Source: Phycisphaera sp. (GTDB lineage: Bacteria; Planctomycetota; Phycisphaerae; Phycisphaerales; SM1A02). From it: a DNA stretch of 46,274 nucleotides. Made by a program: the position numbers and the translations under genes. The notes beneath the pieces were generated by a model. It had not been told where the DNA came from and did no database searches. It worked only from the letters and a program-made list of their open reading frames with translations. Shown here piece after piece: positions 1 through 46,274 of the stretch. The stretch covers positions 1-46,274 of the forward strand of contig WGMP01000032.1 of the NCBI GenBank assembly GCA_016124975.1, written 5' to 3'. Each line of letters begins with the position of its first letter. The stretch's first letter is position 1.

Positions 1-286
1 GCGGGAGGCGGCCCTTCGGGTCGCTGTTGGCGTAGGTGAGGAAGCCCTTGTGGACCTGGGAGATGTTGGCCGAGTCGTTGAGGCTCTTGGCGGCGCGCTG
101 GGCGCGGCCGAGGGCGGGGAGGAGGAGGCCGATGAGCAGGGAGATGATGGCCACGACGACGAGCAGCTCGACGAGCGTGAAGCCTCTTGTCGCGAGGAGC
201 CTCCACGGTCGGCGCGGAGGGCCCGCTCGACGGCGGGCGTGGTTCGGGTGCGAGCGGGACGAACGATCATGCATGTTCCGGTCCAT
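1..286 (-). CDS. Prepilin-like protein, N-terminal part (type II pseudopilin, cut by window edge)
   Basis: Only the first 95 residues are inside the window; the gene runs off the left edge. A basic leader of about 34 residues is followed by the prepilin cleavage/methylation signature RGFTLVELLVVVAIISLLIG, with Gly before Phe, Glu at +5 and a hydrophobic helix. The next residues, LLLPALGRAQRAAKSLNDSANISQ, match (in family knowledge) the large planctomycete group of prepilin-like proteins that often carry a DUF1559 domain. Such proteins are cleaved by a prepilin peptidase and may form pseudopili or surface structures. The ATG at 286 follows a good AGGAGG ribosome site four bases upstream. The C-terminal part, where family members carry an H-X9-DG motif, is not visible, so the subtype is open. 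Confidence 0.85.
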   Translation of the reverse strand, partial: MDRNMHDRSSRSHPNHARRRAGPPRRPWRLLATRGFTLVELLVVVAIISLLIGLLLPALGRAQRAAKSLNDSANISQVHKGFLTYANSDPKGRLP

Positions 287-312
287 GAGGACCTCCTGAA
301 AGGGGGTGAAGC

Positions 313-334
313 CCAAGGGCTGAACGGCCCTTGG
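313..334. other. Perfect 8-bp hairpin upstream of the prepilin-like gene
   Basis: CCAAGGGC at 313-320 pairs fully with GCCCTTGG at 327-334 around a six-base loop. It lies 27 bases upstream of the prepilin-like start codon on the minus strand, so it may be a leader hairpin or an operator. No U-run follows on either strand, so an intrinsic terminator is unlikely. Confidence 0.5.
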
Positions 335-393
335 ACGGGGATGAACCGGCGCCGAAAGAACTGGCGCCGAATGAAGGCGTGAGGGGGCGATGG

Positions 394-459
394 CGCGGGG
401 CGTGAGCCAGCTGCGCGCGGGGCGTGAGCCAGCTTCGCGCGGGGCGTGAGCCAGCCGCG
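394..459. repeat. Three tandem copies of a 22-bp repeat
   Basis: The 18-base core CGCGGGGCGTGAGCCAGC occurs at 394-411, 416-433 and 438-455, each 22 bases apart. The four-base linkers vary slightly. The repeat is non-coding and sits between two divergently transcribed genes. Its role is unknown; it could be a slippage product or a cluster of protein-binding sites. Confidence 0.8.
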
Positions 460-755
460 TGAACGCGTGCATGCGCGGGCCGCTGCGCGAGGTTGGCGCG
501 CAGCGCGAGAGGGCATGGGCGTAGCCGCGCCGCCGTTCCATGCGCGACGCGGCGTGGGCGCGCAGGCTGTGCGCGCCGCATCCCGCAGGGAGGGTGGAAC
601 AGAGGCTCCGCCTCGCACGACATGCACGCGATGCGCGCTCAGGACGAGCGCATCGAAGTGCGGTTCAGGTCGGGAAGCGGTCTCTCGAGCCGAGCCAACG
701 ATCTCAGGCGTGACGCCGAGCCATCGATTGGCCGAGTTGTCGGCGGTCGCGGTTC

Positions 756-774
756 GGCGCCGCGAGGCGGCGCC
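756..774. other. Perfect 8-bp GC hairpin
   Basis: GGCGCCGC at 756-763 pairs with GCGGCGCC at 767-774 around a GAG loop. There is no T-run on either side, so this is not a standard intrinsic terminator. It stands alone in the intergenic stretch upstream of the RidA-family gene. Confidence 0.45.
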
Positions 775-935
775 AATGACGCGAATGAGGACGGGGTCGA
801 CGAAGGGGCTTTGGCGCCGCGCTTCGCAGATTGATGTCCGCGACCGTCAGGTGGGGTTCAGTACGCGGACTTCGTCGGGCGGTTGCGGGAGAGTTCGCGA
901 ATCCGCGACCACCGTTCGCATGCCACCGCGCTCGG

Positions 936-941
936 TACAGT
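936..941 (+). promoter_or_regulatory. Probable -10 box (TACAGT) for the RidA-family gene
   Basis: TACAGT fits the TANNNT pattern seen before many genes in this window. Transcription would start near 948 and leave a leader of about 25 bases carrying the AAGGA ribosome site at 961-965. No clear -35 box is visible. Confidence 0.4.
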
Positions 942-972
942 GCGGCTTTCGCCCCGCCAGAAGGAATCCCTC

Positions 973-1437
973 ATGTCGAATCCGCACGACGCGCTCGCAG
1001 GCCTCGGCCTCGTCCTCCCGCCCGCACCGAAGCCAGTGGCCGCCTATGTGCCTGCCGTCCGCTCGGGCAACCTGATCTTCGTCTCGGGTCAGCTGCCGCT
1101 CTCGGATGGCGCGCTTCTCGCAACGGGTCCTGTTCCGTCGAAGGTGTCGATCGAGGATGCGCAGAAGGCCGCCCGGCAGTGCGCGCTGAACGCCCTCGCC
1201 GTGCTCGCCGACCAGCTCGGCGGCGACCTGTCGCGGGTCGTGCGCATCGTGCGGCTTGGCGTCTTCGTCCAGTCGGACGACCGCTTCGACGGGCAGCCCA
1301 AGGTCGCGAACGGCGCGAGCGAGTTCATGCAGCAGGTCTTCGGCGAGGCGGGGCGTCACGCGCGCGCTGCGGTCGGCACCAACGCGCTGCCGCTCGACGC
1401 GGCGGTCGAGGTCGAGGTGCTGGCGGAGGTGCGCTGA
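973..1437 (+). CDS. RidA/YjgF family protein (reactive enamine/imine deaminase-like)
   Basis: The 154-residue protein covers the whole RidA fold. Members hydrolyse reactive 2-aminoacrylate-type enamines made by PLP enzymes, in the cytoplasm, usually as trimers. Visible family features are FVSGQLPL near residue 36, the helix with ARQCALNALAVL, and the C-terminal stretch RAAVGTNALPLDAAVEVE. That last stretch holds the active-site Arg and the conserved Glu. The length fits the roughly 150-residue RidA subgroup rather than the 128-residue archetype, so the exact substrate is uncertain. The ATG at 973 follows AAGGA; an upstream in-frame ATG at 883 would add an unrelated Arg-rich stretch. The gene is convergent with the kinase gene, 25 bases away. 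Confidence 0.85.
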   Translation: MSNPHDALAGLGLVLPPAPKPVAAYVPAVRSGNLIFVSGQLPLSDGALLATGPVPSKVSIEDAQKAARQCALNALAVLADQLGGDLSRVVRIVRLGVFVQSDDRFDGQPKVANGASEFMQQVFGEAGRHARAAVGTNALPLDAAVEVEVLAEVR

Positions 1438-1462
1438 CGGCAGTCGCGGCTCGAGGCAGGCC

Positions 1463-2878
1463 TCAGCGCGCGACGAGCAGGATGCCAAGCGCGATGTTCG
1501 CGAGGACGCTCAGCGTGGCCACCGCAATGAGGACGATCACGAGCGGGCTCGCGAGGGCTCCCGTCGGGTCGCGGCGTACGGGCTGCACGGGCTCCGCGGT
1601 GGTCGAGTGCACGGCCGTCGCGATCGTCGAGAGGTCGACGGCGGGCTTCGCGAACTCGGGCTCCTGGCCTGCGAGCGCGAGGTCGAGGTCGCGCAGCAGC
1701 TGGCGGGCGTTCTGGTAGCGCTGGCGCGCGTCCTTCTTCAGCATCGTCTCGATGATGAGCGCGGTGTTCGCAGAGATATGCGGGTTGAGGTGGTCGGGCG
1801 GCACGAGCGGCGACTTCAGGTGCTTGTGCATCACCTGCGACGGGGTCGAGCCCTCGAAGGGGACCTTGCCCGTCACCATGTGGTAGAGCGTGGCGCCGAG
1901 GCCGTAGATGTCGGCGGGCGGGCCGATGTCGACCGATCCGCGGATCTGCTCGGGCGAGATGTAGTAGGGCGTGCCGTAGGCGCGGCCTGATTCGGCCTCC
2001 GCGGCCTCCTTGTCGCTGATCGCGCGCGCGAGGCCGAGATCGGCGAGCTTCGCGACGCCCGAGGTCGTCATCATGATGTTCTTCGGCTTGATGTCGCGGT
2101 GGACGAAGCCCATCTCGTGCGCGTGCTGGAGCGCCGCGGCGACCTGGCGGATGACCTCGAGCGCCTCGCGCTCGGGCATGCGCTTGCGGGCCACGATGCG
2201 GTCGTAGACGGTGTCGCCGTCCACATACTCCATGACGAAGTAGTGGTGCTCGCCCGCCTGGCCGACGTCGTAGGCCGCGACGATGTTGTTGTGATTCAGT
2301 CGCGCGGCGGCGCGGCCTTCCTTGTAGAAGCGCTCGATGAAGTTCGGGTTGGTGGAGAACTTCTTGGGAAGCACCTTGATCGCGACGAGGCGGTCGAGCG
2401 AGAGCTGCTTGGCGAGGAAGACCGTCGCCATGGCACCCGCGCCGAGCTTGCGGATGATGCGGTAGCCCGGGATCTGCTGGCTGGTCTTGACAGCCTCGAG
2501 ATCGCCGCGGAGCCGATCGAGTTGCTTGCGCGTGAGGAACTCACGCTCGACGAGGACCTCTGCGAGCGAGACGGGGAGCGACGCGGAGGCCGTGCGCAGG
2601 TGCGCGCTGCAGTCCTCGAGTTCGTCGGGGGTCATGAGCCCGCGCTCCACGACGATCTTCCCGAGCATCGTGTCGAGGCTCGAGCCGCTGCGCGACGCCT
2701 CGGCGGTTCCCGTCGTGGCGGCGCGCATGGGCGCAGCCGACGAGCCTGGGTCCGACTCCTCGGCGAGCCTGATCGGCGCGCCGCCGGGCTTCGGGCCCGT
2801 GGGGGAGGATCCTCCGCGACTTGGCTCGCGCGCGAAGTCGTCGCTCGGGGTTGGATCGTGGGCAGGAGACTCGGACAC
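1463..2878 (-). CDS. Membrane-tethered Ser/Thr protein kinase with GspE-N-like N-terminal region
   Basis: This 471-residue protein kinase carries a Pro/Ser/Gly-rich N-terminus, then a region of about residues 65-130 with two LGK.LVERG..T-like motifs resembling the GspE/MshE N-terminal domain. The kinase domain follows (about 138-405). It has a Gly-rich loop GAGAMATV whose third Gly is Ala, catalytic Lys in VAIKVL, HRDIKPKN in the catalytic loop, DLG instead of DFG, and SPEQ as the APE-like element. A single hydrophobic helix lies at the very C-terminus, so the enzyme is probably tail-anchored with almost nothing outside the membrane. I chose the GTG at 2878 because AGGAAA precedes it by a few bases; an upstream ATG at 2944 would add 22 residues. 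The substrate is unknown. Confidence 0.85.
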   Translation of the reverse strand: MSESPAHDPTPSDDFAREPSRGGSSPTGPKPGGAPIRLAEESDPGSSAAPMRAATTGTAEASRSGSSLDTMLGKIVVERGLMTPDELEDCSAHLRTASASLPVSLAEVLVEREFLTRKQLDRLRGDLEAVKTSQQIPGYRIIRKLGAGAMATVFLAKQLSLDRLVAIKVLPKKFSTNPNFIERFYKEGRAAARLNHNNIVAAYDVGQAGEHHYFVMEYVDGDTVYDRIVARKRMPEREALEVIRQVAAALQHAHEMGFVHRDIKPKNIMMTTSGVAKLADLGLARAISDKEAAEAESGRAYGTPYYISPEQIRGSVDIGPPADIYGLGATLYHMVTGKVPFEGSTPSQVMHKHLKSPLVPPDHLNPHISANTALIIETMLKKDARQRYQNARQLLRDLDLALAGQEPEFAKPAVDLSTIATAVHSTTAEPVQPVRRDPTGALASPLVIVLIAVATLSVLANIALGILLVAR

Positions 2879-3159
2879 GGGTTTCCTCAGCCTTTCGACA
2901 CCCAGTTCCGCTGCACGGACGACGGGCAGCGCCTGCGCTTGCAACGAGGCCGTGACATGCGCCCGACGCGGGCGCCATCGGAAGGGTCCCCTCTCGAGGC
3001 CCTCCTCCGCAGGTTGGCCGCTGCGCCCGCTCGGGATATCGGGTCGAGAACCCTACAGGTTCACCCAAGGGACGACGGATGTCAACCTGCGACGCATTCG
3101 GTCGATACGCGGGGGCCGCGCAGAAGGATGCGACCAATATGCATGGACCGCGAAGGCCG

Positions 3160-3165
3160 TATCCT
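3160..3165 (+). promoter_or_regulatory. Probable -10 box (TATCCT) for maf, leaderless arrangement
   Basis: TATCCT ends 9 bases before the ATG of maf and 6 bases before an in-frame GTG at 3172. Transcription would begin at or next to the start codon, and no ribosome-binding site is present. The same layout recurs before dnaB, dut, the hydroxyproline genes, menF and menD. Confidence 0.5.
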
Positions 3166-3174
3166 TCCACAGTG

Positions 3175-3846
3175 ATGTACGCACGGGAGACCGAACGATC
3201 CAACCCCGCGCGCTCGGGTGCACCGGTTCTGGTGCTCGCGAGCGGCTCGCCGCGAAGGGCGGAGATGCTCCGCGGGGCGGGGTTTGACCCCGAGATCGAG
3301 CCTGCGGACATCGACGACAGCGCACTGGTGCCCGGATCCGTCGATGGCGCCGCGTTCGCAACATCGCTGGCGTACTTCAAGGCGCGGAGGGTGGCGGCGC
3401 GCAGGGCGGCACGCGGCGCGGCCCCCGCTTGGATTCTGGCGGCGGACACCGTGACAGAGACCAACGGACGGCTCGTAGGCAAGCCCGTCGATGCCGGGGA
3501 TGCCCGCGGCATGATCCGCGCATTCATGGGCCGAAGCCATCGCGTCGCCACGGGCTGGTGCCTGCTCTCGCCTTCGGGCGCCGCGCGCATGGGGCGCGAT
3601 GTCGCGACCGTGACGCTGGGCGGTGTCTCCGAAGCGTCGCTCGATCGGTTTCTCGCGGAGCGGCGTTGGGAGGGGAAGGCGGGCGGCTACGACCTCGCGG
3701 AGGTGGCCGCGCTTGGGTGGCCGATTGCGTGCGACGGCGACCCCGAGACTGTGCGGGGGCTTCCTGTGTCGCGTCTTGCGCAGCTCCTCCGCGATTCGAT
3801 CGGCGCGGGACCGCCGCGCGGCGCATGCGTCGGAGCCGACGCGTGA
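3175..3846 (+). CDS. maf: Maf-family nucleoside triphosphate pyrophosphatase
   Basis: Maf proteins hydrolyse non-canonical or methylated nucleoside triphosphates to the monophosphate and pyrophosphate. The 223-residue product shows the hallmark LASGSPRRAEML near the N-terminus (residues about 22-33), AADTV with the catalytic Asp, the GRSHRVATG segment and the C-terminal GLPVSRLAQLL. The usual KAGAY element reads GKAGGYDLAE, and the usual VVGLP reads VRGLP, so the substrate class (dTTP/UTP or m7GTP) cannot be set. The ATG at 3175 directly follows an in-frame GTG at 3172, either of which could start translation. The stop overlaps the start of the next gene (GTGA). Confidence 0.88.
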   Translation: MYARETERSNPARSGAPVLVLASGSPRRAEMLRGAGFDPEIEPADIDDSALVPGSVDGAAFATSLAYFKARRVAARRAARGAAPAWILAADTVTETNGRLVGKPVDAGDARGMIRAFMGRSHRVATGWCLLSPSGAARMGRDVATVTLGGVSEASLDRFLAERRWEGKAGGYDLAEVAALGWPIACDGDPETVRGLPVSRLAQLLRDSIGAGPPRGACVGADA

Positions 3847-4283
3847 ACGGAGGCCGTGAACTTGGACCGTGGTTCATGGTGCCGCCGTGGGCGAGCATCT
3901 CCTTTGCGGCCATCGCGCTCGCGCTTCTCGCGTGGTACTTCGTCCGGCTTGGCCGCGCGGAGGTGCCTGCGGGCCGCCGTCGGTTGCGTCGCGCCTCGTT
4001 GGTGTTGCTTGCGATCGGACTTGCGCCGCTCGTGCGCGCGCTGAGCTTCGTCCACCCGCACGAGGACCGCGTGGGCTGGGCCGTCGCGTGGTCGAGCGTC
4101 CTCTTCGTCGTGCTCACGGCGCTCGTGCTTGCGATCGTCGACATCGTGCTCGTCACGCGCGGCGGTATCCGCGAGTACCGCGAGATCCGCCGCGACACCT
4201 TCGGGGGCAAGCGTGGAGGAGCGAGCGGAGGAACGCGTGATGCGACAGCCGACCCCGCGCGCGGAGCCGAGCGCCGTGGCTGA
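3843..4283 (+). CDS. Small membrane protein between maf and lpxK, unknown function
   Basis: I do not recognise this 146-residue protein. It has three hydrophobic helices (around residues 17-33, 48-62 and 78-99) followed by a basic, Gly/Arg-rich cytoplasmic-looking tail with EYREIRRD. The GTG at 3843 overlaps the maf stop codon (GTGA); an alternative start is the in-frame ATG at 3876, just before the first helix. Its 3' end overlaps lpxK by 44 bases. Its coding nature is supported by position and coupling rather than by a family match. A link to envelope or lipid A assembly is guilt by association only. Confidence 0.6.
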   Translation: MNGGRELGPWFMVPPWASISFAAIALALLAWYFVRLGRAEVPAGRRRLRRASLVLLAIGLAPLVRALSFVHPHEDRVGWAVAWSSVLFVVLTALVLAIVDIVLVTRGGIREYREIRRDTFGGKRGGASGGTRDATADPARGAERRG

Positions 4284-5352
4284 CGCGCGCGGCCCGCTTC
4301 CCGCGTGGCTCGCGCCTGTGTCATGGCCATTGGCGCGGGCGTACGGGCTCGGGGTCGCGTGGCGGAATGCGCGGCTCTCGCGCGGCGAAGGCGTGCGGAT
4401 GCTTGAGGTCGGCGCCGTGCGCATTCCCGTTGTCTCCATCGGAAACATGTCGGCGGGTGGCACGGGGAAGACGCCGTTCGTCGCGTGGTGCGCGCGCGAG
4501 GCGGTGCGCGCGGGGGTCCGCCCGGTGATCGCCCTTCGGGGCTATCGAAGCGCGGATCACGGGCGCGGCGTGGCGAGTTCCGACGAGGCGATGGAGTATG
4601 CGCAGCGCGTGCCCGACGCCGACCTCGTCGTCGGCCCGAGGCGCCGCGAGGGGCTGGTCGCGTGGTTCTCGAGCGGCGCGGGTGCGTCGCGGCGCGCGGA
4701 GTCTGCGGTGTTCCTCGATGATGGCTTCCAGCACCGCCAGCTTGCGCGCGAACTCGACATCGTGCTCGTGGATGCGACGCGGCCCGCGCTCGACGGCGAT
4801 CTCCTTCCGAACGGATGGCTGCGCGAACCCGCCGCGAACATCGCGCGGGCGGGGCTCGTGGTGCTCACCAAGGCGGATGATCCGCGAGAGCGGGAGCGCG
4901 CGGCGCGGCTCGTCGAGCGCTGGCGCGGCGCGCCGCACGATGCGGTCTGCGTGCACGCCTGGCAGGCGCTCGAGCTTCACGGAGGCAAGGACGCGCGGGA
5001 GACGCTTGCAACCTCGTCGCTTGCAACCTCGTGGCTTGCAGGCAAGCGGGTCGTGAGCGCATGCGCGCTCGGGAACCCCGCGCACTTCCATGCGATGGTC
5101 GAGCGCGCGGGCGCGCAGGTTGCGGCGAGGCTTGAGAAGGGCGACCATCGCGCGTTCACGCGCGACGAGCTTGCGCGTGCGGCCGCGCGCGCGGGCGCCG
5201 AGTGCGTCGTCACCTCGCGGAAGGACTTCGTGAAGCTCGACGACGCGCGAGAGGGCGGCGTGCCGATCGCCGTGCCCGAGCTCGCGCTCGTGTTCGTCGA
5301 AGGCGAGGATGCCGTGCGCGCGCGTGTTCGCGCCGCGATCTCGGGTGGGTGA
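4240..5352 (+). CDS. lpxK: Tetraacyldisaccharide 4'-kinase (lipid A)
   Basis: LpxK phosphorylates the 4' position of the lipid A disaccharide precursor at the inner membrane, the sixth step of lipid A synthesis. The 370-residue product shows the Walker A variant GNMSAGGTGKTPF near residue 70, the GYRS element, the DDGFQHRQL motif typical of LpxK, and a conserved C-terminal VVTSRKDFVKL. It has a hydrophobic N-terminal stretch (LPAWLAPVSWPLARAYGLG) as in other LpxK proteins. The ATG at 4240 follows GGAGGAA six bases away. An in-frame 15-bp duplication encodes SLATS twice near residue 255. The gene is good evidence that this organism makes lipid A. Confidence 0.92.
   Translation: MRQPTPRAEPSAVADARGPLPAWLAPVSWPLARAYGLGVAWRNARLSRGEGVRMLEVGAVRIPVVSIGNMSAGGTGKTPFVAWCAREAVRAGVRPVIALRGYRSADHGRGVASSDEAMEYAQRVPDADLVVGPRRREGLVAWFSSGAGASRRAESAVFLDDGFQHRQLARELDIVLVDATRPALDGDLLPNGWLREPAANIARAGLVVLTKADDPRERERAARLVERWRGAPHDAVCVHAWQALELHGGKDARETLATSSLATSWLAGKRVVSACALGNPAHFHAMVERAGAQVAARLEKGDHRAFTRDELARAAARAGAECVVTSRKDFVKLDDAREGGVPIAVPELALVFVEGEDAVRARVRAAISGG
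5003..5041 (+). repeat. In-frame 15-bp tandem repeat inside lpxK
   Basis: CGCTTGCAACCTCGT is present at 5003-5017 and again at 5018-5032, followed by a partial third copy to 5041. It adds SLATS units without breaking the frame, in a surface-like linker before GKRVVSACALGNP. Confidence 0.8.
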
Positions 5353-5382
5353 ACCTTTGCGGAGGCGCGGCCGAAGGCGCGA

Positions 5383-5706
5383 TCAGCGCCGCACGCGCGC
5401 GTTCGTGCGCGTGCGCGAGGAGTAGTCGCCGTAGATGCGGCCGTTGAGCACGACCTGGCGGTCGTAGACGGTGGTGTGCACCGATTCGCCCTGACGCTGG
5501 ATGCTGAGCCTGCGCTCGCCGATGCTCGCGTCGTTGCGGCCGTCGCCGACCGAAGGCATCGCCCCGCGGACGAGCGAGCTCTTGACGGGCGCGCGCGCGA
5601 TGAAGACCGGCTCGGGGGCGCGCTGAGCGCATCCCGCGCAGAGAGCCACCGCGCCGACGAGGGCGGCGCGCGAGGCAAGACGGATGGCAATCTTCAGGTT
5701 GTCCAC
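5383..5706 (-). CDS. Small probable lipoprotein, unknown function
   Basis: The predicted protein has 107 residues. A basic N-terminus and hydrophobic stretch (LASRAALVGAVALCAGC) end in a Cys at about residue 26, giving a lipobox-like LCAGC; the -3 Cys is unusual. The mature part is short, polar and without a family I know; it ends in an Arg/Thr-rich tail. The GTG at 5706 is preceded by GGGGAGAAAG, a good ribosome site. The gene is convergent with lpxK (30 bases apart) and divergent from the HU gene, and the two divergent genes share about 250 bases of upstream DNA. Confidence 0.6.
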   Translation of the reverse strand: MDNLKIAIRLASRAALVGAVALCAGCAQRAPEPVFIARAPVKSSLVRGAMPSVGDGRNDASIGERRLSIQRQGESVHTTVYDRQVVLNGRIYGDYSSRTRTNARVRR

Positions 5707-5865
5707 AATTCTTTCTCCCCGCGTGACAGTGGCACCGTCTGGATGATCTGCAAGGGCTGTAGGGGCGATCGCGCGCGAATCGCGGCGGAGCGGCGCTCGG
5801 TGCACGAGTTTCTGGACCTCCCGCCGCACGAAGTGAAAGGGCGCGTCGCAAATCCCGTCAGACCC

Positions 5866-5895
5866 TTGACTTCGGCCCCCGCGAGGTCGCATACT
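5866..5895 (+). promoter_or_regulatory. Sigma-70-type promoter of the HU-family gene
   Basis: TTGACT at 5866-5871 and CATACT at 5890-5895 are separated by 18 bp, close to the housekeeping consensus. Transcription would start near 5902 and give a leader of about 50 bases. A small hairpin (CGGGT 5899-5903 with ACCCG 5908-5912) lies at the predicted 5' end. This is the clearest two-box promoter in the window. Confidence 0.65.
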
Positions 5896-5952
5896 CGGCG
5901 GGTCTCGACCCGTACGCAACGAACCCGGTCCCTGACCGTGAAGAGGATGATG

Positions 5953-6285
5953 ATGGCGACGACGACGAAGAAGGACCTGATCGAGCGCGTGGCTGCGGAG
6001 ACGCAGCTTCCCCGAGGCGACGTGCGCCGCGCCGTGCAGAGCTTCCTCGAGCATGTGATCGACGAGCTCGCCAAGGGCAACCGCCTGGAGTTCCGCGACT
6101 TTGGCGTGTTTGAGACCCGCGAGCGCGCAGGGCGCGTGGCGCAGAACCCGAAGACGCTCGAGCGCGTGGCCGTTCCGCCCCGCAAGAGCGTCCGCTTCAA
6201 GGTCGGTCGCCTGATGCAGCAGTCGCTCGAGAACGGTCAGACCGTCCGCACCCCCGAGGGCGCGGGCGCGATGGCGGAGGACTGA
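5953..6285 (+). CDS. HU/IHF-family DNA-binding protein
   Basis: HU-type proteins bend and compact DNA as dimers. This 110-residue product has the whole fold: helices with TKKDLIERVAAETQL and VRRAVQSFLEHVIDEL, then the beta part RLEFRDFGVFE. The DNA-inserting arm holds RVAQNPKT, where the Pro intercalates into the minor groove, and the closing helix is VRFKVGRLMQQSL. A 15-residue acidic/Gly tail follows. Three ATG codons lie in a row (5947, 5950, 5953); the third is best spaced from GAAGAGG at 5940-5946. HU and IHF subunits cannot be told apart from sequence alone here. Its own promoter is at 5866-5895. Confidence 0.9.
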   Translation: MATTTKKDLIERVAAETQLPRGDVRRAVQSFLEHVIDELAKGNRLEFRDFGVFETRERAGRVAQNPKTLERVAVPPRKSVRFKVGRLMQQSLENGQTVRTPEGAGAMAED

Positions 6286-6349
6286 GCAGAGAGCGATCCG
6301 CGGTGGGTGGACAAGCGTTCGAATGACCGCCGGGGAGCCGCGGGTCGGC

Positions 6350-6355
6350 TACGCT
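6350..6355 (+). promoter_or_regulatory. Probable -10 box (TACGCT) for dnaB, leaderless arrangement
   Basis: TACGCT ends 7 bases before the GTG start of dnaB. No ribosome site is visible, so the mRNA would begin at or one base from the start codon. Confidence 0.45.
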
Positions 6356-6362
6356 CCGCCCC

Positions 6363-7946
6363 GTGAACGACGAGCAGCGAACAGACGGATTCGTGCGGGA
6401 AGGCGGCTTCTCCGAGGGCATGCTCTCCGGCGAGGGCGGTGGCCGCGGCAGGCGCGGCGGGCGGCGTGGGCGCGGTGACGCCGCGACCGAGTCGCAGCGT
6501 CGCGACATCGCGGCGCTCTTCGGGGCGGAGCCGCCCGTGGCGCTCGAGGCGGAGATGGGCCTCCTCGGCGCCGTGATCTGGGATCCGAAGGTGATCGGCG
6601 ACGTGGTGACGGTCGTCCGCAGCGGCGACGACTTCTCTTCGCCGCGCCACGCCCGCATCTACGACGCGATCGTCGAGCTCTACGACCGGAACGCGACCGT
6701 CGACCTGGTGCTCCTCAACCAGCTGCTGAGCGACCGCGGGCTCGTCGAGGCGGTGGGCGGGCTCGACTACATCGTGCAGCTCGCGGAGGCCGTGCCGAGC
6801 GCCGCCAACGCGGTGCACTGGGCGCGGATCGTGCGCGAGAAGGCGGTGATCCGCGAACTGATCGGCGCGGCGGGCCAGATCCTCGAGGAGGCGCATGCGT
6901 CGCGCATTCCCGCGCAGAGCGTGCTCGAGAGCGCGGAGCAGAAGATCTTCCGCATCGCGCAGAAGCGCGAGACGGGTTCCGTCGCCACGGCGCATGAGCT
7001 CGTCAACGAGACGATGCGCCTGATCGAGGAGAGCGAAGGCCGCGGATTCATGGGCGTCCGCACGGGCTTCAGCGAGCTCGACGAGATGACCAACGGCCTG
7101 CAGAAGGGCGAGATGATCATCCTCGCGGCGCGCCCGTCGATGGGAAAGACGGCGCTGGCGCTGAACCTGCTCGAGCAGGTCGCGCAGCTTGGTGTCCCGA
7201 GCGTGATGTTCAGCCTCGAGATGGGCAAGCAGCAGCTGATCCAGCGCATGCTGTGCGCGCTCGGCCGCATCGACAGCCAGAAGATGCGCAAGCACATGCT
7301 CGGGAAGGACGACTTCACGCGGCTGTTCGCGGCCTGCGGCGAGGTGGCGAAGCTTCCGATCTACATCGACGACACGCCCGGTCTCTCGCTGCTTGCGATG
7401 CGCTCGAAGGCGCGGCGCCTGAAGGAGCGGCACGGGATCGGCTTCATCGCGATCGACTACCTGCAGCTCATGAGCTCGGGCACGCGCGTCGAGAGCCGTC
7501 AGCTCGAGGTCAGCGAGATCTCGCGCGGCATCAAGGCGATGGCGCGCGAGCTCGATGTGCCCGTCCTGTGCCTGTCGCAGCTGAACCGCGCCGCGGAGCA
7601 GCGCGAGGGCCATCGCCCGCGCATGAGCGACCTGCGCGAATCAGGCTCGATCGAGCAGGACGCCGACGTGGTGATGATGCTCCACCGCGAGGAGTACTAC
7701 CACAAGGCCGATCCGAACTGGGCCGACGAGAACCCCGACAAGGTGGGCACCGCCGAGGTGATCCTCGCCAAGCAGCGCAACGGACCGACGGGCACCGTGC
7801 ATCTCGTCTGGGACGGCAACACGACGCGGTTCCGCAACCAGTCCTATTCGGCGCCTCCCGACATGGCGCACCGAAACCTCGCAGCGCCCACGAGGCCGCG
7901 CGCGGTCGCCGAGCCGTCGGGCGACCTCGACGACCTGCCGTTGTAG
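6363..7946 (+). CDS. dnaB: Replicative DNA helicase DnaB
   Basis: DnaB is the hexameric helicase that unwinds DNA at the replication fork. The 527-residue protein has the N-terminal helical domain (about residues 60-165, with LLGAVIWDPKVI) and the RecA-like motor domain (about 215-490). The motor shows Walker A ARPSMGKTA, the H1a-like FSLEMGKQQL, Walker B IDYLQLM, the SQLNR motif and SDLRESGSIEQDADVV. No intein interrupts the P-loop. The first 40 residues are a Gly/Arg-rich extension (GGGRGRRGGRRGRG) not found in the E. coli protein. The GTG at 6363 fits a leaderless start; the ATG at 6420 is an alternative that would remove about 19 residues but keep the Arg/Gly tract. Confidence 0.95.
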   Translation: MNDEQRTDGFVREGGFSEGMLSGEGGGRGRRGGRRGRGDAATESQRRDIAALFGAEPPVALEAEMGLLGAVIWDPKVIGDVVTVVRSGDDFSSPRHARIYDAIVELYDRNATVDLVLLNQLLSDRGLVEAVGGLDYIVQLAEAVPSAANAVHWARIVREKAVIRELIGAAGQILEEAHASRIPAQSVLESAEQKIFRIAQKRETGSVATAHELVNETMRLIEESEGRGFMGVRTGFSELDEMTNGLQKGEMIILAARPSMGKTALALNLLEQVAQLGVPSVMFSLEMGKQQLIQRMLCALGRIDSQKMRKHMLGKDDFTRLFAACGEVAKLPIYIDDTPGLSLLAMRSKARRLKERHGIGFIAIDYLQLMSSGTRVESRQLEVSEISRGIKAMARELDVPVLCLSQLNRAAEQREGHRPRMSDLRESGSIEQDADVVMMLHREEYYHKADPNWADENPDKVGTAEVILAKQRNGPTGTVHLVWDGNTTRFRNQSYSAPPDMAHRNLAAPTRPRAVAEPSGDLDDLPL

Positions 7947-8055
7947 GTTCTGCGCGGGGCTTGCGCGCGCGCGGCGCCTCTGCCCTGCGGCGATCGGGCA
8001 CGCGGCAATCGAGGTGCCCGAAAGGCGTTACGGTGCGCGCTTCCGCGCGCAGCGC

Positions 8056-8718
8056 ATGATGGAGCAGAGCCCACACGATCTCGACCCGACCTCGGCCGAT
8101 GCGCCTGCGGATGCGGCGCAGGCCGCGCGAAACCGCGCGCTTGAGTCGGCGCTCGCGCGTGCCGCGTCGGGCGACTCCGAGGCGTGGCGCGAGGTCGTCG
8201 TCACGATCGCGCCGCGCGTCCACGGACTCCTCGCGTCGCTCTGCCGCGACGACGAGCTTGCGGAGGAGATCACGCAATCGGTCTTCTGCACGGTCGCGGC
8301 GAAGCTCCAGACCTACGTCGAGAGCGGTCGCTTCGAGCCGTGGATCTTCCGCATCGCCACGAACCGCCTGCGCGACGAGATGCGCCGGCGCACGCGCCAT
8401 GCGCGGGCCGTCGGCGACGAGGTGCTCGACGCGCGGGCCGTGCGAAGCGGGCGCGGGTCGCGCGGCGCCCCGGACGAGCTGCGCGAGCTTCTGCGGCGCG
8501 CGATGGAGAGGCTCGGCGAGGGGGACCGCGAGATCCTCGACCTCCGCCACATCGGCGGACTGAGCTTCAAGGCCTTATCAGACTATTTCGAGGAGCCGAT
8601 CGGGACCTTGCTCGCGCGCCACCACAGGGCGCTGCGGAAGTTGCGGGCGATCCTCGAGGAGATGGGCGTCGACGGGCTCGATGTCGGGGATTCCGCCGAC
8701 GGCGAGGAGGGGCGATGA
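8056..8718 (+). CDS. ECF-type RNA polymerase sigma factor
   Basis: The 220-residue product has sigma region 2 (about residues 40-120). ITQSVFCTVAAKL corresponds to the -10 recognition helix area and FEPWIFRIATNRLRDEMRR to region 2.4 and its end. Region 4 (about 150-205) contains LGEGDREILDLRHIGGLSF and a helix-turn-helix ending EEPIGTLLARHHRALRKLR. There is no region 1 or 3, as in ECF factors. Two ATGs stand at 8056 and 8059, and a GTG at 8014 would add 14 residues; a -10-like TACGGT at 8029-8034 argues against the longer form. The next gene encodes a one-helix membrane protein, fitting a sigma/anti-sigma pair. Confidence 0.85.
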   Translation: MMEQSPHDLDPTSADAPADAAQAARNRALESALARAASGDSEAWREVVVTIAPRVHGLLASLCRDDELAEEITQSVFCTVAAKLQTYVESGRFEPWIFRIATNRLRDEMRRRTRHARAVGDEVLDARAVRSGRGSRGAPDELRELLRRAMERLGEGDREILDLRHIGGLSFKALSDYFEEPIGTLLARHHRALRKLRAILEEMGVDGLDVGDSADGEEGR

Positions 8719-8866
8719 GGGCGCGGGCCACTGCCGAACGGCTCGCGCGCGGTGCCTCCGCCGAGAACCTCGGCGGCGCGCGCGGGAAGCGGGCGAAGTT
8801 GGGGCCCGCGCGGCAATGCGGGTGCGGCCGAAGCGTTTCATTCGCGAGGCAGAAGGAAAGCGTGCC

Positions 8867-9610
8867 ATGAACGACCGAGCGTCACAACACCAGCCTTCGG
8901 ACGATGGCCAGCCACGGGCGGGTGGGCGCCTGCCGCGGGACCTCCGCGGCGTGGCGCAGTTCCTCGACCGGGCGGGCGACGATGCGTCGCGGCGGCTTGG
9001 GCCGGATGCGCTCGACCGGATCTTCGCGGCGAGCGACCTGCAGCGACCTCTCGGCCTTGGAGAGGTTTCTCCCGTGGCCGCGCGACTTGGCCCGCTCGAC
9101 GGACTGCGGTCGCGTCGACGGAGCATCTTCGGGCCGCTCGCGCGGCTTCCGCGGGGCGTGCGGGCGTTGGCGCTGGCCGCTGCGCTCTCGATGGCCATTC
9201 TCTCGGCGATGGTCGTCTATCTCGCGACGCGTCCCTCGGCGGAGTCGTTGCGAGACGGCGCCGCGGGCGAGACCGTGCTTGCAGACGGTGGATCGGACCG
9301 CGCGCTCGACGGCGTGTTCCGCGGCGCACCGACCGAGTCATCCTCGACGGGACTTCCCGAGCATTTCGATGAGGCGCTCGGCGGGACCTACGCGGTCACG
9401 ACGCGCTCGCAGCCGCTCGGCGAGGTCGTGGTTGCCTTCGCGGGCGGGACGGGTTTCCCCCGCGCGGATCTTTCCCGCGCTTCGCTCGACGCGGGCGGCG
9501 GGGAGGTGTTCGACGCCGCGAGCTTCCTTGACGCGGGAGGCGCAACCTACGACGATCTCTCGGGCGAAATGGCCGCGATCCTCGCGAGCACGGGTGGACT
9601 GGGCCGTTGA
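8867..9610 (+). CDS. Single-pass membrane protein, candidate anti-sigma factor
   Basis: The 247-residue protein has a polar, presumably cytoplasmic N-terminal part of about 95 residues with a short helix-rich segment (LRGVAQFLDRAGDDASRRLG). One transmembrane helix follows at about 99-120 (ALALAAALSMAILSAMVVYLA), then an extracytoplasmic acidic, Gly/Ser-rich part. No zinc-binding HxxxCxxC anti-sigma motif is visible. Its place right after an ECF sigma gene and its topology suggest it restrains that factor; this is inference. The ATG at 8867 follows AGAAGGAAA. Its last codon region overlaps a TTG (9607) that could begin a longer form of the next gene. Confidence 0.6.
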   Translation: MNDRASQHQPSDDGQPRAGGRLPRDLRGVAQFLDRAGDDASRRLGPDALDRIFAASDLQRPLGLGEVSPVAARLGPLDGLRSRRRSIFGPLARLPRGVRALALAAALSMAILSAMVVYLATRPSAESLRDGAAGETVLADGGSDRALDGVFRGAPTESSSTGLPEHFDEALGGTYAVTTRSQPLGEVVVAFAGGTGFPRADLSRASLDAGGGEVFDAASFLDAGGATYDDLSGEMAAILASTGGLGR

Positions 9611-9708
9611 TCGGCCCCGTCCGTGCCAGAGGCTTCGACCGTGCGTCTCGTGCCTGTCTCGTGCCTGTTCTGTGTGTGTGCCGCTCCTCGCTTTCCGCCT
9701 CGACCCAC

Positions 9709-10530
9709 ATGCATCGCTCCGTGACCATCCTTCTCTGCGCGATCGGCTCGTCGGCGATCCTCGCGGCCTCTGCCGTGGCTTCGTCCGCATCGGTGTCGGT
9801 CATGGATGCCCAAGATGGGCGGCGTGAGGCGCAGGCCGCGCGCGGCGACCGGCCACCGCGCGCAGGGCGGCAGCTGCCTCCGCCGCCGGATTGGCCGCGC
9901 GCGGGTGGATTCGGGCCCGAGGGTGGTGCGGGGCTCGCGATCGAGGCAATCGTGGCGGGCGGGGAGTTCGGTGGCCGCGCGTTGACGGACGAGGATGTGG
10001 AGCGCGCCGTCGCGGTGGCGCACGCCGTGTCGCCCGAGTGGGGCTCCGTGATCGAGGCCCGCGCCAAGCGGGACCCTGAGCAGATGCGGGCGGCGCTGCG
10101 GACGGGTGCGCGGCGACTGCTTGCGCTTGCCGCGTTGCGCGAGCGCGCGCCTGCCGTCTACGAGGCCAAGATCGTCGAACTGCGCGCCCAGGCGGAGACG
10201 GCCCGTGCGTCGAGCGCGCTTCGCGCGGCGGAGGTCGACCCTTCCGCGAGCGCCGAGGATCGCATGCGGGCCGTCGCGGAGCTCGATGGCGCCGCGCGGC
10301 GGCAGGTCGAGGCCACGCTCGCCGTGCGCGAGGCCGAGTTGGCGGCGCTCGAGGCGGTGATCGAGCGGATGCGCGCGGAGCTTGCGGTCGATCGGGAGCG
10401 CGTGGCGGAGCTCGCAGCGGACATGGCGTCGCGGGCGCGCCCGAGGGGCGGCGATGGCGCGGGCGATGGCGCGGGCGATAGTGCGGGTACTGAAGGCCCC
10501 GCTTCGGACGACGACCGAGGGGTACCGTGA
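9709..10530 (+). CDS. Secreted coiled-coil protein, unknown function
   Basis: I do not recognise this 273-residue protein. The first 27 residues form a signal peptide (HRSVTILLCAIGSSAILAASAVASS). A Pro-rich segment follows, then a helical region (about 100-245) rich in Ala, Glu and Arg with heptad-like spacing (VEATLAVREAELAALEAVIERM). The C-terminus has three 12-bp repeats coding GDGA-like units. The helical make-up and position after a sigma/anti-sigma pair resemble periplasmic sensor partners of the CpxP/Spy or heavy-metal resistor type, but no family motif is certain. The stop overlaps the GTG of the following permease (GTGA), so the two are translationally coupled. A longer form could start at TTG 9607. 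Confidence 0.6.
   Translation: MHRSVTILLCAIGSSAILAASAVASSASVSVMDAQDGRREAQAARGDRPPRAGRQLPPPPDWPRAGGFGPEGGAGLAIEAIVAGGEFGGRALTDEDVERAVAVAHAVSPEWGSVIEARAKRDPEQMRAALRTGARRLLALAALRERAPAVYEAKIVELRAQAETARASSALRAAEVDPSASAEDRMRAVAELDGAARRQVEATLAVREAELAALEAVIERMRAELAVDRERVAELAADMASRARPRGGDGAGDGAGDSAGTEGPASDDDRGVP
10451..10486 (+). repeat. Three 12-bp coding repeats
   Basis: GCGATGGCGCGG occurs at 10451-10462 and 10463-10474, with a variant at 10475-10486. The repeats encode Gly-Asp-Gly-Ala-type units at the C-terminus of the secreted coiled-coil protein. Confidence 0.75.
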
Positions 10531-11549
10531 CGCTCGCGGCGGCTGCGGTGGCGGATCCGGCCCGCATTCGCCCGGCGAGATGGGGCTTCGCGGGACGCGT
10601 CGGGCTCTCCGTGCTGGCGGCGGTGCTGCTTGCGTGCCTCGCGTCGCTTCCCTGGTCGATGGGCAAGGTCGAGACCGGCGCGACCGAACTCGCGCGCTAC
10701 GAGGCGTCGAACCTCACGCTCAATCTGCTTCCGCCCGTGTGGCGTGGACTCGGCGAGTCCGATGTGGCGCGCATCGCCGCCGCGCGCGACGCGGGGCAGT
10801 ACGTGCCGTCGCGCATCCTCGGAACCGACCGCCTCGGGCGCGATGTCTTCGCGCGGGTCCTCGCGGGCGGGTCGATCAGCCTGCTCGTCGGGCTGTCCGC
10901 GGCGCTGATCGCCGTGATCGTCGGCACGCTCTACGGCACGATCGCGGGCGCCGCCGGGGGGCGCGTGGACGCCGTGTTGATGCGCTTCGTCGACATTCTC
11001 TTCGGCCTGCCGTCGATCCTGCTCGTCGTTCTGCTCGCGGTCGCGGTCGACGGCATCCTCGAGCGGCGCGGCGCGGATCTGTCGGCGTTCGCGCGCCAGG
11101 CGATCAACATCGCCACGCTTCTCATCGCGATCGGCGGCGTGAGCTGGCTGACGATGGCGCGCGTGATCCGCGGACAGGTGCTGTCGCTGAAGGCGAAGCC
11201 GTTCATGGAGGCGTGCCGCGCGATCGGGGTCAGCCCCGCGCGGCAGTTCACCGCGCATCTCCTGCCGAACCTCGTCGGCCCGATCGCGGTCTATGCCGCG
11301 CTCGCGGTCCCTGCGGCGATTCTCTCGGAGAGTTTCCTCTCGTTCCTTGGGATCGGAGTCCGCGAGCCGCTCCCAAGCTGGGGCAACCTTGCTGCCGAGG
11401 GCCTTGGCGAACTGAACACCGTCGAGAGCCGCTGGTGGCTGCTTGCGGCGCCCTGCATCGCCATCGCGCTCACGCTGATGTCGCTGAACTTCCTCGGCGA
11501 CGAGCTGCGCGAGCGCTTCGACCCGATGCGCGGGCGTCGGGTGGCTTGA
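10527..11549 (+). CDS. oppC: OppC/DppC-family peptide ABC transporter permease (first copy)
   Basis: The 340-residue integral membrane protein has an N-terminal helix (VGLSVLAAVLLACLASLPW), an extracytoplasmic loop of about 65 residues and then the standard OppC core. The loop ends in LGTDRLGRDVFARVLAG, the family's hallmark just before the second helix. The core carries the EAA coupling loop (EACRAIGVSPARQFTAHLLPNL) that contacts the ATPase, and SFLSFLGIGV. It would form one half of the channel of a di/oligopeptide importer. Its GTG overlaps the stop of the upstream secreted-protein gene. A second OppC-type gene lies 4.8 kb downstream at 15301, while only one OppB is present. Confidence 0.88.
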   Translation: MTLAAAAVADPARIRPARWGFAGRVGLSVLAAVLLACLASLPWSMGKVETGATELARYEASNLTLNLLPPVWRGLGESDVARIAAARDAGQYVPSRILGTDRLGRDVFARVLAGGSISLLVGLSAALIAVIVGTLYGTIAGAAGGRVDAVLMRFVDILFGLPSILLVVLLAVAVDGILERRGADLSAFARQAINIATLLIAIGGVSWLTMARVIRGQVLSLKAKPFMEACRAIGVSPARQFTAHLLPNLVGPIAVYAALAVPAAILSESFLSFLGIGVREPLPSWGNLAAEGLGELNTVESRWWLLAAPCIAIALTLMSLNFLGDELRERFDPMRGRRVA

Positions 11550-11684
11550 CGGCGGCGTGACGCGGATGCGGGATCTTCCGTGGGGCGCGGGGCGTGGAAC
11601 CTGGGGTCGCGCGCGTCGAGCGATCTGTCATCGATATCTTTTGTGGAGTCCGTTTCACCGCGGGGCAGGGTCGCCGTCAGCGGG

Positions 11685-11690
11685 TAGGAT
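11685..11690 (+). promoter_or_regulatory. Possible -10 box (TAGGAT) for the solute-binding protein gene
   Basis: TAGGAT lies 26 bases before the ATG at 11717, after a 135-base gap from the upstream permease. It suggests the binding-protein gene has its own promoter and a leader carrying the GGGGAAGG ribosome site. Confidence 0.35.
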
Positions 11691-11695
11691 GCCCG

Positions 11696-11706
11696 CCCCT
11701 TCGGGG
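11696..11706 (+). promoter_or_regulatory. Small leader hairpin touching the ribosome site
   Basis: CCCC at 11696-11699 can pair with GGGG at 11703-11706 around a TTC loop. The 3' arm is the first half of the GGGGAAGG ribosome site of the solute-binding protein gene, so the hairpin could partly mask it. Confidence 0.35.
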
Positions 11707-11716
11707 AAGGTGCCCT

Positions 11717-13630
11717 ATGACCAATCGATTCGGCTTCAAGGATTTCGTTCAGATCGTCCTTCTCGCGGCCGTGCTCGTTCTCGGCTGGATGCAGATGCTC
11801 CAGCAAGACCGCGCCTTCAAGCTGCAGCAGGGGATCGAGTCGCGTCTTGCGGACCTCGACCGTCGAATCGCCACCTCCCAGTCGGGCGGGGGCGAGGCTC
11901 TGGCTCGGGCGATCGGCAAGCTCGAGGCGCGCCTGGCTTCCGGCGCGGTGGTCGCGAACGGTGGCGCCCGTCGCGATGAGTCGTGGGCGCGTCCCGATGT
12001 CGCCATTGAGTGGCAGGAGCCCTGGGATTTCGCAACCGACCCGCGCACCCAGCCTGGCTTCGCGGAGGGCGGCGAGTTCACGGAGATCTTCGAGGGGCAG
12101 CCCGCGAAGGTGACGCCGTACCTCTCGAGCGACGTCTACGGCCGCCGCGTCATCGACCGCGTGTGCGATTCGCTCGGCGCCTACGACCCGAAGACGCTGA
12201 AGTTCCGCGGCGTGCTGGCGGAGGCCTGGCAGCAGGACCCCGAGGGGCTGTGGATCCGCGTGCGCCTGCGCGAGGGGCTCCGCTTCTCCGACGGCGAGCC
12301 GCTGACGGCAGAGGATGTGCGCTGGACCTTCATGGACTTCATCTTCAACCTCGAGATAGAGGCCGAGCGTTCGCGCTCGACGCTCGAGCAGATCACGGGC
12401 GTCGAGGTGATCGACCCGCTGACCTTCGAGATCAAGTTCTCGCAGTCGCTCAGCTTCAACCTGCCGTACGCGCTCGGCATCTATGTGCTGCCGAAGCACT
12501 TCTACTCGAAGTTCGAGCCGTCGCAGATCAACCAGTCGACGGGCCTCCTGATGGGCTCGGGCCCGTTCCGCATCGAGCGGCTCGACCCGAGCGAGCAGTG
12601 GACGCCAGGCCGCGACCTCGTCCTTTCGCGCAACGAGTACTACGAGGGCCCGCGCCCGCCGCTCGACCGCCTGCGCTTCAAGGTCGTGTCGGAGGACCTC
12701 GCGCGCCTCGTCTCCTATCGCAACGGCGAAGGCGACATGATCATCCCGACGAGCCCGCAGTTCGTGAAGGCGACGACGGAGCCCGAATGGGAGAAGGAGA
12801 ACCACTCCCTCAGCTGGATCAACATGCGCTCGGGCTACTCGTTCATCGCGTGGAACGGCGGCATGCGCAACGGGCGGCAGACCCCGTTCGGAGACAAGCG
12901 CGTGCGCCAGGCCATGACGCTTTGCCTCGACCGCGAGAAGATGATCCGCGACATCTGGGAGGGCATCGGCATCGTCGCGAAGGGCTCGGTCAACCCTGAG
13001 AGCCCCGCGTCTGACCCCGCCGTGAAGCCGTGGCCGTTCGACCCTGAGAAGGGGAAGGCGCTGCTCGCGGAGGCGGGCTGGACCGACCGCAACGGCGACG
13101 GGATCCTCGAGAACGAGGCGGGGCAGCCGTTCCGCTTCGAGTTCACGCGCTCGGGCGCGGGCGAGATTTCCGAGCGCATCTCGAACTACATCAAGGACAG
13201 CTACGCGAAGGTCGGCATCATCGTCGACGTGCGCGTGGTCGACTGGTCGATCATGCAGGAGATCCTGAAGTCGCGCGACTTCGACGCGCTGACGATGGGC
13301 TGGTCGGCCAGCGCGCCCGAGAGCGACCCGCGGCAGATCTTCCACTCCGAGTCGATCAAGGAAGGCGGCGACAACTTCGCGCAATGGAACTCTCCGCGCG
13401 CGGACGAGCTGATCGACCTGATCCGCACGACGCTCGACTACGAGGAGCGCATGCAGGTCTGGCATGACTTCGAGGCGCTTCTCCACGACGAGCAGCCCTA
13501 CACCTTCATCCGCGTGGCGCCGTGGCTGCGCTTCGTGAAGAAGTCCGTCGGCAACGTGCAGACCTACAAGTCGGGCCTCGAGCCGTGGGAGTTCTTCCGC
13601 GTCGACCCGTCCGCGATGCCCATGCAGTGA
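11717..13630 (+). CDS. Membrane-anchored peptide-type solute-binding protein (SBP family 5)
   Basis: The 637-residue protein begins with one hydrophobic helix (FVQIVLLAAVLVLGWMQML, about residues 10-29) without a lipobox Cys. A short predicted coiled coil follows (about 28-70), then a full family-5 substrate-binding domain (about 115-620). Signature parts are LREGLRFSDGEPLTAEDVRWT, GSGPFRIERLDPSEQWT, FGDKRVRQAMTLCLDREKM and the closing EALLHDEQPYTFI. It would deliver peptides or similar solutes to the permeases. The ATG at 11717 follows GGGGAAGG; an earlier in-frame start would add residues encoded in the intergenic leader. Binding proteins of diderms are normally free, so the helix tether is notable. 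Confidence 0.88.
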   Translation: MTNRFGFKDFVQIVLLAAVLVLGWMQMLQQDRAFKLQQGIESRLADLDRRIATSQSGGGEALARAIGKLEARLASGAVVANGGARRDESWARPDVAIEWQEPWDFATDPRTQPGFAEGGEFTEIFEGQPAKVTPYLSSDVYGRRVIDRVCDSLGAYDPKTLKFRGVLAEAWQQDPEGLWIRVRLREGLRFSDGEPLTAEDVRWTFMDFIFNLEIEAERSRSTLEQITGVEVIDPLTFEIKFSQSLSFNLPYALGIYVLPKHFYSKFEPSQINQSTGLLMGSGPFRIERLDPSEQWTPGRDLVLSRNEYYEGPRPPLDRLRFKVVSEDLARLVSYRNGEGDMIIPTSPQFVKATTEPEWEKENHSLSWINMRSGYSFIAWNGGMRNGRQTPFGDKRVRQAMTLCLDREKMIRDIWEGIGIVAKGSVNPESPASDPAVKPWPFDPEKGKALLAEAGWTDRNGDGILENEAGQPFRFEFTRSGAGEISERISNYIKDSYAKVGIIVDVRVVDWSIMQEILKSRDFDALTMGWSASAPESDPRQIFHSESIKEGGDNFAQWNSPRADELIDLIRTTLDYEERMQVWHDFEALLHDEQPYTFIRVAPWLRFVKKSVGNVQTYKSGLEPWEFFRVDPSAMPMQ

Positions 13631-13688
13631 CGGGGCCGGGGCGAGGGTGACGGGGCGAGGATGCTGGGGCGAGGATGCTGGGGCGATT
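13629..13688. repeat. Short GC-rich direct repeats after the binding-protein gene
   Basis: GGGGCGAGGATGCT is present at 13652-13665 and 13666-13679, with a partial third copy from 13680. Degenerate copies (GACGGGGCSGGGGCGAGG-like) precede them. The repeat fills the gap between the solute-binding protein and the OppB-type permease and includes no obvious terminator. Confidence 0.7.
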
Positions 13689-13751
13689 GTCTGGCAGCGA
13701 GGGCGCGACGGTCGCCCATGACGAGACAAACCGAAGCTCGAGACTGACAGG

Positions 13752-15308
13752 ATGCTGAACTACATCATCAGGCGCATCCTCTTCATGGTTCCGACGGTGG
13801 TCGGGATCACCTTCGTCGTGTTCCTGCTGCTGGCGTTGTCGCCGGGCGGCATCGGTGCCGCGCTGACGGCGTCGGCGGGCGGACAGCAGGAGGCATCGAA
13901 GGCCGCCATCCTGCAGGCCTACCTCGAGGACCGCTACGGGCTGAACGACCCCGTGCTGGTGCAGTACGGGCGCTGGCTCCACCGCATCTCGCCTGTGAAG
14001 TTCGGGGTGCGCGACCAGCTGACGCCCGCTGGCGAGCGGCTGCGCGCGCCGAAGGAGATTCCCGATCCGCCGCTGGTGTCGTGGGTCGGCGGGCCGCTCG
14101 ACATGGCGGAGATCCGTGCCGCGGCCGTCGCCGCGCCTGCGATCGATGTGAATGCGGTCGATGGCGTGACGGCGGAAGGCCGCCAGCGCGCTTATCGCAA
14201 GGCCGCCAACGACGCGCTGACGGCGCGCTCGCGCTATCTCGCGGCGCGGCGCGCCTTCGAGAGCACCCTCGTCGACTATGCGAACGCAGCGGGGCGCGCC
14301 GAGCTTCTCGACGCGAAGGGCAAGATCGTGACGGCGCGTCTCGAGGGCGAGGAGCCCGATCGCGCGAACGCCGCGTTCGCGAAGGTCGAGGCCGCAGCGG
14401 CGACGGTGCGCGAGAGCTGGCGCAGCGCGAGCGTACAGCGCGAGATCCTCGCGGCCGCGTTCGCGGAGAAGCCGTTCCCCGAGTCGGGGTTCACGGTGAT
14501 TCCGGGCGTCCTCTGGGTCGGGCCGCCCGACCTCGGCACGGCGTTCTCGAAGAGCCGCCCCGTGACCGATCTGATCAGCAACGCGCTGCCTGTGACGCTC
14601 CTCCTCAATCTCGTGGCGTTCCCGATCATCTATCTGATCGCGATTCCGTCGGGCGTCCTCGCGAGCGCGCGCGCGGGCTCGTGGTTCGACAAGTTGTCGG
14701 GCGCGACCTATGTGGCGCTCTGGTCGATTCCGACGGTCTGGGCGGGCGTGCTTGCGATCGGCTACCTCGCGAACCAGCAGTATCTCGGGCTCTTCCCCGT
14801 GTCGGGCCTGCACGACCGCGCCGCAGAGTCGTGGACCTTCCTGCCCGGCACGCAGGTCGACGGCACCTGGCAGATGGGCTGGATGCTCGATCTCCTCTGG
14901 CACATGGTGCTGCCCGTCGCGTGCCTCGTGTACGGTGGGTTCGCGGTGCTCTCGAAGCAGACCCGCGCGGCGATGCTCGACAACTTCAACGCAGACTACG
15001 TGCGCACGGCGAAGGCGAAGGGCGTGGCGCGGCAGGACGTGGTGATCCACCATGTCTTCCGCAACAGCCTGCTGCCGCTCATCACGATGTTCGTGACCGT
15101 CTTCCCCGCCACGCTCGCGGGCTCGGTGGTGATCGAGCGGATCTTCTCGGTGCCCGGGATGGGAAGCCTCATCATCGACGCGATCAGCCAGCGCGACCGC
15201 GAGCTGATCCTCGCGAACACCTTCATGATCGCGTGCGTCAACCTCGTGGCGCTTCTTCTCGCCGACATCCTCTATGCGGTCGCGGATCCGCGGGTGAGCT
15301 ATGAGTGA
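13752..15308 (+). CDS. oppB: OppB/DppB-family peptide ABC transporter permease with large loop
   Basis: The 518-residue protein starts with the typical MLNYIIRRILFMVPTVVGITF helix of OppB proteins (about residues 1-30) and contains YGLNDPVLVQYGRWL. It then carries a long extracytoplasmic region reaching about residue 272, rich in Ala and Arg with helical character, where family members usually have well under 100 residues. Five more helices follow, with the EAA loop (YVRTAKAKGVARQDVVIHHVFRNSLLP) and SVVIERIFSVPGMG near the end. It pairs with an OppC-type subunit. The ATG at 13752 follows GACAGG. Its end overlaps the next gene by 8 bases. Confidence 0.88.
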   Translation: MLNYIIRRILFMVPTVVGITFVVFLLLALSPGGIGAALTASAGGQQEASKAAILQAYLEDRYGLNDPVLVQYGRWLHRISPVKFGVRDQLTPAGERLRAPKEIPDPPLVSWVGGPLDMAEIRAAAVAAPAIDVNAVDGVTAEGRQRAYRKAANDALTARSRYLAARRAFESTLVDYANAAGRAELLDAKGKIVTARLEGEEPDRANAAFAKVEAAAATVRESWRSASVQREILAAAFAEKPFPESGFTVIPGVLWVGPPDLGTAFSKSRPVTDLISNALPVTLLLNLVAFPIIYLIAIPSGVLASARAGSWFDKLSGATYVALWSIPTVWAGVLAIGYLANQQYLGLFPVSGLHDRAAESWTFLPGTQVDGTWQMGWMLDLLWHMVLPVACLVYGGFAVLSKQTRAAMLDNFNADYVRTAKAKGVARQDVVIHHVFRNSLLPLITMFVTVFPATLAGSVVIERIFSVPGMGSLIIDAISQRDRELILANTFMIACVNLVALLLADILYAVADPRVSYE

Positions 15309-16815
15309 GTCGACGACCAAAGGCGCGGGGACCGCGGGACAGCCGGCGGCGATCAGCGGCATCGAGGCCATGCGTGGCGTCGGCGCGGGGCAGGCCAAGG
15401 GCTTCTGGTCCGACGCGTGGAGCCGCGTGGTCGCGCGCTTCGGCGCGAGGGTCGCGCTCGGCTGGATCGGGACGGTGGCGTTCTTCGCGGTGTTCGCGCC
15501 GGTTCTCGCGAGCGCGCATCCGCTCCTGCGCCGCAACACGGAGACGGGGGAGTGGGACTCGCCGCTCTGGCAGAGCCTCAGCTCGGTCGATCTCGCGCTG
15601 CTGGCGGGCGGGTTGTTCGCGCTGCCGTGGGTCTGCATGCCGTCGTCGTTCGCCGCGCGTCTCGGTGTCTCGGCGCGCTCGGCGCGGCTCGGGCTCCTCT
15701 TCCTCGCCGCGATGCAGGGTGGGTTCACGGTCGTCGCCGCTGGCGCCGTGAGCGCGTGGTCGCGCGGGCTCGACAGCGCGGCGTGGATCCGCGACCTCGG
15801 TAAGCTCGAGGCGTTCCCCTGGATCGCAAGCGCGGTCGTCGGCGCGTTGGCGTTCGTGGCGGCGCTGGCCATCGCGGGCAGGCAACCTGTGCGGGTCGCG
15901 CTCGTCGCACTCACGGCGGTCATCGCCGTGACGGCTGGGGCCTCGCGCTGGTCGGACACGCTCGTCAACTTCGACACCTACGACTCGCAGGAGGCGTCGG
16001 GCAAGTACTCGATGGTCTACACGCTGATCCCGTTCTCGCCCGACTTCGGTCGGTCGGACCTCAATGTGAAGCCGCCGATGGCGAAGGTCGCGGAGGTTGC
16101 GCCCGAGACGGCGGGGCGGCCCGTCGGGGAGCGCACGGTCATCCTTGGCACGGACGCTCTCGGCAAGGATGTCCTCTCACAGATGCTGTGGGCGTGCCGC
16201 CTGTCAATCTCGATTGGCCTCGTGTCGACGGGAATCGCGGTTCTCATCGGGGTCACGATGGGCGCGCTGATGGGCTATTTCGGTGGCTGGATCGATCTCC
16301 TGCTCTACCGCGTCGTCGAGATCTTCATGGCGATCCCCGTGCTGTTTCTCCTCATCGTGGCTGCGGCGGTGCTGCCGCGGAACACATACATGATGATGGC
16401 GATCATCGGCTGTGTGTCGTGGACAGGCGCCGCGCGCTTCACGCGCGCCGAGTTCCTCAAGCTCCGCAAGCAGGACTTCGTGCAGGGCGCGCAGGCCGCG
16501 GGCCTTCCGCTGCGCAGCGTCCTCTTCCGGCACATGCTTCCGAACGGCGTGACGCCCGTCCTCGTCGATGCGTCGTTCGCGGTCGCAGCAGCGATCATCG
16601 CCGAGGCGACGCTCTCCTATCTCGGCCTCGGTCCCGACGGGCAGCCATCGTGGGGCAAGCTCCTCTCGAGCGCGACGGGGACGACGGGAACCTTCGTCTG
16701 GTGGCTCGCCATCTTCCCTGGGCTCGCCATCTTCTTCACCGTGCTCAGCTACAACATGCTTGGCGAGGCCATGCGCGACGCGATCGACCCGAAGCTTCGA
16801 AAGGCGGCGCACTGA
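15301..16815 (+). CDS. oppC: OppC/DppC-family permease with extra membrane helices (second copy)
   Basis: This 504-residue OppC-type protein is about 200 residues longer than usual. After the first helix (about residues 50-70) come some four extra hydrophobic segments in residues 95-220, then an extracytoplasmic segment. The hallmark [15 protein letters not shown] and the normal five-helix core follow, with the EAA loop ([23 protein letters not shown]) and LSYLGLG. It is the better placed OppC partner for the OppB before it, which it overlaps by 8 bases. The stop overlaps the ATPase start (TGATG). The meaning of the extra helices is unknown. Confidence 0.88.
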
Positions 16816-17915
16816 TGGAAGCCGCGACCACGACGACCGTTCCCGCCGCTGCGGCGAAGACGAAGCCGATCCTCGAGGTCGCCGACCTCGCCGTCAGCTT
16901 CGCGAACTCGGCGGGCGGCCCGCGCATCCAGGCAGTCGCAGGCGTGTCGATGACGGTGCACCCGAACCAGACGCTCGCGGTGGTGGGCGAGTCGGGCTGC
17001 GGCAAGAGCGTGACCGCGATGAGCACCATGCAGCTCATTCCGCGTCCGCCCGGCCGGTTCGACCGCGGGTCGATCCTGTTCGAGGGCGAGGACATCCTCT
17101 CGTACACCGAGTCGCAGATGCTCAAGGTGCGCGGCGGGAAGATCGCCATGATCTTCCAGGAGCCGATGACGAGCCTGAACCCCGTCTACACGATCGGCGA
17201 CCAGATCATCGAGGCGATCCTTCTACACCAGAAGGTCGGCGCGGACGAGGCGTGGAAGCTTGCCGTGCGCGCCATGCAGGATGTCGGCATCCCGAAGGCG
17301 GAAGAGCGGATGCGCGCCTATCCGCACCAGTTCTCGGGAGGCATGCGCCAGCGCGTGATGATCGCGATGGCGCTTGCGTGCCAGCCGACGCTGCTCTTGG
17401 CCGACGAGCCGACGACCGCGCTCGATGTGACGATCCAGGCCCAGATCCTCGAGCTTCTGCGCGAACTGCAGCGCACGCGCGGCATGGGCATCATGCTCAT
17501 CACCCACAACCTCGGCGTCGTCGCCGAGAACGCCGACGTGGTGTGCGTGATGTACGCGGGCCGCGTGGTCGAGTACGCGCGGGTGTTCGAGCTCTTCGAC
17601 AACCCGCTGCATCCCTACACACGCGGGCTCTTCAACTCGATTCCGCTCCTTTCGACGCGGAAGCATCGGCTCACCACGGTCGAGGAAGTGGTGAACGACC
17701 CAGCGCAGTTCAAACTCGCTGGGTTTGCAGGCGACCTCGTTCCGTGGTGGCCCGATCCGCCGAAGGGCGTGCGCCCCGATGTTGCGCGCGACCGCGACGA
17801 GTACGCGCTTGTCCAAGTCGCGCCAACGCGGTGGGTTGGATGCTTCAACTCGCCGTGGGTCGAGTCGCACGCGAGCCCGCGGCCCGATCTCGACTACCGC
17901 CGCGAAGATGCGTGA
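16815..17915 (+). CDS. oppD: OppD/DppD-family peptide transporter ATP-binding protein
   Basis: The 366-residue ATPase powers the importer from the cytoplasmic side. It shows Walker [15 protein letters not shown], the Q-loop in [11 protein letters not shown], the signature [15 protein letters not shown], Walker [14 protein letters not shown] and the H-loop ITHNLG. The C-terminal extension ([17 protein letters not shown]) is the standard oligopeptide-ATPase tail. The ATG overlaps the OppC stop. No OppF-type second ATPase lies next to it, so it may work as a homodimer or pair with a subunit encoded elsewhere. Confidence 0.92.
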
Positions 17916-17930
17916 TGCGTGATGCGCGGT

Positions 17931-17965
17931 TGAGCGGTCGCGGCTGCGGCTGCTCCATCTGGTGC
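17931..17965 (+). repeat. Diverged copy of the right-end repeat
   Basis: TTGAGCGGTCGC, CTGCGGC and a GCTCC-type end, in the same order and spacing, match the stretch beginning at 46077 and again at 46199 (TTGAGCGGTCGCCGCTGCGG and GCTTCC). It lacks the hairpin part of the 122-bp unit. It suggests a dispersed repeat family in this genome. Confidence 0.5.
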
Positions 17966-17991
17966 TCGGTTGGTTGACGGGTCTCTCACGG

Positions 17992-18015
17992 AGGCACAGA
18001 GGCACAGAGGCGTGG
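17992..18015. repeat. AGGCACAG tandem repeat
   Basis: AGGCACAG occurs at 17992-17999 and 18000-18007, followed by AGGCGTGG at 18008-18015, just after TCTCACGG. From general knowledge, similar CACAGAGGCACAGAGG stretches recur between genes in many environmental bacterial genomes. It lies in the leader of the peroxiredoxin gene, and a longer translation through it would be an artefact. Confidence 0.55.
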
Positions 18016-18059
18016 TTTTGGTTGAATCCACGTCGCGTTGGGCGCGAAGCGGGCCCACC

Positions 18060-18776
18060 ATGCCGACGACCACCACCAAGAAGAGCAGGGCCTCGAAGAA
18101 GGCCGCGAAGAAGTCCACGAAGAAGGCCGCGAAGAAGTCCACGAAGAAGGCCGCGAAGAAGGCCACGAAGAAGTCCACCACGAAGGCCGCTTCCAAGCCT
18201 GTGAAGGAATCTGCGAAGAAGGCTCTGACCAAGCAGCTTCCGGTCAAGACTGCTCTCGCCAAGAAGACCGCCGCCGTCAAGCCGACGGGCCTCGTCGAGG
18301 TTGGCTCGCCTGCGCCCGCCTTCAGCGCGGTCGACGCGGCGGGCAAGACCGTCACCCTCGCGAGCCTGAAGGGCAAGCCGTTCGTCCTCTACTTCTATCC
18401 CGCCGACGACACGCCTGGCTGCACGGTCGAGGCGTGTGCGTTCCGCGACAACCGCCCGAAGTTCGCGAAGCTCGGCTGCCCCGTGCTCGGCGTGAGCCCC
18501 GACACCGTGGACAGCCACAAGGCCTTCGACGCGAAGTACAACCTCGGCCTCACGCTTCTTGCCGATGTCCCTGCGAAGGACGGCGTTCCGCCCGTCGCCG
18601 CCTCGTTCGGCGTGTGGCAGGAGAAGAGCATGTACGGCAGGAAGTACATGGGCATCGTCCGCACGACCTTCCTGGTCGGATCCGACGGCGTCATCGCGGC
18701 GCGCTTCGACAAGGTCAAGGTCGAAGGGCATGCCGAGGAAGTGCTCGCTGCGGTGGCCGCACTGCGGACCCGCTGA
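18060..18776 (+). CDS. bcp: PrxQ/Bcp-type peroxiredoxin with N-terminal histone-H1-like Lys/Ala tail
   Basis: Thiol peroxidase that reduces hydroperoxides using thioredoxin. The catalytic domain is residues about 78-238: GSPAPAFSAVDAAGKTV, then YPADDTPGCTVEAC. The peroxidatic Cys121 and resolving Cys126 form the C-X4-C pair typical of PrxQ. GVSPDTVDSHKAF and RTTFLVGSDGVI complete the fold. The first 75 residues are unlike other peroxiredoxins: a Lys/Ala/Ser/Thr tail with repeated KKAAKKST units, resembling histone H1-like and AlgP-like DNA-binding tails. The frame is continuous, so this is a true fusion. I chose ATG 18060 because the in-frame upstream part is repeat DNA. A nucleoid-bound, DNA-protecting peroxidase is an attractive inference. 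Nothing in the sequence proves DNA binding. Confidence 0.88.
   Translation: MPTTTTKKSRASKKAAKKSTKKAAKKSTKKAAKKATKKSTTKAASKPVKESAKKALTKQLPVKTALAKKTAAVKPTGLVEVGSPAPAFSAVDAAGKTVTLASLKGKPFVLYFYPADDTPGCTVEACAFRDNRPKFAKLGCPVLGVSPDTVDSHKAFDAKYNLGLTLLADVPAKDGVPPVAASFGVWQEKSMYGRKYMGIVRTTFLVGSDGVIAARFDKVKVEGHAEEVLAAVAALRTR
18096..18167 (+). repeat. Three 24-bp coding repeats in the lysine tail
   Basis: A 24-bp unit beginning AAGAAGGCCGCG occurs at 18096-18119 and 18120-18143, with a near copy at 18144-18167. Each encodes KKAAKKST or KKAAKKAT. The repeats show that the tail grew by in-frame duplication. Confidence 0.85.
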
Positions 18777-18853
18777 GCGCCACTCTCAGTGGTCCTTCTC
18801 TGATGGCCCTTCCCTCAGTAGCCCTGCTCTGAGGGGGAAACCTTCGCGCGGCG

Positions 18854-18870
18854 CCCCGCGACTCGCGGGG
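18854..18870. terminator. GC hairpin after the peroxiredoxin gene, possible terminator
   Basis: CCCCGCG at 18854-18860 pairs fully with CGCGGGG at 18864-18870 around ACT. It lies 78 bases past the peroxiredoxin stop and 200 bases before the next start. There is no T-run after it, so termination is only a guess. Confidence 0.35.
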
Positions 18871-19070
18871 AGGTGTCCCTCTTCGCCATGGAAATCGCCC
18901 GCCGCCGCTTGAAGCGAGTGGTGGGTCGGTCTTTGATGCGCCCCGCACCCGTCCTCTTGGCCGAATTCACGCATGCTCCTCGGGGCCTGCGCGAGGGGCA
19001 CGCCCGGAGGACCGAACGGGGGCGAATCGCCTCGAAGAGGCTTGTCACGAATCGAGAAGGAGTGGAAGAG

Positions 19071-19805
19071 ATGCGTTTCACGCAACAGGCAGTGTTCATG
19101 TCGGTGGCCGTGGCCTTCGTGGGAGGTGCCGCGCAGGCGAGCTGGACGCTTGGGAACGGCGACACGCTGTCGTTCACCGAGCTCTTTGCGGCGGGGAGCG
19201 ACCGCACTGTGTTCATCGATGACAAGAAGTTCGTCTTCGAGTCGTTCACCTCGGCGCACTTCGACCTCGAGGGCATCTCGCTCATCGGGTTCATCTCGTT
19301 GAATGGGAACGGCTCGGGGTATCGCAACGTGGGCTTCGACCTGACGGGCGGCTTCGGCGACACGCTCCCCGGCGACCAGACCATCGCGGAGGCGAACCTC
19401 CAGTACACGGTCGAGATCACCGAGTCGGCCTACGCGCAGGGCGTTCGCCTCTGCGACGTGCGTGCGACCTTCAACGGCGACGTCGAGGGCACGGGCGCCT
19501 ATGCCCGCGTCGACGAGACGATCTTCGATCTCGACACGAACACCTACCTCGGTCAGCTGAGCGTCTATGACTTCTGGGGTCCGCCGCGCGACACGAAGCT
19601 GAACGACTACATCGACTTCTGCGCCGACGGCCACGAGGGCTACCGCGCCTTCGAGATCAACAAGGACATCAAGTTCTTCGCGCCGAACGAGAACAGCTTC
19701 TCGTCCGCGTCGTTCGTCCGCCAGGAGTTCAGCCAGATTCCCGCGCCGGGCGCCATCGCGCTCCTCGGCCTCGCGGGGCTCGTCGGCCGTCGCGCCCGCC
19801 GTTGA
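19071..19805 (+). CDS. Secreted protein with PEP-CTERM-like sorting signal
   Basis: The 244-residue protein has a signal peptide ([22 protein letters not shown]) and a beta-rich body with no domain I recognise (motifs such as [24 protein letters not shown]). It ends with [15 protein letters not shown] followed by Arg-rich RRARR. This tripartite end (Pro-rich motif, hydrophobic helix, Arg cluster) is the planctomycete variant of the PEP-CTERM signal that exosortase systems process during export to the surface. The ATG at 19071 follows GAAGGAG and GGAAGAG. The gene has ordinary start signals and stands alone. Cargo function unknown. Confidence 0.8.
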
Positions 19806-19888
19806 GCGGCCAGCCCGACATCTCGAGTCCCATCCACGCGCGGGGCGCCGACTTTCGGGTCGGTGCCCCGCGATCCATTGCGCTTCGC

Positions 19889-19894
19889 TACCGT
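19889..19894 (+). promoter_or_regulatory. Probable -10 box (TACCGT) for dut, leaderless arrangement
   Basis: TACCGT ends 6 bases before the dut ATG, and there is no ribosome site between them. This fits a transcript starting at or within a base or two of the start codon. Confidence 0.45.
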
Positions 19895-19900
19895 TCCCGC

Positions 19901-20398
19901 ATGACCGCCCACCCGCCCACCCTCGCGATTGAGATCAAGCGCCTGCGCCCGAGCGCCGTTCTGCCTGCGTACCAGACCGACCTGGCCGCTGGACTCGATC
20001 TCTCCGCGGATCTCGACGCGCCCGTCACGCTCGAGCCCGGGGCGATCGCATTGATTCCATGCGGTTTCGCCATGGCGCTACCGTCCGGGTTCGAGGCACA
20101 GGTTCGCCCGCGGTCGGGGCTCGCGACGAAGCACGGGATCTCGATGCCCAACGCCCCTGGGACGATCGACGCGGACTACCGCGGCGAGGTCAAGGTGCCG
20201 CTCATCAATCTCGGCAAGGCCCCGTTCGTGGTCGAGGCGGGGACTCGGATCGCCCAGATGGTGATTGCGCGGGTGGAGCGCGCGCAACTCAAGGAAGTAG
20301 AAGAACTTACGCAGACTCCTCGGGGCGCGGGAGGGTTCGGGTCGACGGGGACGGGCCATGGTCCGCTTCGGGCCTCCCGCTCGGACCACTCGGGCTGA
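19901..20398 (+). CDS. dut: dUTP diphosphatase
   Basis: Dut hydrolyses dUTP to dUMP and pyrophosphate, keeping uracil out of DNA and feeding dTMP synthesis. The 165-residue protein shows all five trimeric-dUTPase motifs in order: AAGLDLSA (1), [11 protein letters not shown] (2), [16 protein letters not shown] with the catalytic Asp (3), RIAQMVI (4) and the flexible [10 protein letters not shown] (5). An extra 14-residue tail follows. The ATG at 19901 is chosen because of the -10 box six bases upstream and because the motif 1 spacing fits. Confidence 0.95.
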
Positions 20399-20450
20399 TT
20401 CGCCGCGGGAACCCTTTCCCAGCACCCCCAATTCATGCACAATGGCGGGT

Positions 20451-20466
20451 CTCCGGTATCCCGGAG
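20451..20466 (+). promoter_or_regulatory. Leader hairpin overlapping a Shine-Dalgarno sequence
   Basis: CTCCGG at 20451-20456 pairs perfectly with CCGGAG at 20461-20466 around a TATC loop. The right arm covers most of the first GGAGGA, while a second AGGAG at 20471-20475 stays free. A -10-like CACAAT at 20438-20443 would start transcription just before the hairpin. It could tune translation of the aminotransferase gene. Confidence 0.4.
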
Positions 20467-20481
20467 GAACAGGAGTCCATC

Positions 20482-21705
20482 TTGACGACCGCCGCCGCCG
20501 TGACCGTCCCGCTTCTCGACCTCAAGGCGCAGTACGCGACCATCCGCTCGGAGATCGAGCCTGTCGTCAAGGAAGTGATCGAGAGCCAGTACTTCATCGG
20601 GGGCCCGAAGATCGGCGAGCTCGAGTGCATGACCGCGGGCTATTGCCAGGCGAAGTATGCGATCGGCTGCGCCAACGGCTCGGATGCGATCCTCCTCGCC
20701 CTGCAGGCGCTCGGCATCAAGGCGGGTGACGCCGTCGTGTGCCCGACCTACACCTTCTTCGCGACCGCGGGCAGCGTGCATCGCCTCGGCGCGCAGCCTG
20801 TGTTCGTCGACTGCGACCCCGCGACCTACAACATCTGCCCCGAGTCGACGCGGATGGCGTTCCGCTGCCACAAGAACATCAAGGCGATCGTGCCGGTGCA
20901 CTTGTTTGGTCAGGCGTGCGACCTCGACGCGATCCTCGAGATCGGCAAGGAGCACGGCACCCCAGTGGTCGAGGACGCCGCACAGGCGATCGGCACCGAG
21001 GACATCCACGGCAAGCGCGTCGGCTCGCGCGGCGTGATCGGGACCTTCAGCTACTTCCCGTCGAAGAACCTCGGCGGCTTCGGCGATGGCGGCATCATCA
21101 CGACCAACGACGAGGCGCTCGCCCAGCGCATGATGCGCCTCCGAAACCACGGCATGGAGCCGAAGTACTACCACGCCGAGGTCGGCATGAACTCGCGCCT
21201 CGACGCGCTGCAGGCCGCGGTGCTCCTCGTGAAGATGCGCCACCTCGACGCGTGGAGCGCGGGGCGGCAGAGGAACGCCGCGTTCTACGACGCCGCGTTC
21301 GCGGCCGCGGGCGCGAAGGACTCGGGCGTCGCGCTGTCGGCGGGCGGGCTCGCACTGCGCTATCCGAAGGCTGCGCCCGCGGGCGCGCGCCACATCTACA
21401 ACCAGTACACGATCCGCGTGCCCGCCGAGATCCGCGACGCCGTGCGGCAGGACCTCGCCGACCGCAAGATCGGCACCGAGATCTACTACCCCGTGCCGCT
21501 GCACCTCCAGGAGTGCTTCAGGCACCTCCACTACACGAAGGGCATCTTCCCGCACGCGGAGGCGGCGGCGCGCGAGACGATCGCGCTGCCGATCTATCCC
21601 GACCTCGTGCAGGAACAGCTCGACCATGTCGCGGCGTCCGTGGTCGAGAGCGTGCGTTCGCGTGCGTCGGGAGGCGTGTCCGTGCAGGCGGCGGGTGTGC
21701 GATGA
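20482..21705 (+). CDS. DegT/DnrJ/EryC1-family PLP aminotransferase
   Basis: These enzymes transfer an amino group to keto-sugars in surface polysaccharide or antibiotic sugar synthesis. The 407-residue protein has the family start VPLLDLKAQYATI, GCANGSDAILLAL, the VEDAAQAIG Asp that holds the PLP nitrogen, and the PLP lysine in YFPSKNLGGFGDGG. It ends with the substrate-site part IGTEIYYPVPLH. The start is a TTG at 20482, six bases after AGGAG; the first in-frame ATG would cut into the domain. The sugar substrate is not evident since no other glycan genes are near. The stop overlaps the RNase D start (ATGA). Confidence 0.85.
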   Translation: MTTAAAVTVPLLDLKAQYATIRSEIEPVVKEVIESQYFIGGPKIGELECMTAGYCQAKYAIGCANGSDAILLALQALGIKAGDAVVCPTYTFFATAGSVHRLGAQPVFVDCDPATYNICPESTRMAFRCHKNIKAIVPVHLFGQACDLDAILEIGKEHGTPVVEDAAQAIGTEDIHGKRVGSRGVIGTFSYFPSKNLGGFGDGGIITTNDEALAQRMMRLRNHGMEPKYYHAEVGMNSRLDALQAAVLLVKMRHLDAWSAGRQRNAAFYDAAFAAAGAKDSGVALSAGGLALRYPKAAPAGARHIYNQYTIRVPAEIRDAVRQDLADRKIGTEIYYPVPLHLQECFRHLHYTKGIFPHAEAAARETIALPIYPDLVQEQLDHVAASVVESVRSRASGGVSVQAAGVR

Positions 21706-22979
21706 ACCTGAACTACCGACGCAAGATGCGCGAGCGGCACCACGCTGCCTCGCAGGGCGACGATTCGGCCGACACGCCGCACCTCGAGCACTCGCTCGTG
21801 GCGCGCGGCGAGGCGCGGCTCGTCACGACCGCCGCGGAGCTCGAGGGGGAGCTTGCGCATGTCCGTGAGAAGGGCGTCTTCGCCTACGACACGGAGTTCA
21901 TCGGCGAGGAGAGCTACTGGCCGAAGATCTGCGTCGTGCAGCTGGCGACGACGGAGCGCGTGGTGCTCGTCGACGCGTTCGCGGTGCCAGACCTCGGGCC
22001 GATCTTCGAGCTCGTCGCAGATCCCTCGCTCCTGACGCTCGTCCACGCGGGAACGCAGGATCTCGAGCCCGTACGGCGTCTTCTCGGCAAGGAGCCTGCG
22101 AACACGCTCGACGTGCAGGTCGCGGCTGCGTTCGCCGAGATGCCGTGGCCTGCGGGGCTCGAGAAGCTGGTCGAGCGCTTCGCTGGCCACAGGCTCTCGA
22201 AGGGCCACACCTTCACCAACTGGGATGCGCGTCCGTTGTCCGCGTCGCAGCTCCGTTATGCAGCAGACGACGTGCGCTACCTGCCCCTCGTATGGGAGCG
22301 GCTGCGCGCGGAGCTCGAGCGGCGCGGGTCGCTGTCGTGGGCGATGCGCGAGTGCGATCAGAGCGGCAGGATTCCCGCGCGGTTCGACGAGGAGTCGCAG
22401 ATCCGCCGCACGATGAAGAGCTGGCCGATGAAGCCCGCGCAGATCCCGACGCTTCGGCTCGTGACGCGTCTCCGCGATGAGATCGCGCGCAAGGAGGACC
22501 TGCCGCACCGCGTGGTCATGCCCGACGAGACGCTGGCCGAGATCGTCAAGCAGCGGCCTGTGAGCGTGCAGCAGCTGTCGTCGGTGCGCGGGCTTCCCAA
22601 GCGGTTCGCGCAGAAGTACGGCGACCGCATCGCGCAGGCCGTCGACGAGGGCGGAAAGATGCCGCCTGAGAAGCTGACGCACGGGAAGATCACGGAGGAG
22701 ACGGCCTCCGACCGCGCGGCGATCGACGCGATCCTCGCGATCCTCGGGGCCCGCTGCATCGCCATGGGGCTCGCGCCCTCGATGGTGGCGACGCGCGGCG
22801 ATGTGTCGCGCTGGTGGATGTCGCGCGCGACGGCTGCGCCGCAGCCTCTCTTCGAGGCAGGCGACTGGCGCGTGGACGCGGTGGGCAACTGGCTCGAGGC
22901 GTTCCTGCGGGGTGAGGCGGGCGTCTCGATCGCGTGGAGGGATGGCCGTCCGACGCTCGTGAACGAGCAGGGCGCCTGA
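21702..22979 (+). CDS. rnd: Ribonuclease D (3'-5' exoribonuclease)
   Basis: RNase D trims the 3' ends of tRNA precursors and other small RNAs. The 425-residue product has the DEDDy exonuclease domain (about residues 40-215). DTEF holds the first Asp and Glu, LVHAGTQDLEPV the second Asp, and LRYAADDVRYL the Tyr and last Asp. An HRDC-type region follows (about 250-330, with LPHRVVMPDETLAEIVKQRP and LPKRFAQKYGDRI). An N-terminal basic stretch precedes the catalytic part. It starts inside the aminotransferase stop codon, and its stop is one base before the next ATG, so the three genes are probably co-transcribed. Confidence 0.9.
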   Translation: MNLNYRRKMRERHHAASQGDDSADTPHLEHSLVARGEARLVTTAAELEGELAHVREKGVFAYDTEFIGEESYWPKICVVQLATTERVVLVDAFAVPDLGPIFELVADPSLLTLVHAGTQDLEPVRRLLGKEPANTLDVQVAAAFAEMPWPAGLEKLVERFAGHRLSKGHTFTNWDARPLSASQLRYAADDVRYLPLVWERLRAELERRGSLSWAMRECDQSGRIPARFDEESQIRRTMKSWPMKPAQIPTLRLVTRLRDEIARKEDLPHRVVMPDETLAEIVKQRPVSVQQLSSVRGLPKRFAQKYGDRIAQAVDEGGKMPPEKLTHGKITEETASDRAAIDAILAILGARCIAMGLAPSMVATRGDVSRWWMSRATAAPQPLFEAGDWRVDAVGNWLEAFLRGEAGVSIAWRDGRPTLVNEQGA

Positions 22980-22980
22980 C

Positions 22981-24396
22981 ATGCGCTCGGTGAATCCCGC
23001 CACAGGCGAGCCGCTCGGCGCCGAGTTTGCGCCGTGTTCGCGTGCGGAGCTCGAGGCGATGGCAGACACCGCCCTCGATGCGGTGGACGCGCTTGCGGAT
23101 GCGCCCGGGGCGCAGGTCGCGGGGTTCCTCGAGGACTATGCGGCGCGGCTCGAGGGCGACCGCGAGGGAATCGCGCGCCTCGCACACGAGGAGACCGCGC
23201 TTCCCTATGCGCCGCGACTGAGCGAGGTCGAGTTCAACCGCACGACCTTCCAGCTGCGCGAGGCGGCGCGCTGCCTGCGCGACGAGTCATGGCGCGAGGT
23301 CGCGCTCGACGAGAAGCATGGCCTGCGCTCGACGCTCGTCCCGCTCGGCGGGGCGGTCGTGTGCATCGGCCCGTCGAACTTCCCGCTCGCCTTCAACGGC
23401 GTGTCGGGCGGCGACTTCGCGGCTGCGATCGCGGCGCGAAATCCCGTGATCGCCAAGGCGCATCCGGGGCACTTGAACACCACGGCGCGGCTCTTCGCGC
23501 ACTGCGCCGCGGCGCGCGATGCGGCGCGGCTGCCTTCGTCGTCGGTGCAGCTCTTCTTCGACTGTGCGCCCGAGGACGGCGAGGCGCTCTTTGCATGCGC
23601 CGGCGTCGCGGCGCTCGGTTTCACGGGCTCGCGCGCTGCGGGATCGCGATTGAAGGCCGCGTGCGATGCTCTTGGAAAGCCTGCGAGTTGCGAGATGGCG
23701 GGAGTGAACCCCGTGTTTGTCGCGTCGCATGCGGCGGCTGCGCGCGCGGAGGCAATCGCCGATGCGTGGACAACTTCGGTACTTCTCGGAGGCGGGCAAT
23801 TCTGCACGAAGCCTGGCGTGATCTTCGTTTCGGGTGAAGCCGCCGCCGCGCGTGTCGCGGCACGCGCTGGCGAAGCGCTGGCGAAGGCTGCGCCTGTGGT
23901 GCTCTTGACGGAGTCGATCCGCGTACACCTTGCGCACTCGGTCGAATCGTTGCGCGTGGCTGGCGCACGCATTGCCTGCGGTGGTCGCGCGCAGGGGTCA
24001 GGCTTCCGATTCGAGCCGACGCTTGCGGTCGCGGATGCAACGCTCGTGCGTCAGGCGCGCGCCGCGTTCATGCAGGAGGCGTTCGGCCCGCTCGGCACGG
24101 TGGTCGCGGTCGAAGGCGACGCGCAGCTCGTCGACTTCGCGCGCGCGCTCGACGGGCAGCTTGCGGCGACGGTGATCGCGGACGCAGACGACGATGCGGT
24201 GCGCGCCACGCTCTTCGGCGTGCTGCGCTTCAAGGTCGGTCGGCTGCTCAAGGAAACGATGCCCACAGGCGTCGCCGTGAGCCCCGCGATGGTGCACGGC
24301 GGGCCGTTCCCCGCGACAGGCGACCCGCGCTTCACGGCGGTCGGGTTGCCGGCGGCGGCGAAGCGGTTCTCGAAGGCGCTGTGCGTGCAGGGGTGA
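22981..24396 (+). CDS. lhpG: 2-oxoglutarate semialdehyde dehydrogenase (ALDH superfamily)
   Basis: This enzyme oxidises 2-oxoglutarate semialdehyde to 2-oxoglutarate, the last step of hydroxyproline breakdown. The 471-residue ALDH shows GPSNFPLAFNGVSGGDFAAA and NPVIAKAHPGHLNTT, the family fingerprint of this dehydrogenase subgroup. The catalytic Cys is in GGGQFCTKPG, and the conserved Glu is in CEMAGVNPVF (ELGG in classic ALDHs). The subgroup call also rests on context: a DapA-family gene is convergent 17 bases away and a hydroxyproline epimerase lies just beyond. The ATG at 22981 is one base after the RNase D stop. Confidence 0.85.
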   Translation: MRSVNPATGEPLGAEFAPCSRAELEAMADTALDAVDALADAPGAQVAGFLEDYAARLEGDREGIARLAHEETALPYAPRLSEVEFNRTTFQLREAARCLRDESWREVALDEKHGLRSTLVPLGGAVVCIGPSNFPLAFNGVSGGDFAAAIAARNPVIAKAHPGHLNTTARLFAHCAAARDAARLPSSSVQLFFDCAPEDGEALFACAGVAALGFTGSRAAGSRLKAACDALGKPASCEMAGVNPVFVASHAAAARAEAIADAWTTSVLLGGGQFCTKPGVIFVSGEAAAARVAARAGEALAKAAPVVLLTESIRVHLAHSVESLRVAGARIACGGRAQGSGFRFEPTLAVADATLVRQARAAFMQEAFGPLGTVVAVEGDAQLVDFARALDGQLAATVIADADDDAVRATLFGVLRFKVGRLLKETMPTGVAVSPAMVHGGPFPATGDPRFTAVGLPAAAKRFSKALCVQG

Positions 24397-24413
24397 GCGC
24401 CCGCCGACACCTG

Positions 24414-25343
24414 TCACACATGCTTCGCGAGCGCCGCGCGGATCACCGAGAGCGCCTTGGCTCGTGCCTCGCCCTCGAGCGGACGCCGCGGCGCGCGCAC
24501 GCGCTCGTCGCCCGTCGCGGTCTCGGCCATCACGAGCTTGATGAGCTGCACGAACTCGGGCACGGTGTCGAGCCGCAGGAGCGGCAGGAACCACGCGTAG
24601 AGCGCGTCGCACGCGGCGATGTCCTCGGCGCGCGTCGACTGCGCGAGCGTGAAGAGCCGCACGCTCTCCTCGGGGAGCGCGTTGGCGAGGCCCGCGATCC
24701 AGCCGGCGCAACCCATGCGCGCGCCTTCGACGGCGCAGTCGTCGAGGCCGACGAGGGCGCCGACCTTGCGCGTGCGTCCGCGGCTGCCCGCGACGAGCGC
24801 CGTCAGCTTGCGCGCATCGCCCGTCGAGTCCTTCACGGCGACGAGGTTCGCGTGCCTCTCCGCGAGCTCGAACACCTGCTCCGCGCTCACATCGACGATG
24901 TAGGCGGGCGGATTGTTGTAGAGCATCATCGGAAGCGGGGCTGCCGAGAGCATCGCCTCGAAGTGCGCCTCGTACTCGCGCCACGGGCCCTTATGGACAT
25001 AGGGCGGAAGGATCATGCAGCCGCGCAGGCCGATGTCCGCGGCCTTCTCGACCATGCGCACCGCATCGCGCGTTGATGCTGCCGAGATCGTGGCGAACGC
25101 GTTGCCGCGGCCTTCGCTGGCCGCCGCGATCGCCTTCCATCCCTCGAGGCGCTCGTCGAACGACAGCGTCTGGCCCTCGCCGAGGGAGCCCGGCCACACG
25201 GTGCCCGTGCAGCCCGCCGCGAGCATGCGCCGCGCGAGGTCGCCGAGGCGCGTCGTGCACAGCGCGCCGTCGTCGCGGAACGGGGAGATGATCGCGGGGA
25301 TGACTCCGTGGAACGGCGCGCCGACTTCGTTCGGGGACTGCAT
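24414..25343 (-). CDS. lhpC: DapA-family lyase, probable 1-pyrroline-4-hydroxy-2-carboxylate deaminase
   Basis: The 309-residue TIM-barrel protein belongs to the dihydrodipicolinate synthase superfamily. It shows PGSLGEGQTLSFDERL, PPYVHKGPWREYEAHF, the Tyr in MLYNNPPAY and the Schiff-base lysine in LVAVKDSTGD. In the hydroxyproline pathway this family removes ammonia and water from the cyclic imine to give 2-oxoglutarate semialdehyde, which fits its neighbours on both sides. An ordinary DapA or another aldolase is possible from sequence alone. The ATG at 25343 has a -10-like box only six bases upstream and no ribosome site. Confidence 0.8.
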   Translation of the reverse strand: MQSPNEVGAPFHGVIPAIISPFRDDGALCTTRLGDLARRMLAAGCTGTVWPGSLGEGQTLSFDERLEGWKAIAAASEGRGNAFATISAASTRDAVRMVEKAADIGLRGCMILPPYVHKGPWREYEAHFEAMLSAAPLPMMLYNNPPAYIVDVSAEQVFELAERHANLVAVKDSTGDARKLTALVAGSRGRTRKVGALVGLDDCAVEGARMGCAGWIAGLANALPEESVRLFTLAQSTRAEDIAACDALYAWFLPLLRLDTVPEFVQLIKLVMAETATGDERVRAPRRPLEGEARAKALSVIRAALAKHV

Positions 25344-25349
25344 GCGCAC

Positions 25350-25355
25350 AGGGTA
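25350..25355 (-). promoter_or_regulatory. Probable -10 box for the DapA-family gene (minus strand TACCCT)
   Basis: Read on the minus strand, TACCCT ends six bases before the ATG at 25343. It faces the box of the epimerase gene, whose near edge is 14 bases away. Both genes appear leaderless, and all control must fit in 38 bp or lie within the coding regions. Confidence 0.5.
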
Positions 25356-25369
25356 GCGCGGCGACCAAG

Positions 25370-25375
25370 TATCCT
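25370..25375 (+). promoter_or_regulatory. Probable -10 box (TATCCT) for the 4-hydroxyproline epimerase gene
   Basis: TATCCT ends six bases before the GTG at 25382. Together with the opposed box at 25350-25355 it makes a very compact divergent promoter, where one bound protein could control both genes. Confidence 0.5.
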
Positions 25376-25381
25376 GCTCGC

Positions 25382-26368
25382 GTGAAGATCGAGCGATTCG
25401 TCGACAGCCACACGGAAGGTGAACCGACGCGCGTGCTGCTCGCGCCCGACGGCGGGCTCTTCCAGCTCTCGCTGCCCGAGCTCCTCGCACGCTGGTCGCG
25501 GGGCGGCGCGCTTGCGGTCCCGCCCGAGTGCCTGGCGCTCGCCGCCAATCCGCGCGCAGCCGACGCGACGGTGTGCGCGCTCGCGTGCCGACCGTCGAAG
25601 GCGGGCGCGTCGTGCGGCGTCCTGTTCTGGAACGCGAGCGCGCCGCTCGGGATGTGCGGCCACGCGACGATCGGACTCGCGCGCACGCTGCGCCACATCG
25701 GGTTCGACCTCGCGGCGCGCGCCACGATCGAGACGCGCGTCGGCGAGGTGGTGGTCGAGTCGCGCGACGACGGGCGCTTCGCCTTCGACAACGTGGCGTC
25801 GCGCGTCCATGCGCGCGACTTCGAGGTGGTGCTTGCGCAGGGCGGTGTCGCGCGCGGCGACATCGCGTGGGGCGGCAACTGGTTCTTCATCGTGCGCCAT
25901 GACGGCCTCTCGCCCGGCGGGAAGGCGGGGCGCGCGATGCGTTCGCACGCCGAGGAGCTCGCGTACGCGGAGGCGATCCTCGAGGGCGTCCGCCGCGCGG
26001 GCCTGCGCGCGGGCCCCGAGAACGGCGGGCTCATCGACCATGTGCTGCTGTCGTTCATGCCGTCGCGCGCGGGCGCGTGCGCGCGCAACTTCGTGCTCTG
26101 CCCGAACGGCACCTTCGACCGCTCTCCGTGCGGCACGGGCACGAGCGCGCTTCTGGCCACGCTCGCCGCGCGCGGCGAACTGGCGGCGGGCGCGCCGTGG
26201 GTGCAGGAGTCCGCGATCGGAAGCGTCTTCGAGGAGCATCACGCCGTGCTCGCCGACGGAGCGGTGCGGCCCACCATCGCGGGGCGTGCGTTCATCGTGG
26301 CCGAGGGATCCCTCGTCTTCGACGCGACCGATCCCGCGCGCGACGGCGGATGGCGCGAACCGCGCTGA
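25382..26368 (+). CDS. lhpA: 4-hydroxyproline 2-epimerase (proline racemase superfamily)
   Basis: This cofactor-free enzyme converts trans-4-hydroxy-L-proline to cis-4-hydroxy-D-proline, the first step of breakdown. The 328-residue product starts with the typical DSHTEGEPTRV and shows both catalytic cysteines: GMCGHATIG in the first half and SPCGTGTSAL in the second. A Cys/Cys pair is expected for epimerases of this group, whereas a Thr replaces the second Cys in 3-hydroxyproline dehydratases. The start is GTG at 25382 with a -10 box six bases upstream. The gene is divergent from the DapA-family gene and 19 bases before malic enzyme. Confidence 0.9.
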   Translation: MKIERFVDSHTEGEPTRVLLAPDGGLFQLSLPELLARWSRGGALAVPPECLALAANPRAADATVCALACRPSKAGASCGVLFWNASAPLGMCGHATIGLARTLRHIGFDLAARATIETRVGEVVVESRDDGRFAFDNVASRVHARDFEVVLAQGGVARGDIAWGGNWFFIVRHDGLSPGGKAGRAMRSHAEELAYAEAILEGVRRAGLRAGPENGGLIDHVLLSFMPSRAGACARNFVLCPNGTFDRSPCGTGTSALLATLAARGELAAGAPWVQESAIGSVFEEHHAVLADGAVRPTIAGRAFIVAEGSLVFDATDPARDGGWREPR

Positions 26369-26387
26369 GCGGTTTCAATGCCGCGTC

Positions 26388-27998
26388 ATGCGCAAGGACG
26401 CCCACGAGATCCTCTACAACCCGCGCCTCAACAAGGGCACCGCGTTCAGCGAGGCCGAGCGCGAGCTGCTCGGGCTGACGGGGCTCTACCCCGACGCCGT
26501 CGAGGACAGCGCCACGCAGCAAAGGCGCGCGCTCGCGCAGCTTGAGCGCCGCGCCAACGACCTCGAGCGCTATGTGTATCTCTCGGAGCTCCAGGACCGC
26601 AACGAGCGGCTCTTCTACCAGCTGCTGCGCGCCGACGCGCCGAGGCACATGCCGATCGTCTACACGCCGACGGTCGGCGAGGCGTGCCAGAAGTTCGGCC
26701 ACATCATGCGGCGACCGAAGGGGCTCTATGTGTCGCTCAAGCACCGCGGCCGCATCGCCGAGATCCTGCGCAACTGGCCCGAGTCCGATGTGCGCATCAT
26801 CTGCGTGACAGACGGCGAGCGCATCCTCGGCCTCGGCGACCTCGGCGTGTGCGGCATGGGCATTCCCGTCGGCAAGCTCGCGCTCTACACCGCGGTCGGC
26901 GGCGTGCCGCCCGCGCGCTGCATGCCCGTAGTCCTCGATGTCGGCACGAACAACGCGGCGTTCCTCGACGACGAGCTCTATCCGGGCCTGCGGCGCGAGC
27001 GGCTGCGCGGCGACGACTACGACTCCTTCGTCGAGGAGTTCGTGATGGCGGTGCAGCAGGTCTATCCGCGCGCGTGCATCCAGTTCGAGGACTTCCACAA
27101 CACGACGGCGATCCCGATGCTTGCGCGCTACCGCGACCGCGTGTCGTGCTTCAACGACGACATCCAGGGCACAGCGTCGATCGCCGTGGCGGGGCTCTTC
27201 GCGGCGTGCCGCGCGCTCGGCAACTCGCTCGTCGACCACCGCTATCTCTTCTTCGGCGCGGGAAGCGCCGCGACGGGCATCGCCGACCTCGTGGTGCAGG
27301 CGATGATGCAGCGCGGCGTGCCCGAAAGCGACGCGCGGGCGCGCATCTGGCTGATGAACTCGAAGGGCGTGGTGGTGAAGGACAACCCCGGCATCCAGCC
27401 GCACCAGGTCGCCTTCGTCCGCGAGGGCGAGCTCATCAAGACGCTGCCCGAGGCCGTGCGCGCGCTGCAGCCGACCGTTCTGATCGGGACGAGCACCCAG
27501 CCGCAGACCTTCACGCGGGAAGTCGTCGAGGCGATGCGCGCCTACTGCGAGCGCCCCGTGATCTTCCCATACTCAAACCCGACCTCGAAGTCTGAATGTA
27601 CTGCGGAGCAGGCGTGGACCTGGACCGACGGCGCCGCGATCTTCGCGTCCGGTTCGCCATTCCCGCCCGTCGAGCTCGGTGCGCGCATGCTTGTCCCGGG
27701 GCAGGGAAACAATGTCTACATCTATCCCGCGGTCGGCATGGCCGTCTACGCGACCGAGGCCGCGCGCGTGACCGACGAGATGTTCCTGAAGGCGGCCGAG
27801 GCGTTGTCAGCGCGCACCACCGAGGCGGAGCTTTCGGTCGGGCTCATCTATCCGCCGCTCGACCGCATCCACCAGTCCGCGGTGGCCGTCGCGGTCGAGG
27901 TCGCGGAGCTCATCTTCGACCGCGGCTTCGCGCGCGTCGAGCGTCCGCGCGACATCGACGCGTGGCTGCGCGCGAAGGTCTACGACCCGTCGTACTGA
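26388..27998 (+). CDS. maeA: Malic enzyme (oxidative decarboxylation of malate to pyruvate)
   Basis: The 536-residue protein is a full-length malic enzyme of the large type. It has the Tyr in MPIVYTPTVGEAC, TDGERILGLGDLG, the metal site FEDF and the FNDDIQGTASIAVAG motif, the Rossmann segment FFGAGSAATGIAD and the late FPYSNPTSKSE. Size and motifs fit the NAD-dependent SfcA/MaeA type, but cofactor choice is uncertain. It follows the epimerase gene by 19 bases without its own clear promoter, so it is likely co-expressed. 2-oxoglutarate from hydroxyproline enters the TCA cycle, leaves as malate and is turned into pyruvate here. Confidence 0.93.
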   Translation: MRKDAHEILYNPRLNKGTAFSEAERELLGLTGLYPDAVEDSATQQRRALAQLERRANDLERYVYLSELQDRNERLFYQLLRADAPRHMPIVYTPTVGEACQKFGHIMRRPKGLYVSLKHRGRIAEILRNWPESDVRIICVTDGERILGLGDLGVCGMGIPVGKLALYTAVGGVPPARCMPVVLDVGTNNAAFLDDELYPGLRRERLRGDDYDSFVEEFVMAVQQVYPRACIQFEDFHNTTAIPMLARYRDRVSCFNDDIQGTASIAVAGLFAACRALGNSLVDHRYLFFGAGSAATGIADLVVQAMMQRGVPESDARARIWLMNSKGVVVKDNPGIQPHQVAFVREGELIKTLPEAVRALQPTVLIGTSTQPQTFTREVVEAMRAYCERPVIFPYSNPTSKSECTAEQAWTWTDGAAIFASGSPFPPVELGARMLVPGQGNNVYIYPAVGMAVYATEAARVTDEMFLKAAEALSARTTEAELSVGLIYPPLDRIHQSAVAVAVEVAELIFDRGFARVERPRDIDAWLRAKVYDPSY

Positions 27999-28041
27999 CG
28001 GCGGCGGGAGGTCGCGGGCCTCGGCGTCGGGCCAGCAAGGC

Positions 28042-28767
28042 CTACGCTGTGCGGCGCTTGGCGGAAGCGTCGCGGAGCCGCACGACCAGCGCTGGAATGC
28101 CGCATGCGACGGCGACGATCGGGCCGACGATCACGCCGCACGCCCCGAAGACGGCCATGACCATGGAGCGCAGGAAACTGCGCGAACGCTCGAACTCGTC
28201 GCGCGTCGACGGAACCAGGGCAATCGTGGTCGCCCGCAGCGACGCAGCGGGCTGCGAGGGGTCGCGGGGCTCGGGCGTCACGAGGTAGCGGCCGTCCGTG
28301 GGGATCTCGGTGAATCCGAGCAACGGGAAGCCGTGGAGGATGCGCGCCTGCACGCCGCCCGAGGTCGGTTCGACCGCGATGGGCGTTCCCGCTGCATCGC
28401 CGTCCGCCGCGCGCCTGATCGACACGCGGAACGGCGGTTCGTCCGAGTCCTCCGCAGGGGGCGCGGCCTCCGCTGCGTCGCGCGTCGCGCGGATGGGGCC
28501 GAGATCTACGACGAGGTACTCGCCCTGCGGGATCTCGACAGGCCCCGGCATCGCGGTGTCGACGAGGACCCCCGGTCCCTCGCCCCGCTCGAGCGGCCCG
28601 ATGCGCTCGAAGGTCTCCTCGAACGAGGAGATCGTCTGCTCGATGCCTGAGCGCTCCATGACGAGGAAGCCGCCGATCGCGAGCATCACGCCGAGGATCG
28701 AGAGTCCGAGCAAGAGCTCGAACGCACTGCGGCGGCGGGTCGCGTGGTCGTCGTCAGGGCGCGCCAT
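28042..28767 (-). CDS. Membrane protein of unknown function, second of a paralogous pair
   Basis: I do not recognise the family. The 241-residue protein has an N-terminal transmembrane helix (about residues 15-37), an extracytoplasmic beta-rich part of some 130 residues (about 60-190), and a second hydrophobic region near the C-terminus (FGACGVIVGPIVAVACGIPALVV). It then has a short basic tail. The layout and the motif TRDEFE before the last helix match the gene just upstream (TRDDFDALR, CFGIAALVVGLR), so the two arose by duplication. Spacing of 38 bases suggests an operon. The convergent malic enzyme gene ends 43 bases away. Confidence 0.65.
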   Translation of the reverse strand: MARPDDDHATRRRSAFELLLGLSILGVMLAIGGFLVMERSGIEQTISSFEETFERIGPLERGEGPGVLVDTAMPGPVEIPQGEYLVVDLGPIRATRDAAEAAPPAEDSDEPPFRVSIRRAADGDAAGTPIAVEPTSGGVQARILHGFPLLGFTEIPTDGRYLVTPEPRDPSQPAASLRATTIALVPSTRDEFERSRSFLRSMVMAVFGACGVIVGPIVAVACGIPALVVRLRDASAKRRTA

Positions 28768-28805
28768 AGATGGTCGGTTGGAGTCGCTCGGCGCCCTTGG
28801 GCCCG

Positions 28806-29561
28806 TCAGAACGCCAGCGGATCGTTCTCCGCCGCGGGGCGCGGCTTGCGGAGGCCGACCACGAGCGCCGCGATACCGAAGCAGAGCGCAAGAACGATTC
28901 CGCACACGCCCGCACAGCCGCCGATGGTGCCGACGCCCGCGGACACCGCGAAGTTGCGCAGCGCGTCGAAGTCGTCGCGCGTCGTGGGAAGGATGGCGAT
29001 CCGCGCGGTCGTCGTGCCGTCGGTCGGTGCGACGGCGATGGTGAAGGTTCCGTCCGCGGGGAAATCGACGAATGCGAGCAGCTCAGCCTGGCCTTGGCCG
29101 TTCCCCATGGGCGGGCTCTGGTTCAGCTCGGCCTCGAGGGTTCCGCCGTCCGCATCGGTGACGGTGACCGTGAAGGCCTTCCCCAGCTTCGGGTCTGCGA
29201 CGCGACCCTGGTCATCGGGGATGAGGACGAGGACGGCTCCGCCCTTCTTCGCGTCGAAGGCGACGCTGCCGGGCGCGTCGAACTCCTCCGCGCCCTCCGC
29301 AATGCCCTGTGCTTGTCGGACCAGCGCCGCAACGCTGTCGCCCGCGCCGGAGCGGAAGGCGGCGATCGCGCCGACGACCGCGACGAGGAGCGAGAGGACC
29401 GCGAGGAGCGCGAGGACGATGACGGCGGCCTTTCCGCGGCGGCGGGGAGTGCGCGGCCGTCGGGAGGGGGGCCTGGAAGCGGGCGAGGAGGCGCATGCAG
29501 CGCTCATGGAGGCGGCGGTGGCCGTTGCGTTCGGCGTGTCGTCGGTCGTGGGCGTGTGCAT
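28806..29561 (-). CDS. Membrane protein of unknown function, first of a paralogous pair
   Basis: The 251-residue product has a Thr/Ala/Ser- then Arg/Pro-rich N-terminus. A transmembrane helix follows at about 48-70 (AAVIVLALLAVLSLLVAVVGAIAA is its core region). The extracytoplasmic beta domain contains AFTVTVTDADGGTLEAEL and FPADGTFTIAVAP, and a C-terminal hydrophobic region (GTIGGCAGVCGIVLALCFGIAALVV) completes it. The extracytoplasmic part recalls generic beta-sandwich modules but no family is certain. The ATG at 29561 is preceded by GAGAGG. The frame stays open far upstream across the genes on the other strand, but nothing supports a longer protein. Confidence 0.65.
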   Translation of the reverse strand: MHTPTTDDTPNATATAASMSAACASSPASRPPSRRPRTPRRRGKAAVIVLALLAVLSLLVAVVGAIAAFRSGAGDSVAALVRQAQGIAEGAEEFDAPGSVAFDAKKGGAVLVLIPDDQGRVADPKLGKAFTVTVTDADGGTLEAELNQSPPMGNGQGQAELLAFVDFPADGTFTIAVAPTDGTTTARIAILPTTRDDFDALRNFAVSAGVGTIGGCAGVCGIVLALCFGIAALVVGLRKPRPAAENDPLAF

Positions 29562-29752
29562 GGTGGTAGTCCTCTCTCCTGTTCGGCTGATCGGGACGGG
29601 AGCCTTCGAAACCTCGCGGAATGCTACCCGAGTCGCGCGCCCGCCTCGTCTGCTCGGATGCCGCGGAGGCGCACGATTGGTGATGCGCCGCGACGAGTTG
29701 CGCCGATACCCGCATTCGGCCGAGGATCGGCCTTCGGGACGAGTGGAGGATC

Positions 29753-29766
29753 CACGATGCATCGTG
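29753..29766. promoter_or_regulatory. Perfect 14-bp palindrome over the start codon of the M48 protease gene
   Basis: CACGATGCATCGTG is fully self-complementary and contains the ATG at 29757-29759. It could act as an operator or fold in the mRNA right behind the GGAGGA ribosome site at 29744-29749. A chance palindrome of this length is uncommon but possible. Confidence 0.4.
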
Positions 29767-30704
29767 ACGAATCGCACGGTCAGGCGACCACGGTCGGTGT
29801 GAGGTCCGCGCGCTGGCGCGTGGCGGGCGAGGGGACGCCGTGCCTCTCGAAGCTGGGCCTCTCGAAGTTCAACCGTTCGACGCCGTGCCCGTCCGCCCCC
29901 GTTCGCGCGCGTCGGTTTCTCGCGACCTGCGCCTCCGTCCTCATCGCATGCCTTCCCGCGGCGCCGCTTGGCTGCGCCACGGTGCCCGAGACGGGGCGCA
30001 CGCAGTTCGTGGCGCTGTCGCCGTCCGCGGAGCGAAGCCTCGGCGAGGCGGCCTTCGAGGAGATGCTTGCGGGTGCGAAGGTGATCACGAGCGGCCCTGA
30101 GTTTGCGCGCGTGCAGCGGGTCGGCCAGCGCATCGCGGAGGCGTCGAACAGGCGATATCCGCAGGCTTGCGCGGACTTCGCGTGGCAGTTCGCGCTCATC
30201 GACACCCCCGAGGTCAACGCGTGGATGCTTCCTGGCGGGAAGAGCGGCGTGAACATGGGGCTCTTGACGGTCGCCACGACCGACGACGAGCTCGCCGTCG
30301 TCATCGGTCACGAGGCCGCGCACGCGATCGCGCGCCACGGCGCCGAGCGGATCTCGCGCGGCATGGCCGCGCAGGTCGTCTTCGGCGTCGCAGCCGCGAG
30401 CGGGGAGGTCGACCCCGCGCTCGTCGAGGCGACGGCCGTGGCGTACGGCGCGCTCGGCGAGACCGCGTTCAGCCGAGGCGAGGAGAGCGAGGCCGACCAC
30501 ATTGGCCTCCTGATCGCTGCGGACGCGGGCTACGACCCGCGCGCGGCGCTCGAGTTCTGGCGCAAGATGGGCGCGCTCGGCGGCGAGAAGCCGCCTGAGT
30601 TTCTCTCGACCCATCCGAGCGACGAGACGCGCGCGGCGCGGCTCGCGCAGCTCATGCCGCAGGCGCTCGAGGTCTATCGGCGCGCCAAGGAAGCGGGTCG
30701 CTGA
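29757..30704 (+). CDS. M48-family metalloprotease, lipoprotein
   Basis: The 315-residue protein is a zinc protease of the M48 family, like the periplasmic chaperone-protease group (LoiP/BepA type). It has the zinc site GHEAAHAIARH (HExxH) and the third ligand Glu in EESEADHIGL. An STHPSDETR motif near the end is typical of the family. A hydrophobic stretch ends in LGCAT at about residue 76, a good lipobox, but the signal begins only near residue 53. Translation may therefore start later than the ATG at 29757, which has an excellent GGAGGA seven bases upstream. The gene abuts mlaE with no gap, which suggests a role in outer-membrane quality control. Confidence 0.85.
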   Translation: MHRDESHGQATTVGVRSARWRVAGEGTPCLSKLGLSKFNRSTPCPSAPVRARRFLATCASVLIACLPAAPLGCATVPETGRTQFVALSPSAERSLGEAAFEEMLAGAKVITSGPEFARVQRVGQRIAEASNRRYPQACADFAWQFALIDTPEVNAWMLPGGKSGVNMGLLTVATTDDELAVVIGHEAAHAIARHGAERISRGMAAQVVFGVAAASGEVDPALVEATAVAYGALGETAFSRGEESEADHIGLLIAADAGYDPRAALEFWRKMGALGGEKPPEFLSTHPSDETRAARLAQLMPQALEVYRRAKEAGR

Positions 30705-31850
30705 ATGGCGGGCGTCGCGGCACGCGCACGCGACCACGCGGCGGTCGCACCGCTGCGGGTGTCGGACGACGGAGGCTCGCTGCGCATCTCGCCCGAGGGG
30801 CCGCTCACGAACGAGACCGTGGGCGCCATGCGCCGCGCGCTCGAGGCCGCGCTGCCTGCGCGACTGACCGCACCCGTCACGCTCGACCTCTCGCGCGTCG
30901 ACGCGCTTGACGCGGCGGGCGTGTCGGTCGCGGTCTTTCTCTTCAGGCTCGCCTCGGCGGCGGGCGTCGGCTTCACGCTCGAAGGGGCCGACCGCGACCG
31001 CAAGCTGCTCGTCGACCTCGCGCTGCGCGGGCAGGAGCCGCAGTCGCCGCCCGCGCCGATCGGGGTCGTGCGCGGAATCGGCGTCGCGTCGATCGACATC
31101 TGGCGCGGCCTCGTCGACCTCGCGCGGTTCATCGGCGAGATCACGCTCGTCCTCGCCGCGATCGCACGCGCCCCGCGACTCCTGCGCGTCCATGACACGA
31201 TCCTCGCGATGGCGCGCCACGGCTCCGACGCGATCCTCGTGGTCGGGCTCCTGGGCTTCCTCATCGGCGCCATCATCGCGTTCCAGACCTTCGACCCGAT
31301 GGCGCGCTATGGCGCATCGCTGCAGGTCGCAGACGTCGTGGCGGTCTCGGTGGTGCGCGAGCTCGGGCCGCTGATCACGGCGATCATCCTCGCGGGCCGC
31401 TCGGGCAGCGCGTTCGCCGCCGAGATCGGCACGATGAAGGTGACGCAGGAGCTCGACGCGCTGCGGACCTTCGGCATCGATCCCGTGCGCTTCCTCGTGA
31501 TCCCGCGCCTCATCGCGGCGACGGTGGTCACGCCCATGCTCGCGGTCTACGCATCGATCCTCGGCGTCGCGGGCGGATTCGTCATCCTCGGCGCGGAGGG
31601 CTTCACGCTGACGCAGTACCTCGACCAGGTGCGCTCGGCGCTCACGGTGGGCGGATTCCTGCAAGGGCTCGCGAAGGCCGCCGTGTTCGCCATCCTCGTC
31701 TCCGCGATCGGCTGCCTCGCTGGCCTGCGCACGGGTCAGGGGCCTGGCGCCGTCGGCCTCAGCACCACCCGCGCGGTCGTCGCGGGGATCGTCGCCATCA
31801 TCGTCGCCGACAGCCTGCTCGGCGCATTCTTCTACGCGCTCGACATCTGA
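30705..31850 (+). CDS. mlaE: MlaE-family lipid transport permease with fused STAS domain
   Basis: The 381-residue protein joins an N-terminal STAS-like domain (about residues 15-110, with LDLSRVDALDAAGVSVAV) to an MlaE permease core (about 125-380). The core contains GFLIGAIIAFQ, VRELGPLITAIILAGRSGSAFAAE and the EIGTMKVTQELDAL coupling segment. In E. coli the STAS part is a separate subunit, MlaB, so this is a natural MlaB-MlaE fusion, as known in other phyla. It would move phospholipids between the membranes. It starts directly after the protease stop codon. Confidence 0.9.
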   Translation: MAGVAARARDHAAVAPLRVSDDGGSLRISPEGPLTNETVGAMRRALEAALPARLTAPVTLDLSRVDALDAAGVSVAVFLFRLASAAGVGFTLEGADRDRKLLVDLALRGQEPQSPPAPIGVVRGIGVASIDIWRGLVDLARFIGEITLVLAAIARAPRLLRVHDTILAMARHGSDAILVVGLLGFLIGAIIAFQTFDPMARYGASLQVADVVAVSVVRELGPLITAIILAGRSGSAFAAEIGTMKVTQELDALRTFGIDPVRFLVIPRLIAATVVTPMLAVYASILGVAGGFVILGAEGFTLTQYLDQVRSALTVGGFLQGLAKAAVFAILVSAIGCLAGLRTGQGPGAVGLSTTRAVVAGIVAIIVADSLLGAFFYALDI

Positions 31851-31868
31851 TCCGCCGCCCACGACGCC

Positions 31869-32666
31869 ATGCAGGAAGCAGCCACGCCAAGCCCCCGCGC
31901 ACCGCAGCCCGAACGGGCCGTGGCGATGTCGCTGCGCGGCGTGACCATCGGCTACGGCAGGCCGATCGTCGAGGGCATCGACCTCGATGTCCTCCGCGGC
32001 GAGATCCTCTTCATCGGCGGCGGCTCGGGCTGCGGAAAGACCACGCTCCTCAACTGCATGACCGCGCTCCTCAAGCCGCTCGCGGGGTCGATCACGCTTG
32101 ACGGCGTCGACCTCGCGACGGCCGACCGCGAGGCGCTCATGCGCGCGCGCCGCCTCTTCGGCGTGATGTACCAGCTCGGCGCCCTCTTCGGCGGAAAGAC
32201 GCTTCTCGAGAACGTGCGCCTCCCGCTCGAGGAGTTCACGCGGCTCGACGACGACACGATGGACGACATCGCGCGCGCGAAGCTCGGTCTCGTCGGGCTC
32301 GGCGCGCACGCGCACAAGCGGCCCTCCGAGATCTCGGGCGGCATGCAGAAGCGCGCCGCGATCGCGCGCGCGCTCGCGCTCGACCCGCCGATCGTCTTCC
32401 TCGACGAGCCGAGCGCGGGCCTCGACCCCGTCACGAGCGCCGACATCGACGCCATGATCGTCGCGCTGAACCGCATGCTCGGAACGACCTTCGTGATCGT
32501 CTCGCACGAGCTCGCGAGCATTCTCTCGATCGGACACCGCTTCGCCATGCTCGACGGTGCGCGCAGGCGGCTCGTCGCGCTCGGCCCGCCCGCGGAGCTG
32601 CGCGACCATTCGGAAGACGAGTGGGTCCGCCGATTCCTCAACAGGGTTCCCACGCAGGAGGCATGA
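31869..32666 (+). CDS. mlaF: MlaF-family lipid transport ATPase
   Basis: The 265-residue ABC ATPase shows Walker A GGGSGCGKTTLLN, the Q-loop region VMYQLGALFGG typical of the MlaF type, the signature ISGGMQKRAAIARAL, Walker B IVFLDEPSAGLDPV and the H-loop VSHELASIL. It energises the MlaE permease from the cytoplasm. The ATG at 31869 is 18 bases after mlaE; an inner ATG at 31926 is an alternative start close to the domain boundary. Confidence 0.93.
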   Translation: MQEAATPSPRAPQPERAVAMSLRGVTIGYGRPIVEGIDLDVLRGEILFIGGGSGCGKTTLLNCMTALLKPLAGSITLDGVDLATADREALMRARRLFGVMYQLGALFGGKTLLENVRLPLEEFTRLDDDTMDDIARAKLGLVGLGAHAHKRPSEISGGMQKRAAIARALALDPPIVFLDEPSAGLDPVTSADIDAMIVALNRMLGTTFVIVSHELASILSIGHRFAMLDGARRRLVALGPPAELRDHSEDEWVRRFLNRVPTQEA

Positions 32667-32739
32667 TGCACGCCATGCACAGATCGACGAACGGTCGCGC
32701 GCGCCGCACCGCAGCACGCAGTCATCGCGGAGACACGCC

Positions 32740-33879
32740 ATGAGCTCCACGCGCGAACTCACGGTCGGCCTCTTCGTGATCGCGTCGACGGCGCTCGCGC
32801 TCGGCGGCGTCATCGCCATCGGCTCGGGCACGCTGTTCAAGCACACCGAGACGATCGAGACCTCGACCACGGACTCCGTGAACGGCCTGCAGATCGGAAG
32901 CCCCGTCAAGTACCGCGGCGTGCCGATCGGCGAAGTGAGCTCGATCAGCTTCGCGGACCGACTCTATCCCGCGGGCATCGACGACTTCGACTTCGCGAGC
33001 CCCGTGGTGATCCGCATGAAGGTGCGGCTCGAGGTCTTCGGTCCCGAGCAGTCTGAGCGCTTCACGCAGAGCATCGACGACGGCGTCGCGCGCGGACTGC
33101 GGGCGCGCCTCACCTCCGCGGGCCTCACGGGCGGGCTCTTCGTCGACCTCGACCTCAGCGATCCGACGCTGTTCCCGCCCGCGAAGCCGCCGTTCGAGCC
33201 GGAGTATCCGTACATTCCCGCGGCTCCGAGCAGGCTCGACCAGCTCATCGACCGCATCCAGGTCATCGCCGCGAACCTCTCGGAGGTCGACTTCTCCTCG
33301 ATCGGCGGCTCGCTGCAGAAGACGATCGACGGAATCGACGGCGTGGTGGCGCGGCGCGTCGATCCGATGCTCGCGGAGAGCCAGAGGTTCATCGCCGAGC
33401 TGCGCGAGTCGAACGCACGGCTGCGGGCGATCCTCGACGACCCCGCGATCGGCGAGACGCTGGCCAACGCCTCCGCGTTCACGGGCGAGATTCGCAAGGG
33501 ATTCGACGGCAGCTCCGACGACCTGCGCACGGCGCTGGCGGAGATTCCGCGCCTCATGACGAGCGCGCGCGAGGCGGCGGAGCGGCTCGACGGCATGCTT
33601 GCGTCCGAGGAGGTGCGCAAGATCGTCGACGGACTCGGCGGCGTGGTCGATGAGATCGGCCCGACGGTCGCCGAGTATCGCGGCATCGGCGCGCGGATCC
33701 AGCGGATTCTCGACGACGAGAGCCCCGAGATCAGGCGGCTGGTCGACGCGCTGCGCCGCACCGCGCAGCATCTCGAGGAGATCAGCGGCCGTGCGCGGCG
33801 CGATCCAGGCGAGCTGCTCTTCGGCGCGCCGCCCGCGCCGTTGCCGCCGGGCGCACCCGCAGAGGGAGGCAGGCGATGA
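32740..33879 (+). CDS. mlaD: MlaD-like MCE-domain lipid-binding protein
   Basis: The 379-residue protein has an N-terminal membrane helix (ELTVGLFVIASTALALGGVIA), one MCE domain (about residues 38-125, with GLQIGSPVKYRGVPIGEV and LRARLTSAGLTGGLFVDL) and then a long helical stretch to about 350. MCE proteins form hexameric rings or tubes that carry lipids across the periplasm. The long helical tail is more like the needle-forming members than the short E. coli MlaD (183 residues). The ATG at 32740 has GGAG eight bases upstream. The stop overlaps the next start (ATGA). Confidence 0.9.
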   Translation: MSSTRELTVGLFVIASTALALGGVIAIGSGTLFKHTETIETSTTDSVNGLQIGSPVKYRGVPIGEVSSISFADRLYPAGIDDFDFASPVVIRMKVRLEVFGPEQSERFTQSIDDGVARGLRARLTSAGLTGGLFVDLDLSDPTLFPPAKPPFEPEYPYIPAAPSRLDQLIDRIQVIAANLSEVDFSSIGGSLQKTIDGIDGVVARRVDPMLAESQRFIAELRESNARLRAILDDPAIGETLANASAFTGEIRKGFDGSSDDLRTALAEIPRLMTSAREAAERLDGMLASEEVRKIVDGLGGVVDEIGPTVAEYRGIGARIQRILDDESPEIRRLVDALRRTAQHLEEISGRARRDPGELLFGAPPAPLPPGAPAEGGRR

Positions 33880-34619
33880 CGCTGCACCGATGGAAGGAGC
33901 GCGAGATGATCGATGGAAGCGGTGAACCGTGTGCGCGGAGAGACGCGCGTGGCCTCGCACGATGGATGCTTCTCGCCGCGGCCTGCGGCGCGGCCGTCGC
34001 GGCGTGTGGCTGCTCGCTCTTCGACAGGCAGCCGCGGCCGCAGGCGAGCTACATGCTGTCGCCGCCCGAGCAGCAGCCCGTGACGGGCGAGCGGGCGGCG
34101 TCGATCGAGGTGCGTCGCTTCGGCGCGGTCGCGCCCTTCGACGAGCGGCCGTTCCTCTATCGGACGACCGACGGCACCTGGCGCGCCGACGCCGACGCGG
34201 GATTCGTCGCGCTGCCGTCCGACATGATGATGGTCGCGATCGCGCGCGCGCTTGAGCGCTCGGGCCGCGCCGAGGTCGTGGCGATCGAGGGCACGCCGCT
34301 GCGCCTCGACTTTGCGCTCGACGGCGTGATCGAGGCCTTCTACGCCGACTACTCCGACGCGGCCGCGCCCGTCGCGATCGTCTCGCTGCGGGGATATCTG
34401 GTCGATCGGCGGGCGGCGGGCGGAACGCTGGTCGCGCAGATGATGGGCAACGGCCGCGCGCCGATCCTCGGTGCACGCACCTCGGACGTCGCCGATGCAT
34501 TCTCGGCCGCAGCAGGTGCTGCGATCGCGGAACTCATCGAGGCGCTTCCGAAGGGCCGCGTCGACGGGGCGGCCGATGCCGCGACCGATGCCGCGACGCG
34601 CGACACAGGCGCGCGCTGA
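33876..34619 (+). CDS. PqiC-like ABC transport auxiliary lipoprotein
   Basis: The 247-residue product has a late signal peptide ending in an ACGC lipobox (Cys about residue 46). The mature part has the sequence signs of the auxiliary lipoproteins that sit with MCE transporters: SYMLSPPEQQP, IEVRRFGAVAPFDERPFLYR and GRAPILGARTSDVADAFSAA. PqiC is the outer-membrane anchor of the PqiABC lipid system. The ATG overlaps the mlaD stop. Its C-terminus is Ala/Asp/Thr-rich low complexity. The gene closes the mla operon, 39 bases before menF. Confidence 0.8.
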   Translation: MTLHRWKEREMIDGSGEPCARRDARGLARWMLLAAACGAAVAACGCSLFDRQPRPQASYMLSPPEQQPVTGERAASIEVRRFGAVAPFDERPFLYRTTDGTWRADADAGFVALPSDMMMVAIARALERSGRAEVVAIEGTPLRLDFALDGVIEAFYADYSDAAAPVAIVSLRGYLVDRRAAGGTLVAQMMGNGRAPILGARTSDVADAFSAAAGAAIAELIEALPKGRVDGAADAATDAATRDTGAR

Positions 34620-34643
34620 GCCGCACGCCGCGCCTGTTGAGCC

Positions 34644-34649
34644 TACGCT
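34644..34649 (+). promoter_or_regulatory. Probable -10 box (TACGCT) for the men operon
   Basis: TACGCT ends nine bases before the menF ATG, and no ribosome site intervenes. It marks the likely start of the menaquinone operon, separate from the mla operon upstream. Confidence 0.45.
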
Positions 34650-34658
34650 ACGCCTTCC

Positions 34659-36032
34659 ATGTCGACGGGCGCCTCAGAGCGATCCACCCAGCACCTCGAC
34701 GGGCCGAACTCGCCCGCGCGCGTCGCGCGCATCCTGGCGTCGCGGCTCGCGGCGATGCCTGCGCCCGACGGCGTCCGCGCACCGGGTTTCGTGCGGCTCG
34801 AGATGCCCGTGGACGCGACCGACATCCTGTCATGGCTCCGCGCGGCGCCGAAGGGCGCGCGGCGCTACTTTCGCGACCGAAGCGCGCGGCTCGAGGCCGC
34901 AGGCGTCGGCGTCGCACACCGTGCCGACTTCGGCGCGCACGACCTCGTCGAGCAGCGGAGCCCGACGGGGGCCTCGCAGCGCGGATCGGTGTGGTTCCTC
35001 GCGATGCCGTTCGACCGCGCGCGGCCGCGCGAGGACGCGTGGCGCGCGTTCGCCGACGACCACTGCGTGCTTCCGGTCGTCGAGTTCCGTCGCGACGGCG
35101 AGTCGCACGCGCTCGCGGTGAACCTGTCCGACGATGCGGGTGCGCGCGACGCTACGATCGCGCTTCTCGAGAGGCTCGCCGAGTCCCGCGACGAGTGCGC
35201 CATCGAGCCCGCGCTTGTGCGCGAGTCGGACGGCGATGGCGAGGCTGCGTGGACGCGCTCGGTGCGCGGCGGGCTCGACGCGATCGCGCGCGGCGAGCTG
35301 CGCAAGATCGTCCTCGCGCGCACGCGGCGCTATCACGCGAGCGGCGCGCTCGACCCCGTCACCGTGCTCGCGCGCCTCGCGGCACGCGAAGTGCGCGGCT
35401 TCCGATTCCTCGTCGAGGCGGGCGCGGGCCGCGCCTTCCTCGGCGTGACGCCCGAGCGGCTCGTCTCGCGCAGCGGCCGCATCGCGCGCAGCGAGGCCGT
35501 CGCGGGCACGCGCCCGCGCGGCGTCGACACGGTGGCGGACCGCCTTCTCGGCGAGTCGCTGATGGCGAGCGCGAAGGACCGCCGCGAGCACGAGCTTGTG
35601 ATCGAGCGCGTGCGCGAGGCGTTGGCGTCGCATGCAAGCTCGCTGCGCGTCGAGACAGAGCCTCGGCTGCGCCGGCTCGCCTATGTGCAGCACCTCGTGA
35701 CGCGCGTGACGGCCGATCTGCGCCCTGGAACGACCGACGCAGAACTCGTGTCGGCGCTCCATCCGACGCCCGCCGTCGCGGGAGCGCCCGTCGCGCGCGC
35801 CATCGCAGCGCTGCGCGAGCTTGAGTCGTTCGACAGGGGCCTCTACGCGGGTCCCGTCGGCGTTGTCTCCCGCGACGGCGCCGAGATCGCGGTCGCCATC
35901 CGATCGGCGCGCCTCGACGGCGACTCGCTCACCGCCTATGCGGGCGCGGGCATCGTCGACGGGTCCGACCCTGCCGACGAGTGGCGCGAGACGGGGCACA
36001 AGCTGCTCGCCTTCGAGCGGCTCGCGACCTGA
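34659..36032 (+). CDS. menF: Isochorismate synthase
   Basis: MenF turns chorismate into isochorismate, the entry step of menaquinone synthesis. The 457-residue protein has a variable N-terminal half and the chorismate-binding C-terminal half (about residues 195-450). That half shows LRKIVLARTRRY, FLGVTPERLVSR, AVAGTRPRG, the LHPTPAVAG motif, ESFDRGLYAGPVG and the magnesium site in YAGAGIVDGSDPADEW. The catalytic Lys in the LRKIVLAR segment is present. Seven men genes follow on the same strand from here, which fixes the role against salicylate or anthranilate relatives. Confidence 0.93.
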   Translation: MSTGASERSTQHLDGPNSPARVARILASRLAAMPAPDGVRAPGFVRLEMPVDATDILSWLRAAPKGARRYFRDRSARLEAAGVGVAHRADFGAHDLVEQRSPTGASQRGSVWFLAMPFDRARPREDAWRAFADDHCVLPVVEFRRDGESHALAVNLSDDAGARDATIALLERLAESRDECAIEPALVRESDGDGEAAWTRSVRGGLDAIARGELRKIVLARTRRYHASGALDPVTVLARLAAREVRGFRFLVEAGAGRAFLGVTPERLVSRSGRIARSEAVAGTRPRGVDTVADRLLGESLMASAKDRREHELVIERVREALASHASSLRVETEPRLRRLAYVQHLVTRVTADLRPGTTDAELVSALHPTPAVAGAPVARAIAALRELESFDRGLYAGPVGVVSRDGAEIAVAIRSARLDGDSLTAYAGAGIVDGSDPADEWRETGHKLLAFERLAT

Positions 36033-36046
36033 TCGAAGCGGACTGC

Positions 36047-36052
36047 TACCTT
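36047..36052 (+). promoter_or_regulatory. Possible internal -10 box (TACCTT) for menD
   Basis: TACCTT ends seven bases before the menD ATG at 36060 and lies in the 27-base gap after menF. It suggests menD and its followers can also be transcribed separately, without a leader. Confidence 0.4.
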
Positions 36053-36059
36053 GCCCGTG

Positions 36060-37772
36060 ATGCGCGGCGCGCCCAACATCAACCTCGCGTGGACCATGCT
36101 CGCGGCCGAGGAGTGCTTTCGCCTCGGCGTGCGCCATGCGGTCGTGAGCCCTGGGTCGCGCAGCGCGCCGCTTGCGGTCGCCTTCGCGCGCCACGGCGGC
36201 ATCGCGGTGCATGTGGCGCACGACGAGCGGGGGGGCGCATTCCTCGCGCTCGGTGTCGGGAAGTCGACGGGCGTTCCCGCGGTGCATGTGACGACGAGCG
36301 GCACGGCGGTCGCGAACACGCTGCCGGCGGTCGTCGAGGCCCGCATGACGCGCGCGCCGCTCCTCGTCTTCGCGGCCGACCGCCCTCCCGAGCTGCGCGA
36401 CTGCGGCGCGAACCAGGCCATTCCGCAGGCGAACCTGCTTGCGGGCGCGGCGCGCTGGTCGGTCGACATGCCCGCGCCGTCGACGGAGGCGCCCGCGGAG
36501 TTCGTGCTCTCGACGGTCGACGAGGCGTTCGCGCGCGCAACGGGCGCCGCAGGCGCGCAGGGCGGCGCGGTGCACCTGAACTGGCAGTTCCGCGAGCCGC
36601 TTGCGCCCGATGTCGCGCCATGGGACGGGGGCTGGCTCTGGAGCGTCAGCCGTTGGATCGAGGACGGTGCGCGACGACCCTGGCGCGAGACGGTGCCTCC
36701 TGTGCCCACGGTTCTCGAGGTGGAGGCGCCGCTCGTCGTCGCGGGCGCGATGCCCGCCGCCGCGCGCGCCTCGCTCGCGGGCTGGAAGGGAACGGTGGTC
36801 GCGGACATCACGAGCTCGCTCGCGGGGACGGGCACGGCGGGTGCGGATCTCGTGCTCCGCGCCGCGTTCGAGGACGACGGCATTCCCGCGCTCGTCGCCG
36901 CGCTCCGCACGGACGCGATCCTCGCCGTCGGCGATGCCGTCGTGTCGAAGCGGCTCGGCGCATGGATCGCCCGCCAATCCTGCGCCGTCACCGCGATCGG
37001 CGGAGGCGACCCGCGCGTCGACGCCGCGCATCGCGTGCGCACGGCCTACGCAGGCCCCGTTCGCCTGGTGGCCGGCAAGGGACTTCGCCCGCATCGCGGG
37101 TGGGCGCGCGCTCTCTCGGTGGCCACGCGCGCAGCGGCGCGGGCGATCCGCGCCGAGGGCCCGCTGTGCGAACCGACCGCGATCGCTGAGGCGACCGCCG
37201 CGTGCGCGAAGCATCCCGAAGGCACGATCTTCTACGGTTCCTCGATGCCCGTCCGCGACGCGGATTTCCTTGCGATCCATCCGCCCGATGGATGGGAGGC
37301 CGCTGCGAACCGCGGCGCGAGCGGAATCGACGGACTCGTCGCGAGCGCCGCGGGCCACGCGGTCGCGGGCGGTGCGCCCGTGGTGGCGTTCGTCGGCGAC
37401 GTGAGCGCGCTGCACGACCTTCCGAGCCTCGGTCTTCTCGGCGCGGTGCGCTCGCCGCTCGTCCTCGTCGTCCTCAACAACGACGGCGGCGGCATCTTCC
37501 GCTATCTGCCGATCGCGAGGCACGACGACGTGTTCGAGCGGCTCTTCACGACGCCGCACGGCCTCGAGATCGCGCCGATCGCGCGCGCCTTTGGCCTTGC
37601 GGTCGAGTCGCCCGCCACGCGAAGGTCGCTCGCTCGCGCCGTCGCGAAGGCGCTGACGCGCGACCGCGCGACGGTGATCGAGGTCCGCTGCGCGCGCGAG
37701 GCGAGCGAGGCGTGTCGCGCGCGCGTCGCGAAGGCGGCGGTCGACGCGCTCGCGCGGGAATTCCGCGGGTGA
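36060..37772 (+). CDS. menD: 2-succinyl-5-enolpyruvyl-6-hydroxy-3-cyclohexene-1-carboxylate (SEPHCHC) synthase
   Basis: MenD is a thiamine-diphosphate enzyme that joins 2-oxoglutarate to isochorismate. The 570-residue protein has the N-terminal [14 protein letters not shown] and the catalytic Glu in [13 protein letters not shown], then [17 protein letters not shown] and [19 protein letters not shown]. The C-terminal ThDP/metal site is GDVSALHDL followed by [12 protein letters not shown]. The ATG at 36060 is chosen; GTG at 36057 and TTG at 36051 are in-frame alternatives. Its stop overlaps the menH start (GTGA). Confidence 0.95.
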
Positions 37773-38503
37773 GTCGCGTCGCGCTCGTGCACGGGTTCCT
37801 CGGGTCGCCCGCCGACTGGGCCGATGTCCTCGCGCATCTCACGCCACGCGTCGCGTGCGACTGCGTGCCGCTCGCGGAGCTTGGCTGCGCCTCGGTCGCC
37901 GACGCGGCGCGCACCCTCGCGGCGCAGCTCGAGCGCGCGCCGTGCGACGCGCTCGTCGGCTACTCGATGGGCGGGCGCATCGCGCTCGAGCTCGCGGCCA
38001 CGCGGCCCGAGCTCGCGCCGCGGCTCGTCCTTCTCTCTGCGGGTCCCGGGCTCGAGGATCCCGCCGAACGCGCGCGTCGCGCCGCCGAGGACGATGCGCG
38101 CGCCTCCGAGCTCCTGCGCGACGGCCTCGATGCCTTCGTCGACCGCTGGTATCGCCTCGCGCTCTTCGCGCCGTTCGCCGCGCATCGCTCGTTCGCCGAC
38201 GCGCGCGCGCGCCGCGTCCACGGAGACGCTGCGTTCTGGGCGCGCTGCGTGGCGGGCTGCTCGCCGGGCCGCGCCGAGCCGCGCTGGAGCGCGCTGCCCG
38301 CGCTCGCCGCGCGCACGGTCTTCGTCGCGGGCGCGCTCGACGAGCGATATGCTGCGTTCGCCGCGCGCGCGGGAGTTCTCGCGCCCGCGCTGCGCACGGA
38401 GATCGTCGCGGGAGCGGGGCATGTCCTTCCGCTCGAGGCGCCCGACGCCTGCGCGCGCATCATCGAGTCAGTTCTCCCGAGAAACCGAGCGAACACGCCA
38501 TGA
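37769..38503 (+). CDS. menH: SHCHC synthase (alpha/beta hydrolase)
   Basis: MenH removes pyruvate from the MenD product. The 244-residue hydrolase shows [15 protein letters not shown], the nucleophile elbow [13 protein letters not shown] with Ser near residue 69, an acidic residue in GALDERY and the catalytic His in [11 protein letters not shown]. Length and motifs match MenH, and its place between menD and menB confirms the role. It overlaps both neighbours by four bases, with a GTG start. Confidence 0.9.
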
Positions 38504-39378
38504 CGACAGCCTATCCAGCAGCGAAGCCGACCACGGAGACCACCGAGAAGATCCGCCCCGCGCTCGAGTGGAGGGCCGCGCCCGCAGGGCAGGGCTTCGC
38601 CGAGGTGAAGTACCACAAGGCCGAGCGCATCGCGAAGATCACGATCAACCGCCCCGAGGTGCGCAACTCGTTCACGCCGCGCACCGTCGAGGAGATGCGT
38701 GCGGCGCTCCTCGACGCGAAGCTCGACAAGGAGATCGGCGCCGTCATCCTCTGCGGCGAAGGCGAGCGCGCCTTCTGCGCGGGCGGCGACCAGCGCGTGC
38801 GCGGGCACTCGGGCTACCGCTCCGAGGCGGGAAGCGAGATGCTGAACGTGCTCGAGTTCCAGCGCGAGATCCGCACCTGCCCGAAGCCCGTCGTCGCCAT
38901 GGTGGCGGGCTGGTCGATCGGCGGCGGGCATGTCCTCCACATGATGTGCGACCTCACGATCGCCGCGGAGAACGCGCGCTTCGGCCAGGTCGGCCCGCGC
39001 ATGGGCAGCTTCGACGGCGGCTACGGCGCGAGCTACATGGCGCGCATCATCGGGCAGAAGCGCGCGAGGGAGATGTGGTTCCTCTGCCGCAGCTACTCTG
39101 CGCAGGAGGCGAAGGAGATGGGCCTCGTGAACTGCGTCGTCCCCGTCGCGGACCTCGAGGAGGTCACCGTGCAGTGGTGCCGCGAGATGCTCGCGAACTC
39201 GCCGACCGCGATCCGCGCGCTCAAGGCCGCGCTCAACGCCGACTGCGACGGCCAGGCGGGCCTGCAGGAGCTCGCGGGGATCGCCACCATGCTCTACTAC
39301 ATGACCGACGAGGCGAAGGAGGGCCGCGATGCGCAGCTCTCGAAGCGCCCCGCCGATTTCCGCAAGTTCGCGCCGTGA
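38500..39378 (+). CDS. menB: 1,4-dihydroxy-2-naphthoyl-CoA synthase
   Basis: MenB closes the second ring of the naphthoquinone from succinylbenzoyl-CoA. The 292-residue crotonase-fold protein shows [17 protein letters not shown], the oxyanion-hole segment [32 protein letters not shown] and the MenB-specific [19 protein letters not shown] with the catalytic Asp. It closes with [18 protein letters not shown], a typical MenB end. It overlaps the menH stop (ATGA). The long Thr/Pro-rich N-terminus is as in other bacterial MenB proteins. Confidence 0.96.
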
Positions 39379-39406
39379 ACGGCGCACGCAGGAGGCCGTC
39401 GGTTCG

Positions 39407-40342
39407 GTGCAGGTCCACGCGCGTCCATCGATCCCCGCCATCTGGCTCGCGGCGACGCGTCCGAAGACGCTCGGCGCGTCGCTCTGCCCTGTGACGATGG
39501 GCGCGGCGCTCGCGTGGCACGACGGCGTCTTCGCGTGGGCTCCTGTTCTCGCGGCGTTCGCGGGCGCGTGCCTGCTGCAGGTCGCGAGCAACTTCGCGAA
39601 CGACCTCTTCGACGGGCTTCGCGGCACCGACTCGCGCGAGCGCCTCGGCCCCGCGCGCGCGGTGGCGAGCGGCTGGGTGTCGCCGCTCGCGATGGGCGTC
39701 GCGCTCGCCATCGTCCTCACGCTCGCCTCCGCGCCCGCGTTCTACCTCGCGGAGCGCGCTGGCCATGTCTTCGCGCTGATCGGCGTGGCGGGCGCCGTGT
39801 CCGCCGTCTTCTACACGGCGCCACCCTTCATGCTCGGCTACCGCGGGCTCGGCGATGTCTTCGTCTTCGGCTTCTTCGGGCCTCTCGCCGTGGCGGGAAC
39901 GCGCGCGGCCTGCGACGGCGCGTGGACGGAGGAGGCGCTTCTCCTCGGCCTTGCGCCCGGCGCGATCGCCGTCGCGCTGCTCGCGGTCAACAACCTGCGC
40001 GACCGCGCGGGCGACGCCGCCAGCGGCAAGCGAACGCTCGCCGTCCGCTACGGCGAGCGCTTCGCACGGACGCAGATCGCGGCGTGCCACGCGGTCGCGA
40101 TGGGCGTGCCCGTGTTCGCGGCAGTTCTCTACGGTCTTCCGTGGACGATCTCGCTCGCGTCGCTCGTGGCGATCCTCTTCCTGCCTGCGTCGGAATCGAT
40201 CCGTCGCGGGCGCGACGGCGCGGCGCTGAACGCGAACCTCGTCCAGTTCGGCGCGATGCTCGTCCTCTATGGGCTCGCGTTCCTTGCGGGAATCGCGGCG
40301 TTCGAGCTCTTCCTTCGCGGTGCCGCGGGAGGCGCGGCATGA
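39407..40342 (+). CDS. menA: 1,4-dihydroxy-2-naphthoate polyprenyltransferase
   Basis: MenA attaches the isoprenoid side chain to the naphthoate at the membrane. The 311-residue protein is strongly hydrophobic with about eight to nine helices. It has the first Asp-rich motif NFANDLFDGLRGTDSRERLG and the second region LLAVNNLRDRAGDAASGKRTLAVRYG, both as in UbiA-family MenA. The GTG at 39407 is the best-placed start; AGGAGG at 39390-39395 lies 11 bases upstream. The stop overlaps menC (ATGA). Confidence 0.93.
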   Translation: MQVHARPSIPAIWLAATRPKTLGASLCPVTMGAALAWHDGVFAWAPVLAAFAGACLLQVASNFANDLFDGLRGTDSRERLGPARAVASGWVSPLAMGVALAIVLTLASAPAFYLAERAGHVFALIGVAGAVSAVFYTAPPFMLGYRGLGDVFVFGFFGPLAVAGTRAACDGAWTEEALLLGLAPGAIAVALLAVNNLRDRAGDAASGKRTLAVRYGERFARTQIAACHAVAMGVPVFAAVLYGLPWTISLASLVAILFLPASESIRRGRDGAALNANLVQFGAMLVLYGLAFLAGIAAFELFLRGAAGGAA

Positions 40343-41319
40343 GCGCCGAGATCCTGCGCGTGTCGCTCGCGGTGCGCGCCGATGCGCGGCGGGTCGTCGG
40401 CGCCGCGACGCGCGAGGTGGCGTTCGTGCGCGTGGCCGACGGGCCGCACGCGGGCTTCGGCGAGTGCGCGCCGCTCGCGGGTCTTCACGGCGAGTCGCTC
40501 GACGAGTCGATCGAGGCGATCGAGCGCTGGGCGGACGGCGAGATCGAGTTCGACGGGATGCCGCCGAGCGCCGCCTTCGCTGCATCGTGCGCGCTCGAGA
40601 CCGCAGAGGGATTCGGCACGCGCGCCGCGGGCCCCGTCGCCGTCGCTGCATTCTTCGCGGGCGGCGCCGACGAACTCGACGCCGCCGCGGTGCAGGCGCT
40701 CGCGGGCGCGCGCACGGTGAAGTTGAAGATCGGGCGCGCGGACGAGGCCGCCGACCGCGCGCTCATCGCGCGCGCGCTCGAGGCGCTGCCCGACGCGCGC
40801 CTCCGCCTCGACGGAAACCGAAGGCTCGCGGAGGCCGAGTGCGTGGCGCGCGTGCACGGCTTCGACGCGGAGCGGTTCGAGTATCTCGAGGATCCGCTCT
40901 TCGATCCGTCGCGCCTTGCGGCGCTCTCGGCGCGCACGGGAATCGCAATCGCGCTCGACGAGACCGTGGTCGACGCGTCGTCGGCCGCGCGCGAACTCCG
41001 CGACGAGCTCGCGCGCGAGGACTGCGTGGCCGCGTGGGTGCTGCGCATGTCGGCGCTTGGCCCGCTGGGTCGCGTGCGCGCGCTCGCGGGCGAGGCCGAG
41101 GCGCGTGGCGCGCACGCGGTGCTCTCGACCGCCTACGAGAGCTCGTACACACTGCGCCTCGCGGCGCACCTCGCGTCGTCGCTTGCGAACGCGCGATGCG
41201 CGCACGGGCTCGGCACCGCGGCGCTCCTTCTCGAGGATTCCTGCGTGCCCGCGATTCCCGACGGCGGATTCCTCGCGTGCCCGCCGCTCTCCGCGCCGTT
41301 CGCGGAGGCGTGGTCGTGA
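40339..41319 (+). CDS. menC: o-Succinylbenzoate synthase (enolase superfamily), with Lys-to-Arg change
   Basis: MenC dehydrates SHCHC to o-succinylbenzoate. The 326-residue protein has the capping domain (about residues 1-100) and barrel with VKLKIGR (Lys128/Lys130), the metal ligands Asp158 in LRLDGN, Glu184 in YLEDP and Asp207 in LDET, and LSTAYESSYTLRLAAHLA. The second active-site lysine of enolase-superfamily OSBS proteins should lie in WVLxMSALGPLG, but residue 236 is Arg (CGC at 41044-41046). The rest of the active site is normal, so the enzyme is probably active and the residue may be a lineage substitution, or function may be altered. It overlaps menA and menE by four bases. Confidence 0.88.
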   Translation: MSAEILRVSLAVRADARRVVGAATREVAFVRVADGPHAGFGECAPLAGLHGESLDESIEAIERWADGEIEFDGMPPSAAFAASCALETAEGFGTRAAGPVAVAAFFAGGADELDAAAVQALAGARTVKLKIGRADEAADRALIARALEALPDARLRLDGNRRLAEAECVARVHGFDAERFEYLEDPLFDPSRLAALSARTGIAIALDETVVDASSAARELRDELAREDCVAAWVLRMSALGPLGRVRALAGEAEARGAHAVLSTAYESSYTLRLAAHLASSLANARCAHGLGTAALLLEDSCVPAIPDGGFLACPPLSAPFAEAWS

Positions 41320-42482
41320 GCGCACTCGCGGGTGGCCTGTTCGTCGTCATCGAGGTCGAGCCTGGCGTCGACCCGCGCGCCGAGTTCGAGCGCGCGTGGG
41401 AGAATGGGGCGCGGGTCGTGCCGCTCGCGAGGTCGCTTCCCGCGGCGGCGCGCGCGTCGATCGTGGCGCAGCTCGGGCGCGTCTGCTGCGAGCCCGCTGC
41501 GGGCGTGGTCTTGCCGACGAGCGGCTCGGGCGGCACGCCGCGCCTCGTCGATCTCTCCATCGACGCCATGCGCGCGAGCGCCGAACTCGGCGCGCGCGTG
41601 ATTCCGTTCGGCGAGGGCGATGTGTGGCACTCGTCGCTCGCGCCATCGCATGTCGGTGGCATGATGATCCTGATGCGCGCGCGATTTCTCGGCGGCGCCG
41701 TGCGGTTCGGCGCGCAGCCGCGCGCGTGGCGCGATCTCGAGGGCTCGACCCATGTATCGCTCGTCGCGGCGCAGCTCGCTCGGCTCCTTGAGGACGAGGC
41801 GCCCGTGCCTTCGTCGCTCCGCGCCGTCATGCTCGGCGGTGGCCCGAGCCCGCAGACGCTTCGCGACGCGGCGATCGCGCGCGGAGTGCCGCTTTTTGCG
41901 ACCTATGGCCTGACCGAGACATCCTCGCAGGTCGCGACGGGGGCGCTCGCGCATGGCGACGCGGCCACGCTCGCGGGTGCGCCGCTTCCAGGCGTGTCGA
42001 TTGCGGTCGACGCCGTGACGGGCGAGATCCTCGTCGACGGCCCGACGCTTGCGCGCGGCGAGTTTGCGGGCGACGCGCTCGTTCCGCTCGCACGGCCGTT
42101 CGCCACGCGCGACGCGGGATTCCTCGACGAGCGCGGCCGCCTCCATGTCGTCGGCAGGCTCGACGCGATGTTCATCTCGGGCGGCAAGAACATCCACCCC
42201 GAGGAGATCGAGCGCGCGCTCTGCGCGCTGCCGTTCGTGCGCGCCGCGTGCGTCGTCGGCGTGCCCGACGCGAAGTGGGGGATGCGGCCCGTCGCGTTCG
42301 TCGACCTTGCGGCGGCGCCTCGCGGGCGCTCGATCCGCGAGTCGCTGTTCGAGACGCTCGAGCGCCACCTCGTTCCCGACGCGATCCATGCGATGCCTGC
42401 GGACGAGGCCGCGCGCATGAAGCCGAGCCGCGCCGCGCTCTCCGCGCGCCTCGCGTCGGGCGAGCGCTTCGACGCGCTGTGA
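41316..42482 (+). CDS. menE: o-Succinylbenzoate-CoA ligase
   Basis: MenE activates o-succinylbenzoate with ATP and CoA. The 388-residue ANL-family enzyme shows the phosphate loop LPTSGSGGTPRLVDLS, YGLTETSSQVATG, the hinge GRLDAMFISGGKNIHPEEIE and the adenylation lysine in ARMKPSRAAL. It is shorter than E. coli MenE (about 450), with a reduced N-terminal domain. The GTG at 41316 overlaps the menC stop and follows GGAGG eight bases upstream. It ends the men operon; no methyltransferase (menG/ubiE) or DHNA-CoA thioesterase gene is in the window. Confidence 0.92.
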   Translation: MSALAGGLFVVIEVEPGVDPRAEFERAWENGARVVPLARSLPAAARASIVAQLGRVCCEPAAGVVLPTSGSGGTPRLVDLSIDAMRASAELGARVIPFGEGDVWHSSLAPSHVGGMMILMRARFLGGAVRFGAQPRAWRDLEGSTHVSLVAAQLARLLEDEAPVPSSLRAVMLGGGPSPQTLRDAAIARGVPLFATYGLTETSSQVATGALAHGDAATLAGAPLPGVSIAVDAVTGEILVDGPTLARGEFAGDALVPLARPFATRDAGFLDERGRLHVVGRLDAMFISGGKNIHPEEIERALCALPFVRAACVVGVPDAKWGMRPVAFVDLAAAPRGRSIRESLFETLERHLVPDAIHAMPADEAARMKPSRAALSARLASGERFDAL

Positions 42483-42488
42483 GCGCGC

Positions 42489-43541
42489 CTACCGCGCGCG
42501 CGCGTTCTCGATCTCGATCGAGTAGACGCCGCTTGTCGCGGTCACGAAGAGCGTCTTCCCGTCCTTGCCTCCGAGCGCGCAGTTCGAGGTGCGCTCGGGG
42601 AAGCGGATCTGCCCGAGCGGCTTTCCCTCGGGGGAAAGCACGAAGATCGCGGCACGCGGGGGAACCGCGACATAGAGGTTTCCCTTGTCGTCGACGGTCA
42701 TGCCGTCGCCGCCGATCGTCTCGCGCGTGCCAGCGGGAATCCTGTAGAACTCGCGGCCCGCGCCGAGCTTGCCGGCGCCCTCGACCGGGTAGGCCATGAT
42801 GGTCGTCGAGAGGTACGGCACGACATAGAGGGTCTTTCCATCGGGCGAAAGGCCGATTCCGTTCGGACCGCGCACCTTCGCGTCGCGCACGACCTCGATC
42901 GCTGCGTCTCCGTCCCGCGGCAGGTAGTAGACCGCGTCGGGCGGCGCGTTCTCGCGACGCCGGCCGAGGACGGGCGCCGTGAACCAGATGCCGCCGTCGT
43001 CGTCGACGAGGAGGTCGTTCGGCCGGCCGAGCGACGCGCCCGTCTCCGCGGCAGGCTCCGCGCGCTTGTCGCAGCGCACGGTGATCGCGCCCGTCGCGGG
43101 GTCGATCGCGGTGATCGCGCCCGGGTTCGCCTGCGCGCCGAGGAGCGTGCCGTCCTTCGCGATCGCGAGTCCAAAGGTCGCGTTCGACTTGCGCGTGATG
43201 CTCTTCGCGCCCGCGGGATCGATGATGAAGATCTCGTTCGCGGGAATGTCGACGAAGTACACCGTGCCGTCCGCGGCGCACGCGGGGCCTTCCGTGAAAC
43301 TGTGTCCTTCCGACCACTTCAAGATCGGCGTGCCCTTCCTGACGACGCCGGGGATGTCCTCGCCCGCCTCGCCGTCCTGGCGCGGCCACTTTGGCGGGAG
43401 TGGCGGCGCGGGCTCGGCGGGCTCCGCCTGTGGCGCCGCGGGCGCGCGCGCGGGCGTCTCCGACGGGGGCGGCTCGACGCGCGAAACTGCGGAGTGGCTT
43501 GCGAGCATTCCGAACGCTACGGCGAGCACGATGGTCGTCAC
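42489..43541 (-). CDS. SMP-30/gluconolactonase-family beta-propeller protein, secreted
   Basis: The 350-residue protein has a signal helix (VLAVAFGMLASHSA), a Pro/Ala-rich linker and a six-bladed propeller. The family's metal residues are visible: Glu in HSFTEGPACAADGTVYFVD, Asn in GRPNDLLVDDDGGIWF, Asn in RGPNGIGLSPDGKT and Asp in GGDGMTVDDKGNLYVA. Such enzymes hydrolyse lactones in the periplasm; the substrate here is unknown. I prefer the GTG at 43541, preceded by AGGAAGGA. The ATG at 43619 would add 26 residues in front of the signal and has no ribosome site. The gene is convergent with menE. Confidence 0.8.
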   Translation of the reverse strand: MTTIVLAVAFGMLASHSAVSRVEPPPSETPARAPAAPQAEPAEPAPPLPPKWPRQDGEAGEDIPGVVRKGTPILKWSEGHSFTEGPACAADGTVYFVDIPANEIFIIDPAGAKSITRKSNATFGLAIAKDGTLLGAQANPGAITAIDPATGAITVRCDKRAEPAAETGASLGRPNDLLVDDDGGIWFTAPVLGRRRENAPPDAVYYLPRDGDAAIEVVRDAKVRGPNGIGLSPDGKTLYVVPYLSTTIMAYPVEGAGKLGAGREFYRIPAGTRETIGGDGMTVDDKGNLYVAVPPRAAIFVLSPEGKPLGQIRFPERTSNCALGGKDGKTLFVTATSGVYSIEIENARAR

Positions 43542-43624
43542 GAGGAGGATCCTTCCTGCGCGGAGCGCGAGGGTGCGGCAAGCGTAGCGCCGCGGGAAAT
43601 CGTCCGCGCGGCGCGGCATCGTGG

Positions 43625-43630
43625 TATGTT
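43625..43630 (+). promoter_or_regulatory. Probable -10 box (TATGTT) for the YqiJ-like/flotillin operon
   Basis: TATGTT lies about 40 bases before the ATG at 43671, leaving a short leader with the GGAGG ribosome site at 43660-43664. Confidence 0.4.
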
Positions 43631-43670
43631 CCCGCGCATCGGTGGACAAACCCGAGGTCGGAGGATGGCG

Positions 43671-44279
43671 ATGGCGACCTTGCAGGAACTTTTCTTCACT
43701 GGACCCGCCCCCTGGTTCACGGTGCCCGCGCTCGTCGGAACGGGCGGCTATCTCGTGCGCCTTCTCTTCGGTGGCGGCGACGACGACGGTGCGGCGGATG
43801 CAGCGGATGCAGCCGACGCGGGGGCCATGGGCGATGTGACCGCGACGGCGCTCTCCGTGCAGGGGCTCCTCGCGTTTCTCATGGGCTTCGGCTGGGGCGG
43901 CCTCGCGTGCCTGCGCGCGCTCGAGTGGTCGGGCCCCGCGAGCGTCGGCGGCGGCGTGGGCACGGGGCTCATCTTTATCGCGATGACGGTGCTCGTCTTC
44001 CGCGCGGCGCGCGGTCTCCAGTCGAGCGGGAACATCTCGCTCTCGCGCCTCGTTGGCGCGGAGGCCGAGGTCTACACGGCCATCCCCGCGGCGGGCAAGG
44101 GCCTCGGCCGCGTGCGCACGGTCGTCGACGAGCGCGAGCGATTCGTCTCGGCGACGACGGCGGGCGAGGCGATCGCGGCGCGGACGCGCGTGACGATCGA
44201 GAAGGTGAACGGCGACAACAGCGTCCTTGTGCGCGCGGTCGGCGCGCCGCAGGGCGCCTCGGAACAGGCGAACGGCTGA
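43671..44279 (+). CDS. YqiJ-like membrane protein with C-terminal OB-type domain
   Basis: The 202-residue protein has a short helix near the start (about residues 15-33), an acidic Asp/Ala patch and two more helices (about 60-78 and 92-112). A soluble C-terminal part of about 75 residues (LVGAEAEVYTAIPAAGKGLGRVRTVVDE) resembles the NfeD/YqiJ OB-fold. Such proteins are paired with flotillins in bacteria and probably tether them. The ATG at 43671 follows GGAGG; ATG 43665 is a possible alternative. The flotillin gene starts 37 bases downstream. Confidence 0.75.
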   Translation: MATLQELFFTGPAPWFTVPALVGTGGYLVRLLFGGGDDDGAADAADAADAGAMGDVTATALSVQGLLAFLMGFGWGGLACLRALEWSGPASVGGGVGTGLIFIAMTVLVFRAARGLQSSGNISLSRLVGAEAEVYTAIPAAGKGLGRVRTVVDERERFVSATTAGEAIAARTRVTIEKVNGDNSVLVRAVGAPQGASEQANG

Positions 44280-44316
44280 ACGACGGTCGGCAACGGAACG
44301 AGAAGGAGATCGAACG

Positions 44317-45945
44317 ATGATGGAAACCTCATTCATGTCAGCAACCCTCGCGCAGCTTGGCGGCGAGAACGCGGGAAGCACGGTCTTCTTCATCCTGCTC
44401 GCGTTCGCGGCGCTTCTCGTCATCGTCGTGCCGACGGCGTTCATCGCCAGCCGCTACCGCCGCTGCCCCTCGAACCGCATCCTCGTGATCTACGGCCGCG
44501 TCGGAAGCGGCCGCGCGAGCCGCTGCGTCCACGGCGGCGGCACGCTCGTGTGGCCGCTCATCCAGGACTGGGCGTATCTGTCGCTCGAGCCGATGGTGAT
44601 CGACATTCCGCTCTCGGGCGCGCTGTCGCTCAACAACATCCGCGTCAATGTCCCGTCGACCTTCACCGTCGGCGTGTCGACCGATCCCGTGCTGATGAAC
44701 AACGCGGCGGAGAGGCTCCTCAACCTCAACAACAACCAGATCCGCGACCAGGCGCAGGACATCATCCTCGGCCAGCTCCGTCTCGTGATCGCCACGCTCA
44801 CGATCGAGGAGATCAACAAGGACCGCGAGAAGTTCATGACGCTCGTGAACGCGAACGTCGAGCAGGAGATCAACAAGATCGGCCTCGAGCTGATCAACGT
44901 GAACGTCCGCGACATCACCGACGAGAGCGGCTACATCGAGGCGATCGGCAAGCGCGCCGCCGCCGAGGCGATCAACCGCGCCAAGGTCGAGGTCGCGCAG
45001 CAGGAGCGCGACGGCGCCACGGGCGAGGCGCTTGCGGTGCGCGAGCGCGAGGTCAGCGTGTCGAAGGAGCTTGCCGAGGCAGAGCAGGGCAAGAAGGCCG
45101 CGCAGAGCCAGCAGCGCGCTGCGGTCGCGGCGCTCGAGGCGCAGGCGGTCGCTGCCGAAGTCGCGGCCCAGCGCGACCGCGAGGTGAGCGTCGCGCAGCG
45201 GCAGGCCGAGACGATCGCCGCCAAGAAGGCGGCCGAGCAGGAACAGCGCATCCGCGTGGCCGAGGCCGAGGCGTCGGCGGTCACGGGCGAGAATCTCTCG
45301 CGCGCGAAGATGGCCGAGGCCGAGGCGCAGCTTGGCGAAGTGCAGGCCGAGAGCCGGCGTCGCCGCGAGGTCGCCGCTGCGAAGGCCACGGAGGCCATTC
45401 TCATCGCGGAGCGCGAGGAAGAGCTCGCGCGCATGGCCAAGGACCTCGTCGCCCCGCAGGAGATCGAGAAGAAGCGCGTCGAGATCGCGGCCGCCGCGGA
45501 AGCCGAGAAGCGCCGCATCGAGGCGAAGGGCGAGGCCGACGCCGTGATGCTCAAGTACCAGGCCGAGGCCGAAGGTGTGCGCAGCGTGCTCGAGGCGAAG
45601 GCAGACGGCTACCGTCGCCTCATCGAGAGCTGCGGCAGCAACCCGCAGGTCGGGCCGACGCTCCTCCTCATCGAGCAGCTCCCGCAGCTCGTGGCGGAGC
45701 AGGTGAAGGCGATCTCCGCGCTCAAGATCGACAAGATCACCGTGTGGGACACGGGAACGACGCGCGACGGCCGCAACACCACGAGCGACTTCCTCGCCGG
45801 GATGGTCAACAGCCTGCCGCGGCTCCACGAGCTTGCGCGCCAGGCCGGCATCGAGCTCCCGTCCGCGCTCGGCAAGGTCAGCGAGCGCCCGGGCGGCGTG
45901 ATCGACGGCGTCGAGACGAAGCCGAGCGAGCCCGTCGAGCGCTGA
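44317..45945 (+). CDS. yqiK: Flotillin-like SPFH-domain protein (YqiK type)
   Basis: The 542-residue protein has an N-terminal helix (TVFFILLAFAALLVIVVPTAF), the SPFH domain (about residues 45-230, with VINVNV-like ELINVNVRDITDESGYIE) and a long Ala/Glu-rich coiled coil (about 230-450) with the EA repeats typical of flotillins. A C-terminal assembly region (LIEQLPQLVAEQVKAISALKIDKITVWD) follows. Flotillins scaffold membrane microdomains. The ATG at 44317 follows GAAGGAG eight bases upstream. With the preceding YqiJ-like gene it forms the standard two-gene unit. Confidence 0.92.
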   Translation: MMETSFMSATLAQLGGENAGSTVFFILLAFAALLVIVVPTAFIASRYRRCPSNRILVIYGRVGSGRASRCVHGGGTLVWPLIQDWAYLSLEPMVIDIPLSGALSLNNIRVNVPSTFTVGVSTDPVLMNNAAERLLNLNNNQIRDQAQDIILGQLRLVIATLTIEEINKDREKFMTLVNANVEQEINKIGLELINVNVRDITDESGYIEAIGKRAAAEAINRAKVEVAQQERDGATGEALAVREREVSVSKELAEAEQGKKAAQSQQRAAVAALEAQAVAAEVAAQRDREVSVAQRQAETIAAKKAAEQEQRIRVAEAEASAVTGENLSRAKMAEAEAQLGEVQAESRRRREVAAAKATEAILIAEREEELARMAKDLVAPQEIEKKRVEIAAAAEAEKRRIEAKGEADAVMLKYQAEAEGVRSVLEAKADGYRRLIESCGSNPQVGPTLLLIEQLPQLVAEQVKAISALKIDKITVWDTGTTRDGRNTTSDFLAGMVNSLPRLHELARQAGIELPSALGKVSERPGGVIDGVETKPSEPVER

Positions 45946-45960
45946 GGCGGGGGATTCGAA

Positions 45961-46034
45961 CCGTCGGAGTCCCAAAGCAGGGGTGCCCGCATGCTTCAGC
46001 ATGCGGAACGCAAGCCGTCGGAGTCGACGGCTGA
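45961..46034 (+). repeat. First, diverged copy of the hairpin repeat, with flanking direct repeats
   Basis: A hairpin element at 45980-46010 begins GGGGTGCCCG and ends CGGAACG. Its stem CCGCATGC (45987-45994) pairs perfectly with GCATGCGG (45999-46006) around TTCA. CCGTCGGAGTC flanks it on both sides (45961-45971 and 46015-46025). The element begins 15 bases after the flotillin stop, so it would also fold in that mRNA's 3' end. Confidence 0.8.
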
Positions 46035-46041
46035 CGTCATC

Positions 46042-46071
46042 CGTTCCGCGGACTGAAGTCCACGGGCACCC
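46042..46071 (-). repeat. Inverted copy of the hairpin element with a changed stem
   Basis: On the minus strand this reads GGGTGCCCG, then a stem-loop, then CGGAACG, exactly the outer parts of the other copies. The stem is GGAC/GTCC plus CCG/CGG with one mismatch and keeps the TTCA loop. Inner bases differ from the plus-strand copies but still pair. Confidence 0.75.
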
Positions 46072-46075
46072 TTGG

Positions 46076-46274
46076 TTTGAGCGGTCGCCGCTGCGGCGGC
46101 TTCCTTTGGCGTGGATGACACGCGTCGGAGTCCCCCAGCCAGGGGTGCCCGCATGCTTCAGCATGCGGAACGACACGCGTCGGAGTCGAAGGCGAGGTTT
46201 GAGCGGTCGCCGCTGCGGCGGCTTCCTTTGGCGTGGATGACACGCGTCGGAGTCCCCCAGCCAGGGGTGCCCGC
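46076..46274 (+). repeat. Tandem 122-bp repeat array running off the window
   Basis: One full unit spans 46076-46197 and a second begins at 46198 and is identical through the window end (77 bases). Each unit starts TTTGAGCGGTCGCCGC, has a palindromic GCCGCTGCGGCGGC, then GACACGCGTCGGAGTC. The hairpin element follows (46142-46172 in unit one), and GACACGCGTCGGAGTC appears again. The array's true length is unknown. No gene is visible; short open frames here only read the repeat. Confidence 0.85.

Follow-up and report, generated by a model that had tools for sequence, protein, structure and literature searches.

The window analysed here, 46,274 nucleotides of contig WGMP01000032.1 from the planctomycete Phycisphaera sp. 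(assembly GCA_016124975.1), carries a gene for a PrxQ-type peroxiredoxin with a lysine-rich tail in front of its peroxidase domain. The gene is real, a tail stands on every ortholog found in the genus, and comparable tails occur on PrxQ in several other branches. On balance, we lean towards the view that the product is a cytosolic PrxQ thiol peroxidase which is tethered by its tail to nucleic acid, most likely in the nucleoid.

Gene, peroxidase domain, and tail

The open reading frame (ORF) starts with ATG at 18060 and runs over 238 codons to a stop at 18774-18776. The sequence-only reading, which was made from the letters of the window without database searches, had described a complete C-X4-C PrxQ domain (Cys121, Cys126) behind about 75 lysine-rich residues built by 24-bp duplications. 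This description was borne out in both parts, as the domain is complete according to Pfam and the alignment, and the tail has 76 residues and contains a 24-bp repeat (Table 1). On the minus strand, positions 17223-18731 of the window hold a long ORF with GLLRGLLRGLL repeats that mirror the lysine repeats and is probably a shadow of the G+C-rich coding. The C-terminus of the downstream gene product (18873-19805) resembles, by reading only, a PEP-CTERM surface-protein anchor.

Table 1 Features of the tailed prxQ locus, with positions in the window
Feature	Position	Strand	Remarks
Upstream gene, ABC-transporter ATPase by reading	16815..17915	+	Orthology marker
Upstream element TGMATCC-N14-GCGAA	18023..18048	+	11 bases before ATG; two-box, promoter-like by look only
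Tailed PrxQ gene	18060..18776	+	238 aa; ORF, profile search, orthologs
Lysine-rich low-complexity tail, residues 1-76	18060..18287	+	26 K, net charge +26, predicted disordered
24-bp tandem repeat	18094..18173	+	Tandem Repeats Finder, 3.3 copies, 98% matches
PrxQ/BCP peroxidase domain, residues 77-238	18288..18773	+	Profile, alignment, model, structure comparison
C121 codon	18420-18422	+	Worked out from start 18060
C126 codon	18435-18437	+	Worked out from start 18060

Residues 81-214 match the Pfam family AhpC-TSA (PF00578, E=4e-35). At E<=0.001, Pfam gives only AhpC-TSA and Redoxin, and a ferritin fold is thus absent. The best solved relative by sequence is 5enu, followed by BCP/PrxQ proteins, and PrxQ/BCP crystal structures also rank first (Z 25-27.5) when compared with the AlphaFold2 model, whose domain has a pLDDT of about 97. 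C121 and C126 sit in the PrxQ active-site motif PxxxTxxC, with the resolving Cys five residues on. P114, T118, C121, and R201 do not vary in an alignment of 44 sequences including the query, and C126 hardly does. The NCBIfam scores were 134.5 bits against a cut-off of 140 (NF006960) and 137.9 against 260 (NF053650), both cut-offs being thresholds for naming. We predict a PrxQ-type thiol peroxidase, presumably located in the cytosol, in which the C121-C126 pair would be expected from the known chemistry of PrxQ to reduce hydrogen peroxide or organic peroxides.

The tail is rich in K, A, T, and S (34% K) and has a single acidic residue. Its composition is H1-like, with repeats rich in K/A/P/T/S and almost no acidic or bulky residues. 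AlphaFold2 gives block means of pLDDT of 51-59 and no secondary structure over residues 1-70. Three sequences were scanned with curated H1-like models, all of which stayed below cut-off. The tail studied here gave no H1-like hit, and a stretch of 168 residues from the G137 tail obtained E=1.2 with HC2 and E=0.015 with a Burkholderia H1-like model; such models cope poorly with low-complexity sequence.

Lysine richness was scanned in ORFs of >=60 aa over 446 kb (the window and a further 400 kb, some 12% of the 3.6 Mb genome). Three ORFs contain >=10 K in a 40-residue stretch, namely PrxQ with 18 and two others with 10 and 12, and by this composition scan the lysine tail is beyond chance. The scan is better evidence of rarity than searches with the tail as query, which were insensitive: one recovered its query alone and missed known strong tails in seven other genomes. 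In this genome, the tail query at E<=1 matched a 34-aa peptide besides PrxQ, and these two places are a lower bound. At L005 1507-1611 (G000:C50), between dapB-like and ferredoxin-like genes (by reading), a free-standing peptide of 34 residues, MAAKKKAAKKAAKKTAKKAAKK..., is encoded. Similar peptides were found in 11 of 16 same-genus genomes, and it is possibly a minimal H1-like nucleoid protein.

Retention of the tail in the genus and translation start

Twelve of the 16 same-genus genomes, this one included, contain an ortholog; a close PrxQ ortholog was not found in the other four, of which one is 78% complete and three are 95-98% complete. All 12 orthologs bear a basic tail, which is complete in 11 and, in one, cut by the contig end but K/T-rich where visible. 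The complete tails measure 31 to 116 residues with 18-34% K, a net charge of +10 to +26, and 0-3% acidic residues. They are kept while the identity of the PrxQ domain drops to about 63%, and the mean pairwise identity within the genus is 0.39 for the tail versus 0.72 for the domain. Among close relatives, the number of KKSVT units changes in frame (three in G002, two in G011, and one in G005).

Translation starts with ATG-Pro in 10 of the 11 readable same-genus orthologs. The upstream element, with a spacer of N14-15, is exact in nine of these 11 and lies 9-11 bases before the start; by reading, the match is only approximate in G004 and missing in G007. It was not found before 19 other PrxQ genes (within 200 bases; 87 for one). 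With spacers of N14-17, this genome has five sites and the 15 other genus genomes have 4 to 13 each, compared with 0 to 2 in the backward-read control, and the only site in the 446 kb sample stands before prxQ. The other sites could, but need not, mark a regulon.

Because all 12 orthologs are tailed and both the ATG-Pro start and the upstream element are conserved, the tail is very probably translated as part of the protein. Were translation to begin after the tail, the lysine frame would be a 5' leader only. An obvious ribosome-binding site was not seen before 18060 (by reading), which would agree with such a late start, but the conserved ATG-Pro, the variation of the repeat by whole codons, and the conserved element shortly before the ATG make it extremely improbable. 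The sequence-only reading had named this late start, and a tail missing from the orthologs of close relatives, as outcomes that would speak against it. Neither occurred.

Tailed PrxQ across the class and beyond

PrxQ was detected at E<=1e-30 in 119 of 298 class genomes, and we examined 84 PrxQ frames from 82 loci (30 top survey loci and 52 picked mainly for long ORFs). A tail counted as strong when >=8 K fell within 30 consecutive residues next to the domain, a threshold that was set after the ranking had been seen and that lies at the gap between 8 and 5. By this definition, 11 of the 84 frames, from 10 genomes, are strongly tailed at the N- or C-terminus; the fusion that the sequence-only reading had proposed to look for in other planctomycetes is found there. 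Apart from six places that were read through the ortholog loci, the class-survey places outside the 84 have ORFs of 177 aa or less. Two of these six, G041 and G053, show a short K-rich tail below the threshold.

Two of the strong tails belong to this genus, five to family f22, one to G293, one to G278, and two to G313. The N-terminal tails of family f22 (L225 88-657, L229, L234, L217, and L224) are K/R tails and about 100-190 residues long. G313 (L210) carries PrxQ as a tandem pair, and a lysine tail stands at the C-terminus of each copy. Outside the class survey, there are N-terminal tails in the alphaproteobacteria-labelled L075 and L102 and in the near-identical loci L060 and L080, and C-terminal tails in L048 and L076 (Phycisphaerales, labelled Tepidisphaera). 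Several of the tailed PrxQ of family f22 share a KRPRRT-like linker.

As a control enzyme, Ndk showed a K-tail in one of 70 frames, that one being a doubtful upstream frame. The Ndk sample consisted of 70 loci out of 277 matching genomes, namely the 30 top loci and 40 of the 41 others with an ORF >=185 among the matches listed. Fisher's test by frame (11/84 PrxQ versus 1/70 Ndk) gave p=0.007, and by genome (10/119 versus 1/70) a borderline p=0.057, kinship being ignored in both. A tree of 113 PrxQ domains, built by a quick method from hand-chosen rows and with four long end branches flagged, requires the tail to have been gained or lost eight times, and at least six of these events are forced by starred branches. 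This tree leaves out L228 (tail cut by the contig edge) as well as L027, L031, and L099, whose tails are short or weak, and it scores L187, which has a mild basic extension, as tail-less. As judged from these sequences, the tailed PrxQ is probably a recurrent, convergent variant in several branches.

Origin of the tail in this genus

A homolog of the ABC-transporter ATPase lies upstream on the same strand, with its end <1 kb from the PrxQ domain, in all eight readable same-genus loci; three more loci begin too near the contig edge. It is likewise upstream of prxQ in 8/8 same-family loci tested and was not found at the seven prxQ loci tested from outside the family. Seven of the eight syntenic orthologs from other genera of the family are without a tail, and one (G263, L187) has the mild basic extension. 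The most economical explanation would be an addition of the tail upstream of the ancestral start codon within this genus. Gain is favored over loss because these neighbors are tail-less, the tree alone being unable to separate the two.

A match to ferritin/Dps (PF00210) is absent from all 16 same-genus genomes. As PF00210 is present in 249 of the 298 class genomes, its absence from the genus is unusual for the class. The tail as a replacement of Dps was considered and rejected, because it does not track the absence of Dps/ferritin: Dps/ferritin is present in eight of the 10 class-survey genomes with strong tails, and 9 of 11 other family genomes with a PrxQ match have neither Dps/ferritin nor a strong tail.

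Proposed function and alternative explanations

The disordered cationic tail would hold PrxQ on nucleic acid by charge, without sequence specificity. With the nucleoid as the most likely place of tethering, peroxide would be removed next to DNA. We infer this binding, the location, and the benefit from the properties of the tail: a nucleic-acid-tethered peroxidase is favored because the tail is predicted to be disordered, is cationic, conserves its charge despite sequence drift, and occurs at either end of the domain, and because HupB, TopA, and Dps offer analogies. The occurrence of tails at either end in several branches would fit tethering to a polyanion. Points against it are that four same-genus genomes have no close ortholog of this PrxQ, that the H1-like models stay below cut-off, that the tail does not track the absence of Dps/ferritin, and that the excess over Ndk is borderline by genome. 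Gemmata is a planctomycete of another class than the one studied here. Its nucleoid is described as strongly condensed (PMC3440768).

The polyanion may also be a different one. The tail could bind ribosomes, RNA, polyphosphate, or acidic membranes in general, as part of a lineage habit of adding basic extensions to cytosolic enzymes, and the gain could be solubility, localisation, or stability instead of protection of DNA. S-adenosylhomocysteinase (AhcY; L161-L170) points in this direction, since it has a K/S/T-rich N-terminal extension in 10/10 same-genus genomes read, 12 having a match. This extension comprises 32-51 residues with 4-7 K (counted up to a cut placed 27 residues before a conserved motif; for AhcY of G004 an over-long start was picked). 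Basic or repetitive N-terminal extensions are also found on FumC in G002, PurM in G012, and ThiG in G008, one genome each (names by reading). As these four metabolic enzymes have no DNA role, they weaken the DNA-specific reading of the PrxQ tail. Their extensions are milder, however; the PrxQ tail exceeds them in length and, by a wide margin, in basicity, nothing comes near it in the 446 kb, none of the 70 Ndk loci read from the class has a clear tail, and PrxQ tails occur in distant families. We therefore regard general polyanion binding as rather unlikely. Still less probable is an origin of the tail as a near-neutral product of repeat slippage on a protein that tolerates a basic disordered extension. 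The in-frame variation of the KKSVT copy number in G002, G011, and G005 and the faster divergence of the tail than of the domain would be expected from slippage. The 11 complete tails nevertheless keep their positive charge and their scarcity of acidic residues, and they do so in a lineage in which the window has 70% G+C and long ORFs contain about 1.6% K (>=300 aa, spurious ones included). Slippage also accounts poorly for tails at both ends of the domain and in several branches.

Tethering to nucleic acid thus remains the reading that we prefer. Of the original interpretation, the part concerning the tail has held, as the tail is kept in the genus and is recurrent; the part specific to DNA is weakened by the other tailed enzymes, and the claim of a new design holds only partly. 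It may further be that bacteria repeatedly built a nucleoid-bound peroxiredoxin by means of an H1-like tail at one or the other end of PrxQ and that, in this genus, in which Dps/ferritin was not found, it locally shields the chromosome from peroxide as one of the main defences; this wider proposal is tentative, and we lean slightly against it. If it is true, several bacterial lineages put a peroxidase directly on DNA by a simple tail and reached separately the same solution as eukaryotic nuclear peroxiredoxins. It would then offer a clean test of whether local, as opposed to bulk, removal of peroxide lowers DNA damage and the mutation rate.

Comparison with known systems

The bacterial PrxQ/BCP proteins of Xanthomonas campestris (5iiz) and Burkholderia ambifaria (5enu) share the fold (Z 25-26), the motif, and the C-X4-C pair. 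The matched PrxQ crystal chains have 153-159 residues and represent the domain alone, with no counterpart of the 76-residue lysine tail. In the open-licence literature, we found neither a description of bacterial peroxiredoxins that bear lysine-rich or H1-like tails nor a paper on lysine-rich tails in planctomycete nucleoids. The statement of the sequence-only reading that no protein of this design is described therefore stands for bacteria within that literature; it does not extend to the idea as such, because eukaryotes have nuclear or chromatin-associated peroxiredoxins and Dps embodies a similar idea.

Tails of PAKK/KAAK or lysine repeats stabilise the DNA complexes of actinobacterial HupB and TopA. 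HupB requires its PAKK/KAAK repeats to bind DNA stably (PMC5676037), and lysine repeats stabilise TopA on DNA (PMC5676037, PMC7398561). In both proteins, the other domain itself binds DNA, whereas in the tailed PrxQ it is a peroxidase. Dps likewise joins oxidative protection to lysine-bearing disordered tails, which are linked to DNA binding (PMC9103930). It differs in its ferritin fold, its iron chemistry, and its 12-subunit cage, and sequence kinship to PrxQ was not found.

There are also parallels in eukaryotes. The extensions of Dot5, the nuclear thiol peroxidase of yeast, and of Plasmodium nPrx are basic, and we know of no KKAAKK repeats in either. Dot5 (PDB 2a4v) has the same fold as the PrxQ domain (Z 23.4, rmsd 1.7, 151 aligned residues, 26% identity), and the start of the match at residue 59 of the truncated construct suggests an N-terminal extension of similar length. 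Richard et al. 2011, cited in PMC3337327, call nPrx chromatin-associated in their title. Unlike the bacterial tailed PrxQ, Dot5 and nPrx are eukaryotic nuclear proteins. The idea of a chromatin-bound peroxiredoxin is thus known from eukaryotes, and the tailed PrxQ would be a new bacterial form of it that probably arose by convergence.
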